This document shows positions 1-64,000 of a DNA stretch of 64,000 nt, piece after piece. The notes beneath the pieces are model-generated. The model had not been told where the DNA came from. It ran no database searches and saw only the letters and a list, made by a program, of their open reading frames with translations. Origin of the DNA: Mucilaginibacter aquariorum (GTDB lineage Bacteria; Bacteroidota; Bacteroidia; Sphingobacteriales; Sphingobacteriaceae); contig NZ_JANHOH010000001.1 in NCBI RefSeq assembly GCF_024498135.1, positions 2,046,001 through 2,110,000 on the forward strand. The letters are read 5' to 3'. The translations under genes and the position numbers were made by a program. Each line of letters opens with the position of its first letter. The stretch's first letter is position 1.

Positions 1-170
1 CTATACACAACAACTTTTACAAAGGCGTTTTCTGTGGTGATATCAATTTCCTGGTTATTTACTGTAACAGCGGTTACCTTACCCACCTGTTTTATAGGGC
101 TTTGGGCAGACAAGAGTTGGGTACAAGCCGTAAAAATTACAGCAAGGGCAATGCAGCGATTAATTTTCAT
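1..170 (-). CDS. probable glycoside hydrolase family 31 (alpha-glucosidase/xylosidase), N-terminal fragment
   Basis: The first 56 codons of a minus-strand gene that runs off the left edge of the window. It begins MKINRCIALAVIFTACTQ with a hydrophobic signal peptide, probably cleaved near LSAQ, so the product is exported. The following residues, VGKVTAVTVNNQEIDITTEN then AFVKVVVY, resemble the N-terminal beta-sandwich of Bacteroidota GH31 enzymes, which typically continues into a motif like SPxxxRVR. Only the start is present, so no catalytic aspartates can be seen and substrate class cannot be assigned. It lies 237 bp downstream of apt and is separated from it by a hairpin terminator. Another secreted protein with a similar entry domain is possible. 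Confidence 0.55.
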   Translation of the reverse strand, partial: MKINRCIALAVIFTACTQLLSAQSPIKQVGKVTAVTVNNQEIDITTENAFVKVVVY

Positions 171-315
171 CTCTATTTTTGAATGGTTTAGTAAACAGAT
201 TAAGGTCTGTTTAAACCGGAAACGAATTGGCTGACATTTCCGATTAATTGCTGAAATTATAACAGATTTATGGCATGGCATACCAATATCAATCATCAGG
301 AAATTTTTATAATCT

Positions 316-350
316 AAAAACCCTCTAATTTGAGTAATTAGAGGGTTTTT
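316..350 (-). terminator. rho-independent terminator downstream of apt
   Basis: A perfect 15-bp inverted repeat (316-330 with 336-350, core CCCTCTAATT) with a 5-nt loop and T-runs on both strands. It lies 58 bp beyond the apt stop codon, so it most likely ends the HhH-apt transcript; the symmetric A/T flanks would let it work in either direction. Confidence 0.8.
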
Positions 351-407
351 GATATTTTAATCTGCCAAAAATATAAGGTAGAATATTAATGCGTATAATC
401 TTAAAAA

Positions 408-935
408 TCAATAATCGGCAAGTACAATGATGTTATTGCTAATGGGTGATATTTTTTCCAGTCCGTTTAAAAAGCCAAGGCCTACCACAAAAGTAAAACC
501 TGCCACATGGCCGCCCATATCCTGTATCAGTTCGCTGGTGGCGGTTACGGTACCTCCCGTTGCCAGTAAATCATCATGAATAAGGATACGATCGCCGGGA
601 CTAAAGGCATCGGTATGGATCTCTATTGTAGCTGTACCATATTCCAATTCGTAAACTTTCTGATTAACGGTATGGGGCAGCTTCCCCGCCTTACGCACCG
701 GGATAAACGGCACGCCCAGTCTGGTGGCAAGTGTTAAGCCAAATAAAAAACCACGACTCTCTACCCCTGCTATGGCATCTATCTGCATACCCTGCAATTT
801 TTCTATAAAGGCATCGGTAATTTTTGTACAAAGGATAGGGTCTTTTAGTATCGGGGTGATATCCTTAAAGATAATACCCGGTTTTGGAAAGTCATGTATA
901 TCGCGGATAGCGGTTTTAATTTGCTGCTCTATCAT
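408..935 (-). CDS. apt: adenine phosphoribosyltransferase
   Basis: Cytosolic purine salvage enzyme that converts adenine and PRPP to AMP. The 175-residue product has the usual family length. The type I phosphoribosyltransferase PRPP loop is visible at residues 117-129 (ILIHDDLLATGGT), and the N-terminal segment DFPKPGIIFKDITPIL is characteristic of Apt. The ATG start overlaps the stop codon of the upstream HhH gene by four bases (ATGA), which implies translational coupling. A strong hairpin terminator follows. Nothing unusual is seen. Confidence 0.97.
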   Translation of the reverse strand: MIEQQIKTAIRDIHDFPKPGIIFKDITPILKDPILCTKITDAFIEKLQGMQIDAIAGVESRGFLFGLTLATRLGVPFIPVRKAGKLPHTVNQKVYELEYGTATIEIHTDAFSPGDRILIHDDLLATGGTVTATSELIQDMGGHVAGFTFVVGLGFLNGLEKISPISNNIIVLADY

Positions 936-1774
936 TTAAAAACTAAATAAGGCTCAATTTTACGCAAAATTCCATCATCTATAATGGCAATATTTCCTAT
1001 ATCGGCAATTGAGGCGTAATTGCCATGCTGTTTGCGATACTCAACAATGGCATTTACCTGTTTATAATCCAGATAAGGCATCAACCTTAGTTTATCAAAA
1101 CTGATGGTGTTAACGTTGATTTTACGGATGCGGCTGGCATCTACTTTTACCTGGCCTTTTATTTCATCGTACTTCAATTCATCCAGCCCAAAAACTTCTT
1201 TCAATTGCTCTTTATATACAAAGCCACCCAACCTTTCGCGATAGTAAATAATGCGTTTGGCAAAGCCCGGGCCTATCCCCTCCACACTTGTAAGTTTTGC
1301 AGAATCTGCCGAGTTTAATTCTACTACCATATTAGTAGCAGCCTTTCCTTCCGGGATAACAATGAACGGAGCCAGACGGGCATAGTCAACTTTAGTAAGG
1401 CCATATATCTTTTGTAGATCATCCGCCTTACGGAACCTGCCGCCTTTTGTGGTATAGTTTTTAATGATAGCAGCCTGCTTCGCTGTCAACCCAAGCTTTT
1501 GCCAATCGGCTACAGATGAAGTATTGGGATTAAATTTGAAAAGTGCAACGCTTTGAAGTTTGCCACCGTCATTTAATTGATTTGCCTGCGGATTGGCCTT
1601 GTTCAATTGCGCCACAGCAGCATTAAACTCTGTAACGTTTATTGTATTATCTTTGTGAAACCTCTGATAAGCGTAGGGAGCAGCCAAAACCAGTGCTATT
1701 AATACAAGCAGCACTACCATGCCGTTCCATTCTTTTTTAGTAAGGGACATGTAATTTTTGAACTGCGTTTTCAT
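932..1774 (-). CDS. membrane-anchored helix-hairpin-helix (ComEA-like) protein
   Basis: A 280-residue protein with a short cytoplasmic N-terminus, one membrane segment at about residues 19-36 and three helix-hairpin-helix units at about 90-125, 150-198 and 218-262 (one reads SVEGIGPGFAKRIIYYRER). HhH repeats of this kind bind DNA non-specifically, and ComEA-type proteins take part in DNA uptake, but Bacteroidota proteins of this architecture are mostly uncharacterised, so a competence role is only a possibility. The first in-frame ATG (MKTQ) is chosen over a TTG two codons upstream. It is the first gene of a two-gene unit with apt, by a 4-base stop/start overlap, and is divergent from the acyltransferase gene with only about 60 bp between starts. 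Confidence 0.8.
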   Translation of the reverse strand: MKTQFKNYMSLTKKEWNGMVVLLVLIALVLAAPYAYQRFHKDNTINVTEFNAAVAQLNKANPQANQLNDGGKLQSVALFKFNPNTSSVADWQKLGLTAKQAAIIKNYTTKGGRFRKADDLQKIYGLTKVDYARLAPFIVIPEGKAATNMVVELNSADSAKLTSVEGIGPGFAKRIIYYRERLGGFVYKEQLKEVFGLDELKYDEIKGQVKVDASRIRKINVNTISFDKLRLMPYLDYKQVNAIVEYRKQHGNYASIADIGNIAIIDDGILRKIEPYLVFK

Positions 1775-1838
1775 TATCAACAGGCTAATAAGCCGTTAAA
1801 TTAATAAATTTCGAGACTTTTACTGCGTTAAATACAGC

Positions 1839-3593
1839 ATGAAAATAATAACCACCGAAGAGTTTGCCAAAGCCACCAAACTGGATAAGCTAAAAATGCC
1901 CGGATTGGCAGGCCTGTTGATGGAACTGATGAAGATAAACCAGGTGAACGATCTGTTTGCCCAGGCCCAGCCTAAACAAGGCCCGGAGTTTGTTGATGCT
2001 ATTTTAAAAGGCTGTGGTATTGAAATCGATTTTGATGAACGTGAGCTAAAAAACATACCTAAAGAAGGCAGCTTTATAGCCATTGCCAATCACCCTTATG
2101 GTGGTATTGAGGGGATGGTGTTGCTAAAAATGCTTTGCATGGTTAGGCCGGATGCTAAGCTGATGGCCAACTTCCTGCTTAAAAAGATCCCTAACCTTAG
2201 CGATTACTTTATAGCTGTTAACCCCTTTGAGAACGTAGAACATTCATCCAGCATCAGCGGATTAAAAAACACGCTCGAATTACTGGCTAATGGCACCCCT
2301 ATAGGCATTTTCCCTGCCGGCGAGGTATCTACCTTTAAACTGGAGAAAAAAGAAGTTACCGACAGGCTATGGCACCCGGTAGTGGGTAAGATCATCGCAA
2401 AATCTAAAGTACCGGTTGTACCTATATACTTCCACGGCAACAATGGCTTGCTGTTTAATTTATTGAGCCTAATACACCCCGCTTTGCGTACCGCGAAGTT
2501 ACCATCCGAGTTATTTAATAAACAGGGCCAAACTATTAAGCTGCGTATAGGTAAACCGATAAAGATTGACGATATCCCCGATAATACCAACAGTACTAAA
2601 ATTCTTAATTTCCTTCGTGCTAAAACTTATGCATTGGGTGCAGGTTTGGAGGAAGAGAAAAAGATATTTAACCCCCGCAATCTGTTCAAGATAAAAAGAT
2701 TGCCCGAAGATATCGTACCCGAAACCCTTTCCGAAAAACTGGAAAAAGAGGTTATACCGCTTCGCGAAAGTTACAAGGTTTGGACAGAAAAAAACTACGA
2801 GGTATTTATCACACCAACTTCGCAGATCCCCTGCATCATTCGCGAGATAGGCCGTTTACGCGAGATAACTTTCAGGGATGTTGGGGAAGGCACTAACAAA
2901 GCTACCGACCTTGACGAATACGATATTTACTATCACCACCTGTTTATTTGGGATACCGATGCCAAAATGATAGTTGGCGCTTACCGTATTGGCCTGGGCG
3001 ATGAGATCTTTTATGGCGTTGGTAAAAAGGGTTTTTACATTAACGAACTATTTAAGCTTAAAGAGCAGTTTACTCCCATATTAAAGAAAAGCCTGGAGCT
3101 TGGTCGTTCATGGATCCGTAAGGAATATCAGATGAAACCCCTGCCCCTGTTCCTGCTATGGAAAGGCATCCTGAAGTTTGTTATTGATAACCCCCGTTAC
3201 CGTTATTTAATAGGTCCGGTAAGTATCAGTAATTCCTTCTCTCAGTTCTCCAAATCGCTTATTGTAGATTACATTAACCGCAACCATTTTGATCACGAGA
3301 TGGCGCAGTATGTAAAGCCACGTAAGAAATTCAAGGTGAATTTGGAGAATATTGATACCGACCTGCTGCTATCTGGCGGGGATACGTTTAAAGGCCTCGA
3401 TAACCTGATATCCGAAGTGGAAACGCATAACATGAAGGTGCCGGTATTGCTTCGTCAGTACCTTGCCCTTAACGCCCATATCATCAGCTTTAACATCGAC
3501 CCTAAATTTGCCGATTGCCTTGATGGTTTCCTGGTTTTAGATCTGGAGAAAGTACCGCAGGATATTTTAGAGAAATTGGGTAAGAACCTATAA
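1839..3593 (+). CDS. OlsF-like bifunctional acyltransferase for amino-acid lipids (PlsC-type plus GNAT-type domains)
   Basis: The 584-residue protein has two halves. Residues about 60-250 form a lysophospholipid acyltransferase domain with NHPYGGIEG at 84-92 and FPAGEVS at 158-164, where the acidic residue is at H+6 rather than the textbook HX4D spacing. Residues about 320-510 resemble an OlsB/GNAT-type N-acyltransferase. The same domain pair occurs in OlsF of Serratia and Flavobacterium, where one chain makes both the amide-linked lyso-lipid and the ester-linked second acyl chain of ornithine lipids; in Bacteroides separate GlsB and GlsA proteins do this for glycine lipids. I infer synthesis of an aminolipid at the inner membrane; which amino acid is used cannot be read from the sequence. 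It appears monocistronic. Confidence 0.8.
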   Translation: MKIITTEEFAKATKLDKLKMPGLAGLLMELMKINQVNDLFAQAQPKQGPEFVDAILKGCGIEIDFDERELKNIPKEGSFIAIANHPYGGIEGMVLLKMLCMVRPDAKLMANFLLKKIPNLSDYFIAVNPFENVEHSSSISGLKNTLELLANGTPIGIFPAGEVSTFKLEKKEVTDRLWHPVVGKIIAKSKVPVVPIYFHGNNGLLFNLLSLIHPALRTAKLPSELFNKQGQTIKLRIGKPIKIDDIPDNTNSTKILNFLRAKTYALGAGLEEEKKIFNPRNLFKIKRLPEDIVPETLSEKLEKEVIPLRESYKVWTEKNYEVFITPTSQIPCIIREIGRLREITFRDVGEGTNKATDLDEYDIYYHHLFIWDTDAKMIVGAYRIGLGDEIFYGVGKKGFYINELFKLKEQFTPILKKSLELGRSWIRKEYQMKPLPLFLLWKGILKFVIDNPRYRYLIGPVSISNSFSQFSKSLIVDYINRNHFDHEMAQYVKPRKKFKVNLENIDTDLLLSGGDTFKGLDNLISEVETHNMKVPVLLRQYLALNAHIISFNIDPKFADCLDGFLVLDLEKVPQDILEKLGKNL

Positions 3594-3856
3594 CCGGGAT
3601 TAAGCAGATTTTATTGATTAAGGGATATTGATGTGCGTTTTAACCTTGCGCCCGTCTGTGACGAGTGCAAGAGAAACTACATTATAGTCTATTTTGCCTG
3701 TGCCGGGTTTGGATCAAATGGTGACACTATTTCGCCAGTACCCAATTTTTTAAATGCCTTATTATCAGCTATTAACAAAATTCACAATGCGTTCACGGCT
3801 GTGAACGTGAACACTTGCGCCATTTACCAACGAATTATCATGGGTTAGCAAAAACC
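3594..3856. other. intergenic, no gene recognised
   Basis: About 260 bp between convergent genes. A 71-codon plus-strand reading frame here has no recognisable features and is not called. The only structure is a small repeat at 3791-3812: GTTCAC, four bases, then GTGAACGTGAAC, which can form a short hairpin. Confidence 0.5.
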
Positions 3857-4396
3857 CTAATACCTCAACCCAAACCTTTTTGTAAGCGAGTACAGCACCC
3901 ATAGCGGGGTTATATGCAACAGCTTGGTATCATCGTTAAATGAGTCTTCTTTACCTTCTATTTTACCGCCTATGAACTGGCCTGCCAGACCGGCAAAAAG
4001 CACAGCCACGCTTACCATTGCCAATGGCGGGCCACCTGCTTTTTCATAAAGCTCCAGCTGCATTACGCCATAGCTTAAGCCAAACAGCAAAAACAGCGCG
4101 AAGTAAGATAACAATGGCGATAACTTTAAGTAGTAATACATAGCAAAAGCAATTACAAACGATGCCCAGTTAAAGTAGCCGTTATACTTACCAATAAAGC
4201 TGATGTGCGGAAAAGGCAGCGCCCATGCCATACCTAACAAACCCAAAACCATCAACGGAACAAAAAACCAATGCAGTAACCTGTTGGTTGGGTTTTGATG
4301 GCTGGCATCTAAACGATTAAAGTAAACGTCTATCTTGCGTTGCCCCGGCTTGTTTGCCGGTGTGGTTTTGACGATTGGTTGATGTTGCTTACCCAT
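3857..4396 (-). CDS. Mpo1-like (DUF962) membrane protein
   Basis: A 179-residue integral membrane protein with about four hydrophobic segments. The entry motif YFNRLDASHQNPTNRLLHW matches the conserved Y-x-x-H-x-N-P-x-N-x-x-H signature of the DUF962/Mpo1 family. The yeast member Mpo1 is an iron-dependent dioxygenase that alpha-oxidises 2-hydroxy fatty acids at a membrane; bacterial members are largely untested, so that activity is inferred only from the family. The histidines of the signature are present. The gene lies just beyond the rny terminator and probably has its own promoter. Confidence 0.75.
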   Translation of the reverse strand: MGKQHQPIVKTTPANKPGQRKIDVYFNRLDASHQNPTNRLLHWFFVPLMVLGLLGMAWALPFPHISFIGKYNGYFNWASFVIAFAMYYYLKLSPLLSYFALFLLFGLSYGVMQLELYEKAGGPPLAMVSVAVLFAGLAGQFIGGKIEGKEDSFNDDTKLLHITPLWVLYSLTKRFGLRY

Positions 4397-4404
4397 TGTA
4401 AAAT

Positions 4405-4436
4405 AAAAAAGCCCCCTCTGTTATAGAGAGGGCTTG
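4405..4436 (-). terminator. rho-independent terminator of rny
   Basis: Read on the minus strand, AAGCCCTCTCT pairs with AGAGGGGGCTT around a short AT loop and is followed by six T residues. It begins about 15 bp after the rny stop codon. Confidence 0.8.
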
Positions 4437-4450
4437 TGTAAAGCTGTTAA

Positions 4451-6016
4451 TTATTTAGCAAACGCTACCGAACGGGTTTCCCTGATAACGGTAACTTTTA
4501 TCTGACCCGGATAGGTCATTTCTGTTTGTATACGGTTTGATATATCTGCCGCCAGTATTTCTGATTGCGCATCTGATATCTTTTCGCTTTCTACAACAAC
4601 ACGCAATTCGCGGCCTGCCTGTATAGCGAATGTTTTTTCGACACCAGGATACGATAAAGCAAGCTCCTCAAGCTCTTTTAATCGCTTGATGTAACTTTCT
4701 ACCACCTCGCGGCGTGCACCCGGCCTTGCGCCCGATATAGCGTCACACACCTGTATAATCGGCGATAGCATTGATGTCATTTCCACTTCATCGTGGTGGG
4801 CACCTATGGCATTACATACTTCGGGGTGTTCCTTATATTTTTCGGCAAGCTGCATACCCAAAATAGCGTGTGGCAGTTCGGGGTTATCATCAGGCACTTT
4901 ACCAATATCGTGCAGTAAGCCTGCGCGTTTAGCCAGTTTTACGTTTAAGCCTAACTCTGCTGCCATGGTAGCACAGAAGTTGGCTACCTCGCGCGAGTGT
5001 TGCAACAGGTTTTGCCCGTACGATGAACGGTAACGCATACGGCCCACCATCCTTATCAGTTCGGGGTGCAAACCAGTGATACCTAAATCAATTACGGTAC
5101 GCTCACCTATCTCAACAATTTCTTCTTCTATTTGCTTTTTGGTTTTGGCGACAACCTCCTCGATACGTGCCGGGTGTATGCGTCCGTCCGTTACCAAGCG
5201 GTGCATAGCCAAACGGGCGATCTCTCTACGAACAGGGTCGAAACCTGAAAGGATAATTGCCTCAGGGGTATCATCAACAATAATTTCGATACCGGTTGCT
5301 GCTTCCAGCGCACGGATGTTACGCCCTTCGCGACCAATGATACGGCCTTTTATCTCATCATTCTCGATGTTAAAGATAGATACCGTATTCTCGATAGCGC
5401 TCTCGGTAGCGGTACGTTGTATGGTTTGGATAACTATTTTCTTAGCCTCTTTGGTAGCAGTTAGCTTGGCTTCGTCAATAATATCTTTTATTTGCGCCAT
5501 TGCCTTGCTGCGTGCTTCTTCGCGTAAGTTATCTACCAGTTGGTTTTTGGCATCTTCGGCGCTTAGGCCTGCAATGGTTTCTAACTGCGCAACGTGCTGG
5601 TTCTTTAAATGCTCAACCTCTTCCTGTTTCTTAACAAGAATATCGGTTTGGGTTTCCAGTTTTTTACGCGCGTTATCCAGTTCAGCTTCCTTACGGTTCA
5701 TGTTCTCCAGCTTCTGGTTAAAAGATTGCTCTTTTTGTTTGATGCCGTTCTCGCGCTGGTTTAATACGTTGTTTTTAGCATTTACTTCCTGCTCATGCTC
5801 GGCTTTCATCTGCAAAAACTTCTCTTTTGCTTCCAGCTGCCTGTTCTTTTTTAATATTTCGGCGTTGTTCTCTGCATCCTTTAATATCTTCTTTACTTTA
5901 TTTTGTGCCGATACTTCCTGATCTTTAAAGAGCTTACGTAGCAGGAAACGCCCTATGACTATTCCCGTCGGGACGCCCATAAGCACCCCGATAATAATGT
6001 ATAATATACTGTTCAT
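4451..6016 (-). CDS. rny: ribonuclease Y
   Basis: Membrane-anchored endoribonuclease that initiates mRNA turnover. The 521-residue product has the canonical layout: an N-terminal membrane segment (about 3-25), a long charged coiled coil (about 30-200), a KH RNA-binding domain (about 210-270, with [15 protein letters not shown]) and an HD phosphohydrolase domain whose metal-binding pair sits in GLLHDIGK. Length and order match the family. The ATG is only about 20 bases downstream of the T-run that ends a 6S-like RNA on the same strand, so expression may partly depend on read-through from that RNA. A strong terminator follows. Confidence 0.97.
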
Positions 6017-6036
6017 TGGTTATTTAGGTTATATAA

Positions 6037-6207
6037 TAAAAAAACCGCAACTAAACTTCTAAGTGTCATGTATTGTTAAAACTTCTTGCCGGATGGAGTG
6101 GATCACGGGTTACCGTTAAATCACGATCAACGCATGCCTCTTTGTAATCCGAAGATATTGAAGCGTTAAGTTTTTAATAGTGAAACTTAAAATTTAACTG
6201 CGGTTAA
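6037..6207 (-). ncRNA. ssrS: 6S-like RNA (6S-Flavo type)
   Basis: About 170 nt between zapA and rny. On the minus strand the 5' arm (6205-6180, starting AACCGCAGTTAAATTTTAAG) pairs with the 3' arm (6066-6043, ending AGTTTAGTTGCGGTT) over about 20 bp with several G-U pairs, and a run of seven T follows (6044-6038). Inside, TTAAAAACTT pairs with AAGTTTTAA, and GATCGTG pairs with CGTGATC at the apex, leaving internal bubbles. A long terminal helix, an open central bubble and a position next to zapA fit 6S RNA, which binds RNA polymerase holoenzyme as a promoter mimic in stationary phase. Family assignment is by architecture and location, not by a covariance search. Confidence 0.7.
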
Positions 6208-6240
6208 ATCTTAAAATGCTCTGTTATATGTATAAGAACG

Positions 6241-6534
6241 TTATTGTTTCGAAAAAAAATCTGACAGTAAATGATCTAACTGATAAACCTTTTCGGCTAC
6301 TTCGGTATCATCCGTAGTAACTTTCTTATCCGCCTTTAATGACGATGTTGCATAATGCAGCACACACATCGAAAGCAAATCTTGTTTATCCCTAACCGCG
6401 TAATTTTCCTGGTATTCTTTTATACGGTCATTGATCAGCTTAGCTGCCCTTCTTATTATTTCCTCTTCTTCCATGTTTACCTTCAACGGGTAAACTCTGT
6501 CAGCAATATTTATTTTTATTGAGATTTCTCCCAT
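6241..6534 (-). CDS. zapA: cell division protein ZapA
   Basis: A 97-residue FtsZ-associated protein that bundles protofilaments at the division ring. The globular N-terminal part begins MGEISIKINIADRVYPLKV, which is typical of Bacteroidota ZapA, and a helical dimerisation region follows (about 35-95). The ATG giving MGEISIK is preferred; a GTG four codons upstream is the alternative. It lies 21 bp after the coiled-coil gene and upstream of the 6S-like RNA, the zapA-ssrS order also seen in proteobacteria. Confidence 0.9.
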   Translation of the reverse strand: MGEISIKINIADRVYPLKVNMEEEEIIRRAAKLINDRIKEYQENYAVRDKQDLLSMCVLHYATSSLKADKKVTTDDTEVAEKVYQLDHLLSDFFSKQ

Positions 6535-6555
6535 TGAGCTGTTCACTTTTTCGCA

Positions 6556-6846
6556 TTACTTTTTAAGCAATACAATGCACTTATCTATTTCTTGCACAAA
6601 GTCGTTAATTTTTTGCTTAATGTCAACACTTTTTTCATTTGTTTCTGAAAACGACTTTGCAAGCTTCAATACACGAAGCTTTTCTTCCAGGTCTTTTGTC
6701 TTGTTTGTACTGGCATTTAGGGCCACATTTAATGCCTCACTTTCCAGCTTCAGCAAATCATTTTCTTCCTGCAACGCAGCACAAAGCTCAATTAACCGCT
6801 CTGTTTTTTCTACAACTTTATTTAATTGTTCTGCTACTGAGGCCAT
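6556..6846 (-). CDS. coiled-coil protein upstream of zapA (ZapB-like)
   Basis: A 96-residue, almost entirely helical protein with heptad-like leucine spacing (for example LCAALQEENDLLKLESEAL). No membrane segment or catalytic motif is present. Size, coiled-coil nature and co-transcription with zapA suggest a division-ring partner comparable to ZapB, but coiled-coil similarity alone is weak evidence. It is followed by zapA after a small gap. Upstream, 6847-6949 contains AT-rich short repeats (variants of TTAGTGATT and AATCAATAATT). Confidence 0.6.
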   Translation of the reverse strand: MASVAEQLNKVVEKTERLIELCAALQEENDLLKLESEALNVALNASTNKTKDLEEKLRVLKLAKSFSETNEKSVDIKQKINDFVQEIDKCIVLLKK

Positions 6847-6949
6847 TTTTTATTTAGTGATTTATTGAATTAGTGATTTAGTTATTTTTTTGCTTATTGA
6901 TCAAAAATCCCTTCTCAATCAATAATTCAGTCATTCATTAAATCAATAA

Positions 6950-9349
6950 TTATTTACGGATCTCCGCTCCTGCTTCTTTGCCTAAATTATAAATTAATTT
7001 TTGCATCAGGGCATCAATCGCTTTATCGGTTAAAGTTTTCTCGGTGTCTTGCAGGGTAAAGCTCAGCGCGTACGATTTTTTACCCTCGGGCAGTTTATCG
7101 CCCTGGTAAACATCAAATACATTCACCTCTTTCAGCAGTTTTTTGTCCGTCCGTCCGGCTACCTGCTTCAACTGTCCAAAGGTTACGGTTTTATCTACCA
7201 GCATGCTCAAATCCCTGCGCACCGCCGGGAACTTTGATACTTCCTGATAAACTATCACGTTTTTACGTACCGCTGCCAGTATCAGGTCGAAATTAAAGTC
7301 GGCGTAAAATACTTCCTTATCCACATCAACCTTTTTGGCTGTTGCTGCACCTACCGGCCCAAATTTAACCAGTTGCTTACCGTTTAGCATGTACTGCAAG
7401 CCAAAAGCAAGTTTGCTGCAGGTAGCATCTTCGGTTACAAAATCGGTTATTTTAAGGCGTTTTAAAATGCCATCAACAATAGCTTTTATATTATAGAATG
7501 TTACCGGCTTCTGCTTTTGGTTCCATTGCTCGGCAGTATTGGCACCGGTTATAAATACGCTGAAACGCTGTGTTTCGATGTATTTATCATCCTTAATGCT
7601 GTATACCTTACCAAATTCGTAAAATTTAAGATCGGCGCTGCGGCGGTTTTGGTTATAGGCAATGGCCTCTAAACCCGAGTATAAAAGGGTTTGGCGCATG
7701 GCATCCAGATCGCTGCTTAGGGGGTTCACTATCTTTACGGCAGCATCGGGGTTATCCGAGTAACTTAGTTTGGTAAGCGAGTTGGCCAGCATCTCGTTAA
7801 AGCCGTTTGCGCTAAGCAGGTCGGCAATTACGTTTTGCACGGTATCTTTCTCCGGCCTTACCGAGTTATTTAACGATGCCCTTATTTGTGTAGGGATCTC
7901 GATATTGTTGTAACCGTAAATACGCAGTATCTCTTCTACCACATCCACATCGCGCGTTACATCTACACGGTATGGGGGCACTTTAAGGGATAGGCCTTCG
8001 GCAGTTTCGTTAACTATCTGGATATCTAAAGCGGTAATAATGCTTTTGATGGTATCGTTGCCAATGGCTTTACCTATCAGCCTGTCGATAGTGTTGTAGG
8101 TGATCTCTACCTCGAATGGTGCTACCGGCGCAGGGTAATGGTCAAATATATCCGACGTTACCTTGCCACCCGCTACCTGCTGTATCAGCAAGGCTGCACG
8201 TTTAAGGGCAAATACGGTCATATCAGGGTCGGTACCACGCTCAAAACGGAACGATGCATCGGTCTTCAACCCAAACCTTTTTGAGGTTTTGCGTACCGAT
8301 ACGGCGTTAAAATAAGCGCTCTCTAAAAAGATGCTTGTAGTAGTTTCGCTTACGCCCGATTTTGCACCGCCAAACACACCGGCAATACACATGGCCTCGT
8401 TGGCATTGCATATCATCAGGTCGTCGGCACTTAGGGTGCGTTCTACATCATCAAGCGTTTTAAATACGGTGCCTTCGGCTACGTTTTTTACAATAACCTT
8501 GTTACCGGTAATGGCAGCGGCATCAAAGGCATGCAGGGGCTGCCCAAGCTCGTGCAGTACGTAGTTGGTAACATCAACAATGTTGTTAATGCTGCGCACA
8601 CCTATCACTGCCAAACGCTCTTTTAACCACGCAGGCGATTCGCCAACCTTTATACCCGATATAGTTAAACCGCTATACCTTGGGGCGGCAGTTTCGTTCT
8701 CTACCACTACCTGTATAGGGCTATCGTTGCTATCTACTTTAAATGCGCTCACATCGGGCTTTTTGATGCCCAGTTTAAGGAAAGCGGCAATATCACGCGC
8801 CGTACCTAAGTGCGATGCAGCATCGGCACGGTTTGGTGTAAGGCCAATTTCGTACATGTAATCGTCGTTCAGCTTAAAATGGTCTTTAGCCAGTGTACCA
8901 ACAGCGGTATCGGCATCAAGCACCATAATACCATCATGGTCGTGGCCAAGGCCTATCTCATCTTCGGCGCATATCATCCCTTCGGATATCTCTCCGCGGA
9001 TCTTTGATTTTTTTATACTGAATGGTTCGCCTACGGTGGGATATATGGTTGTGCCAACGGTTGCCACTACTACTTTTTGTCCGGCTGCCACATTATGTGC
9101 ACCACAAACAATCTGCAGGTCCTCGCCAAGGCCCACATCTACGCGGGTAACATGCAGGTGATCTGAGTTGGAGTGTGCTACGCTTTCTTTAACATGGCCA
9201 ATAACCAGGCCTTCTAAACCGCCCGGTATGGCTTGCACCCGCTCAAGGCTCTCCACCTCTAAGCCGGTACCTGTAAGTATGGTAGATAATTCCGCAGGGG
9301 TTTTATCCGTATCAATAAATTCTTTAAGCCAATTATAAGATATCTTCAT
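6950..9349 (-). CDS. pheT: phenylalanine--tRNA ligase beta subunit
   Basis: Large subunit of the heterotetrameric phenylalanyl-tRNA synthetase. The 799-residue product has the expected order: an N-terminal tRNA-binding OB fold (about 40-155), the B3/4 editing domain (about 210-370), the B5 domain (about 400-475), a catalytic-like core and a C-terminal FDX-ACB domain (about 705-798, opening SKFPAVRRDLSMLVDK). pheS is not in the window, so the two subunits are encoded apart, as is common in Bacteroidota. A TATCTTTG promoter element lies about 20 bp upstream of the ATG. It leads the pheT / coiled coil / zapA / 6S / rny series, though the 100-bp gap after pheT leaves co-transcription open. Confidence 0.97.
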   Translation of the reverse strand: MKISYNWLKEFIDTDKTPAELSTILTGTGLEVESLERVQAIPGGLEGLVIGHVKESVAHSNSDHLHVTRVDVGLGEDLQIVCGAHNVAAGQKVVVATVGTTIYPTVGEPFSIKKSKIRGEISEGMICAEDEIGLGHDHDGIMVLDADTAVGTLAKDHFKLNDDYMYEIGLTPNRADAASHLGTARDIAAFLKLGIKKPDVSAFKVDSNDSPIQVVVENETAAPRYSGLTISGIKVGESPAWLKERLAVIGVRSINNIVDVTNYVLHELGQPLHAFDAAAITGNKVIVKNVAEGTVFKTLDDVERTLSADDLMICNANEAMCIAGVFGGAKSGVSETTTSIFLESAYFNAVSVRKTSKRFGLKTDASFRFERGTDPDMTVFALKRAALLIQQVAGGKVTSDIFDHYPAPVAPFEVEITYNTIDRLIGKAIGNDTIKSIITALDIQIVNETAEGLSLKVPPYRVDVTRDVDVVEEILRIYGYNNIEIPTQIRASLNNSVRPEKDTVQNVIADLLSANGFNEMLANSLTKLSYSDNPDAAVKIVNPLSSDLDAMRQTLLYSGLEAIAYNQNRRSADLKFYEFGKVYSIKDDKYIETQRFSVFITGANTAEQWNQKQKPVTFYNIKAIVDGILKRLKITDFVTEDATCSKLAFGLQYMLNGKQLVKFGPVGAATAKKVDVDKEVFYADFNFDLILAAVRKNVIVYQEVSKFPAVRRDLSMLVDKTVTFGQLKQVAGRTDKKLLKEVNVFDVYQGDKLPEGKKSYALSFTLQDTEKTLTDKAIDALMQKLIYNLGKEAGAEIRK

Positions 9350-9369
9350 TATAGGAGAATGATAATCGG

Positions 9370-9377
9370 CAAAGATA
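9370..9377 (-). promoter_or_regulatory. promoter -7 element for pheT (TATCTTTG)
   Basis: An exact match to the Bacteroidota -7 consensus TAnnTTTG on the minus strand, about 20 bp upstream of the pheT ATG. The -33 box is poor (TCTG). Confidence 0.6.
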
Positions 9378-9794
9378 GGATTTGTTTTTATTTCAGATTT
9401 AATAAATATGTCATTGTAAACGATACAGCATTCCTTTAGTTAGTTCTTCGTTAGGAATGGCAGTTCTAAGTTGAATGGCCTGTGGATGTTCATTTCTTTT
9501 TTGTCGCAAAAAAGAAACGAACCAAAGAAAAAACACGCGACTGTGCCTTGTCGCTTAAGGTTACTGCTAAAGCAATGCCTGTGACACCCGCAACAAGCCA
9601 ATGCCGCATCAGAAAGGTAACGTTCCGTTTGTCAAACCCGGGCATCGGCATAACCGCATCCATCCGGTTGTCCGTCCGCTTTACCGACCGGAAAGTTAGA
9701 ACAGGGCGGACAAATTACCTGCCTTGAACTTGTCCGCCACCTTCTGTCCCCAATGTCCGCCTCCTAAACGGACGGACAAAAAACCGTCGTTTAA
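9378..9794. repeat. gene-free repeat-rich intergenic region
   Basis: No credible gene; an 81-codon plus-strand frame is low complexity and is not called. It contains a hairpin at 9493-9517 (TTTCTTTTTT with AAAAAAGAAA around GTCGC) and, at 9665-9780, a dense series of GTCCG/CGGAC words ending in the 12-mer AACGGACGGACA at 9767-9778. Similar words recur up to 12.13 kb. Confidence 0.55.
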
Positions 9795-10034
9795 TTATTC
9801 ATCATCGCCACTACTGTAATCATCATCATCCAGGTTAAGGGTGTATGATGGTTCTGCGGCATCGTAAGCCTGTTGTGCCTGGCTGCTTTCGTCGGTTTCG
9901 CCAATATCATTATTAGTTTCATCGAAGCCGTTACCGTGTACATCCTGCTGGCTCATTTGGTCTTCATTCTCAGTCTGGCTCAACTGATCGTCTTGCTGTA
10001 ATGCGTCATCCTGATCTTCGGGTGGAGTTATCAT
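9795..10034 (-). CDS. small, highly acidic hypothetical protein
   Basis: A 79-residue protein rich in Asp, Glu, Gln and Ser, with no hydrophobic segment and no cysteine; it ends DDDDYSSGDDE. The composition predicts an intrinsically disordered, strongly negative cytoplasmic protein. I recognise no family. It is credible because the frame is clean from an ATG and differs in composition from the surrounding repeats, but no operon partner helps: it lies between pheT and radC with repeats on both sides. Confidence 0.5.
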   Translation of the reverse strand: MITPPEDQDDALQQDDQLSQTENEDQMSQQDVHGNGFDETNNDIGETDESSQAQQAYDAAEPSYTLNLDDDDYSSGDDE

Positions 10035-10194
10035 AGTTTGAGGTATTTAGTGTGTACAAATACAACAGCACATAGGGATTCTTGTTTGAAAGGTTTTGAT
10101 TTCTCGCAAAGACGCTAAGAATTTAGAACGAGGGAGCGAAACGGACGGACAGAACGATGAGCTAAAATGCGGCATAGCGTAACACACGGATGGG

Positions 10195-10893
10195 CTACAG
10201 CAACCCTTCATCCCCAAAGCTAAAATACCCGCTGTCGGTAATAATGAGGTGATCCAGCACATTTATATCCAGCATACGGCCTGCATCAGCTATCTTTTTG
10301 GTAAGCACCAGATCTTCGCGGCTTGGCTTTAAATTACCCGATGGGTGGTTATGCACCATAATAATGGCGCTTGCCTGGTGCTGCAACGCCATGTGGAAAA
10401 TTATCTTCGGGTCGGCAACGGTACCGCTTAAACCGCCTTTGCTCACCAGCTCTTTAGCCAATACTTTGCTTGATCGGCCTATCAGCATAATCCAAAATTC
10501 CTCGTGGTTCAAATCCATTAGGTGGCGGCGCATAATGTTGTACCCATCGCGGCTGCTCTTCACCTCATCCTGTACTTTTATCTCCGTATCGCCCCTTCTG
10601 CGGCCTATCTCCAGGGCGGCAATAATGGATATGGCCTTAGCCTCGCCAATGCCTTTAAACTGGCTTAGCTCGCTTATACCGGCTTTACCTAGCTTGTTTA
10701 GGTCGTTATCATAATAGTGCAATATGCGCTTGCTTAGCTCAACAGCGCTTTCGTCACGACTGCCGCTGCCTATCAGTATGGCAATCAATTCGGCATCGGT
10801 AAGGGCCCGGCGGCCCTGCCCGCTTAGCTTTTCGCGTGGGCGGTCTTCTTCGGCCCAGGCTTTAATGCTTATTTTATTGGAGTAGTTTGCCAC
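10195..10893 (-). CDS. radC: RadC family (JAB/MPN domain) protein
   Basis: A 232-residue RadC homologue. The N-terminal half has a helix-hairpin-helix-like region (QFKGIGEAKAISIIAALE, about 75-92). The C-terminal half carries the JAMM metal motif MVHNHPSGNLKPSREDL (HxH followed by S and D). RadC was once called a DNA repair protein, but a biochemical function has not been established. The likely start is GTG (reading MANYSNKISIKAWAEEDRP); no ATG lies nearby in frame. The near-consensus word TACTTTAG is about 18 bp upstream. The gene ends 45 bp from one copy of the AACGGACGGACA repeat. Confidence 0.92.
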   Translation of the reverse strand: MANYSNKISIKAWAEEDRPREKLSGQGRRALTDAELIAILIGSGSRDESAVELSKRILHYYDNDLNKLGKAGISELSQFKGIGEAKAISIIAALEIGRRRGDTEIKVQDEVKSSRDGYNIMRRHLMDLNHEEFWIMLIGRSSKVLAKELVSKGGLSGTVADPKIIFHMALQHQASAIIMVHNHPSGNLKPSREDLVLTKKIADAGRMLDINVLDHLIITDSGYFSFGDEGLL

Positions 10894-10936
10894 TGCACAG
10901 GTTTATGCACCTAAAGTAGAAAATATAAGGCAATAA

Positions 10937-10968
10937 AAAAGGGATAATGCGCGTGCACTATCCCTTTT
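10937..10968 (-). terminator. rho-independent terminator of rpsT
   Basis: AAAAGGGATA (10937-10946) pairs with TATCCCTTTT (10959-10968) around a GC-containing loop, with a T-run on the minus strand, 20 bp past the rpsT stop codon. Confidence 0.8.
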
Positions 10969-10987
10969 AATATCGGTAATTAAGCTA

Positions 10988-11242
10988 TTAGCTTAAAGTA
11001 TTTACAAATTTAGTAAGCTTTGATTTATTGTTCGAAGCTTTGTTTTTGTGAATAACGTTCTTTTTAGCCAAACGATCTAACATTGAAATCACTTTAGACA
11101 ATAAAGGTGTAGCATCAGCTTTAGTAGTAACGCCTCTTAATTTCTTAATTGCATTTCTGGTAGTTTTTGCCTGATACCTGTTACGCAGACGCTTCGCAGC
11201 GTTTGACCTGATTCTTTTTAGGGATGATTTATGATTTGCCAT
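10988..11242 (-). CDS. rpsT: 30S ribosomal protein S20
   Basis: An 84-residue basic helical protein that binds 16S rRNA early in 30S assembly. The N-terminus [21 protein letters not shown] is diagnostic of S20. Length is normal. A TATATTTG promoter element lies 38 bp upstream of the ATG and a terminator follows, so it is a single-gene transcript. Confidence 0.97.
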
Positions 11243-11280
11243 CGTATAGCTTTGTTATTCTTTTCTTTATTTTGAGGTTG

Positions 11281-11288
11281 CAAATATA
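11281..11288 (-). promoter_or_regulatory. promoter -7 element for rpsT (TATATTTG)
   Basis: An exact TAnnTTTG match on the minus strand, with a TTGC-like -33 box about 20 bp further upstream, placing transcription start about 30 bases before the rpsT ATG. Confidence 0.65.
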
Positions 11289-12167
11289 GGCACACATTTT
11301 TTAATATGCAAGCCCATTTATGTTATTTTTTGATTGTGGATAAATATTCAGGGCGTTCATTAGTTTAATGGTTCATTAGTTCGGTAGTTCATTAGTTTAA
11401 TAGTTCATTAGTTTATTAGTGGATTGTCCGTTTTGTCGCAATGTGTCTGTAGTGGGGAACGGACGGACAGGGTATTGGTTCAGTGGTTCATTAGTTTATT
11501 GGTGGGTTGTCCGTTTTGTCGTAATGTATCGGTAGTGGGGAACGGACGGACAGGGTATTTATCATTGGGGCGTTGCCTTCGGCCGGGCTATCCGTTCATA
11601 CTGCACAGGCATTATCCACGGGGCCGGTACCCGCTCCTATCCCTAACGCAGAGTTTTTTTCTCCCTGTCGGCAAAACAGCTTCGGGCGAAAGCGGGTAGA
11701 ACGATGGTGGCCTTGTGCGGCTGCAAGGGCATAGGAAATTTTGCTGAAGCGATGGCAATGAGCGAACGCAGTGGGGCAAAAGATTCCAGCCCGTGGTTCT
11801 GTCCGATTTGCAGGGCAAAGGCCATGTGCGGCAAAGAAGCCTTTTTGCCGACTTGATCTTTTGCTTCTTTTCTATCAAGAGAAAAGAAGGAGCCTCCGCG
11901 GCGGTGAGCGGGCCAATTAAATAGTCACACACTAAACATGAGAGATGCCGAAATAATGACGGCTTTGTTAAATACCCGTTCCGTTGGCTAAAGCCAACGG
12001 CAATGAATTTACTTTTCCAATCATTGCCGTCCCATTTATCGGGCGCATAACCAGCCTGCGTCTTTGGCTTTAACCACAACCCTACTGTCCGCTCCCGTCC
12101 GCAACATCCGCACACCCTAACGGACGGACACACAAAATAACCTCCTATAAACCTGCGTTTAATTTAC
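11289..12167. repeat. long gene-free repeat array between rpsT and a methyltransferase
   Basis: About 880 bp with no supportable gene. In order: degenerate TTCATTAGTTTAATGG words (11353-11410); two 76-bp tandem copies (11401-11476 and 11484-11559), each ending in AACGGACGGACAGGGTATT; a dispersed repeat (11568-11653) whose diverged relative lies inverted at 22031-22120; a GC-rich block (11660-11920); a multi-hairpin element (11983-12045) shared with 33174-33245; and a last AACGGACGGACA at 12119-12130. A 173-codon minus-strand frame covers most of this but consists of translated repeats and is not called. Confidence 0.6.
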
Positions 12168-12935
12168 ATGATTACCAACAACACCACCCGCTTTAGCAAC
12201 CGGGTAAACGATTACGTAAAATACAGGCCCGGCTACCCCACTCAAATTATCGATTTTTTACAGCAGCAATTTAACCTTAGCACCGATAAGCTTATTGCCG
12301 ATATTGGTGCAGGCACGGGCATATCAACCGCTTTGTTCCTTGATGCCGGTTACCGGGTAATTGCCGTAGAACCTAACGAGCCTATGCGCGAAAAATCAAT
12401 TGAACTGCTGGGTAACTGGCCGGGCTTTAAAGCCCAAAACGGCACTTCCGAAGATACCAGGCTGCCCACCGCCGGCATAGATGCTGTTATTGCCGGGCAG
12501 GCCTTCCATTGGTTTGATGCCCAAAAAACGAGGACCGAGTTTGAGCGCATCCTTAAACCGGGTGGTATCATCGCCCTGATATGGAACGAACGCAGAACCG
12601 GCTCCCCTTTTGAAAAGGAGTACGATCAGCTCATTATCAAACATGGTAAAGATTATGTACAGGTAGATCACCGTAATATCGATGCCGAACATATCGCGGC
12701 ATTTTTTACCCCGCAGCCCTATCAGCTCAAAACCTTTTATAACGAGCAGATATTTGATTTTGATGGCCTTAAAGGGCGCTTATCCTCATCATCGTACATG
12801 CCCACTAACCAGGATGAAGGCTACCAACCTATGATAAACGATCTTAAACTATTATTTGACAAGTATCAGCATAACAATACCATCACCATACAATACGATA
12901 CCAATGTTTATGTGGGGCAGGTTAATATTGCCTGA
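12168..12935 (+). CDS. class I SAM-dependent methyltransferase
   Basis: A 255-residue cytosolic methyltransferase. Motif I, the SAM-binding glycine loop, is IADIGAGTGISTALFL at about 43-58. The acidic residue that binds the ribose ends the next strand in VIAVEPNEPM, and AFHWF followed by LKPGGIIALIWNERR are the later core motifs. The group resembles UbiE/YcgJ-type methyltransferases, but the acceptor cannot be told from sequence. It is followed 29 bp later by the phospholipase-like gene and may be co-transcribed with it. Confidence 0.85.
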   Translation: MITNNTTRFSNRVNDYVKYRPGYPTQIIDFLQQQFNLSTDKLIADIGAGTGISTALFLDAGYRVIAVEPNEPMREKSIELLGNWPGFKAQNGTSEDTRLPTAGIDAVIAGQAFHWFDAQKTRTEFERILKPGGIIALIWNERRTGSPFEKEYDQLIIKHGKDYVQVDHRNIDAEHIAAFFTPQPYQLKTFYNEQIFDFDGLKGRLSSSSYMPTNQDEGYQPMINDLKLLFDKYQHNNTITIQYDTNVYVGQVNIA

Positions 12936-12964
12936 TATCCTGAATATTTGAGCATATTTACCCT

Positions 12965-13927
12965 ATGAAACGGTGCCTAGCCTTAGTTTTATCGGGTTTA
13001 TTTGTTGTTACGCTTTGCACCTCATGGGGGTTCTTCGCGCATTACCGCATAAACAGACTGGCGGTTTTTACGCTGCCTAAGGGCATGGCAGGTTTTTACA
13101 GGGCCAACATCCGCTTCATAACCGAACACGCCGTAAGCGCCGATAAAAAGCGCTATGTAGACAGCACCGAAGCACCCCACCATTTCTTCGACGCCGACCA
13201 CTACGGCAAGCACCCCTTTAGGGATATGCCCCAACGCTGGGTAGATGCCGCGGCAAAGTATTCTTCAGATACCCTGAACAAGTACGGAACAGTGCCCTGG
13301 GCCATACAATCTAACTACTACTGGCTGGTAAAAGCCTTTAAGGCGAGGGATACAACAGCTATCCTGATAGCATCAGCTAACTTGGCCCATTATATATCTG
13401 ATGCGTATACACCACTGCATTTGACCGAGAATTACGACGGGCAGCTCACTAACCAAACCGGCATCCACTCGCTTTGGGAAAGCCGCCTGCCCGAGCTTTT
13501 TAGCAACAGTTACAACTATTATGTAAGCAGGGCCCGCTATGTTAATAATCCACTGGCAGAAGCCTTTAAAATAAGCCGCAACTCGTTTAAATGTGTAGAT
13601 ACCGTATTGCGAGTAGAGCGGATATTGAACAGATCATTCCCGGCTGCACAAAAGTATGCTATAGAGCAACGCGGCAACCGCAAGGTAAAGGTTTACTCGA
13701 TAGCCTATAGCCGGGCCTACCACAAACTGCTGAGAGGCATGGTGCAAAGGCAAATGCGTGCATCCATCCTCAGTGTAGGCAGCTTCTGGTTTTCGGCATG
13801 GGTTGATGCAGGCCAACCAGATCTGGATAAACTGATCAAAACCCCGCTTACACTTGAACAAAAGCAACGCATCAACAAAGAAGAGGCTTTGTATAAAGCA
13901 GGTAAAGTATCAGTTTTAAATAACTAA
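12965..13927 (+). CDS. secreted zinc-dependent phospholipase C / S1-P1 nuclease superfamily protein
   Basis: A 320-residue exported protein: a signal peptide ends near residue 20, followed by SWGFFAHYRIN. In this superfamily the mature N-terminal Trp and a nearby His bind the zinc cluster. Further ligand-like motifs are HHFFDADHY (about 72-80) and ANLAHYISDAYTPLHLTEN with the H-x-x-x-D and PLH pattern. The substrate could be a phospholipid or nucleic acid; the fold fits both, and the PLC-like reading is favoured by overall spacing only. It follows the methyltransferase and converges on the DedA gene. Confidence 0.7.
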   Translation: MKRCLALVLSGLFVVTLCTSWGFFAHYRINRLAVFTLPKGMAGFYRANIRFITEHAVSADKKRYVDSTEAPHHFFDADHYGKHPFRDMPQRWVDAAAKYSSDTLNKYGTVPWAIQSNYYWLVKAFKARDTTAILIASANLAHYISDAYTPLHLTENYDGQLTNQTGIHSLWESRLPELFSNSYNYYVSRARYVNNPLAEAFKISRNSFKCVDTVLRVERILNRSFPAAQKYAIEQRGNRKVKVYSIAYSRAYHKLLRGMVQRQMRASILSVGSFWFSAWVDAGQPDLDKLIKTPLTLEQKQRINKEEALYKAGKVSVLNN

Positions 13928-13933
13928 CTGTGA

Positions 13934-14602
13934 TTAATTACTTGTGTTAACAGGCCCCTTCTTTTTGCTTAATTTATTTTTCGCAACCGCAAATATGGGT
14001 GGTAATATCGATACCAATATAATAATGATGGCAACCAGCGAGAAGTTGTTTTTAAAGAATGGTACATTACCAAACAGGTAGCCGCCATAAAGGAATATTA
14101 CTATCCACGATACTCCGCCTACAATATTATAGATGCTATAACGGGTAAACGGCATATGCCCTACTCCTGCCACAAAAGGGGCTATCGTGCGTATAATGGG
14201 TACAAACCTGCTAAATATAACGGCCTTGCCACCATGCTTATCAAAAAAGGCTTTGGTTTGCAGGTAATAGCTTAGCTTAAGTATCTTATTTTCTTCCTTA
14301 AATACCCTTGCCCCTAAAAACTTACCTAACATATAATTTACCGTATTCCCGGTAAAGGCTGCTATCAGCAGTATAACGCATAACAGGTTTACGTCAAGGC
14401 CAGATTTACCCCCGGCTATTAATGCCCCCGCAGCAAACAACAACGAATCGCCGGGCAGGAATGGGGTTACCACAAACCCGGTTTCGGCAAAAATGATAAT
14501 GAAGAGTATCAGGTAGGTCCAGCTTTGGTATTCGCTGGTTATCTGCACCAAATGCTTATCAATGTGTAAAATAAAGTCGATGAGGCTGTGTATTAATTCC
14601 AA
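13934..14602 (-). CDS. DedA family (VTT domain) membrane protein
   Basis: A 222-residue polytopic membrane protein with the DedA signature region ETGFVVTPFLPGDSLLFAAG (about 41-60) and the FSRFVPIIRTIAPFVAGVG segment (about 130-148). DedA proteins are now linked to lipid flipping, for example of undecaprenyl phosphate, and to envelope homeostasis. The start is a TTG, because family members begin MELIHxLIDFILHIDK and no ATG is available in frame. It is tail to tail with the phospholipase-like gene, with only 6 bp between stops. Confidence 0.85.
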   Translation of the reverse strand: MELIHSLIDFILHIDKHLVQITSEYQSWTYLILFIIIFAETGFVVTPFLPGDSLLFAAGALIAGGKSGLDVNLLCVILLIAAFTGNTVNYMLGKFLGARVFKEENKILKLSYYLQTKAFFDKHGGKAVIFSRFVPIIRTIAPFVAGVGHMPFTRYSIYNIVGGVSWIVIFLYGGYLFGNVPFFKNNFSLVAIIIILVSILPPIFAVAKNKLSKKKGPVNTSN

Positions 14603-14650
14603 GGCTTTTAAATTTTAGCAAAAATAGAAAGATAAAACAGATACCCAACC

Positions 14651-15400
14651 TTAATATTTTGTACCCGGTGGTAAAGAGTTTAATAAAATATTGGCACTAT
14701 ACTTAGCGCTGTCGGCTGTGTTGGGTAAACCATAAAAGTATACGGTATAAAGCTTACCATCAAGCACAGTATAGTTTGGAATACTGGCCAATACTGTTGA
14801 TGGGGCATTGGTGGCGGTAATATTTAGGTTATAGCTGCCGGCTGTTACCTCAACAAAATTTGTTATACCCTTATAAGCTATATTTTTGAAGGCAACGCTA
14901 TCATTAGCTGTTAAACTTAACTTTATAGTACCCGGCGATGTATTTACGAACCTTATTTTACCGCGGCCATTAGCCGGGACACTTCCGGTATCTACGGTTA
15001 AAACAGAAGCAAGGGTACTATCTACCCTGCTACCGGTAACAAACCAGGTATATGGTATATTAGGTTTTAACGAACCCGGTAAGGTTAACAGGTTAGTAGG
15101 GTTTTCGCCATTTACGGTTTGGGCGGGCCGTATTTGCAGGGGGGTATCAATACTATTTATTAAAAAATACCCCGAAGCATTTGGGTAATAATAAGCATTT
15201 GTACCTTGCGGTATATAAAGTGCGTATAACTTAAAGGGCTGTATATCCGGGCTTAAATTTACTATTTGCAGCCTTGCGTTTAAACCACTACTGGCACTTA
15301 CCCCGGTCTTACCACACGAGGCAAGCATAGGTATAACCATAACCCCCGTTATAAACAAACACAAGCCCAGTAATATGTTGCTTTTATTGTTCTTAGCCAT
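14651..15400 (-). CDS. DUF4397 lipoprotein
   Basis: A 249-residue predicted lipoprotein; the signal segment ends at a lipobox-like sequence (IPMLASCG, Cys about residue 29). The body is beta-rich, with a DUF4397-type core (ARLQIVNLSPDIQPFKLYA and later GKIRFVNTSPGTIKLSL). Function is unknown; the fold suggests a surface or periplasmic Ig-like protein. Its ATG overlaps the TAA of the upstream paralogous gene by one base, so the two are translated as a coupled pair. Confidence 0.75.
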   Translation of the reverse strand: MAKNNKSNILLGLCLFITGVMVIPMLASCGKTGVSASSGLNARLQIVNLSPDIQPFKLYALYIPQGTNAYYYPNASGYFLINSIDTPLQIRPAQTVNGENPTNLLTLPGSLKPNIPYTWFVTGSRVDSTLASVLTVDTGSVPANGRGKIRFVNTSPGTIKLSLTANDSVAFKNIAYKGITNFVEVTAGSYNLNITATNAPSTVLASIPNYTVLDGKLYTVYFYGLPNTADSAKYSANILLNSLPPGTKY

Positions 15401-16080
15401 TACTTATTAATAATTAAACCGGTACCAGATGTTGTGCTGGCCGTGGCGGTTAATGCCGCTTTGGTAAACAATGTATATACCCTGTTTGTCTGCAAAATTC
15501 GCATTTCATCACTTAATACCACATCGGTACCTGCTTTATAGACACGTATACGTTTTACACCCGCATTAAGCGGTAAAAATACCGATACTGATTTAAAAAC
15601 CCTTGATCTGAACACTGTGGTATCACCTTCGCCCACCCGCACATCTACATCACCAAGGTTTGGCGATGTATGCACAAAGCGTATTGAGGTAGTATCAGAT
15701 AAGTTATCTTTATCTAATGTATCAATGGTAGTTATAGTATTTTCGGCAGTATTATCGGTCATAAATACCGAATATATTTTAGCGGTATCTAAAGACAAAG
15801 GCAAATTAAACAAAACAGTGGCGTTGCCATCTTTTTTAACCTGGTAGTTTTGTTCGCCAAATGTGGTAGATAAATACCCGGTTGCACCAAGCGGATACGA
15901 GGCAGATGTAGTATTTAACCGGCTACCATTCACATAATAATTGAGGGTATCGGTTGTGGCGTTTATAAAATTAACATTAGTAGTTAATGTAGTTATTGCC
16001 GTGTCATCCCCCTTTTTGCAGGATACTATTCCTAAAAACCCTATTAAAGCAATAAAAACTGTTATCTTAAATTTCATCAT
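15400..16080 (-). CDS. DUF4397 lipoprotein
   Basis: A 226-residue predicted lipoprotein with lipobox LGIVSC (Cys about residue 21). Two repeats with the DUF4397 look are visible: TNVNFINATTDTLNYYVNG near the N-terminus and TTSIRFVHTSPNLGDVDVRV in the middle. It is paralogous to the next gene, which it overlaps by one base. No catalytic residues are seen. A bidirectional terminator separates it from dnaN upstream. Confidence 0.75.
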   Translation of the reverse strand: MMKFKITVFIALIGFLGIVSCKKGDDTAITTLTTNVNFINATTDTLNYYVNGSRLNTTSASYPLGATGYLSTTFGEQNYQVKKDGNATVLFNLPLSLDTAKIYSVFMTDNTAENTITTIDTLDKDNLSDTTSIRFVHTSPNLGDVDVRVGEGDTTVFRSRVFKSVSVFLPLNAGVKRIRVYKAGTDVVLSDEMRILQTNRVYTLFTKAALTATASTTSGTGLIINK

Positions 16081-16134
16081 GTATCAGCAGATGCTATATA
16101 ACTCAATTATAACAAGTTTTGTTATAAGGTGAAT

Positions 16135-16164
16135 AAAAAAGTCCGGCTAAAGCCAGACTTTTTT
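16135..16164 (-). terminator. rho-independent terminator of dnaN
   Basis: AAAAAAGTCCGGC pairs with GCCAGACTTTTTT (one C-A mismatch) around TAAA. The T-run on the minus strand ends the dnaN transcript about 75 bp beyond its stop codon. Confidence 0.75.
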
Positions 16165-16240
16165 GGGTAATTAGAGTAATTGATTTGTGAGTAGTTAAAT
16201 GTGCAAGCGAAAACCACTCAACAATTCACCACTCTCTAAA

Positions 16241-17365
16241 TTATGCGTAACTGTTAAGCATTACCGGCATTACCAGCATCAGTACATCTTCGTTCTCGTC
16301 GCCGCCTTGTGGCAGCAATATGCCTGCCCTGTTAGGGGTGGACATTTCTAACGATACTTCTTCGCAGTTTAAATTTTTCAGCATTTCTATCAGGAAACGG
16401 GCGTTAAAGCCAATTTCCATATCATCACCTTCGTACTGGCAGCTTAAACGTTCGTGTGCTTCGTTAGCAAAATCAATATCTTCTGATGATATGTTAAGTT
16501 CGCTTCCGTTTATTTTTAACCTTACCTGGTGGGTAGTTTTGTTAGCGTAGATAGCCACGCGACTAAGCGAGCCTAAAAATGCCAAACGGTCAATAGCCAG
16601 TTTGTTAGGGTTTTCTTTAGGTATAACCGCTTCATAATCCGGGTAACGTTCGTCAATTAAACGGCATACCAGGTTGATATTACCAAATTTAAAGAACGCG
16701 CTTGTGCTGTTGTATTCAACAGATACGTTCACATCATCGGCAGGTAAAGCAGATTTAAGCAGCGTTAGCGCCTTTTTAGGCAATATAAACGATGTTGTAC
16801 TATCTGCCTTTGCATCTTTACGACGGTAGCGTACCAGCTTATGTGCATCGGTAGCTACAAAAGTAAGGTGCTGGCTGCTTAGCTGACAGAAAACACCCGT
16901 CATGGCAGGGCGCAGTTCATCGTTGCTAACAGCAAAAATGGTTTTATTTATAGCCTCGCCCAATACTGAAGCAGGCAGGTTTACTGACGATGCATTTTCA
17001 ACAACCGGTATCTTCGGGAAATCTTCACCGTTTTCGCCGCTAAGTTTGTATTTACCGTCGCCGGCGCTTATCTCAATGGCAAAAGTGCTATCATCTACAG
17101 AGAAAGCAACAGGTTGCTCTGGTAACGATTTTAGGGTATCCAGCAGTATACGCGATGGTATAGCAATACGGCCATTCTCTTTAGCTTCAACAGGTAATGA
17201 GGTGGTCATGCTGGTTTGCAGGTCGGTAGCAGAAATGGTTAAGTTCCCGTCTTTAATCTCGAACAAAAAGTTTTCCAGTATAGGCAATACGGTGCTGTTG
17301 CTTAATGCGCCGCTTACAGACTGCAATTGCTTGAGTAGTGTTGATGTGGAAACAATAAATCTCAT
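16241..17365 (-). CDS. dnaN: DNA polymerase III beta subunit (sliding clamp)
   Basis: A 374-residue clamp that encircles DNA and tethers replication and repair polymerases. It has the standard three-domain length, opens MRFIVSTSTLLKQLQSVSGAL and ends in LMLVMPVMLN, the conserved C-terminal strand near the peptide-binding cleft. dnaA is not adjacent, so no replication origin is implied here. A TACTTTTG promoter element lies 23 bp upstream and a terminator lies downstream. Confidence 0.97.
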   Translation of the reverse strand: MRFIVSTSTLLKQLQSVSGALSNSTVLPILENFLFEIKDGNLTISATDLQTSMTTSLPVEAKENGRIAIPSRILLDTLKSLPEQPVAFSVDDSTFAIEISAGDGKYKLSGENGEDFPKIPVVENASSVNLPASVLGEAINKTIFAVSNDELRPAMTGVFCQLSSQHLTFVATDAHKLVRYRRKDAKADSTTSFILPKKALTLLKSALPADDVNVSVEYNSTSAFFKFGNINLVCRLIDERYPDYEAVIPKENPNKLAIDRLAFLGSLSRVAIYANKTTHQVRLKINGSELNISSEDIDFANEAHERLSCQYEGDDMEIGFNARFLIEMLKNLNCEEVSLEMSTPNRAGILLPQGGDENEDVLMLVMPVMLNSYA

Positions 17366-17387
17366 GATGTTATTAACGTTTATCTAC

Positions 17388-17395
17388 CAAAAGTA
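17388..17395 (-). promoter_or_regulatory. promoter -7 element for dnaN (TACTTTTG)
   Basis: An exact TAnnTTTG match on the minus strand, 23 bp before the dnaN ATG. It sits immediately downstream of the gldFG stop codon. Confidence 0.55.
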
Positions 17396-17401
17396 TAAAA
17401 T

Positions 17402-19804
17402 TTAATGAGCATACTTTCGTCTGCGAATATAATGTTGAAAAATAGCAAATATTAACACTATCCCTATTGGGGCAATATTGTTTAATAATTGCCAAAACAG
17501 CTTCTCTTCGCGTATGCGGGCACGGTTTAGCAGGCGTATTTGTATTTCTTTGCTCCGCAGCGATATCAACCCCGAGTCATCAGCCATATAGTCGGCAATG
17601 TTTAACAGCAAATTTTTGTTGCCATAACTTTGCTGGGTGTAATGATCATACCCTAAGGGATATGGGGATCCATCTGCACCTACCTGGTTGCGCAGTATAT
17701 CGCCATCGCTTATTACTATCATTTTTGTGGGTTTGCTTTGAGGTATTATGGTAACCTTTTCATTCAATCCTTCGGGCAATGGCCTGTTCCTAAAATCAGA
17801 CACAAAGTTACCCTCCAGTAATACACCGGTAATTTTTGGCGCGCTCTGAAAATCTTTTGGTTTTGGTTCATCCTCCAAGGCCTGTAACGATAACATGTGC
17901 GGCGTGCTCAATTTTTTATTATATGGCGATGAAGTAAGCAATATCGTCTTCGCGATGTTCTTTGTATTCAACAGATCAATAGTACTGGCAAACTGACTGG
18001 TAATGCCATCCAGATTTTTCACTATCGGGTGTTTGGATAAAGGCAGATAAACCGGGTTGTACAACCATGGCAGCATCTGGATCTGCGCCTGCCCACCTGC
18101 GTTACCCGTAGTAACCGGGATGGGCGAGCAATTCATATCCGCTATCAGATCATAATTGATCCGTACCCCGTAACGAAACAATTGATCGTCAAGGTTCAAT
18201 TGTTTATTAAAGGCCAGTTGCTCGCCACCATGCCCGCGCAGGCTATCCAGTTCGGCGCTTACCTGGTCAATAGCCCAAAGCACACGGCCGCCACGCATAA
18301 TATATTGGTCGAGTTTAAACTTTTCAGGTTCGTTAAATGCCTTATCGGGCTTGGCAATTACCAGCATGCTCACCTTCGCCAAGCTATCAAACGGAATGCT
18401 GTTTAAGTTAATGCGGCCAACCAAATATCCATCGCTTAAGGCTCGCATGGCGTCGTTAAGCTGCAGATCGCTCAGTTCGTTATGCCCTTCGGTGAAGCCT
18501 ATGCGCTGCTTACCACCGCTGGTTATTTTTTTTATGGCCGATGTAAAAGCATATTCTAAATTTTGGATGGAGTTATTCAATATCTCATCCGGCGAAAGGT
18601 TCATGTTGCTTTGCGATTGCAATAACTTAACCGGTATGCTCTTATCTCCAAAAGCAACCAATGCAAAAGGGAATATTATTTTTTGAGATACCCCGTCGTC
18701 TGTTTTAACGCTTAGGTTTTGTGCCTCGATGCCTTTGGAGGCCAAATCTTCGTAGGCCTGTTTCTGCTGATCGTTAGAAAGACCTTTTAGTGGATCAGTA
18801 AACTCAAATTGCAATCTACTATGGCTATAAGCCTGCAGATCGGCAAGCATATCTTTTACCGATGTTTGCAGCCTTTTCATCCCCCCGGGAAAATTATCGC
18901 CCTGTAAATAAACCGTAACATTAACCGTTTGTGGTAGGTCATCCATCACTTTGCGACTAATGGGCGCTATGGTAAAACGTTTCTCTTTAGTAAAATCGAA
19001 CCGGGTAAATAACTTGCCCGATAGTAAACTTAAAAACAACATAATACCCAGTGTGCTCAGGAAAACGGTATTAATGAATTTCTTTCCGGCCTGCCTGTTC
19101 AGCACAAACAGCGTAAGCCAGATAAATAAAGTAGCTAAAACAATAAAATATATAAGGTCGCGGGTATCTAACACACCTCTGCTTATTGATTGATAATGCT
19201 CTGTGATACCCAAACTTTGCAAGCCAAGGTTTTGCAGGGATAATATGGAGCTTAACGAATCGAATCCGCTGTAGAAGAAGAAACACAGGAAAACCGCTAT
19301 AGTAAATGCGATAACCTGGTTCTTGCTTACCGATGAGGCAAACAAACCAATAGCCGCGAACGACGATCCTAACAAAAACAAACCGATATAGGAGCCTATA
19401 ACCGCACCTGTATCTATATTGCCTTGCGGTGTACCCAAAGTGTGAACACTAAAATAATACACAAGGGTTGGCACAAGTGCAAAAAGCACTATTATTACCC
19501 CGGCAAAGTATTTACCAAGTACTATTTGTATATCGGTTAATGGGCGGGTAAGTAAAAGCTCGAATGTGCCCTCTCTCCTCTCCTCGGCTAATGAGCGCAT
19601 AGTGATGGCAGGCACCAAAAACATGAACAGGTATGGGGCAGTGCTAAACAGGCTATCTAAACCGGCATAACCATAGGCCAGGATACTGGTATCGGGGAAT
19701 ACCCATAAAAACAGCCCTAAAACAAGCAGGAAAACCCCAATAGTTATATAGGCCACCAGCGAACTGAGGTAGGTTGTTATTTCTTTCTTGAGAATGCTGA
19801 ACAC
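17402..19804 (-). CDS. fused GldF-GldG gliding-motility ABC transporter permease/auxiliary protein
   Basis: An 800-residue single chain. Residues 1-240 are an ABC-2 type permease with about six membrane segments and the GldF-like motif SLAEERREGTFELLLTRPLT (71-90). From about 241 the chain becomes GldG: a membrane segment, then FDFTKEKRFTIAPISRKVMDDL and a large periplasmic domain, with a final membrane helix near the C-terminus. In Flavobacterium johnsoniae GldF (about 240 residues) and GldG (about 560) are separate and work with the ATPase GldA; the lengths add up exactly here, so this is a clean in-frame fusion. The start is GTG. A gldA homologue lies 2 kb upstream on the same strand. Confidence 0.85.
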   Translation of the reverse strand: MFSILKKEITTYLSSLVAYITIGVFLLVLGLFLWVFPDTSILAYGYAGLDSLFSTAPYLFMFLVPAITMRSLAEERREGTFELLLTRPLTDIQIVLGKYFAGVIIVLFALVPTLVYYFSVHTLGTPQGNIDTGAVIGSYIGLFLLGSSFAAIGLFASSVSKNQVIAFTIAVFLCFFFYSGFDSLSSILSLQNLGLQSLGITEHYQSISRGVLDTRDLIYFIVLATLFIWLTLFVLNRQAGKKFINTVFLSTLGIMLFLSLLSGKLFTRFDFTKEKRFTIAPISRKVMDDLPQTVNVTVYLQGDNFPGGMKRLQTSVKDMLADLQAYSHSRLQFEFTDPLKGLSNDQQKQAYEDLASKGIEAQNLSVKTDDGVSQKIIFPFALVAFGDKSIPVKLLQSQSNMNLSPDEILNNSIQNLEYAFTSAIKKITSGGKQRIGFTEGHNELSDLQLNDAMRALSDGYLVGRINLNSIPFDSLAKVSMLVIAKPDKAFNEPEKFKLDQYIMRGGRVLWAIDQVSAELDSLRGHGGEQLAFNKQLNLDDQLFRYGVRINYDLIADMNCSPIPVTTGNAGGQAQIQMLPWLYNPVYLPLSKHPIVKNLDGITSQFASTIDLLNTKNIAKTILLTSSPYNKKLSTPHMLSLQALEDEPKPKDFQSAPKITGVLLEGNFVSDFRNRPLPEGLNEKVTIIPQSKPTKMIVISDGDILRNQVGADGSPYPLGYDHYTQQSYGNKNLLLNIADYMADDSGLISLRSKEIQIRLLNRARIREEKLFWQLLNNIAPIGIVLIFAIFQHYIRRRKYAH

Positions 19805-19876
19805 TTGATAAGAATTGTAATGATGAACGCCCGAAAATACGATTATTGTGCAGCAAAACTAAAATGATGCTAAACA

Positions 19877-19905
19877 AAAAGCCCGGGACGATATCCCGGG
19901 CTTTT
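19877..19905 (-). terminator. rho-independent terminator after the first beta-barrel gene
   Basis: AAAAGCCCGGGA pairs perfectly with TCCCGGGCTTTT around a 5-nt loop, 18 bp after the stop codon of the gene at 19923. Confidence 0.85.
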
Positions 19906-19922
19906 CATTATTTCAAGCCTAT

Positions 19923-20411
19923 TTAGAAACCGTATGCTATCCGTACGCCTATTTGACCAATTGTTCCGTTATGTGACCAGGCCTCGTAACGAACGCCAAT
20001 ATCAAAACCGCCCTCAAGTGTATAACCTATACCGGGTGAGTAAGCGAAAAACGTATTGCCGTCGCCACCGCCGGTATAAAACGATGCGCCTAACTGGCCT
20101 TCACCATAAAAGCCCTGGCTAAAATAATATTTTATACCAGCTTTTACTGGTATAAAACCATCTGAACCGCCGCCGGCAATATCTTTAGCTTTGAATGATG
20201 TATAACCGCCAGAAAGGGTGAACATAGTGCTGGTTGCAATAGGCATTTCATATTTTAATGAACCACCTATAGCAACATCGTAGATGTCTTTAAAGTCGCC
20301 TACGGGTATGCCGCCTTCAAAGCCGATACTGAAACGGGATTTTTCTGATTGTGCAAATGTTGTAAATGTTGTACCACCTACAATTGCTAATAACAGTAAT
20401 AATTTTTTCAT
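19923..20411 (-). CDS. outer membrane beta-barrel protein (paralogue 1)
   Basis: A 162-residue exported protein with signal peptide MKKLLLLLAIVGG...TFAQ and a small beta-barrel with alternating hydrophobic strands that ends in ...RIAYGF, the aromatic C-terminal residue typical of barrels. Conserved segments VKAGIKYYF, FYGEGQLGASF and FAYSPGIGYT are shared with the neighbouring gene. The ATG at the signal peptide is chosen; a longer frame upstream lacks a credible leader. Function unknown. It has its own terminator. Confidence 0.75.
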   Translation of the reverse strand: MKKLLLLLAIVGGTTFTTFAQSEKSRFSIGFEGGIPVGDFKDIYDVAIGGSLKYEMPIATSTMFTLSGGYTSFKAKDIAGGGSDGFIPVKAGIKYYFSQGFYGEGQLGASFYTGGGDGNTFFAYSPGIGYTLEGGFDIGVRYEAWSHNGTIGQIGVRIAYGF

Positions 20412-20503
20412 GATTTTAGTTATATAAGGTTGATAATTAGGAACAAATGTAATTTGATAACAAATATTTGAAACCATTTGTTTAAAAAAAATCAAACAAA
20501 AAA

Positions 20504-20525
20504 GCCCGGAGAAATATCTCCGGGC
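20504..20525 (-). terminator. rho-independent terminator after the second beta-barrel gene
   Basis: GCCCGGAGA pairs with TCTCCGGGC around AATA, followed on the minus strand by TTTTTT. It lies 34 bp past the stop codon of the gene at 20559. Confidence 0.85.
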
Positions 20526-20558
20526 CTTCTGATAAAATTATTAGTTAATATTAATCAA

Positions 20559-21089
20559 TTAGAAACTGAAAGCTAAACGGGCAGCAATCTGGCTAACAGT
20601 ATTTCCACTCATTGACCAGCCTTCGTAACGTACACCAAGATCTAAGCCGCCACCAAACGTGTAACCAATACCCGGTGAATAAGCAAATGCAGTTTTGCTG
20701 CCACTAATATTACCAAAGCCATCAACATTAACACTTTCTTTTGTGAATGCTGCACCTAACTGTGCTTCACCATAAAATCCGTCAGCAAAGAAATGTTTAA
20801 TTCCAGCTTTTACAGGGATACCATAAAATTTATAACCGGCATCTTTAGCTTCATCTTTTGCTAAAAATTTATTATAACCTGCCGAAATCGTTACGAAAGT
20901 ACCTTCTGCAATGGGGTGATCATACTTTAACGAACCGCCAATAACAAAATTAGTAAAGTTTTTAACATCGCCAACTGGTAAGCCGGCTTCAACACCAATG
21001 CTGAATTTACCACCTTCTGAAGATGATTGCGCAAATGAACTGATTGACAAACCGCATAATACGGTTAATAGTAATAATACTTTTTTCAT
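20559..21089 (-). CDS. outer membrane beta-barrel protein (paralogue 2)
   Basis: A 176-residue paralogue of the next gene: signal peptide MKKVLLLLTVLCG...SFAQ, then IPVKAGIKHFFADGFYGEAQ, FAYSPGIGYTFGGG and a terminal ...ARLAFSF. The two genes look like a tandem duplication that was then individually terminated, as each has its own hairpin. The long AT-rich leader at 21090-21276 contains no other gene. Porin-like or adhesin-like roles are equally possible. Confidence 0.75.
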   Translation of the reverse strand: MKKVLLLLTVLCGLSISSFAQSSSEGGKFSIGVEAGLPVGDVKNFTNFVIGGSLKYDHPIAEGTFVTISAGYNKFLAKDEAKDAGYKFYGIPVKAGIKHFFADGFYGEAQLGAAFTKESVNVDGFGNISGSKTAFAYSPGIGYTFGGGLDLGVRYEGWSMSGNTVSQIAARLAFSF

Positions 21090-21276
21090 AATTTTTAAAT
21101 TGTGTGATTTAAATAAAAGCTTGGCAGGGTAGTCTGCTTTGCCTGGTTTGGACATATAGACGCTGGTTGTCTATCTGTCGTTACAAACTTTTTTACTTTT
21201 TTTTCTAAATCAAGATATAAAAACTTGAAAACAAGCACATTAAAGAGCACTGCTTAAAGATCTGTGTCTTTATTTA

Positions 21277-21984
21277 TTAATTATTTGTAAGCCCTATAAA
21301 AATGTGCTCGAGTGTATTATTATTGTTTTGGCTGCGTAAATTAACAAGGGTATCATTAGCAACTATACTGCCCTGGTTAATAATTATTACACGGTTGCAA
21401 ACCGCTTCAACCTCCTGCATTATGTGTGTAGATAATATAATGGTTTTTGTTTTTCCTAATTCGGTTATCAACTGCCGTATTCCAACCAGTTGGTTAGGAT
21501 CCAGTCCCGACGTAGGTTCGTCCAAAATCAACACCTGCGGGTTATGCAGAATAGCCTGGGCCAGGCCTACCCTTTGGCGGTATCCTTTTGATAACTGTCC
21601 AATTTTTTTGTGCTGCTCGGGGCCAAGGCCTGTTTGTTCAATAACCTCGGCTATGCGTTTATCGGGCTCGTGAAGGCCATGTATGCCCGCCACAAACGCC
21701 ATCGATTCCTTTACATACATATCCGTATAAAGCGGATTACTCTCGGGCAGGTAGCCTATGTTACGCTTAACATCCAGCGGTTGCCTGCTAATGTCAAACC
21801 CGCAAACAAACGCCGTACCCGAGGTTTGCGGAATAAAGCAGGTAAGCATTTTCATGGTGGTGCTTTTACCTGCGCCGTTAGGCCCTAAAAAGCCGAGCAC
21901 GCCTGTACCTGCCTCAAAGCTGATACTATTAACTGCCTTTTGCTGCCCGTAAACTTTTGTTAATGCCTCTACCCGGATACTCAT
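21277..21984 (-). CDS. gldA: ABC transporter ATP-binding protein, GldA-like
   Basis: A 235-residue ATPase. Walker A is GPNGAGKSTTMKML (about 36-49), the signature region reads QLSKGYRQRVGLAQAILH and Walker B is VLILDEPTSGLDPNQ. The N-terminus MSIRVEALTKVYGQQKAV matches GldA, the ATPase partner of GldF and GldG in gliding bacteria. The internal ATG is chosen because the 43 codons before it translate a dispersed repeat. It lies 2 kb upstream of fused gldFG on the same strand, with the barrel genes between. Other ABC-2 exporters have similar ATPases, so the context carries part of the call. Confidence 0.8.
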   Translation of the reverse strand: MSIRVEALTKVYGQQKAVNSISFEAGTGVLGFLGPNGAGKSTTMKMLTCFIPQTSGTAFVCGFDISRQPLDVKRNIGYLPESNPLYTDMYVKESMAFVAGIHGLHEPDKRIAEVIEQTGLGPEQHKKIGQLSKGYRQRVGLAQAILHNPQVLILDEPTSGLDPNQLVGIRQLITELGKTKTIILSTHIMQEVEAVCNRVIIINQGSIVANDTLVNLRSQNNNNTLEHIFIGLTNN

Positions 21985-22030
21985 GCGGTAAAAATAGATT
22001 TTAGATGTGAGATTTGAGATATTAGATTTG

Positions 22031-22120
22031 CGTTTTGCGTTAAGGATTGCAGCAGATACCGGCCCGCGCCTAAAGCCTGTGCGCGTATAAGCGAAAAGCC
22101 TGGCCGAAGGCAACGCCCGC
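22031..22120 (-). repeat. dispersed repeat, inverted relative of 11568-11653
   Basis: Read on the minus strand it gives GGGCGTTGCCTTCGGCC, then GCACAGGC, GGGCCGGTA and TAACGCA in the same order and spacing as the copy at 11568-11653. It lies between gldA and a small zinc-ribbon gene and encodes nothing credible. Confidence 0.6.
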
Positions 22121-22144
22121 TTTTGAATAGCCCACTAAGCATGG

Positions 22145-22513
22145 TCATTTTTTAATTTTTATTTTTCTTATACTTCGGAAACGTTCTTCGGCTGTTGTAA
22201 GTGAAGGCGTAAAAATGGGTGTTTTAAATATATTATTACAGAACCCACATTTAAAGTTGGGCTCTTTTATTAATACCGCCCGTGTTAACCAGTAAAAACC
22301 TCTGATAAATGCGAAAAGAAAAGCCAGGAAAACAAAGGGCAACGCCCAGGACGCAGGCGGCTCAAAATCCATATTTTTTATATCATGAAACGCCCAGCAG
22401 ATCAGCAACACAAATGCAAGACATATAGCGGCCCTAATTAGAAACCTGCTTCTGTTTCGTAATTCCACATTGTCGCTCATACATTTTGGGCACTGAGCTT
22501 TCAAACTATTCAT
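22145..22513 (-). CDS. small two-helix membrane protein with CxxC pairs
   Basis: A 122-residue protein with an N-terminal CPKC (about 8-11), two membrane segments (about 26-43 and 57-74) and a second pair CGFC (about 89-92), so the ends probably form one cytoplasmic zinc ribbon. No family is recognised with certainty. It is divergent from glyS, about 100 bp apart. Confidence 0.55.
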   Translation of the reverse strand: MNSLKAQCPKCMSDNVELRNRSRFLIRAAICLAFVLLICWAFHDIKNMDFEPPASWALPFVFLAFLFAFIRGFYWLTRAVLIKEPNFKCGFCNNIFKTPIFTPSLTTAEERFRSIRKIKIKK

Positions 22514-22595
22514 ATATAAAACTAACCAAAATTCCTGTTTTTACATACTCAGCAAAATTCGAAATCGAAAATCCGAAATTCGAAATCAAAAAATA

Positions 22596-22603
22596 TATCT
22601 TTG
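22596..22603 (+). promoter_or_regulatory. promoter -7 element for glyS (TATCTTTG)
   Basis: An exact TAnnTTTG match ending 8 bp before the glyS ATG, giving a very short or nearly absent leader. It is preceded by short direct repeats of CGAAATTCGAAA-like words. Confidence 0.7.
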
Positions 22604-22611
22604 CCCCTATT

Positions 22612-24093
22612 ATGAGCAAATCAACCGACGAACTTTTTAAAAATGTAATATCACATTGCAAAGAATATGGCTTTGTTTTTCCATCCAGCGAAATATACGA
22701 TGGCTTAAGCGCTGTTTATGATTATGGCCAAAATGGTTCGGAATTAAAGAACAACCTTAAAACCTACTGGTGGAAATCAATGGTGCAAATGCATGAGAAC
22801 ATTGTGGGTATTGATTCGGCCATATTTATGCACCCAACCATTTGGAAAGCAAGCGGCCACGTTGATGGCTTCAGCGATCCGATGATTGACAACAAAGACA
22901 GTCAAAAACGCTACCGTGCCGACCAGCTACTGGAAGACCGCATAGCGAAACTGGATGAAGAAGGCAAAACCAGCGAGGCCGAAGAGTTACAGATAGAAAT
23001 GGATAACGCCCTGAAAGCGGAAGACCTGCCACGCCTGCGCGAATTGATCATCGAACAAAATATAAAATGCCCTATTGGCGGCACTGCTAACTGGACCGAA
23101 GTACGCCAGTTTAACCTGATGTTTAGCACCCAGGTTGGCGCTATTGCTGATGAATCGGACACGATATATCTTCGCCCGGAGACTGCGCAGGGTATTTTTG
23201 TGAATTACCTTAACGTACAAAAATCGGGCAGGATGAAAATCCCGTTTGGTATTGCACAGATAGGTAAAGCTTTCCGTAACGAGGTTATTGCCCGCCAGTT
23301 CATTATCCGCATGCGCGAATTTGAACAAATGGAGATGCAATACTTTGTACGCCCCGGCACACAACGCGAGTGGTTTGAAAAATGGAAAGAAACCCGCTTA
23401 AAATGGCACCTTGCCCTGGGTACCGATGCCGCTAAATACCGTTTTCACGAACATACCAAGCTAGCCTTTTATGCTGACGCGGCTTTTGATATTGAGTTTG
23501 ATTTCCCGTTTGGCTTTAAAGAGGTAGAGGGTATTCATAGTCGTACAAACTATGATTTAAGTCAGCACGAGAAATTCTCCCGTAAAAAGATGCAATACTT
23601 TGACCCCGAGGTTGACCCCGAAACAGGCAAACCTTATGGTAACTACATCCCTTACGTTATTGAAACTTCGATAGGTTTGGACAGGATGTTCCTGCTTACA
23701 CTGATCAACGCGTTTGAGGAAGAAGACCTGAGCACCGACGAGAAACAGGATAGCCGTACCGTACTGCGCCTACACCCTTGCCTTGCCCCGGTTAAAGCGG
23801 CTATTTTCCCGCTGACCAAAAAAGATGGCCTGCCAGAGAAAGCCCGCGAGATAATGGACAAACTAAAACTGGATTTTAACCTGCAATACGAGGAGAAAGA
23901 TGCTATTGGCAAACGTTACCGCCGCCAGGATGCTATTGGTACTCCTTTTTGCATCACGGTAGATCACCAAACTTTGGAAGATAACACCGTAACCATACGC
24001 CACCGCGATACCATGGCGCAAGAGCGTGTAGCTGCTGATGACCTGGAGAGGATCATTGGTGGTATGGTAAGCTGGAAGAACCTTTTAGGATAA
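22612..24093 (+). CDS. glyS: glycine--tRNA ligase (single-chain, alpha2 type)
   Basis: A 493-residue class II synthetase of the dimeric single-chain form. Class II motif 2 is visible as GIAQIGKAFRNEV and motif 3 as ETSIGLDRMFLL; the C-terminal anticodon-binding domain contains KDAIGKRYRRQDAIGTPFCIT. The ATG giving MSKSTDELFKNV is chosen because it directly follows the TATCTTTG promoter element; a longer frame extends upstream but overlaps the promoter and the divergent gene. A strong terminator follows. Confidence 0.96.
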   Translation: MSKSTDELFKNVISHCKEYGFVFPSSEIYDGLSAVYDYGQNGSELKNNLKTYWWKSMVQMHENIVGIDSAIFMHPTIWKASGHVDGFSDPMIDNKDSQKRYRADQLLEDRIAKLDEEGKTSEAEELQIEMDNALKAEDLPRLRELIIEQNIKCPIGGTANWTEVRQFNLMFSTQVGAIADESDTIYLRPETAQGIFVNYLNVQKSGRMKIPFGIAQIGKAFRNEVIARQFIIRMREFEQMEMQYFVRPGTQREWFEKWKETRLKWHLALGTDAAKYRFHEHTKLAFYADAAFDIEFDFPFGFKEVEGIHSRTNYDLSQHEKFSRKKMQYFDPEVDPETGKPYGNYIPYVIETSIGLDRMFLLTLINAFEEEDLSTDEKQDSRTVLRLHPCLAPVKAAIFPLTKKDGLPEKAREIMDKLKLDFNLQYEEKDAIGKRYRRQDAIGTPFCITVDHQTLEDNTVTIRHRDTMAQERVAADDLERIIGGMVSWKNLLG

Positions 24094-24120
24094 AAGATAG
24101 AAAGACAAAAGAGATAGAAA

Positions 24121-24147
24121 GCGCCGGATTTTTCCGGCGCTTTTTTA
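24121..24147 (+). terminator. rho-independent terminator of glyS
   Basis: GCGCCGGA pairs perfectly with TCCGGCGC around TTTT, followed by seven bases of T-run, 27 bp past the stop codon. Confidence 0.9.
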
Positions 24148-24176
24148 TTATCTGCCGCAGGCAAATACTAAAAACC

Positions 24177-24184
24177 TATCTTTG
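24177..24184 (+). promoter_or_regulatory. promoter -7 element (TATCTTTG)
   Basis: An exact TAnnTTTG match 22 bp upstream of the ATG of the secreted protein gene at 24207. Confidence 0.65.
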
Positions 24185-24206
24185 AATTTCCCTAAACCTA
24201 AACTAT

Positions 24207-25685
24207 ATGATAAAAACCTTACTCACGTATCTAATTTTCCTGTTTCTTCCTTTATTTGTATTAGCCCAAAACGAGCCACAGGTTACTGAAGACTTTATAA
24301 AAGGCATTAAAACATCAAACACCTTCGCGTTTAACGATCACCTGAACATTATACAGGTGAATACCGATGATGAGAATTTTGATTTAATTGCCGTGAATGA
24401 TAAAATGCAGGTTGTTTGGAAAACTTCGTTAGCCGGATATGGCATAAAGACAGATAAGCTTAAAGGGAAGATAATAGCCCTGGCATCGTCTGACCACAGT
24501 ACGATGAAAGGCACTAATAATACATTTGTAGCTTACGTAGTGAACCCTGCCAACGGCAATGTATTGGCTAATAAAGTGGTATACAAATCATCAGACGAGT
24601 ATATGGAATTCCCGCAGATGTATACCGGCGAGGGCGAATTTTTTAAACTTGCTGTAAGGCAAACCGGTTATAAACGTAAAATACATTTTATTGTGCCTAT
24701 TGTAAGCCTTTTTACCACAGGCCCTTATTATAAAGAACTGAATGAAACCCGCAATTTAACCGTGGTGGAATTTGATGATAAACTGGATTCTGTTAAAGCC
24801 TTTAAGCCGATTATCTCTAACGGATTATTTGTATCACTTGCATGGAACAAACATGCCGATATGTTTGTAAGCTGGTTAAACGGCCCAAGTATAGAGATCT
24901 ATAAGTACGATGCAGGCAAAACTACACCGTCAAACCAGCTGGCTGTTGCCGTAAATATTGAAGTGAGCAAAAACACCGTTATTGCCGATAACCTGTACCT
25001 TAAGCCTGCCGAAAACCCCGATCAGCTTTATTACGGGATGATTTACTTAAACCAGGATAAAGACCCTGAGCTGGGTGTAGGTAAACTTGATTTTGCCACA
25101 AACAAAAAATCGTATGTAGTGCAGATACTCGATAAAAAAAACCTAAAAGCCATTAAGAAAAGCTTTACACCTGTTAATAAAGACCTTGATGACGTAAAAC
25201 TTGGTAGCTCGTGGGGCATGGGCATTAAGTATATGAACGAAATATCGGGAAGGCTAATAGTAGGTTTGTCATCAAATTACACGATACGTGAAAGGCAAAG
25301 CGATATCTATTATTGCGAAGATGCTTTACTATTGAATGGTTTTGACCAGGACCTGCAATTAAAATACCAACAGGTTTTACCTGCCAACAGCATGTTTCCA
25401 CGCGTTCGTTTACAAATCGGTTATCATGTCAACAAAAACAAACTACATATATTGGCCAATTCAAGAAAAGGCATGCTTACAACAATTGGCGTATATGGGG
25501 TGCTTGACATAAGCACAGGTAAGTGGGATAAAATGGAACGCTTATCTAAAAAACACCTTGACAATAAAAGCTATTCGGCAGGTGAATCTATTTTATGGTT
25601 TGGCGATAACTTTATTGTCCCGTACTATTCACCAAAAACATTTTCAACAAAATATGATATATCATTACAATTGAATAATAATTAA
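24207..25685 (+). CDS. secreted hypothetical protein
   Basis: A 492-residue protein with signal peptide MIKTLLTYLIFLFLPLFVLAQ and a mature part made of short beta-strand-like segments with recurring Asp-rich turns (for example IIQVNTDDENFDLIAVND), resembling a beta-propeller. No catalytic motif and no C-terminal sorting domain are recognised. It has its own promoter and terminator. Role unknown. Confidence 0.6.
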   Translation: MIKTLLTYLIFLFLPLFVLAQNEPQVTEDFIKGIKTSNTFAFNDHLNIIQVNTDDENFDLIAVNDKMQVVWKTSLAGYGIKTDKLKGKIIALASSDHSTMKGTNNTFVAYVVNPANGNVLANKVVYKSSDEYMEFPQMYTGEGEFFKLAVRQTGYKRKIHFIVPIVSLFTTGPYYKELNETRNLTVVEFDDKLDSVKAFKPIISNGLFVSLAWNKHADMFVSWLNGPSIEIYKYDAGKTTPSNQLAVAVNIEVSKNTVIADNLYLKPAENPDQLYYGMIYLNQDKDPELGVGKLDFATNKKSYVVQILDKKNLKAIKKSFTPVNKDLDDVKLGSSWGMGIKYMNEISGRLIVGLSSNYTIRERQSDIYYCEDALLLNGFDQDLQLKYQQVLPANSMFPRVRLQIGYHVNKNKLHILANSRKGMLTTIGVYGVLDISTGKWDKMERLSKKHLDNKSYSAGESILWFGDNFIVPYYSPKTFSTKYDISLQLNNN

Positions 25686-25703
25686 GAAACATTGCAGCTT
25701 TAC

Positions 25704-25740
25704 AACGCGTCATTGCCTCTTCTGGTAATGACGCGTTTTT
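25704..25740 (+). terminator. rho-independent terminator
   Basis: AACGCGTCATTGCC pairs with GGTAATGACGCGTT (near perfect) around a 6-nt loop, then T5, 19 bp past the stop of the secreted-protein gene. Confidence 0.85.
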
Positions 25741-25801
25741 GTTTCCTCAAAAACAATTATCGCCTACGCTCCTTTTGTGTTAAATATGCAAACACAATTA
25801 C

Positions 25802-26932
25802 ATGTCGGTGAAAATTAAAGACCAGCCTTTTTATATACAAAGTACAGCCGTATTATTCGGACTTATATTATTAGTTTATGTGCTTATCCAACTGGCAGAT
25901 ATTTTGGTTCCGCTGGCTTTCGCGGCCTTTTTGGCAATATTACTAAACCCGCTTTGCAACCGCCTGCAACGGTATAAAATACCTAAGGGCATCTCTATTG
26001 CTATTGCTATGCTTATTATGATACTGTGCGTGGCAACGGTATTCTATTTCCTTAGCACGCAAATTATTCAGTTTGGCGATTCGCTGCCCACGCTGCAGAA
26101 AAAGTTTGAAGAGATAACTATCGACCTTAAAAACTGGATCCAGGGCACCTTTGGGGTGGAGATCACCAAACAGGAGCAAATGTTAAAAGATGCGCTAAAC
26201 AATAGCCAGGCTATACTTGGCCGCACGGTTAACAGCGTTTTGGGTACGCTGGCCATTATATTTTTACTACCTGTTTACATTTTTTTAATGCTGTTTTATA
26301 AATCACTGATCCTGAATTTTTTATATGAAGTTTTCTCAGAAGAGAACTCTAAAAAGGTAAGTGACGTATTAAGCGAAACAAAAACAGCTATACAAAGCTA
26401 TATTGTAGGTTTACTGATAGAGATGATCATCGTAGCCGCCATGAATTCGACAGCATTGATATTATTGGGCGTAAAATACGGCATCCTGATCGGTTGTATA
26501 GGTGCTATTCTAAATCTGATACCCTATTTAGGAGGCATCATAGCGATAGCTTTACCAGTATTAATGGCTACTGTTACAAAAGATGGCTATTCTACCCAGT
26601 TAGGCGTAATTGTGGCTTATATTGTTATTCAATTTATTGACAACAACATACTGGTACCCCGAATAGTATCATCAAAAGTGCAGATAAACGCCCTGATGTC
26701 CATAATTGTAGTGCTGCTGGGCAATGCGCTTTGGGGCCTGTCCGGTATGTTCTTATCCATACCATTTGTAGCCGTATTAAAGATAGTGTTCGATCGTATT
26801 GACGATCTTAAACCCTGGGGTAAGCTTCTGGGCGATAACATACCCACCCATCATAAAGGCGACCTGTGGCGAAGCCGCAATAGAAGAAAAGCGGTATTAC
26901 CAAGTAAAGAGCCTATAATAAAAAAGCCCTAA
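25802..26932 (+). CDS. AI-2E/PerM family membrane protein
   Basis: A 376-residue polytopic protein with hydrophobic stretches at about 12-65, 145-170, 205-260 and 275-325. The conserved AI-2E family region NLIPYLGGIIAIALPVL and the end FIDNNILVPRIVSSKVQIN are clear. Family members have been proposed as autoinducer-2 exporters, Na+/H+ antiporters or permeases; the substrate is unresolved. The last codons lie inside the hairpin that terminates the converging peptidase gene. Confidence 0.8.
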   Translation: MSVKIKDQPFYIQSTAVLFGLILLVYVLIQLADILVPLAFAAFLAILLNPLCNRLQRYKIPKGISIAIAMLIMILCVATVFYFLSTQIIQFGDSLPTLQKKFEEITIDLKNWIQGTFGVEITKQEQMLKDALNNSQAILGRTVNSVLGTLAIIFLLPVYIFLMLFYKSLILNFLYEVFSEENSKKVSDVLSETKTAIQSYIVGLLIEMIIVAAMNSTALILLGVKYGILIGCIGAILNLIPYLGGIIAIALPVLMATVTKDGYSTQLGVIVAYIVIQFIDNNILVPRIVSSKVQINALMSIIVVLLGNALWGLSGMFLSIPFVAVLKIVFDRIDDLKPWGKLLGDNIPTHHKGDLWRSRNRRKAVLPSKEPIIKKP

Positions 26933-26960
26933 GCAGATATTGTTATCTACTTAGGGCTCA
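26920..26960 (-). terminator. terminator shared by convergent genes, overlapping a stop codon
   Basis: AGCCCTAAGCAGATA pairs with TATCTACTTAGGGCT (one mismatch) around TTGT. The T-run lies on the minus strand, so it ends the M16 peptidase transcript. The left arm includes the TAA stop codon of the AI-2E family gene. Confidence 0.8.
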
Positions 26961-26978
26961 TAAATCAATTATAGGTAA

Positions 26979-28313
26979 TTAATGAGTTACAGCGTTATCA
27001 CCTTTGTTTAAAGTACCGTTGGTAAACAGTAACGGATTTACTTTTTTGGTATCGCCCTGATACACCCAAATAATGTTACCAATATATTTACGGAAAGCAT
27101 CGCTTACCTGTGTAGGCGTTAGTTTCTTTACATCCTCGGCAAGGGTTAACGAGCGCTTCCAGTTATTGTGCAGCACTTCATTTGATACTATTGACGATGC
27201 CTGAGCGGTGTTAGTTTCGTTTTTATAATAGAAACCGGTTAGGTAAGTAACTTTCATATCGGCAACCTCGGCAGCGTTAAAACCCTGCGTTTTTATCCTG
27301 TCTACCAGTTTATCAAACACAGCTATATATTTATCCGGCTGGGTGGTTGATACCGAAAACTTAGCTACCGACGTAGCACCAACACTAAACCATGACTGTG
27401 GCGCGTATGATAAACCGTTGTTGGTACGTACATCTAAAAAGTGTTTATCAGCAAATATCCTCATAGCAACGTTAAAGGCATCAAAGTCTGGTGTGCCGGG
27501 TGCAGGTCCGCTGGTTACACCTTCTACATAGTTAGTAGCCAGCTCGCGGCTTTCGCCCGAGAATGTATTTTTGTATGCCCTGAAAAATGACTTCTTCAAT
27601 TCGAAAGGCGCCCCTTGTTTAATACCGGTTAACATACCTTTTACTTTGGCTTCTACAGCGGCGCGGTCAAGATCTGCAACCACAACGATCAGCATGCGCG
27701 ATTTAACCAATACCGAATGGTAATATGCTTTGGTTTCTTCAGCAGTAAGTTTTTGAATGATCTCTGGCGTACCATTAGGGTCTTTTACATAATCCCTGCC
27801 TGCAAAAGCTATCTTATCGGCATATTTATCAATGGCATTATCTGGGTCGGAATCCTGAGATTTTAGTTCAGTTATGGCATCTTGTTTAATCCGCTCAAAC
27901 TCTTTGGCATCAAACTTAGGTATGGTAATAGCCTCAACATATAAAGGCCATGCAGTGTCTAAATCGCTTTTTATACAATTTAGTTTTACAACAGAAAAGT
28001 TTTTGTTGGTGTAGCCATAAACGGCCGCGCTGATCTTATCCAGCTGATTTTTGAAGGCATTTTTATCGTGCTTTAACGTACCGCACTCAGTAAGGGCATT
28101 CATCGCCATCGATTCGATACCCATTTTTGTGGCCGGGTAATTTTGTACACCACCTTTAATAACGGTTTGTATCTCAACAATATCGTTACCGCTTGGCTGT
28201 ACAATAACTTTTACGCCATCAACCATCATTTCGTATGCTTTTTGCTGGGCAAAAGCAGGTTTAACGCCCGTAGTCGCAGTAGCAATTAACAATAGATATA
28301 TATATTTCTTCAT
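26979..28313 (-). CDS. M16 family peptidase subunit lacking the zinc motif
   Basis: A 444-residue exported protein (signal peptide ends ...KPAFAQ). It has the two-lobed M16 fold but no HxxEH; the equivalent region reads MGIESMAMNALTECGT. In the second half it keeps the substrate-binding R...Y pattern, VRTNNGLSYAPQSW. This is the non-catalytic partner of two-subunit M16 peptidases. It is the second gene after the catalytic subunit, 15 bp apart, so the pair likely assembles as a periplasmic heterodimer. Confidence 0.85.
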   Translation of the reverse strand: MKKYIYLLLIATATTGVKPAFAQQKAYEMMVDGVKVIVQPSGNDIVEIQTVIKGGVQNYPATKMGIESMAMNALTECGTLKHDKNAFKNQLDKISAAVYGYTNKNFSVVKLNCIKSDLDTAWPLYVEAITIPKFDAKEFERIKQDAITELKSQDSDPDNAIDKYADKIAFAGRDYVKDPNGTPEIIQKLTAEETKAYYHSVLVKSRMLIVVVADLDRAAVEAKVKGMLTGIKQGAPFELKKSFFRAYKNTFSGESRELATNYVEGVTSGPAPGTPDFDAFNVAMRIFADKHFLDVRTNNGLSYAPQSWFSVGATSVAKFSVSTTQPDKYIAVFDKLVDRIKTQGFNAAEVADMKVTYLTGFYYKNETNTAQASSIVSNEVLHNNWKRSLTLAEDVKKLTPTQVSDAFRKYIGNIIWVYQGDTKKVNPLLFTNGTLNKGDNAVTH

Positions 28314-28328
28314 CGTGTTTTATTTAAA

Positions 28329-29708
28329 TTAATTAGCTACAAAAAACGAAGCCACATTTGCTGCCTTGCTTGCCTCTGGCGTTAATATTATGCCAGATAC
28401 CATCGGTTTACCTACTATATAAGTATTCATGTATTTGGCAATATCCGCGCGCGTTACCTTCTGGTAATTATCAGTAAGATCAGTATAGTAATTAAGCGAT
28501 GTACTGCACCATTGGAAGCTCATCTGCGATGGCAACGACGATGGTTTTTCCAGCTCGCGGCTATGGTTACGTAGTAAAATAGCTTTTGCATCGGCTAACT
28601 GCTCATCAGTGTAATAATCAGCTTTGCCCCACTGGCTCATCTGGTTTTTTACCTCATCATAACACTCCTTAATTTTGGTTGGATTTGGCACCACAAATAA
28701 CGATATCATGCCTGTATAATGGCTGGTGTTATAGCTTAAGCTTGATGACGATGCCAGGCCTTTATCAACAAGCGCCTGCTGTAGTTTTGATGAGTTAAGA
28801 TCCAACATGGTTGAATATACATCGGCAGCAATGGTAGATGCTGAATCCGTCATATAAGCCGGACCCTGCCATGCATACATCATAAACGGTGTACGCGCTA
28901 TCGACATTTCTTTTACAAAAGCAACGCTTTTTTCAACCGGCTTAAAGGCCGGGATAGGGTATTTTTCGTGCGGGTTGAAACCACTGTTTGCCCAATCGCC
29001 AAAAATAGCCTCTGCTTTTTTAAAGCCATCCTCATGTTTAATATCGCCACAAATAGTAAGCAGACTATTATTAGGGAAGTAATACTTGTTTTTGATGATC
29101 ATCATCTTTTCCGGCGTAGCTGTATTGATAACCTCGTGAATACCAATTGGCATTTTACGGGTTATTAAATCGCCCCAAAGGTTTTTGCTGATATCATAAT
29201 ATAACTGAAAACCCGGGCTGCTCTCGTTACGCTGAAACTCACCGTCAACAACAGGGCGCTCTTTGGTCATATCTTCTTCCCGGTATATAGGGAAACGTAC
29301 TGATGCATTCATCAGCTTTAAACCAGCATTCAGGCTATCTTTACCTATGGTGAAATAATAGTTCACACGCTCGTTACTGGTAGTGCCATTCCAAATAGCA
29401 CCCAGCTCCTGCGTACGTTTTAAAAATTTCTCTTGTGTGGGATAATCCTTGTTGGCTTTAAAAAACATGTGCTCAAAAAGGTGCGAAAGGCCACTGTACT
29501 CCGGTCCTTCGGTGTAGGCACCGTTCTTTACAGCAATTTCGATAGTGGTAAGTGGTACCTTGCTGTTCTCGATAACAACAACATCCAGTCCGTTTGGCAG
29601 TTTTTTATAAAAATAGCCTTCGGGTAACCGGGGCTGGGCAACTGCGTATAGGGCAGATACCATACCCACAGCGGTAAGGGTTAAAAGTTTGGTAATTTTT
29701 ATGGTCAT
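28329..29708 (-). CDS. M16 family zinc metallopeptidase, catalytic subunit
   Basis: A 459-residue exported protein (signal peptide ends near YAVAQ). The inverted zinc motif HxxEH is present as SHLFEHMFFKA, with the downstream Glu region following. The second half lacks a clear R-Y pair, complementing the next gene. It probably degrades peptides in the periplasm; substrates are unknown. Confidence 0.88.
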   Translation of the reverse strand: MTIKITKLLTLTAVGMVSALYAVAQPRLPEGYFYKKLPNGLDVVVIENSKVPLTTIEIAVKNGAYTEGPEYSGLSHLFEHMFFKANKDYPTQEKFLKRTQELGAIWNGTTSNERVNYYFTIGKDSLNAGLKLMNASVRFPIYREEDMTKERPVVDGEFQRNESSPGFQLYYDISKNLWGDLITRKMPIGIHEVINTATPEKMMIIKNKYYFPNNSLLTICGDIKHEDGFKKAEAIFGDWANSGFNPHEKYPIPAFKPVEKSVAFVKEMSIARTPFMMYAWQGPAYMTDSASTIAADVYSTMLDLNSSKLQQALVDKGLASSSSLSYNTSHYTGMISLFVVPNPTKIKECYDEVKNQMSQWGKADYYTDEQLADAKAILLRNHSRELEKPSSLPSQMSFQWCSTSLNYYTDLTDNYQKVTRADIAKYMNTYIVGKPMVSGIILTPEASKAANVASFFVAN

Positions 29709-29785
29709 ACTAAGTTGTTAGATTATAACATTAGATTACAATTCCCTAAATATATTACATATAATTAAAAATTTAGTTACCCGTT

Positions 29786-30376
29786 TTATTTAAATCTGAT
29801 AACCACTTTTTTCCCGGATATATTCTCCAAAAATGGTTTGAATATTAACCCTGCATTTTCGCGGGCTTTGCCTATCAGGTTCATTTCAGTAGCAGTGGTA
29901 AGCATTTTCTTTTCGGCAAGTTTGTATACATCTTCTACCATGGTGCGTGTTTTATCGGGGAACCACACGCCCGATACGTCATACACCCGTGATTTTTGGT
30001 GATCAAGCTTTACATAACAGATCTCGGGTTGGGGCAGCGTTATCTCCACAGTATCCTTACTTTGGCTGATGTCGCCCTTTTTAACTTTTGTAAGATCGAT
30101 ACAGGCGGTTACCTCTCCTACTGCCACAAACAACACTTTAGAATCCGGCAGTATCATGTGCAGCTCTTTTTTCTCTACCACGTCTTTCATGGCATATTTA
30201 ACCAGTTCCAGCTTCCCCATAGCTATTACACGCGTTACCATGGCATCTTCGGTAACCTCGGCACGGGTGGTGTTAAACTCGTGTTTGATGTAAAAGAATA
30301 GAAATATCAAAAACCCGGTAATAACCAGGGCAAACGAGAGAGTCAACGAAATGCGGGAGCGTTGGGTATTGAACAT
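29786..30376 (-). CDS. DUF4230 membrane-anchored protein
   Basis: A 196-residue protein with one N-terminal membrane helix (about 13-30) and a soluble domain with the DUF4230 pattern: ITLPQPEICYVKLDHQKSRVYDVSG in the middle and repeated Lys-rich helices at the end. Function unknown. It follows the OsmC gene by about 80 bp and precedes the M16 pair, without a clear operon. Confidence 0.75.
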   Translation of the reverse strand: MFNTQRSRISLTLSFALVITGFLIFLFFYIKHEFNTTRAEVTEDAMVTRVIAMGKLELVKYAMKDVVEKKELHMILPDSKVLFVAVGEVTACIDLTKVKKGDISQSKDTVEITLPQPEICYVKLDHQKSRVYDVSGVWFPDKTRTMVEDVYKLAEKKMLTTATEMNLIGKARENAGLIFKPFLENISGKKVVIRFK

Positions 30377-30406
30377 ATTAATAGTTTATCAATAGCTACA
30401 AAATAA

Positions 30407-30434
30407 AACAGCGATGGTTTTGGCCATCGCTGTT
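30407..30434 (-). terminator. rho-independent terminator of the OsmC gene
   Basis: AAACAGCGATGG pairs perfectly with CCATCGCTGTTT around TTTTGG... with short T-run, 20 bp past the OsmC stop codon. Confidence 0.7.
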
Positions 30435-30454
30435 TACCATATATTTATGCTTAA

Positions 30455-30874
30455 TTAAGCGTAAGTAACATTTAAAGTGATAGGCACGCTAAGCGCTTTT
30501 GACACTATACAGCCTGCTTTGGCGCCTTCGGCAACTTCTTTAAATTTAGCCTCGTCAACACCATCAATTACAGATGCTTTAAGCTCCAGGTGGATGCCTT
30601 TAATTTCAAGCGCCTGCATATCCAGATCAAGGATAGCATCGGTAGTCAGATCGCCTGGGGTAATGCCTTGTTGTGATAAAGCCGCGCCAACCGCCATAGT
30701 AAAGCAACCCGCGTGTGCAGCAGCTATCAGTTCTTCGGGGTTAGTGCCTACACCATCGGCAAAACGGGTTTTAAAAGAATATTGTGTTTTGTTAAGGATT
30801 GTGCTTTGTGTGGTTATTTCACCTTTACCTTCTTGTAAGGTGCCATTCCAATGTGCGTTTGCTGTACGTTTCAT
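30455..30874 (-). CDS. OsmC/Ohr family peroxiredoxin
   Basis: A 139-residue cytosolic thiol peroxidase. The two redox cysteines are in AAHAGCFTMAVGAALS (about 51-66) and AKAGCIVSKALS (about 118-129), the OsmC pattern. It reduces organic hydroperoxides. OsmC rather than Ohr is favoured by the overall sequence (TANAHWNGTLQEGKG start). Single-gene transcript. Confidence 0.9.
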   Translation of the reverse strand: MKRTANAHWNGTLQEGKGEITTQSTILNKTQYSFKTRFADGVGTNPEELIAAAHAGCFTMAVGAALSQQGITPGDLTTDAILDLDMQALEIKGIHLELKASVIDGVDEAKFKEVAEGAKAGCIVSKALSVPITLNVTYA

Positions 30875-31047
30875 AGTTGTATGTTTTTTGAGTTTTTGCT
30901 AATTTAATAATATGTTGGGTTGAATTAAAATATTAGATGTTAAGGAATCATAAATTAAATATGGAACGCGGCGATTGACTCACCAGGTCTTTGCTTCGCA
31001 ATAGCCTCACCTAAATCCTCTGCAAAGGAGAGGACCGGGGTGAGGCC

Positions 31048-32115
31048 TCACCACTTAGCCCGTTCGTACTGTACCGGCCATTTTGCATCATGCCCAAGCT
31101 CATGTGCGGCACGCAGCGGAAAATGTGGATCACGCAGTAATTCGCGGGCCATTATTACCATATCGGCCTGCCCGCTTTGGATGATCTCATCGGCTTGTTT
31201 TGCTTCAGTTATCAACCCAACTGCACCGGTAAGTATATCTGCCTGCTTTTTAACCGCTTCGGCAAATTCTACCTGGTAACCGGGTTTCAACGGGATTTGC
31301 GCGCCGGCAACATTGCCACCGGTAGAGCAGTCTATCAGGTCAACACCCTTATCTTTCAATATTTTTGCTAACGCGATAGAATCGTCAATTGTCCATGCAC
31401 CCTCTGTCCATTCTGTTGTAGATAAACGAACAAACAACGGATGATCTGCGGGCCAAACTTCGTTCACGGCTGCTATAACTTCCAGCAGAAAACGAATGCG
31501 ATTCTCGAACGATCCACCATATTCATCGGTACGTTTATTACTATGCGGCGAAAGAAATTCATTTATCAAATATCCATGCGCGCCATGTAGCTCTATCACT
31601 TTGAACCCGGCTTTTACAGCACGTTCTGTTGCCACTTTAAAATCGGCGATAACTTTATTTATACCAGCCTTATCCAACTCAAGCGGCGCTGTTTCGCTTC
31701 TGCTGAATGCTATCGCGCTTGGTGCTACCGCCTCCCAGCCGTTTTCTTCTGTGGGTTGTAGTTGTTTACCGCCATTCCATGGTTCGGTATGACTTGCCTT
31801 GCGGCCTGCATGCGCCAACTGTATACCGGCAACCGCACCCTGTTCTTCAATAAAGGTGGTAATTTCTTTCAGCTTAGCTATGTGTTCGTCTTTGTAAATG
31901 CCCAAATCGGCAAAAGTGATGCGGCCTTCGGGCGACACGGCCGCTGCTTCGGTAATGACCAATCCGGCACCGCCAACCGCGCGGCTGCCTAAATGTACCA
32001 GGTGCCAGTTATTGGCAAAACCATCGGTACTGGAATATTCGCACATGGGCGATACCACTATGCGGTTCTTAAATTCAATGCTTTTTATTTTTATTGGGGA
32101 GAATAGATGAGCCAT
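31048..32115 (-). CDS. NADH:flavin oxidoreductase, Old Yellow Enzyme family (YqjM-like)
   Basis: A 355-residue FMN enzyme with the TIM-barrel features of the YqjM group: MAHLFSPIKIKSIEFKNRIV, SPMCEYSSTDGFANNWHLVHLGSRA, the ligand pair in QLAHAGRKAS, and FKVIELHGAHGYLINEFLSPHSN. It reduces activated alkenes with NADPH; the physiological substrate is unknown. The ATG giving MAHLFSP is preferred to an upstream one. A TATTTG-type promoter word lies about 20 bp upstream. Confidence 0.9.
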   Translation of the reverse strand: MAHLFSPIKIKSIEFKNRIVVSPMCEYSSTDGFANNWHLVHLGSRAVGGAGLVITEAAAVSPEGRITFADLGIYKDEHIAKLKEITTFIEEQGAVAGIQLAHAGRKASHTEPWNGGKQLQPTEENGWEAVAPSAIAFSRSETAPLELDKAGINKVIADFKVATERAVKAGFKVIELHGAHGYLINEFLSPHSNKRTDEYGGSFENRIRFLLEVIAAVNEVWPADHPLFVRLSTTEWTEGAWTIDDSIALAKILKDKGVDLIDCSTGGNVAGAQIPLKPGYQVEFAEAVKKQADILTGAVGLITEAKQADEIIQSGQADMVIMARELLRDPHFPLRAAHELGHDAKWPVQYERAKW

Positions 32116-32256
32116 ATTATTGTGTTTGTACAAATATGGAAAAGTAACAGGCATTATGCTTCACGGTTTTGTCATCTACTCAGTTGTGCATATAATTTAC
32201 CTACAGATGAACATTTGAGTTTACAAGGGGTGCCTTTCATTAGCTAATGCAGGTGT

Positions 32257-32649
32257 TTAATTACGTTGTGAGTCCTCGGTGAATTTGCTGGTTTCCTTCT
32301 TACTTTTTACCAGTAGCACCTCGTCAGCCTCAAGCAACAGGTAACCATGTTCATAGCAGAAAAAATAACGCGCACCGGCCTGGGTTTTAAAACTACTGGT
32401 GAAGTAATCAAAATCAAACCCTTTCACCAGCATCTTTTCGCGGGTGGTTTTTGTTTTACCCGATGGGTTCATTTCTTCAATTATGCGCCGGTTACGGCGT
32501 AAAATATTATTTATGTTACGCACCAGGTTATAGCTGTTGCTATTGAGCTGATTATTGTAGTTATTGCGGCACAGGTCGTTACAGAACTTTTTATCCGCAC
32601 GGCCATGCAATAAAGTACCACAATCCAAACATTTTCTTTCCGCGCTCAT
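32257..32649 (-). CDS. zinc-ribbon protein of unknown function
   Basis: A 130-residue protein with an N-terminal zinc ribbon, CLDCGTLLHGRADKKFCNDLC (about 7-27), followed by an Asn/Arg-rich helix NNILRRNRR and a beta-rich end. The ribbon-GRxDKKFC pattern is common in small Bacteroidota proteins of unknown role, possibly nucleic-acid binding. A perfect 30-bp palindrome begins 23 bp upstream of the ATG, between it and ssb. Confidence 0.6.
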   Translation of the reverse strand: MSAERKCLDCGTLLHGRADKKFCNDLCRNNYNNQLNSNSYNLVRNINNILRRNRRIIEEMNPSGKTKTTREKMLVKGFDFDYFTSSFKTQAGARYFFCYEHGYLLLEADEVLLVKSKKETSKFTEDSQRN

Positions 32650-32671
32650 ACCCTAAAGATAACAATTTAAT

Positions 32672-32701
32672 TATCCGTTTGCAAACGTTTGCAAACGGAT
32701 A
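32672..32701. promoter_or_regulatory. perfect 30-bp palindrome, LacI-family-like operator
   Basis: A fully symmetric sequence centred on GCAAACGTTTGC, with overlapping GTTTGCAAAC words. The centre resembles LacI/PurR-type operators (AANCGNTT). It lies in the 147-bp gap between the divergent zinc-ribbon gene (23 bp away) and ssb (95 bp away). Whether it controls one or both is inference. Confidence 0.6.
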
Positions 32702-32796
32702 TAACCGCTTATAACTAATTACTACCCGACTAACACTTAACCCAAGCTGCAAATTTGTGCTGTTAATAATTATCTAAACATAAAACGTAATATAAA

Positions 32797-33135
32797 ATGG
32801 CTACTATTAAAAACAGCGTAAGATTGATGGGTAACGTAGGTATGGACCCGGATGTAAGAACTTTTGACAACAACCGCAAGATGGTTCGTTTATCAATTGC
32901 TACAAATGAAAGTTACAAAAATGACAAAGGCGAAAAGGTTACTGATACTCAATGGCACAATATTGTGTTTTGGGGCACACAGGCAACTATGGCCGAAAGC
33001 TATTTAAAAAAGGGCGATGCCGTTATTATTGAAGGCAAACTGGCAGCACGTAATTACAATGATAAAGATGACGTGAAACGCTATGTTACCGAAGTTGTAG
33101 TGAACGAATTTGTAAAAATTAGCAGTAAAGAATAA
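32797..33135 (+). CDS. ssb: single-stranded DNA-binding protein (short form)
   Basis: A 112-residue OB-fold protein (MATIKNSVRLMGNVGMDPDV, then DTQWHNIVFWG) that covers single-stranded DNA. It ends EFVKISSKE, so the acidic DDDIPF-like tail that recruits partner proteins is missing. That marks it as a second, short SSB paralogue rather than the main replication SSB. The 30-bp palindrome lies about 95 bp upstream. Confidence 0.92.
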   Translation: MATIKNSVRLMGNVGMDPDVRTFDNNRKMVRLSIATNESYKNDKGEKVTDTQWHNIVFWGTQATMAESYLKKGDAVIIEGKLAARNYNDKDDVKRYVTEVVVNEFVKISSKE

Positions 33136-33139
33136 GCTA

Positions 33140-33276
33140 TTCGGCTAAAGCCGATAGCATGTTTTGCGTTCAGTTGGCTGAAGCCAACGGCAATGAAATT
33201 ATCTGCTTGTGGGTATTATTCATTGCCGTCCCATTTATGGGACGAATAGTAAGCAGGCAATCCGGCTTTAGCCGAA
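33140..33276. repeat. multi-hairpin dispersed repeat with 14-bp terminal inverted repeats
   Basis: TTCGGCTAAAGCCG (33140-33153) and its exact complement CGGCTTTAGCCGAA (33263-33276) flank three smaller hairpins: GTTGGCTGAAGCCAAC, GGCAATGAA with TTCATTGCC, and GTCCCATTTATGGGAC. The middle section recurs at 11983-12045. It encodes nothing. Confidence 0.75.
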
Positions 33277-33277
33277 A

Positions 33278-33982
33278 CTACGGCGTTGACACGGCTACCG
33301 GCAGCACTTTTCCATTAAAAAACCGGTGACCTGTTACCGCGAAATCGGCGATGTATTTACCCATCTCAAACGCCATAACCGGCGATTCGTAACCAGGGAA
33401 GGCTTGTTCCAGCATCTCGGTTTGTGCCGATCCTAAGGCAAGGCAATTCACTTTAATGCCCTGTTCAACCAGTTCCTGGGCCAGGCACTCGGTTAGGGTA
33501 TGCAAAGCGGCCTTACTTGCCGAATAGGCCAGCAAGCCGTTAAACTTGGCGCTGCCCTGAAAAGCGCCCATACTGCCTATATTAAGGATGTGCGACCCAT
33601 CGCCCATAAACCGCAGTAAGCTTTGGATGATCCGCACATGGCCTATGTAGTTGCTTTGCAGCATTTCTACAAAATCAGTCTCCAGTAGCTTGGTAAAGGG
33701 TTTGTTTATTAATACACCGGCATTATTCACCAACACATCTACCTTGCCATCAAAGTTAGCGGTAATAAATTGCTGCAAACCGGCATAATCATCATGAACA
33801 ATATCAAAAGCAATGGCATATACTTCACAATCAGGGTTTAAGCCTTTTGCGATTTCCAGCAACTTCTCCAGCTTATCCTGCGATCGTGCCAGGGCCATCA
33901 CCTTATGCTTGCCTGATAATATTAATTCCAATACAGCTTCAAAGCCTACTCCGCTGCTGGCGCCCGTTATAATGATATTCAT
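33278..33982 (-). CDS. short-chain dehydrogenase/reductase
   Basis: A 234-residue classical SDR. The cofactor motif TGASSGVG is at 6-13, NNAG at 86-89, and the catalytic Ser137, Tyr153 and Lys157 lie in NIGSMGAF and YSASK. NADP preference is likely from the Arg after the second strand (LARSQDK). The substrate is unknown. Its stop codon lies 1 bp beyond the repeat element at 33140-33276. Confidence 0.88.
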   Translation of the reverse strand: MNIIITGASSGVGFEAVLELILSGKHKVMALARSQDKLEKLLEIAKGLNPDCEVYAIAFDIVHDDYAGLQQFITANFDGKVDVLVNNAGVLINKPFTKLLETDFVEMLQSNYIGHVRIIQSLLRFMGDGSHILNIGSMGAFQGSAKFNGLLAYSASKAALHTLTECLAQELVEQGIKVNCLALGSAQTEMLEQAFPGYESPVMAFEMGKYIADFAVTGHRFFNGKVLPVAVSTP

Positions 33983-34047
33983 AAACCCCCTTAACCCCCT
34001 TGCAGGGGAACTAATTGTGTATAGATATGCAAATTTAGTATTGTTAT

Positions 34048-35826
34048 CTAAACTACCAACTTCTCTTCTACCGGGTGTTTTATCAAGTATAACCCATCAC
34101 TTATGAGCTTTTTGTATTCGGGTTGGGCAGCCGCCTTTTCCTGTAAAAACTGCTTAATTTCGGCAGCCAAGGCGGGTTCTGCTCCTTCATGATCTAATAA
34201 TTCTAATATCTCCAAAGCGCATAGCCAATCGTCATGGTGGAACTTTTGGAGCACCATCCACACATTACCTAAAAAGCCAAGGTCGCCGCCGTTATGCCTG
34301 CGGTTTCTTACCTGCTGGTATAGCTGATGAAGCTCTTTAGTCTTCTGGTCATATTCGGGATGATGGGTGCCGGTTTTAGATTTGTAGGTTATCTCCAGGA
34401 ACGCATCTTTATCGGCGGCGCCGCAAAAAACGGATGTTATCTGCTCACCCACTGCTATGTCGTAAATGCCCCATGAAGGGTCGAACAGGACTCGCCTTTT
34501 TTCGTCCAAAACCGTACATTTTTCGACCTTGATTAGCACATTTTTGTTATTTTTTGTAGTGATATCCGCCACTTTTCCGGACACGGTGATGCCGCTCTCA
34601 AAAGTCAGGGAAATTTCTTTGCCGGTTTCAATTCCGGCATATCTTAATTCATCGGGAGTAAGATCTTCCAGCGATTTTTCATAACCCTTAAGTTTACCAA
34701 CCGGCGAGCTAAAGCCATCCTTATGATAATTTTTACCGTGGCCTTTCAGTTGCTTATTACCAACAGCCAGCGCGGTCTCGCCTGTGGTTTTGATAAATAC
34801 CGGTTCGCCGTTTTTATCGGTAGTAAACTCTGTAAACGTACCAGACACCTGCAGGCCTGAGCTGTAAACCGCGGTACAGGTATTTTTACTATCGATAGCC
34901 TTTTGCAAGCCATACGCACCGCCACGGCGGAACGACATGGTATCGGCAAACTCTTCCAGCACATCAATCAGGTTTTGGAAAGTTGGGGTAACAAACAGCT
35001 GTGGCTGCGTTTTGGTAATATCGTAACTATAGTTTACCGCATCAATGGTATAGGGCAGCTTTTTAACCTGCTCCTGCATGCAGCTGGCACTCTCGCCTAT
35101 CGAGGAAAGCAAACCGGCACCGTAGATCTTAGGATTGTCCAATGTACCAATCAGACCGTACTCTACCGTCCACCAGTGCAGGCGACTAAGCAGGGCCATT
35201 TCAGAGGGTTCGCCCATATTTTCCTGGTGCCAGGCAACCAGTTCATCGGCCTTTTTTATTTCGGCTTCATCCGCATCGGGCATTTCTTTTAGTATGGATA
35301 GGGCCCTTATGGCTTCATACAATTCAAAGTCCTGCGCGCTAAACATGGCCTTAGCACCTATCGAACCAAAATAGCTCAGGTATTCGTGGTAGTCTTTATC
35401 GGCAATAATGGGTGCATGCCCTGCCGACTCATGGATAATATCGGGAGCGGGTGTATATTCTATATGTTTTAACTGGCGGATATCGGCAGCAATAACCAGC
35501 ACGCGGTAAGCCTGGTACTCCATAAAAGCGGCAGGAGGTATAAAACCATCGACAGTAACCGCACCCCAACCAATTTTGGCCAGCGCGTTATTCATATCCT
35601 GCAAATCGGGAATTTTCTCGATAGTTAGCCCCGCCTTTTGCAGGCCCGGGATATACGGATAGTAGGCAACATCCTTTAGATAGCTGTAATTCTGGCGCAT
35701 TACATAGCGCCAAACGGCATGGTCAACCGGGGTGTAATGTTCGTAGTGCTGGTCTACAATAAATTGCTTTAAATGACGGGGCAATGCCGCAACCTGCGGG
35801 TTATTAAAATCATTAAAATCGCTCAT
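34048..35826 (-). CDS. aromatic amino acid hydroxylase with long C-terminal extension (phenylalanine 4-hydroxylase-like)
   Basis: A 592-residue protein. The N-terminal 300 residues form the pterin-dependent hydroxylase core: iron ligands His132 and His137 in IIHESAGHAP and Glu222 in HWWTVEYGLIG. It likely converts phenylalanine to tyrosine, feeding the homogentisate genes at 45-50 kb. Bacterial enzymes of the PhhA type are about 270-300 residues; here about 290 more follow. That extension contains two similar beta-rich segments, 318-360 and 405-447, sharing SSGLQVSG/ESGITVSG, then a helical end. The extension's role is unknown; regulation is a guess. Confidence 0.9.
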   Translation of the reverse strand: MSDFNDFNNPQVAALPRHLKQFIVDQHYEHYTPVDHAVWRYVMRQNYSYLKDVAYYPYIPGLQKAGLTIEKIPDLQDMNNALAKIGWGAVTVDGFIPPAAFMEYQAYRVLVIAADIRQLKHIEYTPAPDIIHESAGHAPIIADKDYHEYLSYFGSIGAKAMFSAQDFELYEAIRALSILKEMPDADEAEIKKADELVAWHQENMGEPSEMALLSRLHWWTVEYGLIGTLDNPKIYGAGLLSSIGESASCMQEQVKKLPYTIDAVNYSYDITKTQPQLFVTPTFQNLIDVLEEFADTMSFRRGGAYGLQKAIDSKNTCTAVYSSGLQVSGTFTEFTTDKNGEPVFIKTTGETALAVGNKQLKGHGKNYHKDGFSSPVGKLKGYEKSLEDLTPDELRYAGIETGKEISLTFESGITVSGKVADITTKNNKNVLIKVEKCTVLDEKRRVLFDPSWGIYDIAVGEQITSVFCGAADKDAFLEITYKSKTGTHHPEYDQKTKELHQLYQQVRNRRHNGGDLGFLGNVWMVLQKFHHDDWLCALEILELLDHEGAEPALAAEIKQFLQEKAAAQPEYKKLISDGLYLIKHPVEEKLVV

Positions 35827-35961
35827 TCCGTATCTTCGGGTTTATAATATAGAAACGCGAAATTAGGAAATATGGTTTAGCTAAATAACGTTTGTATCAG
35901 ATAAATTGCACAAATATTACCTTTTATTGTGGCGGGCAAAAGCAGTTAAGAATAAAATATT

Positions 35962-36924
35962 TTAAGCCTGCTGATTTTCCAAATTATCTTCTGTTTTGGG
36001 CAAACCCTCTTCCAGTCGGCTTGGGCGCAGCACATAGTAAATGCCGGATAAGGCAACGATGATAGAGATCAGGTAAAAAGATATCGGCAGAAAAACCGCC
36101 AGATCAATATCCATAGGGAACACCTTTGATAACTGCTGAAATACGGTTTCGCGGATACCTGCACCACCAACGCTAATGGGGATAATGGTTGCTAAGGCCG
36201 AGATAAGGAAAGACAGCAAATAAGGTGAGAACTTGCCGGTAAAGTCTTGTCCGAACAGGATGAATACAATAGCCGTTACCTGTAGCGATTGCACCGCCAA
36301 GGCTTTTAAATGCGCCTGCCAAAAGTAATGCGTATACTCCCTGAAGAACTTGTAAGCCACAAAATAGTAAATGATAGAAGCAACGATGAAGATACTTAAA
36401 GGGATACCTATATGCACATCTATCTGCGGGATCAAAAATATCAGCGCTACGGTTATCAGGCCTATAGCCCACAGGCCGCTGAGCCTATCGAACATGATAG
36501 CCCAAAATACTTTTTTGGCGGGTAGCTTGTAGGTTTTGTTAAGCAGGTAGATCTTATACCCATCGCCACCTATACCACCCGGTAACAGGAAGTTATAGAA
36601 CAAGCCCAACAAGTATAAACGAAAATTAAAACGCGGATCGAGCTTTAGTTTGATGGATTTGAAAAAGCTTGACAAGCGCCATGACGACATCACCATAGAA
36701 GCGAAGAAACATAGCAGCGCGGCAAACATCCACCAGTAATTGGCGTGTATCAGCCTCAATTTCACCTTTTGCAAGGGCACTTTGCTAAATACATAGTATA
36801 GCAGAACCGATGTTACTGCAAACTTAAGTACCAGCTTAGTAATGTTCCACAAAGTATCTTTCCAGGTTTTAGGCTTGATAGCCTTCTCCATATCTTCTAC
36901 TTCGGTTTCTGCTAAATCTTTCAT
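35962..36924 (-). CDS. lysylphosphatidylglycerol synthetase-type TM protein (YbhN/UPF0104-like)
   Basis: A 320-residue polytopic membrane protein with about eight hydrophobic segments. The family motif LLPGGIGGDGYKIYLL and the later SVGGAGIRETVFQQL are diagnostic of the LPG-synthase transmembrane (flippase-like) family. The catalytic aminoacyl-transferase domain of MprF is absent, so it is more likely a lipid transporter or regulator. It precedes aguB divergently. Confidence 0.85.
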   Translation of the reverse strand: MKDLAETEVEDMEKAIKPKTWKDTLWNITKLVLKFAVTSVLLYYVFSKVPLQKVKLRLIHANYWWMFAALLCFFASMVMSSWRLSSFFKSIKLKLDPRFNFRLYLLGLFYNFLLPGGIGGDGYKIYLLNKTYKLPAKKVFWAIMFDRLSGLWAIGLITVALIFLIPQIDVHIGIPLSIFIVASIIYYFVAYKFFREYTHYFWQAHLKALAVQSLQVTAIVFILFGQDFTGKFSPYLLSFLISALATIIPISVGGAGIRETVFQQLSKVFPMDIDLAVFLPISFYLISIIVALSGIYYVLRPSRLEEGLPKTEDNLENQQA

Positions 36925-37100
36925 TCGGGTGCAAAGGTAATGATTTAGAGATTAGTTGCCAGAGGTTAGAGATTAGTTAACATTCCTTAACAATAGTGTT
37001 ACATAGCCTGTTTAATTATAGGGCAAAAAAGTTTACATTTAGATGAGTGGCTAAGCACAACTAACCACCAATCTCTATTCTCTAATCTCTAAAAAAACGG

Positions 37101-37108
37101 TATTTTTG
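37101..37108 (+). promoter_or_regulatory. promoter -7 element for aguB (TATTTTTG)
   Basis: An exact TAnnTTTG match ending 18 bp before the aguB ATG. The surrounding intergenic 36945-37092 holds TTAGAGATTAG words on one side and their complements on the other. Confidence 0.65.
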
Positions 37109-37126
37109 CGCAAATTTCTATCAGAT

Positions 37127-37996
37127 ATGAGTAAGGTAAAAGTTGGTATAGTACAGATGACCTGTACGGCAAATAAACAGGAGAACCTGGATAAGGCTAT
37201 TGTTAAAGTTAGGGAAGCAGCCGCCAATGGCGCGCAAATTGTTTGTCTGCAGGAGCTTTTTACATCGCTGTATTTTTGCGATGTGGAAGATTACGACAAC
37301 TTTAAATTAGCCGAACCTATCCCCGGCCCATCAACCGATGCTTTGCAAAAAGTTGCTGGCGAACTGGGTGTGGTGATCATTGCCTCGTTATTTGAAAAAC
37401 GCGCGCAGGGCGTATACCATAATACCACCGCCGTTTTAGATGCCGATGGCAGCTACCTTGGCAAATACCGCAAAATGCATATCCCGGACGATCCGGGCTT
37501 TTACGAGAAATTTTACTTCACCCCCGGCGATTTGGGTTACAAAGTTTTTAAAACCAAGTTTGCTACCATAGGCGTGCTCATCTGCTGGGACCAATGGTAC
37601 CCGGAAGCTGCCCGCATTACTGCATTAATGGGTGCCGAAATACTGTTTTACCCTACCGCTATTGGCTGGGCAACCACGCAGGACGAGGCTACCAACGTTA
37701 AACAATATAATGCCTGGCAAACCATACAGCGCAGCCATGCTGTTGCCAATGGTGTGCACGTGGTAAGCGTTAATCGTGTTGGCGAAGAGGCGGGTGTTAA
37801 ATTCTGGGGAGGCTCGTTCTTTGCCGATCCGTTTGGCGAGGTTTTGCACCAAACCACTGTTGAGCAGGAAGAAGTGATTGTAAAAGAGCTGGATCTTGAT
37901 CAGTCTGATTACTACAGAAGCCACTGGCCGTTTTTACGTGATCGGAGGATAGACAGCTACCAGCCAATAACGAAAAGACTTTTAGATAACGATTAG
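37127..37996 (+). CDS. aguB: N-carbamoylputrescine amidohydrolase
   Basis: A 289-residue carbon-nitrogen hydrolase of the nitrilase superfamily that converts N-carbamoylputrescine to putrescine, CO2 and ammonia. The catalytic triad is visible: Glu43 in CLQELFTSLYFC, Lys116 in YRKMHIPDDPG and Cys153 in LICWDQWYPE. The ATG after the TATTTTTG promoter is chosen. aguA lies 407 bp downstream in the same direction, interrupted by a four-helix-bundle ORF and repeats. Confidence 0.93.
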   Translation: MSKVKVGIVQMTCTANKQENLDKAIVKVREAAANGAQIVCLQELFTSLYFCDVEDYDNFKLAEPIPGPSTDALQKVAGELGVVIIASLFEKRAQGVYHNTTAVLDADGSYLGKYRKMHIPDDPGFYEKFYFTPGDLGYKVFKTKFATIGVLICWDQWYPEAARITALMGAEILFYPTAIGWATTQDEATNVKQYNAWQTIQRSHAVANGVHVVSVNRVGEEAGVKFWGGSFFADPFGEVLHQTTVEQEEVIVKELDLDQSDYYRSHWPFLRDRRIDSYQPITKRLLDND

Positions 37997-37999
37997 TTA

Positions 38000-38030
38000 G
38001 TCCATAGACGATAGTCGATAGACCATAGTA
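38000..38030. repeat. left inverted repeat of the four-helix-bundle cassette
   Basis: About 31 bp of GATAGTCGATAG-like words whose reverse complement matches 38399-38430 with about five differences. It lies 7 bp before the ORF's ATG. Confidence 0.65.
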
Positions 38031-38037
38031 AAAGCCC

Positions 38038-38391
38038 ATGGCATTTAAATTTGAAAGTCTTCTGGTTTGGCAAAGAGCATTAGACTTAACTGATGAAATT
38101 AACACGTTAACTAAAAGTAGCTTTCCAAAAGATGAGCTCTTCGTGCTAACTTCTCAAATTAAAAGGGCTGCCGACTCTGTTGTATTAAACATTGCTGAGG
38201 GATGTACAGGTCAGACAAATGCTGTCTTTAAACAATTTCTTGGATATTCTTTGAGGTCTGCTATTGAAGTTGTATCATGCCTTTTTATAGGCAAACGAAG
38301 AAAAATAATTAACGAAAATGATTTCCAAAAGCTTTATGATGATTATCAAGCGTTATGCAAGATGATCACCGCTTTACGAAATACTTTATAA
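38038..38391 (+). CDS. four-helix-bundle protein of the rRNA intervening-sequence (S23) family
   Basis: A 117-residue helical protein with the family signature FESLLVWQRALDL at the start and QIKRAADSVVLNIAEGC in the middle. Relatives are encoded within 23S rRNA intervening sequences and also scattered singly through Bacteroidota genomes; function is unresolved. Here the ORF sits between aguB and aguA, flanked by imperfect inverted repeats at 38000-38030 and 38399-38430. Codon choice (for example ACT, TCT, AAA) is more AT-rich than in aguA, consistent with a recent insertion. Confidence 0.8.
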   Translation: MAFKFESLLVWQRALDLTDEINTLTKSSFPKDELFVLTSQIKRAADSVVLNIAEGCTGQTNAVFKQFLGYSLRSAIEVVSCLFIGKRRKIINENDFQKLYDDYQALCKMITALRNTL

Positions 38392-38398
38392 AAAATTC

Positions 38399-38430
38399 TA
38401 CTATGGACTATCGACCATCGACTATCGACT
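38399..38430. repeat. right inverted repeat of the four-helix-bundle cassette
   Basis: Tandem ACTATCGACCATCGACTATCG-type words; the reverse complement matches 38000-38030. The aguA ATG (38403) lies inside this repeat. Confidence 0.65.
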
Positions 38431-39461
38431 ATCCTGCGAACGCAGGATTTTTCTTCCCTGCCGAATGGGCTAAGCATACTGCTACATGGTTAAGCTGGCC
38501 GCATAAGGAGGCTTCGTGGCCGGGTAAGCTGGGGATGATATACGGCAAATATGCCGAGTTCATAAAGGTACTTACCGAGGGTGAGATCGTGCGTATTAAC
38601 GTGGTTGATGAGCAAATGGCAGCCTTTGCCAAACAGCAATTACAGGTTGTTGGTGCCGACCTAAGCAAAGTTGAGTTTTTTGAATTTGGCACAAACGATG
38701 CCTGGTGCCGCGATCATGGCCCTGCTTTTTTGGTAAATTATGAGACCAAAGAAAAGGTGATTGTCGACTGGGGTTATAACGCCTGGGGCGATAAGTATCC
38801 TCCGTACGATCTGGATGATGTTATCCCTACAAAAATTGGCGCGCAGTTTAACCTGCCGGTATACCACCCGGGTATTGTAATGGAAGGCGGCTCGGTTGAT
38901 TTTAACGGCGCCGGTACTTTGCTAACCACTACCGCCTGCCTGCTCAACAAAAACCGCAACCCGCATTTAAACCAGCAGCAGATAGAAGAATACCTGCAAA
39001 ACTATTACGGTGTTGAACAAATACTTTGGCTTGGCGATGGTATTGTAGGCGATGATACCGACGGCCACATTGACGATATTACCCGTTTTGTAAATACCGA
39101 TACAGTGGTTACGGTGGTAGAAGAAAACAAAAACGACGAGAACTACCACATACTGCAGGAAAACCTGCAAACCCTTAAAACCATGCGCCTGTTTAACGGC
39201 AAGCAGTTAAACATTGTTGAGCTACCTATGCCGCATGCGGTTGTTTATGACGGCCAGCGTTTACCGGCATCGTACGCAAACTTCTACATAGGTAATGCCG
39301 CGGTAATTGTACCAACCTACCGCTCCCGTCACGATGATAAGGCGCTGGATATTTTGCAGAATTGCTTCCCCGACAGGAAAGTTATCGGTATCGATTCAAC
39401 AGATATTATCTGGGGGCTGGGGAGTTTCCATTGTTTGAGTCAGCAGGAACCGGCGGTATAA
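38403..39461 (+). CDS. aguA: agmatine deiminase
   Basis: A 353-residue enzyme of the guanidino-group modifying family that converts agmatine to N-carbamoylputrescine. Conserved EFGTNDAWCRDHGPAFLV, MEGGSVDFNGAGTLLTT and the C-terminal catalytic Cys345 in LGSFHCLSQQEP are present. The start is uncertain: the ATG at 38403 falls in a repeat, and the first ten residues (MDYRPSTIDY) are repeat-derived; family homology starts at GFFFPAEWAKH. With aguB it makes putrescine from arginine-derived agmatine. Confidence 0.93.
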   Translation: MDYRPSTIDYPANAGFFFPAEWAKHTATWLSWPHKEASWPGKLGMIYGKYAEFIKVLTEGEIVRINVVDEQMAAFAKQQLQVVGADLSKVEFFEFGTNDAWCRDHGPAFLVNYETKEKVIVDWGYNAWGDKYPPYDLDDVIPTKIGAQFNLPVYHPGIVMEGGSVDFNGAGTLLTTTACLLNKNRNPHLNQQQIEEYLQNYYGVEQILWLGDGIVGDDTDGHIDDITRFVNTDTVVTVVEENKNDENYHILQENLQTLKTMRLFNGKQLNIVELPMPHAVVYDGQRLPASYANFYIGNAAVIVPTYRSRHDDKALDILQNCFPDRKVIGIDSTDIIWGLGSFHCLSQQEPAV

Positions 39462-39462
39462 T

Positions 39463-40614
39463 TTATTGGGTGATGTAATACCACGGGATGTGCAATTTCC
39501 CTGACATTAAATTTACGTTTACTTTTGTGCCTACAGGAACATGGTCATAAAAATTAGATGAAACGGTAATGTCATCTTCCTCGGTGTGGGTTCCCCAGCC
39601 CGTAATTACAATATGGTAAGTGGTATTTTTGCCACTTTTTATATACTGATTAGTAACTGTTGTTGAAAAGATTTCTGGCTTAGACCTGTCAAGGTTTCGG
39701 TTAATATACATAACCGAGCCAAAACTAAACGCCGCAGATATTAGCAAAATAGGCAGTATTTCATTTTTAAACGCCTGGTTCGGCTGTTTTGAAACTATCA
39801 AACTCAATATGGCTACCATCACTACAGCAACTATTATTACAGGTGTCCACACTTTATTAAAATCCAAAATTTTATTATCTAAAACAGCCTGCAATATTAA
39901 AGCTGCGCAAGCAAAAAATATTCCGAGCATAACAGAAGGGTATGCGCTGCTTCTTTTTGAGTAAAGCCTAATTAGGCCTTTACTTGTAGCCACAATAGCT
40001 ATCCCTATTAACGGAAAGAAAAAAAGTAACGTTGAAAACAACATATTACGCTGATGATAAAAAACCGATATCACCATTATTACCAGCGTTACACCAGAGT
40101 ATGCCAGCGCTATTCTGGCTTTGGTCTTTAATTTTACTTCACGCTCCTCCTGCGTAAAACCAAGGTCGCTATCCTGCAGTATTACTGCCTTTTCTTCTTC
40201 GTAATCCTCATTATCTAAATCCCTCAAATTACTTTTTAGCCACTCGCTTAATTCATCACTTTTGCCAATGGCATCATAATCGTTAATTGTTATTTTACCG
40301 CCATTAACCAAATGTATAAAGACGGCTTTACCATTGGTTCTAACACCTTTAACATCATTAATGAACGCTTGCTTCGTTCCAAAAGTTCCGCTTACAATTA
40401 ACTGCTCATTAGAAACTACTACACGTCTCTTTAAAATATATAGACTAAATAAACCAGCAACTGCAAAAAGCACTATTGATATAATTATTCCGCCGGTAAC
40501 ATTATTGCTTGATGAGATTTTGCTTAACAAAAAAACACCAAATCCAGCCAAAGCGGCCACGCCTATTCCGTAAAAAATTTTATACCCTATCGATATTCTA
40601 TACTCTTGTTCCAT
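39463..40614 (-). CDS. polytopic membrane protein of unknown function
   Basis: A 383-residue protein. It begins with two membrane segments (about 11-29 and 39-60), then a soluble part (about 62-160) reminiscent of a PH-like domain (VVSNEQLIVSGTFGTKQAFI), then six more hydrophobic segments and a C-terminal soluble beta-rich tail. I recognise no named family. It converges on aguA with 1 bp between stops. Confidence 0.6.
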   Translation of the reverse strand: MEQEYRISIGYKIFYGIGVAALAGFGVFLLSKISSSNNVTGGIIISIVLFAVAGLFSLYILKRRVVVSNEQLIVSGTFGTKQAFINDVKGVRTNGKAVFIHLVNGGKITINDYDAIGKSDELSEWLKSNLRDLDNEDYEEEKAVILQDSDLGFTQEEREVKLKTKARIALAYSGVTLVIMVISVFYHQRNMLFSTLLFFFPLIGIAIVATSKGLIRLYSKRSSAYPSVMLGIFFACAALILQAVLDNKILDFNKVWTPVIIVAVVMVAILSLIVSKQPNQAFKNEILPILLISAAFSFGSVMYINRNLDRSKPEIFSTTVTNQYIKSGKNTTYHIVITGWGTHTEEDDITVSSNFYDHVPVGTKVNVNLMSGKLHIPWYYITQ

Positions 40615-40897
40615 TGTAATTATTTAGGTTTCCTAAAGTATATATTTTATTAATCTTACCACAATCTAATTTTTTACCGATAATTTCTGTAGGCACACAC
40701 ACCAGATCGTAGAGACGCGAAGTATCGCGTCTCTACGGGTAAATGCAAACTCGGTCAGACGCGAAACATCGCTTCTCCTAATTTTTTACCGACAATTTAC
40801 ACCCCCTTACCGACTTCTTTAATCATATTGCCAATTATACATTTGCATATCTGTAATCTTAAGTTAGTTTTGGTTAAGATTAAAAAATAAGAAGACC
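40615..40897. repeat. intergenic region with hairpin repeat flanked by 21-bp direct repeats
   Basis: No gene. A perfect hairpin at 40709-40736 (GTAGAGACGCGA, AGTA, TCGCGTCTCTAC) plus a second, degenerate one at about 40756-40777 lie between two copies of a 21-bp sequence (40666-40686 and 40778-40798, one mismatch, starting CTAATTTTTTACCGA). The LiaF-like operon starts about 100 bp later. Confidence 0.7.
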
Positions 40898-41713
40898 ATG
40901 TCTAACAATATAGATACAAACCGCACTCCAAAAAACAAGGTTTTAGCCGGGGTAATATTATTGGCAGTAGGCGGTATACTGCTCATCAAACAATTCGATT
41001 TTTTCTTTTTTCCTCACTGGATATTTAGCTGGCCAATGTGGATTATCGTTTGGGGCTTATATTATGGCGCCAAACATAACTTTCGTAAACCGCTATGGTT
41101 TATCCTCGTAATAGTAGGTATGGGCTTTTTGCTCGATGATGTATTCCCTCACTTTAACGTGAGCGACATTACCTGGCCGGTACTCCTTATTAGTTTTGGC
41201 CTATGGATAATAATGAGGCGGAGAGGCGAACCTGCAACGCCTAACACCGATTACTGGGATAAAAAATACCAGGCTAACCCATACAGTGGCGAAAAGCCTT
41301 TAGCAAACTTTGATACCGAAGGTGCTGAAACTGCTGCTTCCGAGCCTACCGGCAGCATCCCCCCGCCATCCGAAGATGATTACCTTAACGCTACCGCTGT
41401 ATTTGGCGGCGTTAACAAAACCATCCTGTCAAAAAACTTCAGAGGTGGCGATATCACTAACGTTTTTGGCGGTACCGAGCTTGATTTTACCCAGGCAGAT
41501 ATCCACGGGCGCGTAGTAATAGATATTACCCAGCTATTTGGCGGTACAAAAATTATCGTGCCCGCAAACTGGCATGTAATACCAGACCTTGCCGCCGTAT
41601 TTGCCGGTGTGGATGATAAACGCATTAAACACGCACAAACCAGCACTACCGATAAGGTTTTGGTGCTAAAAGGTGTATCGCTGTTTGCCGGTGTCGATAT
41701 CCGCAGCTATTAA
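40898..41713 (+). CDS. LiaF-like membrane protein (DUF5668 / LiaI-LiaF type)
   Basis: A 271-residue protein with three or four N-terminal membrane helices (about 15-105) and a C-terminal beta-rich domain with repeated GG motifs (AVFGGVNKTILSKNFRGGD, NVFGGTELDF, LAAVFAGVDDKR), as in LiaF-type envelope-stress regulators. It precedes a DUF4288 gene and a LytS/LytTR pair in the same direction, with gaps of about 57, 23 and -4 bp, so the four genes probably form one unit. By analogy with LiaF it may modulate the sensor kinase; that is inference. Confidence 0.8.
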   Translation: MSNNIDTNRTPKNKVLAGVILLAVGGILLIKQFDFFFFPHWIFSWPMWIIVWGLYYGAKHNFRKPLWFILVIVGMGFLLDDVFPHFNVSDITWPVLLISFGLWIIMRRRGEPATPNTDYWDKKYQANPYSGEKPLANFDTEGAETAASEPTGSIPPPSEDDYLNATAVFGGVNKTILSKNFRGGDITNVFGGTELDFTQADIHGRVVIDITQLFGGTKIIVPANWHVIPDLAAVFAGVDDKRIKHAQTSTTDKVLVLKGVSLFAGVDIRSY

Positions 41714-41770
41714 TCAAAAAAATAGACCTATCTGATTATCAATCATATAATTTAAAGGGAGAGATACGTT

Positions 41771-42106
41771 ATGAACTGGTATGTAGCAAAATTAGTTTTT
41801 AGGGTGATAAGCGGCAATGGCGATCATAATGCGCAGTTTGACGAGCAATTACGCCTCATAAATGCCGGAAACGAAATAGAGGCTTATGAAAAAGCAAGCA
41901 CTATTGGCCATGCCAACCAGGATAGCTTTATAAACGTAAAAAAGCAAACGGTTAAATGGCAGTTTATTGATGTTGCCGAACTGAATGCCCTAAGCGGCCT
42001 TACAGACGGCACCGAACTATACTATAATATACATGAAGCAACCGACCCAGACCTTTACATTGCCTGGGCACATCATAAAAGCGCCCTGCTGGGTGCAAAA
42101 AACTAA
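41771..42106 (+). CDS. DUF4288 domain protein
   Basis: A 111-residue soluble protein. The N-terminal MNWYVAKLVFRVISGNG and FDEQLRLINAGNEIEAYEKA match the DUF4288 pattern. A good ribosome-binding sequence (AAAGGGAGA) precedes the ATG. Function is unknown. It lies between the LiaF-like gene and the kinase gene. Confidence 0.75.
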   Translation: MNWYVAKLVFRVISGNGDHNAQFDEQLRLINAGNEIEAYEKASTIGHANQDSFINVKKQTVKWQFIDVAELNALSGLTDGTELYYNIHEATDPDLYIAWAHHKSALLGAKN

Positions 42107-42129
42107 AACCTAACAATAAACAAAAAGCT

Positions 42130-43164
42130 TTGGCTTCATCACAACTATCGCAATCAAAATTAATCGGGGCCTTCGCGGTCTGCGGGTTAGTATGGGGCTC
42201 CTTGCAGGCCTATATTATCCATAGCTTTGGCTTCCCCTGGATGACCGCTGTTACAGATAGCGCTACCAGCGGCATATTGCTATGCGGTGCATGCTGGCTT
42301 ATTAATAATAACTTGCGTTATTATCAGCCCGATAAAGAAAGCTACATATACCTGTTGATATGGTGCGCCGCCCTTGCCGCCGCCTGCATTGCCGGTTGCC
42401 GTTACATACTGCCGCTGTTTAACATGGGGCAGGTGTATTTTAACTTTCTGCAGCAATCGTTGGTGATACGCTTCTTTACGCTGTTTTTAGCTATTGGATG
42501 GATGGCCATGATCAGCGCCCTGTGGTATACCCAACTGGATCATAAAAAAACCGTCGACCGTAAAACCGAAGCCGAAAAACTGGCCCGCGATGCCGAGCTT
42601 TACAATCTTCGCCAGCAATTACAACCCCACTTTTTGTTTAACAGCTTAAACTCTATTAATGCCCTTATTGGCTTTAAGCCCGATGAAGCGCGGAAGATGA
42701 TCCACCAGCTGTCAGACTTTTTGCGTGGCACCTTAAAAAAAGATGATCAGCTTTTAGTACCCCTGAATGATGAGTTGACGCATTTAAATTTATACCTGGA
42801 GATTGAGAAGGTACGTTTTGGCCACCGCCTGCAAACCGAGATAAGCTGCGATGATAAATGCGGTGAGGCCACACTGCCCTCCATGCTGTTGCAGCCACTG
42901 GTAGAGAACGCCATAAAATTCGGCTTATACGATACAACAGGCGAGGTTACCGTAAGCATTCGTGCCGAAACCGAGGACCAATACCTTATTATTATGATCC
43001 AAAACCCTTACGACCCGAAAACCAGTCGCCCGCGTAAAGGAACCGGTTTTGGCTTAAGCGGGGTACAACGCCGACTTTATTTAATATTTGCGCGTAACGA
43101 TTTGATGGAAACTCACGCAAATGATAATATATTTACAACCATAATAAAAATACCGCAGTTATGA
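42130..43164 (+). CDS. LytS/YehU-type sensor histidine kinase
   Basis: A 344-residue membrane kinase: four membrane helices in about 10-135, then the His_kinase domain with phosphoacceptor His167 in LQPHFLFNSLNSINALI and an ATPase end with TGFGLSGVQRRL. The start is a TTG 23 bp after the DUF4288 stop codon, as no ATG lies before residue 38 and the first helix would otherwise be lost. The last four bases overlap the response-regulator start (ATGA). Confidence 0.88.
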   Translation: MASSQLSQSKLIGAFAVCGLVWGSLQAYIIHSFGFPWMTAVTDSATSGILLCGACWLINNNLRYYQPDKESYIYLLIWCAALAAACIAGCRYILPLFNMGQVYFNFLQQSLVIRFFTLFLAIGWMAMISALWYTQLDHKKTVDRKTEAEKLARDAELYNLRQQLQPHFLFNSLNSINALIGFKPDEARKMIHQLSDFLRGTLKKDDQLLVPLNDELTHLNLYLEIEKVRFGHRLQTEISCDDKCGEATLPSMLLQPLVENAIKFGLYDTTGEVTVSIRAETEDQYLIIMIQNPYDPKTSRPRKGTGFGLSGVQRRLYLIFARNDLMETHANDNIFTTIIKIPQL

Positions 43165-43907
43165 TCAGCGCTTTAATTATTGACGACGAGCCTTTGGCCC
43201 GTATGGTTGTACAAGAATATTTACAGGCTTTCCCCCAGATAGAAGTGCTGCAGGAATGCGGTGATGGTTTTGAAGGCCTTAAAGCCATTCAGCAGCACCA
43301 GCCCGACCTGATATTTTTGGACGTGCAAATGCCAAAAATTAACGGCTTCGAAATGCTGGAACTGGTGGATAACCCACCGGCGGTAATATTCGCCACAGCG
43401 TTTGATGAATATGCTATAAAAGCGTTTGAAGCGCACGCGGTAGATTATCTTTTAAAACCCTTTAGTAAAGAGCGCTTTACCAAAGCCATTGAAAAACTAC
43501 TGGCGCAGGCACCTGCCGGCCCTACTCCGGTTACCAAAACTAACCCATTGTTAGAAGAAGCCGCCCAATCGCCCGGGCAAAACGAGCGTATTGTGGTAAA
43601 AACCGGCACCAAAGTAAAGATCATATCTGTGCAGGATGTAGAATACCTGCAAGCTGATGATGATTACGTGAGCGTGATCACCGCCGAAGGCGCGTTCCTA
43701 AAAAACAAGACCATGGCCTTCTTCGAGAAGACCCTTGACCCACGATATTTTGTGCGCGTACACCGTTCCTACATCATAGCCATACAGCAAATAACCCGTT
43801 TAGACCCCTACGAGAAAGACAGCCATCTGGCCATCCTAAAATCGGGCGCTAAAATACCGGTGAGCAAAACAGGTTATGTAAAATTGAAACAGGTGTTGGG
43901 GATATAA
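43161..43907 (+). CDS. LytTR-family response regulator
   Basis: A 248-residue transcription factor: a receiver domain with acidic DDE near the N-terminus, phosphoacceptor Asp54 in IFLDVQMPKINGFEML and Lys in LLKPFSKERF, then a LytTR DNA-binding domain (about 140-245, containing RVHRSYIIAIQQI). It is the partner of the kinase it overlaps. LytTR regulators bind paired direct repeats; I did not find a convincing site upstream of the LiaF-like gene. Confidence 0.92.
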   Translation: MISALIIDDEPLARMVVQEYLQAFPQIEVLQECGDGFEGLKAIQQHQPDLIFLDVQMPKINGFEMLELVDNPPAVIFATAFDEYAIKAFEAHAVDYLLKPFSKERFTKAIEKLLAQAPAGPTPVTKTNPLLEEAAQSPGQNERIVVKTGTKVKIISVQDVEYLQADDDYVSVITAEGAFLKNKTMAFFEKTLDPRYFVRVHRSYIIAIQQITRLDPYEKDSHLAILKSGAKIPVSKTGYVKLKQVLGI

Positions 43908-43931
43908 GGTGAAAGACCATGCAACCCACCC

Positions 43932-44012
43932 TGTCATTCTGAGCGGGAGCGAAGAATCTAATGTGCTACATGCTTGTAGGCGAGTTGATGCTTCACGATG
44001 TTCAGCATGACA
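43932..44012. repeat. dispersed repeat of the TGTCATTCTGAGC type
   Basis: Terminal imperfect inverted repeats: TGTCATTCTGAGC at the left and GTTCAGCATGACA at the right (11 of 13 complementary), with GAAGAATC and GATGCTTC words inside. The type is familiar from many Bacteroidota intergenic regions. Confidence 0.6.
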
Positions 44013-44071
44013 ATTTATTTCTTTTTCAAACTAAATATTTAGGTATATTTATCTCACCAATTATTTGATAG

Positions 44072-44776
44072 ATGCCTAAACTGTTTTATATCCTGCTGTT
44101 ATCATTAAGTATAATAGCGAAACCTATTGATCTGCCCGATAGCAAACGCGCGAGCACAGCACGTACTGCCATATGGCCAAAGCTGCAAAGGGAACTAAGT
44201 GAACAAGGTTTTGATAAAAATTACCGCCTTTACATCCGCGTTTTTAAACAGCTGGACCAGCTGGAAATATGGGCGAAAAAAGGCAGCAAATACGAGATCT
44301 TTAAACGCTACAATGTCTGTTATTATTCCGGTGGTTTGGGTACTAAGATGAGCAAGGGGGATGGCAAAAGTCCGGAGGGATTTTATAGCGTTGGGGCCAA
44401 ACAACTAAACCCGGTAAGTAATTACCATCTATCCATAAACATTGGTTACCCCAACAAACTCGAAAAGTTGAAAGGCTATACCGGCGATGCTATTATGATT
44501 CATGGCAGTTGCGCGTCGATAGGTTGTTACGCCATGACTAACCCCACTATCGAAGAAATTTACACTCTTGTTTATAAAGCTTTGGAAGCAGGCCAGCAAA
44601 ACATCAGCCTGGCTATATTCCCATTCCGGATGGATGACAGCCACATGAAAAATTTCACCAGCTCGCCTTATTATTTTTTCTGGAAAACGATGCAACCCGG
44701 GTATGAGTTATTTGAAAAGAACCACACGCCGCCAACGGTTAGTGTAGATAATAAACAGTACGTTTTTGGCAAGTAA
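44072..44776 (+). CDS. YkuD/YafK-type L,D-transpeptidase family protein
   Basis: A 234-residue exported protein (short signal segment) with the catalytic region IMIHGSCASIGCYAMTNP; His144 and Cys152 fit the YkuD His-x-Gly...Gly-Cys catalytic pair. YafK-type enzymes act on peptidoglycan or on protein-peptidoglycan crosslinks. Single gene; no operon partner. Confidence 0.85.
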   Translation: MPKLFYILLLSLSIIAKPIDLPDSKRASTARTAIWPKLQRELSEQGFDKNYRLYIRVFKQLDQLEIWAKKGSKYEIFKRYNVCYYSGGLGTKMSKGDGKSPEGFYSVGAKQLNPVSNYHLSINIGYPNKLEKLKGYTGDAIMIHGSCASIGCYAMTNPTIEEIYTLVYKALEAGQQNISLAIFPFRMDDSHMKNFTSSPYYFFWKTMQPGYELFEKNHTPPTVSVDNKQYVFGK

Positions 44777-44777
44777 C

Positions 44778-44852
44778 GTAGAGACGCAATACTTTGCGTC
44801 TCCCGCCATGCAATTACCTGTCTAAAGGAGACGCGAAGTATCGCGCCTCTAC
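44778..44852. repeat. paired hairpin repeat of the GTAGAGACGC type
   Basis: Two hairpins: GTAGAGACGCAA with TTGCGTCTC at 44778-44801 and GAGACGCGA with TCGCGCCTCTAC at 44829-44852. It is related to the element at 40709-40736. It lies between the convergent transpeptidase and flavin reductase genes. Confidence 0.65.
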
Positions 44853-44858
44853 AATAAA

Positions 44859-45749
44859 CTAATCTGCCAGCAACACCATCCAGGCTTCTTTCACTAAGCC
44901 ATCATCCAGCAGTTTTTTAGCTTTCAGGTGCAGCTGTAGCTCGCGGGTTTGGGTGTCGCCTATGGTGGCATCAAATAGCTCCTTTATCTCGTCGGTTTGG
45001 GCATAGGCTCCTATTTCATCATCAGTTGGCAACACTTCCACATTACCTAACTGCCCCAGGTTATTACCGGTAAGTACTTTTGAGTTACGGATAGCATAAG
45101 GGATAGCATCTACCCCAATACCTATCGTGCTTACAGGTTTGGCCACCTTAAATAAATTATCGGCTGTAACGCGGCAATACCAATCACCGCCAAGGCGGGC
45201 CACCAGATCGGTTTTTTCCTGGTTGATGGAGCCATTTTCGTTTAAAATATCTTCCTTGATATGGATAAGCTTTATCTCGGCAATCACCAAATTACCGGCA
45301 CCCGGTGTTTCAGCAAGAGCTATTATCTCTCTTATCACACACTCCAGCTGCACCGGCGATTCGGCCACACGGGGCGGTTTTACCAGTGTTGAAGGCAGCT
45401 CCGTTAAGCCTGCTTTTATGAACTCGTTTACACCCGCCGGATATTCCACGCTGGATAGGGATACCTGCTGCACCATATCGTAGTTCACAATATTGATAAC
45501 ACACTCGGGCACCTGTTTCAGGTTTTCCAGCGTGTGCTTGGTAGTATTATCCCTCACCCTGCGCGACGGCGAAAACACGCATATGGGTGGGTTTACGCTA
45601 AACAGGTTAAAAAAACTAAACGGACTCAGGTTTACATTACCGTCTTTATCCATAGTTGATGCCAGGCAAATAGGCCTGGGCGCCACCGCATGGTTAAGGT
45701 AGGCTTGTATTTGTAACGGGGAAAGGTCTTTTATATCGAGGGTTAGCAT
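44859..45749 (-). CDS. flavin reductase family protein
   Basis: A 296-residue FMN-binding split-barrel protein (MLTLDIKDLSPLQIQAYLNH, then APRPICLASTMDKDGNVNLSPFSFFNLFS and NPPICVFSPSRR). It binds flavin and uses NAD(P)H, often supplying reduced flavin to an oxygenase. The internal ATG is chosen because the codons upstream translate an inverted-repeat element. It is transcribed in the same direction as the FAH-family gene, 165 bp away, so a role in aromatic breakdown is possible but unproven. Confidence 0.85.
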   Translation of the reverse strand: MLTLDIKDLSPLQIQAYLNHAVAPRPICLASTMDKDGNVNLSPFSFFNLFSVNPPICVFSPSRRVRDNTTKHTLENLKQVPECVINIVNYDMVQQVSLSSVEYPAGVNEFIKAGLTELPSTLVKPPRVAESPVQLECVIREIIALAETPGAGNLVIAEIKLIHIKEDILNENGSINQEKTDLVARLGGDWYCRVTADNLFKVAKPVSTIGIGVDAIPYAIRNSKVLTGNNLGQLGNVEVLPTDDEIGAYAQTDEIKELFDATIGDTQTRELQLHLKAKKLLDDGLVKEAWMVLLAD

Positions 45750-45795
45750 GTTTTCTCCATGTATCAGTGCAGGGAACGAAGCACCAATCTCCACC

Positions 45796-45879
45796 CGTCA
45801 TTGCGAGGTACGAAGCAATCTCCCTTGAGGCATATCGGCTATGCATAGTCTTGAGATTGCTTCGTACCTCGCAATGACG
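45796..45879. repeat. 27-bp perfect inverted repeat (CGTCATTGCGAGG type)
   Basis: Arms 45796-45822 and 45853-45879 are exact reverse complements, separated by 30 bp that itself has small palindromic words. It lies between the flavin reductase and FAH genes, so its hairpin could separate their transcripts. Confidence 0.8.
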
Positions 45880-45914
45880 TGGTTAAAAAAGATCACTACG
45901 CTCAATGACGGCTT

Positions 45915-46910
45915 TTATTTCTTCAATCCTAAAATTGAAAAATCATCATTACTCTTCTTAATTATATTGCCAAGCATCCCTAAACCGGTTATTTCCATTT
46001 CAACCAGATCGTTTGGCTGTAACCACTGGGGCTGATAGTTAGGATCGTTTAGTAAGCCTGTACCGTTTAGTTCCAGGAAACAACCTGTACCCACCGTACC
46101 CGAGCCAATAACATCACCCGGCAGCACATCGCAACCATAGGCGCAACGTTCTATGATCTCGGCAAATGTCCAGTCCATATCGGCCATATTGCCGCTGCTC
46201 ACCTGTTTGCCGTTAACCACGCATTTCATTTCTAAATTATAGGTAACGCCAGTATGTCCTTCTTTTGGTGTGGTTTTATACTGCTCCAATTCATCGGGCG
46301 TAACCAGCCATGGGCCAATAACGGTCGAAAAATCCTTTCCCTTTGCCGGGCCAAGGTTAAGCAGCATTTCTTCCATTTGCAGGGTGCGGGCGCTCATATC
46401 ATTCATGATCATATAACCGGCAATAAAGCTATCGGCATCGGCAGCCCTTATATTACGGCCTTTTTTATTCAGCACTACGGCAACCTCCAGTTCAAAATCA
46501 AGCTTCTGAAAATGATCTGGCATACACTCAATTTCGCCGGGGCCTTGTATGGCGTTGTGGTTGGTAAAGTAAAATATAGGGTATTGGTCAAACTCCGCTA
46601 TCATATCCACCTTTCGGTTGCGCCGCGCGGCTGCCACATGCTGCCTAAAAGCGTATCCGTCACGGCACGATGTTGGGTGCGGAACGGGTGCCATCAGCTC
46701 ATAAAACAGTTCTTCTTTAGCTTGCATTTTACCCGACTGGATAGCCTCATTCACCTTTTTGGCGCGATCCATCAGCTCATCTCCTCCCCATAAAAATTCA
46801 TTCATGTTATCGGGGATGAGCTTATCACAGGAGTTTAGGTTGTAAATATGTCCGTTAATATAGATGCCCAAATGTTCCCGGTCTTCGGTTTTGTAGGATA
46901 CTAATTTCAT
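45915..46910 (-). CDS. fumarylacetoacetate hydrolase family protein
   Basis: A 331-residue enzyme with the metal-binding FAH core: LDFELEVAVVLNKKGRNI supplies the acidic ligands, followed by IAGYMIMNDMSARTLQ and GDVIGSGTVGTGCFLEL. It most likely cleaves fumarylacetoacetate to fumarate and acetoacetate, the last step of homogentisate breakdown, given the divergent hmgA and hpd genes. Other FAH-fold activities (decarboxylases, hydratases) cannot be ruled out by sequence alone. Its start overlaps the stop of the small membrane gene by four bases. Confidence 0.88.
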   Translation of the reverse strand: MKLVSYKTEDREHLGIYINGHIYNLNSCDKLIPDNMNEFLWGGDELMDRAKKVNEAIQSGKMQAKEELFYELMAPVPHPTSCRDGYAFRQHVAAARRNRKVDMIAEFDQYPIFYFTNHNAIQGPGEIECMPDHFQKLDFELEVAVVLNKKGRNIRAADADSFIAGYMIMNDMSARTLQMEEMLLNLGPAKGKDFSTVIGPWLVTPDELEQYKTTPKEGHTGVTYNLEMKCVVNGKQVSSGNMADMDWTFAEIIERCAYGCDVLPGDVIGSGTVGTGCFLELNGTGLLNDPNYQPQWLQPNDLVEMEITGLGMLGNIIKKSNDDFSILGLKK

Positions 46911-47191
46911 AGGTCGGAATTTATTTTAGATGGTTTGAATAGCTTCATTAATATTATGTTCAACAATACAATAAATGCGAATGCAATAAACAGATCATAA
47001 GCTAACTTAACAAGGTCACCCTCAAAGCGAAATCCGGTAGATCTGGCTGATTCACTGAAAAAGATGGTTGCAAAGTAAAAAGGGAACCCTATTATATAAA
47101 CACCGTTTGATGCGGCATTAAGTTGTGAAAATATTAGAGTAATGATAATCCAAATCAATATACCCAAAAAGGTAGCCTTCGTTTTGTTCAC
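46907..47191 (-). CDS. small membrane protein of unknown function
   Basis: A 94-residue protein with three hydrophobic stretches (about 6-25, 30-46 and 65-85). The start is GTG (reading MNKTKATFLG), and it ends in an ATGA overlap with the FAH gene, so it is translationally coupled to it. No family is recognised. A role linked to aromatic catabolism is not implied by sequence. Confidence 0.5.
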   Translation of the reverse strand: MNKTKATFLGILIWIIITLIFSQLNAASNGVYIIGFPFYFATIFFSESARSTGFRFEGDLVKLAYDLFIAFAFIVLLNIILMKLFKPSKINSDL

Positions 47192-47521
47192 AATTGATAG
47201 ATTGGTTAGTCAAAACTAAACATTTTTGCACTTGTTGTACCAATTATTATGCTTGCATATTAAATTTATTACACTTAATTTTGATACCAATGATGAGCAT
47301 TAAAAAACAGTTTTACTTCTCCCTTGGGCTTACTTCTATGAGTAACTCCTCTTCTTTCAGGGATGCTGTGCTCTCTAAGATCGCCTTGGCGCAATTCTAA
47401 CTTACCCCTTGTTTATATACGTCGCGGTTGCATTTTTGTAGTTAAATGCGCACCTGCCCGCCCTGTTATTTTAAACTTTTTGAACGCTTAAAACGTTCTT
47501 AATAAACCAATTAATCAGATC
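47192..47521. other. 330-bp divergent intergenic region upstream of hmgA
   Basis: No supported gene. It holds a promoter-like TAATTTTG (47276-47283) followed 7 bp later by a 36-codon frame starting MMSIKKQFYFSLGLTS (47290-47400), which I do not recognise and list here only as a possibility. The hairpin GAACG...CGTTC lies at 47480-47496 just before hmgA, and CATTTTTG near 47431 is a near-match promoter word. Confidence 0.4.
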
Positions 47522-48679
47522 ATGCCTATTTACCACACTTTAGGGACTATCCCGCATAAGCGGCATACGCAATTCCGTAAGCCCGATGGCACTTTATACG
47601 CCGAAGAGCTGGTATCAACCGAAGGTTTTTCCAGCCTGTACTCGCTGGTTTACCATGCTTACCCGCCCACTATTGTAAAAGAACTGGGTGAACCTTATTC
47701 TGTTGAGCCCAAAATTGCCCGCGAAAAACACCTGAAACATACCAGCCTTATTGGTTTTAATATCAAACCCGAGGATGATTACCTGCAAAGCCGTAAACCC
47801 GTTTTGGTGAACAGCGACCTGCACATTTCACTGGCTGCCCCGCGCAACTCAATGACCGACTATTTTTACAAGAACAGCCAGGCCGACGAGGTGATATTCA
47901 TCCACGAGGGAACCGGTACTTTAAAAACAGGCTTCGGTAAAATAAAGTTCGAGTACGGCGATTATGTGGTTATCCCGCGCGGAACCATTTATCAGCTGGA
48001 ATTTGATACACCCGATAACCGCCTATTCATAGTAGAAAGCTTTAGTCCCATCCGTTCACCAAAACGTTATCGCAACGCGTATGGGCAATTGATGGAAAAC
48101 TCGCCTTATTGCGAGCGCGATATTAAACGCCCAACCGACCTGGAAACAATCGACCAAAAAGGCGATTTTAAGATCCTGATCAAAAAACAAGGGCTGATAT
48201 ACCCGTATATCTATGGTACCCACCCCTTTGATTTTGTTGGTTGGGATGGCTTCCATTACCCATGGGCATTCTCTATACACGATTTTGAACCCATAACAGG
48301 CCGCGTGCACCAACCGCCACCGGTACACCAAACTTTTGAGGGCAACAACTTTGTGATCTGCTCATTTGTGCCGCGTAAGTTCGATTATCACCCCCTATCT
48401 ATCCCGGCGCCTTACAACCACAGCAATGTGGATAGCGACGAGGTATTGTACTACGTAGACGGCGACTTTATGAGCCGCAAAAGCGTAGTGAAAGGGCAGA
48501 TAACCCTACACCCGGGTGGCATACCACATGGCCCTGCACCGGGTTCGGTCGAAAAATCTATCGGCAAGGAATTTACTGATGAACTGGCCGTGATGATAGA
48601 CCCCTTCCGCCCGCTAATGCTAACAGAAGATGCCGTAAATATTGAAGACGAAAACTATTATAAAAGCTGGGTGATTTAA
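47522..48679 (+). CDS. hmgA: homogentisate 1,2-dioxygenase
   Basis: A 385-residue cupin-type iron dioxygenase that opens the ring of homogentisate to maleylacetoacetate. Recognisable features are FIHEGTGTLKTGFGKIKFEYGDYVVIPRG in the N-terminal cupin and the C-terminal ligand stretch PPVHQTFEG...HPGGIPHGPAPGS. Length is shorter than the mammalian enzyme but normal for bacteria. hpd follows 61 bp downstream, same strand. Confidence 0.92.
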   Translation: MPIYHTLGTIPHKRHTQFRKPDGTLYAEELVSTEGFSSLYSLVYHAYPPTIVKELGEPYSVEPKIAREKHLKHTSLIGFNIKPEDDYLQSRKPVLVNSDLHISLAAPRNSMTDYFYKNSQADEVIFIHEGTGTLKTGFGKIKFEYGDYVVIPRGTIYQLEFDTPDNRLFIVESFSPIRSPKRYRNAYGQLMENSPYCERDIKRPTDLETIDQKGDFKILIKKQGLIYPYIYGTHPFDFVGWDGFHYPWAFSIHDFEPITGRVHQPPPVHQTFEGNNFVICSFVPRKFDYHPLSIPAPYNHSNVDSDEVLYYVDGDFMSRKSVVKGQITLHPGGIPHGPAPGSVEKSIGKEFTDELAVMIDPFRPLMLTEDAVNIEDENYYKSWVI

Positions 48680-48740
48680 GGTGAAAGACTTTGAAAATCA
48701 CTAATTCAATAATTCACTAAATCACTAATTAAAATAAACA

Positions 48741-49865
48741 ATGGAAACATTAACATTAGATAAAACACCAACCACAACAGATTTTTTACCACTTAACGGT
48801 ACCGATTATGTTGAATTTTATGTGGGTAATGCCAAGCAGGCAGCACATTACTATAAAACTGCTTTCGGTTTTCAGGACCTGGCTTATGCAGGCCCCGAAA
48901 CCGGCATACGCGACCGGGCTTCATACGTTTTGCAGCAAGGCAAAATTCGTTTGGTGCTCACTACGCCGCTACACTCCGACCACCCTATTGCCGACCACAT
49001 TAAAAAACATGGCGATGGTGTAAAGGTATTAGCCCTTTGGGTTGACGATGCTTACGATGCCTTTAAACAAACCACATCGCGCGGAGCCGAGCCCTACCAG
49101 CAACCGCAAACCATAAAAGATGAGCATGGCGAAGTGCGTACCAGCGGCATTAAACTTTATGGCGAAACCGTTCACCTGTTTGTTGAACGTAAAAATTATA
49201 GCGGCCCGTTCCTGCCCGGGTATAAGGCCATGCAAACTACTTATCAGCCGCCTGTTGCAGGCCTGTTGTATGTAGACCATTGCGTAGGTAATGTCGGCTG
49301 GCATAAAATGGACAAATGGGTTAATTTTTATGAGGATATTATGGGTTTCCGCAACATATTAACCTTTGATGATAAAATGATATCTACCGAATACTCTGCA
49401 CTGATGAGCAAGGTAATGAGCAACGGAAACGGTTATGTAAAATTCCCGATAAACGAACCTGCGGAGGGTAAAAAGAAAAGCCAGATAGAAGAATACCTTG
49501 AATTTTACGAGGACGAAGGTGTGCAGCACATGGCATTAGCCACCGATGATATTGTTAAAACAGTAACCGATCTGCAAAGCCGTGGCGTGGATTTTTTAAC
49601 TGTGCCCACCACTTACTATGATGATTTAACCGCCCGTGTAGGCCATATTGATGAAGACCTGGGGCCGTTAAAACAATTAGGTATCCTGGTAGATCGCGAC
49701 GATGAGGGTTACCTGTTACAGATCTTTACAAAACCTGTTGAAGACCGCCCTACCCTGTTTTTCGAGATCATACAGCGTAAGGGTGCAAAATCATTTGGGG
49801 CCGGTAACTTTAAAGCCCTTTTTGAAGCCATTGAGCGCGAGCAGGAACTGAGAGGAAATTTGTAA
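48741..49865 (+). CDS. hpd: 4-hydroxyphenylpyruvate dioxygenase
   Basis: A 374-residue VOC-fold iron enzyme that converts 4-hydroxyphenylpyruvate to homogentisate. Metal ligands are visible as His in LLYVDHCVGNV, His in EGVQHMALATDD and Glu in LFFEIIQRKGAKSFG. It works directly before HmgA. The ATG follows an AT-rich leader with repeated AATCACTAATT words. A terminator closes the unit. Confidence 0.96.
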   Translation: METLTLDKTPTTTDFLPLNGTDYVEFYVGNAKQAAHYYKTAFGFQDLAYAGPETGIRDRASYVLQQGKIRLVLTTPLHSDHPIADHIKKHGDGVKVLALWVDDAYDAFKQTTSRGAEPYQQPQTIKDEHGEVRTSGIKLYGETVHLFVERKNYSGPFLPGYKAMQTTYQPPVAGLLYVDHCVGNVGWHKMDKWVNFYEDIMGFRNILTFDDKMISTEYSALMSKVMSNGNGYVKFPINEPAEGKKKSQIEEYLEFYEDEGVQHMALATDDIVKTVTDLQSRGVDFLTVPTTYYDDLTARVGHIDEDLGPLKQLGILVDRDDEGYLLQIFTKPVEDRPTLFFEIIQRKGAKSFGAGNFKALFEAIEREQELRGNL

Positions 49866-49901
49866 ACGTACCACCCACCTCTCTAAAATAGAAGAACTAA
49901 T

Positions 49902-49931
49902 AAAAAGCCGGATAATTTATCCGGCTTTTTT
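49902..49931 (+). terminator. rho-independent terminator after hpd
   Basis: AAAAAGCCGGATA pairs with TATCCGGCTTTTT around ATTT, with T-run, 37 bp past the hpd stop codon. Confidence 0.85.
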
Positions 49932-50001
49932 AGGTATATTTATAAAACACAACAGCCTTATTTTTAATAGCTTATAAACAATAAGGCTTTGTTTTAAAAC
50001 C

Positions 50002-50499
50002 ATGAAAACCAATATTGCCAATAGTAAATTCCAAATTATCCCATTTATAATCAGCCTGGTAATTACACTTAGCATTGGTGTAGTGGCATCGTTATTTACC
50101 CGGCCCGAAATACCCGGTTGGTATAGCACTTTAAAAAAACCATCCTTTACACCCCCTAACTGGCTTTTCCCGGTAGCATGGACAACACTTTACATCTTGA
50201 TAGCAACTGCTGCCTACATGGTTTGGGAACGCCGCGAAGGCAGCCCTACTTACAAAACAACCGTAATTATTTATATCATACAGCTGGCGCTTAACTTCTC
50301 GTGGTCGATTGTGTTTTTTGGCATGCACCAAATAGCAGGGGGGCTTATCGTAATCATTGCTTTATTGGTAACCATTGTATTAAATATATCGTGGTTTGGC
50401 AGGTTTAGCAAAACGGCTGCCTGGCTGCTGGTGCCTTATCTTTTATGGGTGAGCTATGCTACATTGTTAAACATTAGCATTGTTGTGCTTAACATGTAG
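50002..50499 (+). CDS. tspO: TspO/MBR family protein
   Basis: A 165-residue, five-helix membrane protein. Diagnostic segments are RPEIPGWYSTLKKPSFTPPNW at about 33-53 and FPVAWTTLYILIATAAYMVW. TspO binds tetrapyrroles and is linked to porphyrin handling and stress. A small secreted protein follows 38 bp later. Confidence 0.92.
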   Translation: MKTNIANSKFQIIPFIISLVITLSIGVVASLFTRPEIPGWYSTLKKPSFTPPNWLFPVAWTTLYILIATAAYMVWERREGSPTYKTTVIIYIIQLALNFSWSIVFFGMHQIAGGLIVIIALLVTIVLNISWFGRFSKTAAWLLVPYLLWVSYATLLNISIVVLNM

Positions 50500-50537
50500 G
50501 AAAAACACTATTTTTATTGCACGTTTATACGCCTGAA

Positions 50538-51074
50538 ATGAAAAGAATACTACTTGCCTTTGTCCTTATTATAGCAGCAACAGGTTTTACCTTTGCAGAT
50601 ACTATTGCCATTAACCATTTTGTAATAAAAGAAAACCCTTTCGCTAAAGATGAGGTAGCAGTTATTGCGGTAGATACTGCAGGCACCATACAAGAAAATG
50701 TGAATGGCGTTTTCACTTTCAGCTTAAACGGCTTTACCGAACAATTAAAGTTTGATAAGGGTACCGCGTTTTACAGGCGTAAGATAGAAAAATCGAGCTT
50801 TGTGTATGCCCGCCACGAGAATGATAATGGCACCCACTCTATGCTCTATTATATTTACAGGCACGATAGCAAGCTTACCCCTGTAAAAATAAGCTGGATA
50901 GTATTGATCTCTATCCCGTTGGGGCTAATACTGCTGGGTTACCTATTTAAAAGGCTTATTATTATAGCGCTCATCATCTTTTGTATATTCCTGTATTTTA
51001 ACCACAGTAACGGGTTAAGCATCCCAACCTTTTTCCAGAGCGTTATTGATGGCTTAAAGGGGATGTTTAGTTAG
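50538..51074 (+). CDS. membrane-anchored hypothetical protein
   Basis: A 178-residue protein with signal peptide MKRILLAFVLIIAATGFTFA, a periplasmic beta-rich part (about 25-115) and one or two membrane helices near the C-terminus (about 118-155). No family recognised. The ATG at the signal peptide is chosen over a longer frame. Its TAG stop is the first codon of a heptamer tandem repeat (51071-51161). Confidence 0.55.
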   Translation: MKRILLAFVLIIAATGFTFADTIAINHFVIKENPFAKDEVAVIAVDTAGTIQENVNGVFTFSLNGFTEQLKFDKGTAFYRRKIEKSSFVYARHENDNGTHSMLYYIYRHDSKLTPVKISWIVLISIPLGLILLGYLFKRLIIIALIIFCIFLYFNHSNGLSIPTFFQSVIDGLKGMFS

Positions 51075-51161
51075 AGGTTAGAGGTTAGAGGTTAGAGGTT
51101 AGAGGTTAGAGGTTAGAGGTTAGAGGTTAGAGGTTAGAGGTTAGAGGTTAGAGGTTAGAGG
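51071..51161 (+). repeat. 13 perfect tandem copies of TTAGAGG
   Basis: Ninety-one bp of the heptamer TTAGAGG without a single variation, starting at the stop codon of the upstream gene. A perfect array of this length is expected to change copy number by replication slippage. Confidence 0.95.
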
Positions 51162-51225
51162 TGAATGCTTCTCTGGCTACTTTGTTTTAAAAAATCACTA
51201 ATTCACTAAATCAATAATTCACTAA

Positions 51226-53586
51226 TTAAAACGGTAGCCCTATGCCAAAGTTAAGCTGCATAAAACCGTAGTTTTCGCCGTTGGTTACTTTATAATTTTG
51301 TTTGAAAGGGCCCTCGCTAAACAGTTCGCCAAAGTGTTTAACAAATACCCATTGGTCAGATCCGGTAAACTGTGGGTCTTTAAATTTAAAGGCAGCATCC
51401 AGCCTGAATATGAAGAAGTTTAGATCAAACCTTAAACCTGTACCAATACCAATAGCGGTAGATTGCAGAATATTATTAAATCTAAATTCGCCATTAGGGT
51501 TATCGCTTGTTTTGTGCAAACGCCAAACGTTACCCGCATCCATAAAAAACGCGCCCTTTAACTTCGCGCCAAAAAAGTTATCGGCCAATTTATAGCGGTA
51601 TTCGGCATTGGCAACAATTTTTATTTCGCCAAACTGGTCAAGATATTTCAGGCGGGCGCGGGCTGTATCGGCAGTTCCGCCTGTTCCATAGCTTGCCCGG
51701 TTAAATTGCCCGGGGCCTAAAGTACGCGGCAACCACGCGCGGATATCGTTTGCACCACCTGTGTAAAAATTCTTCTCAAATATTAACTGGTTACTATTGC
51801 CATAAGGCACACCAATACCCGGGTTAAAGCGGAATATAAATTGTTTTTCGCCGCCTAAGCTACGGTACCAGCGGTAATCTATTTCTGTTTTTACGTATTG
51901 CGAAAAGGCATATCCAAACATAGTGCTTTGCCCAAGGGTATCTTTCGGCGCTTTTATCAGCTTGCTTAACAGGCTAAGCGTACCGCCGCCTAAATCTATC
52001 CCGCCCCTAAAATAAATGAAGTTTTTGTATGAATTTAACTCCTGTGCATTGTATTGAAAGGTATACTGACTACCCGATGTAAACGTGGTACGACCTATCA
52101 GGTACACATACGAATAACGGTTTTGCCTTAACAATTCCGCTTTGGCAACAGGATCAATACTCCCGCTGGAAAATTCAATGTTAATAGGGGTTACAGAGTG
52201 CTGCTTGCGGGCGGTCTCAAAAAAGTCGTAAGTAATAGAGTTGATGAAACTTTTACGCTCCACCAAACCCTTTTGGTAAAACAGCTGAAAATTGGTTGAA
52301 AACGTTGTATGCGGAACACCAAATTTAGCCAGGTTTGGAAATTTAAACGGCAAGAGCAATCTTGGGTAAACAACACTTACCCCAGCCCTAAAATCCTGGT
52401 TCTGGATCCCCTCGTTAACAGCTGAGTTACCGTTATCAAACAATATGCTCCAGTTTAGTTTTACCTGCAATATAGCCGCCTGCTTAAAAATATTACGGTT
52501 AGTAAAAGTATTACCCAGGTTATAGCCAAAGCGACCCTGATTAAACAAAAACTCGGCCTCCACCCTGTCCGTCATCCGTTTAAGGGGAACAATATCAATT
52601 TTTGAGTTTAAGCGATTAGTACTATCAGGCAGTTTCTCATAGGTTGGATTGGGCACATTCCTGAACACATTTAACTCCGATAGCCGGGTTGTAGTCAGCG
52701 TTTGCTTATCAATATCATACAGCTCGCCTTTTCTTTGAAAAACGTAATCGGTAGCTGTACGCGGCTTAAACCTGCCCGAAAAATCAACAAACCTAAACTG
52801 GGTATCAACTTGTATGGTATCGGCTTTACCGGGGGTTCGGCCGCTGCTGCGTGCAATGGTAATTAATGTATTGTTGATGGTGTATATCGGGTGTTCTTTT
52901 TTGCCATCTGGGTTATCAATGGTCATCACCAAATCAACAACACTGTTGTTAAAGCTGGAATCGGGCAGGTAATTAATATACTGGCGATAAAAATCGAAGT
53001 AACCGTTACGCTTCATCACCAGGTAAAACTGGTCGCGGTCATAAGCCAAACTATCGGTATCAAAACGGCTGCCTTTGTTAACGTGCGAGTATAACTTACG
53101 GGTATCCTTATATAATTTTCTTACTTTTTCATCGGCAATGCTGTCCCTAAAATTACGGATCTTAAACAGCGGGCCTTCGGTGGCTGTAAATATAAGCTGG
53201 GCTTTTTTCTTTTTTACGATGATGGAATCGGCAACCTTTGCTTTCAGATAGCCCTTGTTCACCAAATACTTTTGAATTTGCAGGCGCGAAAACTCTACCA
53301 GGTTACTATCCAGCAAAGCGGGGGCCTCGCCAATTTTACGTTTACCTTTTTGGCTAAATAAATAATAAAACTGCAGGTTTAGCCAGTTATTTGGCTGCTG
53401 CTCTTTATCAACGTAATTTATGGCAGCTTCAGCAAACTCTTTATCAATACCTTTGATGGTAACTTTGCGCACAATGGCCTGGTTATCTTTTAACCCGCGT
53501 GTAACACTACAGCCGGCGCTAATAATAACCATCAAAATACTTAATATTGCAAGACGGAAATGACCGGGTGTATTATATGCTTTCAA
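51226..53586 (-). CDS. TamL-type BamA/TamA family outer membrane lipoprotein
   Basis: A 786-residue Omp85-superfamily protein. A lipoprotein signal peptide with lipobox IISAGC (Cys26) precedes POTRA-like repeats (about 35-330) and a C-terminal 16-strand barrel with KLNWSILFDNGNS, FYTGGANDIRAWLPRTLGPG and a terminal ...FGIGLPF. Bacteroidota replace TamA with this lipidated TamL, which works in outer membrane assembly with a TamB homologue. The start is TTG, since the only ATG nearby would cut away the signal peptide; this start overlaps the start of the TrmH-type gene on the other strand by 10 bp. Confidence 0.85.
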   Translation of the reverse strand: MKAYNTPGHFRLAILSILMVIISAGCSVTRGLKDNQAIVRKVTIKGIDKEFAEAAINYVDKEQQPNNWLNLQFYYLFSQKGKRKIGEAPALLDSNLVEFSRLQIQKYLVNKGYLKAKVADSIIVKKKKAQLIFTATEGPLFKIRNFRDSIADEKVRKLYKDTRKLYSHVNKGSRFDTDSLAYDRDQFYLVMKRNGYFDFYRQYINYLPDSSFNNSVVDLVMTIDNPDGKKEHPIYTINNTLITIARSSGRTPGKADTIQVDTQFRFVDFSGRFKPRTATDYVFQRKGELYDIDKQTLTTTRLSELNVFRNVPNPTYEKLPDSTNRLNSKIDIVPLKRMTDRVEAEFLFNQGRFGYNLGNTFTNRNIFKQAAILQVKLNWSILFDNGNSAVNEGIQNQDFRAGVSVVYPRLLLPFKFPNLAKFGVPHTTFSTNFQLFYQKGLVERKSFINSITYDFFETARKQHSVTPINIEFSSGSIDPVAKAELLRQNRYSYVYLIGRTTFTSGSQYTFQYNAQELNSYKNFIYFRGGIDLGGGTLSLLSKLIKAPKDTLGQSTMFGYAFSQYVKTEIDYRWYRSLGGEKQFIFRFNPGIGVPYGNSNQLIFEKNFYTGGANDIRAWLPRTLGPGQFNRASYGTGGTADTARARLKYLDQFGEIKIVANAEYRYKLADNFFGAKLKGAFFMDAGNVWRLHKTSDNPNGEFRFNNILQSTAIGIGTGLRFDLNFFIFRLDAAFKFKDPQFTGSDQWVFVKHFGELFSEGPFKQNYKVTNGENYGFMQLNFGIGLPF

Positions 53587-54326
53587 AATCTCAGATCAGT
53601 TTACTAACGTCCTTGCAACATAAAAAGTTTCGCAGGGAACATGGTTTATTTATGGTAGAAGGATATAAATCAATAACTGAATTTATTGATTCTGATTATC
53701 ACATCCACACTATATATCATACGCCTGATATTACCCCAAAATTGCTTAAATTATCCCAAAAAATAAATTTTCAGGAGATTTCTTTAAACGACCTGCAAAA
53801 AATCAGTGCTTTAAAAAATCCAGCCGACGCAATTGCCACGGTCAATATACCGCAATGGAGCGGCTTAAACTACACAACACTAAAAAATAAGTTTAGTTTG
53901 GTGCTTGATGGTGTACAAGACCCCGGCAACATGGGTACCATCATCCGCACGGCAGATTGGTTTGGTATTACCAACATCATTTGTTCGGAAGATACTGTTG
54001 ATGCTTATAACCCCAAGGTTGTACAGGCTACAATGGGCTCGTTGGCGCGGGTAAATGTTACTTATACCAATTTAGCCGGACTTATTTCGGCGGCAAAACT
54101 GCCTGTTTTTGGCACTTTATTAAATGGTGAAAATATTTATTCAACAAATTTTGGCACCGAAGGATTAATAATAATGGGTAACGAAGGAAACGGCATTAGG
54201 CCTGATATTCAGCAATTAGTGACCAAAGCGATCACCATTCCACGTATTGGGAAGGCCGAATCATTGAATGTTGCGATAGCTACAGCCATATGCTGTTCAG
54301 AACTTAGCGCAAAATCGTTTAAATAA
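53577..54326 (+). CDS. TrmH/SpoU family RNA 2'-O-methyltransferase
   Basis: A 249-residue SpoU methyltransferase. The three knot motifs are DGVQDPGNMGTIIRTADWFG, IIMGNEGNGI and PRIGKAESLNVAIATAICC. An N-terminal substrate-binding domain opens MLSKSQISLLTSLQHKKFR, typical of rRNA-modifying members. Whether rRNA or tRNA is the target is not determined. The gene starts inside the first codons of the divergent tamL. Confidence 0.9.
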   Translation: MLSKSQISLLTSLQHKKFRREHGLFMVEGYKSITEFIDSDYHIHTIYHTPDITPKLLKLSQKINFQEISLNDLQKISALKNPADAIATVNIPQWSGLNYTTLKNKFSLVLDGVQDPGNMGTIIRTADWFGITNIICSEDTVDAYNPKVVQATMGSLARVNVTYTNLAGLISAAKLPVFGTLLNGENIYSTNFGTEGLIIMGNEGNGIRPDIQQLVTKAITIPRIGKAESLNVAIATAICCSELSAKSFK

Positions 54327-54351
54327 AAATTGATTGGCAACAAATAATTAC

Positions 54352-54359
54352 TATTTTTG
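54352..54359 (+). promoter_or_regulatory. promoter -7 element for tRNA-Cys (TATTTTTG)
   Basis: An exact TAnnTTTG match 14 bp upstream of the tRNA-Cys 5' end, with a weak TTGG box further upstream. Confidence 0.6.
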
Positions 54360-54373
54360 CAATCCTTAAAATT

Positions 54374-54444
54374 GGTCGGGTGGCCGAGTGGCTAGGCAGA
54401 GGTCTGCAAAACCTCCTACAGCGGTTCGAATCCGCTCCCGACCT
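54374..54444 (+). tRNA. tRNA-Cys (GCA)
   Basis: A 71-nt cloverleaf: acceptor arms GGTCGGG and CCCGACC, anticodon stem and loop AGGTCTGCAAAACCT with anticodon GCA, and T-arm GCGGTTCGAATCCGC. No CCA is encoded. It is followed 30 bp later by a 58-codon gene. Confidence 0.95.
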
Positions 54445-54474
54445 CAAGGTTAAAAACATTTAAAATAAAAAGTC

Positions 54475-54651
54475 ATGGGCGTTACTCGTTTAAAAAGAAA
54501 AGATAGAAGGAACAAAACTACTTCACGTTTAGAGGTTCAGTTTTTGAAATTAGCTACTAACATTGAGTTAGGAAGCCGTTCTGCAGAGAAAAAAGATAGC
54601 CAGATAGCAAAAAACAATGCTGTTTTAGCTATTGCTGCTGCAGGTAAATAA
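54475..54651 (+). CDS. small basic conserved hypothetical protein (58 aa)
   Basis: A 58-residue protein, MGVTRLKRKDRRNKTTSRLE at the start, basic at the N-terminus and Ala-rich at the end (VLAIAAAGK). I believe short proteins of this type occur next to tRNA-Cys in related Bacteroidota but cannot verify that here. It is followed by a perfect terminator and preceded by tRNA-Cys, so the two may be one transcript. Function unknown. Confidence 0.65.
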   Translation: MGVTRLKRKDRRNKTTSRLEVQFLKLATNIELGSRSAEKKDSQIAKNNAVLAIAAAGK

Positions 54652-54672
54652 TTCTTCTTTTTTAAAGAAACT

Positions 54673-54707
54673 AAAAAGGCGTACCATATACTGGTACGCC
54701 TTTTTTT
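54673..54707 (+). terminator. rho-independent terminator
   Basis: GGCGTACCA pairs perfectly with TGGTACGCC around TATAC, with A-run before and seven T after, 21 bp past the 58-aa gene. Confidence 0.9.
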
Positions 54708-54725
54708 ATGCCGCTACTTTTTATA

Positions 54726-55085
54726 TTACAAGAGCTTACCTACCGGGAAATTCTCTTTATTGTATATCTCTTTCCAGTAATCGCGTACAATTTTTAGCTT
54801 AGGGGTATCGTGCGATTCCTTTACTACCTGTAAAAAATCCGCCTTTACCTGCCCCTTGGCCAGTCGCCCTAAAATAGCATCGTTATATGATGCAACTATC
54901 AATTCAAAAACATGGAACCTGGTTTCATCATCCAGCTCCGTTTTCTTATAATAATCAATAAACTCAGCCACCCTGGCCGGATTAGAGTTAACAATGCCCC
55001 AATCCTGCATATCATCTTTATCAAATTCAATTTTAAGGTGTTTACAAACCTTCTTTAATGCTTCTTCTTCTGTACTTGTATTCAT
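54726..55085 (-). CDS. conserved hypothetical protein
   Basis: A 119-residue, mostly helical, soluble protein (opens MNTSTEEEALKKVCKHLKIE). No motif is recognised. Its ATG follows the pyrD stop codon with no gap (TAG ATG), so it is translated as the second gene of a pyrD operon. Confidence 0.6.
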   Translation of the reverse strand: MNTSTEEEALKKVCKHLKIEFDKDDMQDWGIVNSNPARVAEFIDYYKKTELDDETRFHVFELIVASYNDAILGRLAKGQVKADFLQVVKESHDTPKLKIVRDYWKEIYNKENFPVGKLL

Positions 55086-56126
55086 CTAACGTATATTCAA
55101 AATTTTCTTATTTATTCTTTTTATCAGATCAGGCCCTTCGTATATAAACCCTGTATATAACTGCACTAATGATGCACCGGCTGCTAACTTCTCCATCGCG
55201 TCTTCCGCGGAATGAATGCCACCCACTCCTATAATTGGGAACGAACCGCCAGATGCCTTGTGCAAATAACCGATCACCTCGGTAGAGCGTTTTGTTAATG
55301 GCCTGCCGCTTAACCCACCAGCCTCTTCTTTATGGGCCGATGTTAAGCCATCCCTGCTTATGGTGGTATTGGTGGCTATAATACCGGCAATGCCTGTTTG
55401 TTTTACAATATCGGCAATGTCATCCAATTGCTCATTGGTGAGGTCTGGCGCTATCTTTAAAAGAATAGGTCTGCTTATACCATTCTTACTATTGCGTTGC
55501 TGTAGCGTGTTTAAAATATGCATCAGCGGCTCCTTTTCCTGCAGTTCGCGAAGCCCAGGGGTATTGGGCGAGCTTACGTTCACCACAAAATAATCTACCA
55601 CATCAAAAAGCCTGTCGAAACATTTAATGTAATCGCTTACTGCATCTTCATTTGGGGTTACTTTATTTTTACCGATGTTACCTCCTATGATAAGCGCTTG
55701 CTGCCCCGGTTTAAGGCTTTTGCGGTAAGCGACAATACGCTCGGCAGCAACGTCTACCCCCAAATTATTAAAGCCCATCCGGTTTATCAGCGCTTCATCT
55801 GCCGGCAGGCGAAACATTCTTGGTTTGGGGTTTCCCGGTTGCGGCAAGGGCGTTACAGTACCCACTTCTACAAAGCCGAAGCCCAGGTTACCCATCTCGC
55901 TTATCAGCTCAGCATTTTTATCAAAACCGGCGGCAAGGCCTACCGGGTTTTTAAATTTCAATCCAAAAACCTCCTTTTCCAGGCGTTTATCATCCAGGTC
56001 CCAAATGGCTTTACTTAATGATGCGCCACCCGGGAAACGGTTTAAACGTTGCAGGTTGCGGGTTACAAAATAATGCACGTTCTCCGGGTCGAACTGAAAC
56101 AGCAGGGGTTTAAGCAATTGATACAT
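55086..56126 (-). CDS. pyrD: dihydroorotate dehydrogenase (quinone), class 2
   Basis: A 346-residue membrane-associated flavoenzyme of pyrimidine synthesis. The N-terminal [21 protein letters not shown] helix is the class 2 membrane-binding element; the core includes [26 protein letters not shown] (class 2 catalytic Ser) and [14 protein letters not shown]. Oxidises dihydroorotate with quinone. It heads a two-gene unit with the 119-aa protein. Confidence 0.95.
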
Positions 56127-56227
56127 GGCGCGAATTTACCGTTTTTAATAATTAAGGTTTAACATAGATAAGAATATTGTATTTTGGCAAGCCAATTACC
56201 CCCTGTTTTGCGGGCATTATAACATAT

Positions 56228-56995
56228 ATGAAAGATAATAACCAGAACTCACGTCGCAATTTTATAAAAAATACCGCTGTAGGCGCAGTTGCCGCAATCA
56301 GCATCCCGCAAATAGTATCTGCAGCCACTACAAACTATGCAGGCAAAAAAGTGCTGCTAACAGATAATGATGTGATCCTTTTTCAGGGTGATTCTATCAC
56401 CGATTGGGGCCGCGACCATAAAAAAACCGTACCAAACGACACCGGCGCGTTAGGCAACGGCTATGCTCTGCTTACCGCGGGCGAGCTACTGGCAAAGTAC
56501 CCTCAAAAAAAGCTACAGATTTACAACAAGGGCATAAGCGGCAACAAGGTGTATCAACTGGCCGAAAGATGGGATACCGACTGTATTGCTCTTAAACCTA
56601 CTGTGGTGAGCATCCACATTGGCGTTAACGATTTTTGGCATACACTTGGCGGCGGCTACACCGGCACTATTGAAACCTATATAACCGATTACAAGAAGTT
56701 ACTGGATCGTACGCTAAAAGAATTACCGGGTGTAAAACTAATTATTGGCGAGCCATTTGCCATGATAGGCACTAAAGCTGTTGATGCCAGATGGTACCCA
56801 ACGTTTGACCTATTCCGTAAAGCAGCCCGAGATATAGCTGCCGAATACAACGCGCCGTTCATCCCCTACCAAACCATATTTAATGATGCCGTTAAAAGCG
56901 CACCTGCCACCTACTGGACACTGGATGGCGTACACCCCAGTATTGCCGGCGAAAGGCTGATGGCACAAGGATGGCTGGCAACCGTAAACGGTTAG
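56228..56995 (+). CDS. secreted SGNH/GDSL hydrolase with Tat-type signal
   Basis: A 255-residue hydrolase. The N-terminus SRRNFIKNTAVGAVAAIS carries a twin-arginine motif. SGNH blocks are visible: FQGDSITDWG (Ser block), the Gly in NKGISGNKVYQLAERW, Asn in IHIGVNDFW and the catalytic Asp/His in LDGVHPSIAGE. Probably a periplasmic esterase acting on carbohydrate esters; the substrate is not known. Confidence 0.85.
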   Translation: MKDNNQNSRRNFIKNTAVGAVAAISIPQIVSAATTNYAGKKVLLTDNDVILFQGDSITDWGRDHKKTVPNDTGALGNGYALLTAGELLAKYPQKKLQIYNKGISGNKVYQLAERWDTDCIALKPTVVSIHIGVNDFWHTLGGGYTGTIETYITDYKKLLDRTLKELPGVKLIIGEPFAMIGTKAVDARWYPTFDLFRKAARDIAAEYNAPFIPYQTIFNDAVKSAPATYWTLDGVHPSIAGERLMAQGWLATVNG

Positions 56996-57105
56996 TGATT
57001 AGTTAATTGATGATCAGAGATTGGTAATTGGCATATTACCGTCACAAACACTAACCTCTGGTCACTAATCTCTAATCTCTCTTTTGAGGCTTCCCCATAA
57101 AAGCG

Positions 57106-57113
57106 TATCTTTG
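57106..57113 (+). promoter_or_regulatory. promoter for the ABC-F gene (TTTG, 19 bp, TATCTTTG)
   Basis: The strongest promoter in the window: -33 TTTG at 57083-57086, a 19-bp spacer and -7 TATCTTTG at 57106-57113. The ATG follows 8 bp later, so the mRNA has almost no leader. Confidence 0.75.
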
Positions 57114-57121
57114 CGCCCGAA

Positions 57122-59044
57122 ATGATAGCTATAAATAACCTTACGTTCGAGATTGGTGCGCGTGCCCTGTATGATGAAGCCAACTGGCATATAAAACCAG
57201 GAGAAAAAATTGGCCTTATAGGCGCTAACGGTACGGGTAAAACCACGCTGTTAAAGATCATTGTTGGCGATTACAAACCCACATCGGGCACTATATCAAT
57301 GGCTAAGGACCTTACCATGGGTTACCTTAACCAGGACTTGCTATCTTACTCATCTGATAAAAACATTGTGCATGTTGCCATGGAAGCCTTTGAGCGCCAA
57401 AACCAGCTGCACGACGAGATAGAGGTGCTTCTTAAAAAACTGGAAACAGATTATACCGAAGACCTATTGCACAAACTAAGCGATAAACAGCACGAGTTTG
57501 AACTGCTTGACGGTTATAACATCGAGTACAAAGCACACGAAATTTTAGCGGGCCTTGGTTTTAGCGAAGCTGATTGCGAGCGTAAACTAAGCACCTTTAG
57601 CGGTGGATGGCGTATGCGTGTAATGTTGGCCAAGATCCTTTTACAGGCTCCTGATATCCTATTGCTGGATGAGCCTACCAACCACCTTGACTTACCATCG
57701 ATACAATGGCTGGAAGATTATCTGAAAGCATTTAGCGGCGCTATTATCATTGTATCGCACGATAGGTGGTTCCTGGATAAGGTGATTAACCGTACGGTTG
57801 AATCGCGCAAGGGAAAATTGAATGTATATGCAGGTAACTATACTTTCTATCTGGAAGAAAAAGCCCAAAGGGCCGAAATTCAGCGTGGCGAGTTTAAAAA
57901 CCAGCAATCAAAAATAAAACAGGAAGAGCGTTTAATTGAGCGTTTCCGTGCCAAGGCGTCAAAAGCAAAAATGGCGCAGTCGCGTATAAAAATGCTGGAT
58001 AAACTGGAGCGTGTTGATGATGTGGATGATGATAACCCTGAGGTTAACTTCAGCTTCCGTTTCAGCAAACAATCGGGCCGCCATGTAACCACTTTAGAGC
58101 ACATCACCAAAAAATATCCTTCAATTGATATTTTGGATGATGCCGAAGCGCTTATTGAAAAGGGCGATAAGATAGCCCTGATAGGTGCCAACGGTAAAGG
58201 TAAATCAACCCTGCTGCGTATTGTAGCCGGTGCCGATAAAGAATTTGAAGGTACTGCCATAACAGGCCATAACGTTACGCAAACCTTCTTTGCGCAGCAC
58301 CAGTTAGAAAGCCTGCACCTGGAGCACCAGATCTTACAGGAGCTACAATCTTTCGCCCCAAAACATACCGATACGGAGCTGCGCTCTATATTAGGTTCGT
58401 TCTTATTCACCGGCGATGATGTATTCAAGAAGATCAAGGTACTATCGGGTGGTGAAAAATCGCGCGTAGCGCTGGCAAAAGCATTAACTGCTGATGCCAA
58501 CTTCCTGGTACTGGATGAGCCTACCAATCACCTGGATATGGCTTCGGTTAATATATTGATACAGGCTTTACAACAGTACGAAGGTACGGTGATCGTAGTA
58601 TCGCACGATAGGTATTTCCTTGATAATGTGGCCAACAAAATTTGGTTTATAGAGAACCAGAAGATAAAACAATACCCGGGCACTTACGCCGAGTATGATG
58701 AGTGGAATGCCAAACGCAAACTGGACCCTAAGGTAGAAGCACCTGCCCCTCAGCCAAAAAAGGAAGAGAAAAAACCGGAACCTGTTAAGCAGCCACAAGG
58801 CGAAAATAAATCGCAGCAGCTAAAAAAACTTAACAACGACCTTACCAAAATGGAAGAGCATATTGCAAACCTGGAAAAAGAGATAAAGCAATTTGAAGCC
58901 CAGCTGGCTGACGAGAGCATATATAACCAGGCCGACAAGCTGAAGCAGATAAACAATAATTATCAGCTTAAAAAAATGGAGCTTGGCGAGTACCAGCAAA
59001 AATGGGAAGCCCTGGCCGACCAGATAATGGAACTGGAAGCTTAA
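57122..59044 (+). CDS. ABC-F family ATPase (ribosome-associated)
   Basis: A 640-residue protein with two ABC modules and no membrane domain. Walker A motifs are GANGTGKTTLLKI and GANGKGKSTLLRI; signature motifs are STFSGGWRMRVMLAK and LSGGEKSRVALAK; both modules have LLDEPTNHLDL/LDEPTNHLDMA. A Lys/Pro-rich linker and coiled-coil domain (about 545-640) suggest the Uup branch. ABC-F proteins act on the ribosome as translation factors or give antibiotic resistance; nothing specifies a resistance role here. Confidence 0.92.
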   Translation: MIAINNLTFEIGARALYDEANWHIKPGEKIGLIGANGTGKTTLLKIIVGDYKPTSGTISMAKDLTMGYLNQDLLSYSSDKNIVHVAMEAFERQNQLHDEIEVLLKKLETDYTEDLLHKLSDKQHEFELLDGYNIEYKAHEILAGLGFSEADCERKLSTFSGGWRMRVMLAKILLQAPDILLLDEPTNHLDLPSIQWLEDYLKAFSGAIIIVSHDRWFLDKVINRTVESRKGKLNVYAGNYTFYLEEKAQRAEIQRGEFKNQQSKIKQEERLIERFRAKASKAKMAQSRIKMLDKLERVDDVDDDNPEVNFSFRFSKQSGRHVTTLEHITKKYPSIDILDDAEALIEKGDKIALIGANGKGKSTLLRIVAGADKEFEGTAITGHNVTQTFFAQHQLESLHLEHQILQELQSFAPKHTDTELRSILGSFLFTGDDVFKKIKVLSGGEKSRVALAKALTADANFLVLDEPTNHLDMASVNILIQALQQYEGTVIVVSHDRYFLDNVANKIWFIENQKIKQYPGTYAEYDEWNAKRKLDPKVEAPAPQPKKEEKKPEPVKQPQGENKSQQLKKLNNDLTKMEEHIANLEKEIKQFEAQLADESIYNQADKLKQINNNYQLKKMELGEYQQKWEALADQIMELEA

Positions 59045-59062
59045 ACGCTTTAAAATAACAGA

Positions 59063-59090
59063 GGCAGTTGCTAAGCAGCTGCCTTTTTTT
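59063..59090 (+). terminator. rho-independent terminator of the ABC-F gene
   Basis: GGCAGTTGC pairs with GCAGCTGCC (one T-G pair) around TAA, then T7, 18 bp past the stop codon. Confidence 0.8.
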
Positions 59091-59127
59091 ATTTATAGTT
59101 TTGTAGCTTTAAGCGCCATACTAAATT

Positions 59128-59553
59128 ATGCCTTATCAACACAAAAAACTTACTTACTGGGTTTTAATAACCAACTGTTTAATAATTATTGGCGCCGGGC
59201 ATGGCATAGCGCCAATACTGTTCTTAGAGTTTATTCTTCCCTTTAATATGGGATCTGATGGATTTGATTTTTGTGTTGGCCTACATTGCAGTTATGATCA
59301 ATCATTATTCTTAACTGCAATATTATCCTTTTGCGGCCAGCTTCTTTTGTTGATCGCTAATAGCGAAGAATCAAGTATTAGCAGGATTGCTAGCTTAACA
59401 TTTATGTGGTTAGGGCTTTTTTACATATGCCATAACTTCGATGAGATAGCAACAATTACTTTAATTTATGCCTCACCTTTTATTATCACATCAGGCTACC
59501 TTATTTATCTAATTATCAACGGCGTATTCAAAAAACAACAATTCGGCAGCTAA
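59128..59553 (+). CDS. small polytopic membrane protein
   Basis: A 141-residue protein with four hydrophobic stretches (about 10-30, 60-80, 85-105 and 112-133). No family is recognised. It is followed closely by a P-loop gene, which may be its operon partner. Codon use is more AT-rich than in its neighbours. Confidence 0.5.
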   Translation: MPYQHKKLTYWVLITNCLIIIGAGHGIAPILFLEFILPFNMGSDGFDFCVGLHCSYDQSLFLTAILSFCGQLLLLIANSEESSISRIASLTFMWLGLFYICHNFDEIATITLIYASPFIITSGYLIYLIINGVFKKQQFGS

Positions 59554-59574
59554 CTTTTTTTGTTTGCAACCAAT

Positions 59575-60114
59575 ATGAAAATACATATTATGGGCGCATC
59601 CTGCGCAGGTTCAACCACATTAGGGACAGCTTTAGCCCAACGCCTGGGTTATACTTATTTAGATACCGATAAATACTTCTGGCAACCATCAGCAATCCCC
59701 TTTACTGTAAAACGCGAAGCCGGCGAAAAAATAGCGATGCTTAAAAGCGATTTTTCTGCAAATACTGATGTCATAGTTGGCGGTTCACTGGTAAGCTGGG
59801 GCGATGAGTGGCTAAGCCTTTTTGATTTGGTTGTGTTTTTATATATCCCCAACAAGGTAAGGATGCAGCGCCTTCATCAGCGTGAAATTGAGCGATATGG
59901 CGATAAAATACTTACAGACCCCTTCCGGATAGAGCAATATAAACGCTTTAAGGATTGGGCCAATGGTTATGATGATAACACCACCAATGGCCGTAACCTT
60001 AAGGTGCACCAGCTTTGGCTGGATAAAACAAATTGCCTCATACTCAAAATTGAAGGCGATACATCTGTTGATGAAAGGATTGACCTGATTATAGACAAAT
60101 TGCAAAGCGTTTAA
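59575..60114 (+). CDS. P-loop kinase-like protein
   Basis: A 179-residue protein with Walker A GASCAGSTTLG at 7-17, a DTDKYFW acceptor-binding-like motif and VVFLYIPNKVRMQRLHQRE, as in adenylate-kinase-like small-molecule kinases. The acceptor is unknown. The ATG at MKIHIMG is chosen over a longer TTG start. Confidence 0.75.
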   Translation: MKIHIMGASCAGSTTLGTALAQRLGYTYLDTDKYFWQPSAIPFTVKREAGEKIAMLKSDFSANTDVIVGGSLVSWGDEWLSLFDLVVFLYIPNKVRMQRLHQREIERYGDKILTDPFRIEQYKRFKDWANGYDDNTTNGRNLKVHQLWLDKTNCLILKIEGDTSVDERIDLIIDKLQSV

Positions 60115-60192
60115 TATATCCTAACGCTGCCGCGACCTTTCAGCTCGTGGTATCTCTTGTTCGGCATTACAAAAATTCACTACCTTGTGTTG

Positions 60193-61455
60193 ATGAAACA
60201 TTGCTGCTATACTTTGTTATTTTGTTTTTTTATAAGCACATCCTGCTTTGCACAAACCACTCCTTTTGATAATAATGTTTACCGGCACGAGATTAAAAGT
60301 GTTGAGTTTTATAATTCAAAAAAGGCAGCCTCTTTCCCGGCTATCGACCTGGGCAGCAATGAAACAGTAACCCTTGGTTTTGATGACCTGAGTGGCGGCA
60401 GCCGCACCTTTAACTATACCATTCAGCATTGCGATGCTACCTGGAACCCCTCGCGCCTATCCCCTGCCGAGTACCTGGAAAGCTTTATCGACGACCGCCT
60501 GAACGATTACACCTATTCATCGGGCACGTTTCAAAAATACACCCATTACGAGGTGAAGATCCCTAACCGCAACATCATCCCCAAAATATCCGGCAACTAC
60601 ATTTTAAAGGTTTATGAAGATGGCGATCAATCAAAACTGATACTTACCCGCAGGCTTTATGTGGTGGGCAAGCGTGTTTCGGTCAGTGCGAATATTATTG
60701 CCTCCAATATGGTTTCGGCAAGGCGCACTAATCAAAAGGTAAACTTTACTGTAGAATACTCGGGACTGCCTGTGCAAAATCCCAACACCGATATCCGCGT
60801 TTTCCTGATGCAAAATGCCCGCCCCGAAACCGGCATCATGAACAGTAAGCCAACCTACATCCGTGGCACGCAATTAGTTTATAACGATGTAAATATTAAT
60901 GATTTTGCCGGCCGTAACGAGTTCAGACACTTTGATACCCGCTCGTTAAAACTAAACTCGGAACGCATCTCAAAAATCTACAAGGATACCGCTAACACCG
61001 TTATGCTGCTTGGCGACCCCAACCGTAATCTGCCCAACTACATTTTATTGTATGATAACGATGGCAAATTTTTTATCCTGAACCAGGACGGGAACGACCC
61101 TCGCCGCGATGCCGATTACGCGCATATGTATTTTAGTTTGGCCGCCAACAAAGCCGATACCGAAGGCACAGCTTACATTGTTGGTCAGTTTAACGATTAT
61201 AAGCTGGATGACCGCAGCAAACTTACCTTTGACAGCCGCGGCCGCTGGTACACGGATCTGTTGCTGAAACAGGGTGTTTACGATTATCAATACGTATGGG
61301 TTAGCAATGCCACTAAAAAGCCTGATGATACTATTTTAGAAGGCAACTACTTTGAAACCGAGAACGATTATCAGTTATTGGTTTACTATCGCCAAACCGG
61401 CTCACGTTATGAGCAATTGGTAGGGTATAGTTTATTGAATACCGCGAAGCAATAG
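60193..61455 (+). CDS. type IX secretion system plug protein (DUF5103)
   Basis: A 420-residue exported protein (signal peptide ends CFAQ) with the DUF5103 layout: an N-terminal part with VYRHEIKSVEFYNSKKAASFPAI and a C-terminal part with GQFNDYKLDDRSKL and GVYDYQYVWV. In Flavobacterium a member of this family plugs the SprA channel of the type IX secretion system. That supports T9SS presence in this genome, consistent with gldA and fused gldFG, although the main T9SS genes are elsewhere. Confidence 0.85.
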   Translation: MKHCCYTLLFCFFISTSCFAQTTPFDNNVYRHEIKSVEFYNSKKAASFPAIDLGSNETVTLGFDDLSGGSRTFNYTIQHCDATWNPSRLSPAEYLESFIDDRLNDYTYSSGTFQKYTHYEVKIPNRNIIPKISGNYILKVYEDGDQSKLILTRRLYVVGKRVSVSANIIASNMVSARRTNQKVNFTVEYSGLPVQNPNTDIRVFLMQNARPETGIMNSKPTYIRGTQLVYNDVNINDFAGRNEFRHFDTRSLKLNSERISKIYKDTANTVMLLGDPNRNLPNYILLYDNDGKFFILNQDGNDPRRDADYAHMYFSLAANKADTEGTAYIVGQFNDYKLDDRSKLTFDSRGRWYTDLLLKQGVYDYQYVWVSNATKKPDDTILEGNYFETENDYQLLVYYRQTGSRYEQLVGYSLLNTAKQ

Positions 61456-61491
61456 TGTTTGACTTTCAGGCGATACTTTCCTGTTAAAGAT

Positions 61492-61499
61492 TATCTTTG
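61492..61499 (+). promoter_or_regulatory. promoter -7 element (TATCTTTG)
   Basis: An exact TAnnTTTG match 4 bp before the thioesterase ATG, arguing for a leaderless or near-leaderless mRNA from this start. Confidence 0.6.
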
Positions 61500-61503
61500 C
61501 AGG

Positions 61504-62037
61504 ATGAAAGGAAAATCGTCCAAAGAATCATTTACCATAATGAACGAGCTGGTATTACCCAATGATACCAATACCCTTAACAATTTAATGGGGGGGCGTT
61601 TATTACATTGGATGGACATTGCGGCCGCTATATCGGCACAAAAACACTGCAACCGTATTGTGGTAACCGCATCGGTTGATAACGTTTCCTTTAAACACCC
61701 CATAAAACTTGGCGATGTAATTACCATCGAGGCCAAGGTTTCGCGCGCTTTTTCTACTTCGGTTGAGGTAAGGCTGGATGTTTACGCGCAAAACATACCA
61801 TCTGGTACGAAAGTTAAAAGCAACGAAGCTTATTACACATTTGTAGCATTAGACCAAAATGGGCATACCATACCCGTGCCCCCAATGCTGCCCGAAACCG
61901 ATGATGAAATAGAGCTTTACGAAGGAGCACTTCGCCGCAGGCAGTTAAGACTGATACTTGGCGGAAAAATGAAACCCGATGACGCTACCGAGTTAAAGGC
62001 ATTATTTTTTGGCGCTATCGATCCTAAAAAAGACTAA
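61504..62037 (+). CDS. acyl-CoA thioesterase (hotdog fold)
   Basis: A 177-residue hotdog enzyme (SKESFTIMNELVLPNDTNTL, then GGRLLHWMDIAAAISAQKH with the catalytic Asp-like position and VDNVSFKHPIKLGDVI). It hydrolyses acyl-CoA, chain length unknown. The start is set by the TATCTTTG promoter element. Confidence 0.85.
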   Translation: MKGKSSKESFTIMNELVLPNDTNTLNNLMGGRLLHWMDIAAAISAQKHCNRIVVTASVDNVSFKHPIKLGDVITIEAKVSRAFSTSVEVRLDVYAQNIPSGTKVKSNEAYYTFVALDQNGHTIPVPPMLPETDDEIELYEGALRRRQLRLILGGKMKPDDATELKALFFGAIDPKKD

Positions 62038-62097
62038 CCCTTATTTAACACTGTAACTTTCTGGCGGTAAGGCTATCCAAATAGAAATACTGTTTTT

Positions 62098-62973
62098 ATG
62101 GGAAAGCTTTACGTGGTATGTGTGTTTGCATTTTCGTTACTGCTATTAGCGGGTAACGGCATGGCGCAAAATAAGCTACAGTTTTCTGTACCCTTTAAGT
62201 TGATAGATAACCGGCCCTTTATTGAAGTGCGGGTCAATAACAAAACTCTTCATTTTATGCTGGATTGCGGCGCCTCCAATGTAATAGATCTAAATACGGC
62301 AAATTCACTTCATCTTAAATTAAGCAATTCAGGTTACCAAACCGGGGCCGGTGCAAAAAGGGTGCGTAGTTATACCACAAATATTGATACGGCCCGCATT
62401 GGCGGATCGCAAATGGTAAATGAGAATTTCGGGGTGATAGATCTTTCTGAGATAAGGAGCAAATTACACCTGCCTTACCTTGATGGTGCCATTGGGTATA
62501 ATTTCATGAAAGATTATGCCGTTCAGTTCGATTACCCTAAAGGGGTTATTAACTTTTATACAACTTACTCGGGCGCTTACCCTATTCCTTTTACTTTGTA
62601 TTATGGCCAAACGCCTCTGTTAAAAGTAAAGATAGATGGAACGGAGGCAACCGTTATTATGGATACCGGCGACCGCAGTTCTCTCACTATATTTAACCAC
62701 TATGCAGATAAAACCGGCATAAAACAGCGCTACACTTTATCAGGTACCAACATAACCGGCTATGGCATTGGCGGGCCGATTTATGCCCAAACCTTCACCC
62801 TAAAACAGCTGGAAATTGGCCGCAACAAAATAACCGCCATTCCATCACGCATACCCATGCTTAAAACCGGGGCCTTTGCCCAAACAGATATTGATGGCAG
62901 CATAGGCGGCGGGGTTTTAAAAAGCTTTAAGTTCACCATCAACTATAAAACCCAAAAGCTTTATCTCGAATAA
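62098..62973 (+). CDS. retropepsin-like aspartyl protease
   Basis: A 291-residue exported protein (signal peptide ends GNGMAQ). Two aspartyl-protease motifs are present: FMLDCGASNV (about 54-63) and VIMDTGDRSS (about 184-193), so each lobe of the active site is in one chain, with the first motif altered from DTG to DCG. Substrate is unknown. Confidence 0.75.
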   Translation: MGKLYVVCVFAFSLLLLAGNGMAQNKLQFSVPFKLIDNRPFIEVRVNNKTLHFMLDCGASNVIDLNTANSLHLKLSNSGYQTGAGAKRVRSYTTNIDTARIGGSQMVNENFGVIDLSEIRSKLHLPYLDGAIGYNFMKDYAVQFDYPKGVINFYTTYSGAYPIPFTLYYGQTPLLKVKIDGTEATVIMDTGDRSSLTIFNHYADKTGIKQRYTLSGTNITGYGIGGPIYAQTFTLKQLEIGRNKITAIPSRIPMLKTGAFAQTDIDGSIGGGVLKSFKFTINYKTQKLYLE

Positions 62974-63012
62974 TTCTTAAAACATCCGGTTCCTTCTGCA
63001 GGTTAATTATTT

Positions 63013-63531
63013 ATGGATAAACGCATTAAACTACAGCAGGGCGATATTACCAAATTACAGGTTGATGCTATTGTAAATGCCGCAAACAGCAGCCTAATGG
63101 GCGGCGGTGGCGTTGATGGCGCCATACATCGCGCGGGTGGTAAACAAATACTGGAAGAGTGTATTCAAATTGTAAACCGACAGGGCGGTTGTAAAACCGG
63201 CGAAGCTGTAATAACTACCGGCGGCAACTTACCCGCTAAATATGTTATACATACCGTAGGCCCGGTTTGGAACGGTGGCAAGCGTAACGAAGAGCAGCTA
63301 TTAGCTAATTGCTATAACAACAGCCTAAAAATCGCCGCAAACAATGGGGTTAAAAGCATCGCTTTCCCCAATATCAGCACCGGTGTTTACCGTTTTCCAA
63401 AAGAGCAGGCTGCAGCAATCGCGGTAAAAACAGTGGATACATTTCTACAATCAGATCAGGATATAGAAGAAGTGATTTTTATTTGCTTTGACGATGAGAA
63501 TTATAGGTTGTATGAAAAATTATTAGGTTAA
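63013..63531 (+). CDS. macrodomain protein (O-acetyl-ADP-ribose deacetylase-like)
   Basis: A 172-residue macrodomain. Conserved ADP-ribose-binding segments are [40 protein letters not shown] and [15 protein letters not shown], as in YmdB/MacroD enzymes that remove ADP-ribose or O-acetyl groups. It lies downstream of the aspartyl protease, about 40 bp away. Confidence 0.92.
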
Positions 63532-63565
63532 TTAGATTTTAACCATGAACACAAAGTGTAAAAAA

Positions 63566-63604
63566 CACAGAGAGCACAGGGTATTTTGCCTCTGTGCTCT
63601 CTGT
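63566..63604. repeat. hairpin of the CACAGAGAGCACAG type
   Basis: ACAGAGAGCACAG pairs with CTGTGCTCTCTGT around a loop of about 13 bases, between convergent genes. Words such as ACACAAAGTGT flank it. A familiar intergenic repeat type in Bacteroidota. Confidence 0.55.
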
Positions 63605-63639
63605 AGTTATCTCTGCTTCCGCTATGGTTATCTCATCAA

Positions 63640-64000
63640 CTATTCAGCCGCGAGCTCCAGTATCCTGTCAAATTCTTCGCGTTTCATACCCATTACAGAT
63701 AAGCGGCCCTGCCTAACTAAACCAATATCTTTAAGGCGTTCGTCGGCTTTTATTTGCTCAAGGGTAACCGGTTTCTTAAGCGGTTCAACAGGCTCCAGGT
63801 CAACCACTACCCAATTGGCATCATCTGTTGTGGGATCCTGATAAAACTCTTTAACCACGCGGGCAATACCAACCACTTCTTTACCGTCGTTGCTGTGGTA
63901 CCACATCACAAGATCGCCCTCTTTCATCAGTTTAAGATTGTTACGCGCCTGATAATTACGCACGCCATCCCAAAAGGTACGGCCTTCTTTATTGAATTTT
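63640..64000 (-). CDS. EVE domain protein (C-terminal part; gene runs off the window)
   Basis: The last 120 residues of a minus-strand gene that continues beyond the right edge; the upstream codons at the edge read ...GRTFWDGVRNYQ, matching the EVE-domain entry motif. MKEGDLVMWYHSNDGKEVVGIARVV is the conserved middle. EVE domains bind modified nucleic-acid bases or RNA. The true start is outside the window. Confidence 0.85.
   Translation of the reverse strand, partial: KFNKEGRTFWDGVRNYQARNNLKLMKEGDLVMWYHSNDGKEVVGIARVVKEFYQDPTTDDANWVVVDLEPVEPLKKPVTLEQIKADERLKDIGLVRQGRLSVMGMKREEFDRILELAAE

Follow-up and report, generated by a model that had tools for sequence, protein, structure and literature searches.

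A probable 6S RNA between zapA and rny in Mucilaginibacter aquariorum, with a boxA-like element ahead of it

The zapA-rny spacer and its structured unit

The window analysed here is a stretch of 64,000 nucleotides from the genome of Mucilaginibacter aquariorum, and all features described below lie on its minus strand. Genes at the locus are ordered as pheT, an open reading frame (ORF) of 96 amino acids, zapA, a structured unit and rny. The upstream neighbour of the unit, zapA (6241..6546), is recognized by Pfam PF05164 (3.9e-19), and the downstream one, rny (4451..6016), codes for RNase Y (NCBIfam TIGR03319, 7e-198). The 96-amino-acid ORF (6556..6846) has no Pfam match; it occupies the position of zapB in the proteobacterial array zapB-zapA-ssrS (PMC7641849). 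Weak relatives of this ORF adjoin other 6S loci.

The unit, assigned below to 6S RNA, covers approximately 6037..6209; two covariance models, R2 and R3, match it at 6037-6209 and 6039-6207, respectively. An initial annotation, made from the letters alone, had placed a minus-strand unit with a T-run between zapA and rny. Both statements proved right: the unit measures about 171-173 nt, the two flanking genes share its strand and the transcript ends with UUUUUUU (6038..6044), which is terminator-like together with the closing stem. Only about 20 nt (6017-6037) separate the U-run from the start of rny, so that rny requires either read-through or a promoter within the 6S gene. Expression of rny may depend on the efficiency of the 6S terminator.

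The predicted folding energy of the unit is -41.7 kcal/mol versus a mean of -28.5 for shuffled sequences (z -3.45), and it beats all 200 of 200 dinucleotide shuffles. The outer closing helix, present in the predicted fold and backed by covariation, is composed of AACCGCAGTTAA (6194..6205) and TTAGTTGCGGTT (6043..6054). It belongs to the long terminal helix with several G-U pairs that had been anticipated, and such pairs are found at RNA positions 12-160, 13-159, 18-154 and 21-151. The conserved core AAACTTAACG (6164..6173), shared by 6S-Flavo loci as AAACTCAACR, is located at the junction of the inner helix and the central bubble; genus consensus, covariation and predicted fold all give GAAGTTTT (6078..6085) as the 3' partner in the core helix. 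The 5' strand of the bubble, AACGCTTCAATATC (6154..6167), is positioned from the predicted fold and shows little or no variation among 15 family members; it is the putative template of product RNA. The open centre of the initial annotation is thus present as a bubble, but an asymmetric one in this species, with a 5' side of about 14 nt (AACGCUUCAAUAUC) facing a few nt on the 3' side. The proposed apical hairpin GATCGTG/CGTGATC had to be abandoned: it can be written with two G-U pairs, and its base-pair probability in the predicted ensemble is 0.00. The apical arm pairs otherwise in this ensemble, and the genus consensus favours a GUUA/UAAC hairpin. With its 173 nt, covarying closing stem and lopsided bubble, the unit has the layout of 6S RNAs, that is 160-200 nt with closing stem, bubble and apical arm.

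Most congeners carry the unit at the equivalent position; by our own count from the score table, 119 of 149 genomes of the genus exceed 120 bits with R2. In an alignment of 15 family sequences, 95.7% of cells are paired, and eight pairs are changed on both sides (14 such cells). All 500 shuffles stay below these values, and sliding the structure by 1-3 columns lowers the paired fraction to 36-54%. We regard this covariation as supportive rather than decisive, because the alignment that was tested also supplied the structure and the shuffles take no account of relatedness. The core AAAC[TC][TC]AAC[AG] (AAACUYAAC) is present in 47 of 55 Bacteroidia spacers of at least 190 nt, many of them from close relatives, versus 0.3 expected from dinucleotide shuffles, and it is absent from the short Bacteroidia zapA-rny spacers that were searched.

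Rfam families and intermediate models

At gathering thresholds, tRNA is the only Rfam family that reaches its threshold in the whole window, and a permissive search (E<=1) around the site gave no match. Neither RF01685 (6S-Flavo) nor RF00013 (canonical 6S) scores anywhere in the genome. The check originally suggested, a search with the RF01685 model, therefore fails at the unit and genome-wide, which the evidence attributes to divergence of the RNA. Whether an Rfam 6S model matches is a matter of practical detection and does not decide biological membership; the case for homology was built on intermediate models and on position.

Sequences of this genus alone were used to build model R1. Outside the genus it picks out the corresponding spacer, with E-values as low as 3e-20 in other genera and 1.6e-6 in other families, and it also matches an RF01685 locus, L031 (E=3e-4). 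Model R3 was built from ten zapA-rny spacers of other families, with no member of this family included. It matches the unit with 31.4 bits and E=2.1e-7, the next match in the window having 0.0097; all E-values of R1-R3 are rough owing to short calibration. R3 gives 69-77 bits to 6S-Flavo loci and 22-39 bits to RF00013 loci, and both zapA and rny adjoin the match in 28 of the best 30 R3 loci in the class. A genome-wide R3 search, whose prefilter scores limited first-look candidates, did not report the site; we count this miss as a limit of that search. R1 and R2 also produce weaker matches on the opposite strand, as the hairpin is long and partly self-complementary, and E-values of weak matches consequently need caution. 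Searches with RF01685, RF00013 and R2 revealed no other 6S candidate in this genome.

Known 6S families occupy the same spacer elsewhere in the phylum. RF01685 has 21 matches in 295 Bacteroidia genomes, two of them over the cut-off; the zapA-rny spacer holds 18 of the 21, including both over-cut-off ones (for example L031). RF00013 has 42 sub-cut-off matches among 296 genomes of the phylum. All 30 loci fetched from other classes place the match in the zapA-rny spacer, on the same strand and with pheT beyond zapA; the matches used for this synteny are all below the Rfam cut-off, and ZapA was verified by Pfam in three of the loci. Every one of these loci (L128-L157) thus shows the array pheT - zapA - 6S - rny, whose recurrence in other classes makes an origin in the ancestor of the phylum probable.

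Identity of the RNA

6S RNA restrains polymerase in slow growth. It resembles an open promoter and binds the housekeeping holoenzyme, and synthesis of a product RNA releases it. In Bacteroides, 6S RNA and its product RNAs have been detected experimentally (PMC7366714). We consider it very likely that the minus-strand unit is the 6S RNA of this genome, as the initial annotation had read it; the R3 match and the known 6S families in the same spacer (18/21 and 30/30) support that reading, and size, layout and the zapA neighbour parallel the E. coli zapA-ssrS arrangement as had been claimed. Homology to 6S RNA is very probable, argued indirectly from intermediate models, shared spacer, compensatory changes and the core motif. 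The unit has drifted beyond recognition by Rfam, yet belongs to an ordinary RNA class. Counting against the assignment are the silence of Rfam, the lopsided bubble, the genome-wide miss of R3, the core replacement in about 21 of 149 congeners and the sub-cut-off status of the RF00013 synteny.

The window RNA shares with 6S-Flavo RNA (RF01685; Weinberg et al. 2010, PMC2864571) the zapA-rny spacer and strand, the closing stem, the AAACUYAACR core and the U-run, and it is tied to that family through R1 and R3. It differs in being missed by the RF01685 model, in its core (AAACUUAAC versus AAACUCAAC in 6S-Flavo), in its stem letters and in the lopsided bubble. Like canonical 6S RNA (RF00013, E. coli ssrS), it lies beside zapA on the same strand, the E. 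coli order being zapA-41 nt-ssrS. The two are of similar length (173 versus 183 nt) and share the succession of closing stem, bubble and apical arm, and the RF00013 matches from other classes of the phylum occupy the same zapA-rny spacer. Unlike ssrS, the window RNA has no RF00013 score in this genome and is followed by rny instead of fau/ygfA.

Two other explanations were weighed. The unit could merely terminate the zapA operon and/or act as a 5' leader attenuating rny, with an incidental resemblance to 6S RNA. Such a role would agree with a U-run that stops some 20 nt short of the rny start, and with some Mucilaginibacter and Pedobacter that retain closing stem and U-run despite loss of the core or shortening of the hairpin to about 84 nt. 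A terminator, however, has no need of the AAACUYAAC core common to several families, and this explanation leaves unaccounted for both the known 6S families in the same spacer and the match of the independent model R3; we regard it as very improbable. Equally slight is the chance that the unit is a 6S descendant which in this lineage no longer regulates polymerase and has been turned to a different role, as its position below Rfam detection and the reduced or replaced versions in relatives might suggest. Against such a loss, core and bubble letters hardly vary within the family, a sign that the polymerase-contacting part is still under selection, and the searches of the genome yielded no other 6S candidate.

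With this assignment, 6S RNA extends to Mucilaginibacter, Pedobacter and relatives, in which Rfam detects none, although an earlier prediction in Sphingobacteria is possible. The order zapA - 6S - rny is thereby seen repeatedly within the phylum, in parallel to the proteobacterial zapA - ssrS.

The boxA-like element and a proposed mechanism

Directly after the zapA stop, at 6227..6241, lies the boxA-like element ACGTTCTTATACATA. This element in such a place, associated with 6S-bearing spacers, is new here. Its usual form in relatives, ACGTTCTTTACATA, is seen at the equivalent place in most of the loci L001-L019, L031-L051 and L232-L311. Among Bacteroidia spacers, 43 of 48 that bear the core have the element versus 3 of 47 others (uncorrected for relatedness), and its strict form occurs 31 times within 40 nt of the start of long spacers versus 0.22 expected. 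In 80 Sphingobacteriaceae-type loci, it accompanies 57 of the 60 cores. Elsewhere in the genome, the motif has no more near-matches than a reversed control.

E. coli rRNA boxA reads TGCTCTTTAACA, and the element of one relative (L037), CGCTCTTTACATA, comes close to it. The 16S-23S spacer of the M. aquariorum genome itself contains AAGTTCTTTGACATATTGG, with the similar stretch GTTCTTTGACATA; the corresponding letters are GTTCTTTACATA in the usual zapA-rny form and GTTCTTATACATA in the window, and boxA-like letters, ACGTTCTT, stand ahead of the 6S RNA. As with rRNA boxA, GTTCTTTRCATA-like letters precede an untranslated structured RNA and similar letters recur in the genome's own 16S-23S spacer; the window element differs in lying between a protein gene and 6S RNA. 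In E. coli, boxA binds NusB-S10 in rRNA antitermination (PMC10931766). Our literature search found no paper linking boxA, NusB and 6S RNA and no earlier account of a boxA-like 6S leader.

The idea that boxA accompanies every 6S gene was rejected, since nearly all of 20 tested R3 matches away from zapA are without the element; the exceptions are L226 with GTTCTTTGAACATA and L230 with the weaker GTTCTTTTTATA. Most loci of other classes are likewise without it, L137 being an exception. Its general absence from 6S copies distant from zapA is consistent with a role in read-through from zapA.

The following course of events is proposed. Transcription of the unit would most likely come by read-through from the pheT - 96-amino-acid ORF - zapA operon. 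The element just 3' of zapA may load NusB-S10, which would keep polymerase moving through the untranslated stretch until the long closing stem and U-run end the transcript before rny. The folded RNA would then mimic an open promoter by means of its closing stem (about 42 nt on the 5' side), the central bubble AACGCUUCAAUAUC and the apical arm, and would bind housekeeping RNA polymerase holoenzyme as growth slows. Release would follow once polymerase, using the bubble as template and moving toward the closing stem and 5' end, has made a short product RNA. As about 42 nt precede the bubble, the template region is expected at nt 43-48, and the predicted product RNA would begin near there (GUUAAGUUU...) or a few nt earlier.

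We infer that the element of 6S-bearing spacers acts as boxA and that read-through is protected by Nus antitermination. To the broader proposal, that in many Bacteroidia 6S RNA is made like rRNA, with NusB-S10, recruited by a boxA right behind zapA, carrying polymerase from the zapA operon through 6S, we would give about an even chance. A possible but rather less probable alternative is that ACGTTCTTTACATA forms part of a 6S promoter. The distance of about 25-45 nt between element and RNA would suit a promoter, while the relocated 6S copies, mostly devoid of the element, are expected under either explanation. The resemblance of the element to the 16S-23S stretch GTTCTTTGACATA of this genome and the closeness of the L037 form CGCTCTTTACATA to E. 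coli boxA TGCTCTTTAACA speak for boxA instead, and a sigma-70-type scan, which does not cover Bacteroidota promoters, detected no minus-strand promoter at the site. If 6S RNA is indeed driven by boxA, the supply of a polymerase-inhibiting RNA would be tied to the Nus factors that serve rRNA synthesis. The element opens a direct and cheap way to ask whether Nus antitermination acts on 6S RNA.

Replaced, eroded and relocated versions in relatives

About 21 of 149 congeners (about 14%) have the 6S interior replaced (47-75 bits with R2), with the closing stem, UUUCAC and the U-run kept; the boxA-like element is kept in most of those examined. Those core-replaced genomes that were tested yielded no convincing second 6S RNA. 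Replacement of the core while the stem and the boxA-like element stay would not be expected of an RNA whose essential part is the bubble, and these species offer a natural test of which 6S parts are indispensable. The new interior at these loci (L020-L023, L165-L181, L250, L256, L269 and L273) often begins with CACTGGCAAGC.

In several Pedobacter and relatives (L298, L301-L304, L308 and L310), the spacer holds a shortened hairpin only, of about 84-145 nt, with the core unrecognizable; these hairpins look like 6S RNAs worn down to a terminator. Several genomes with a short zapA-rny spacer have R3 matches elsewhere, away from zapA and rny (L212-L231), and 6S RNA thus seems to have been relocated in those families.
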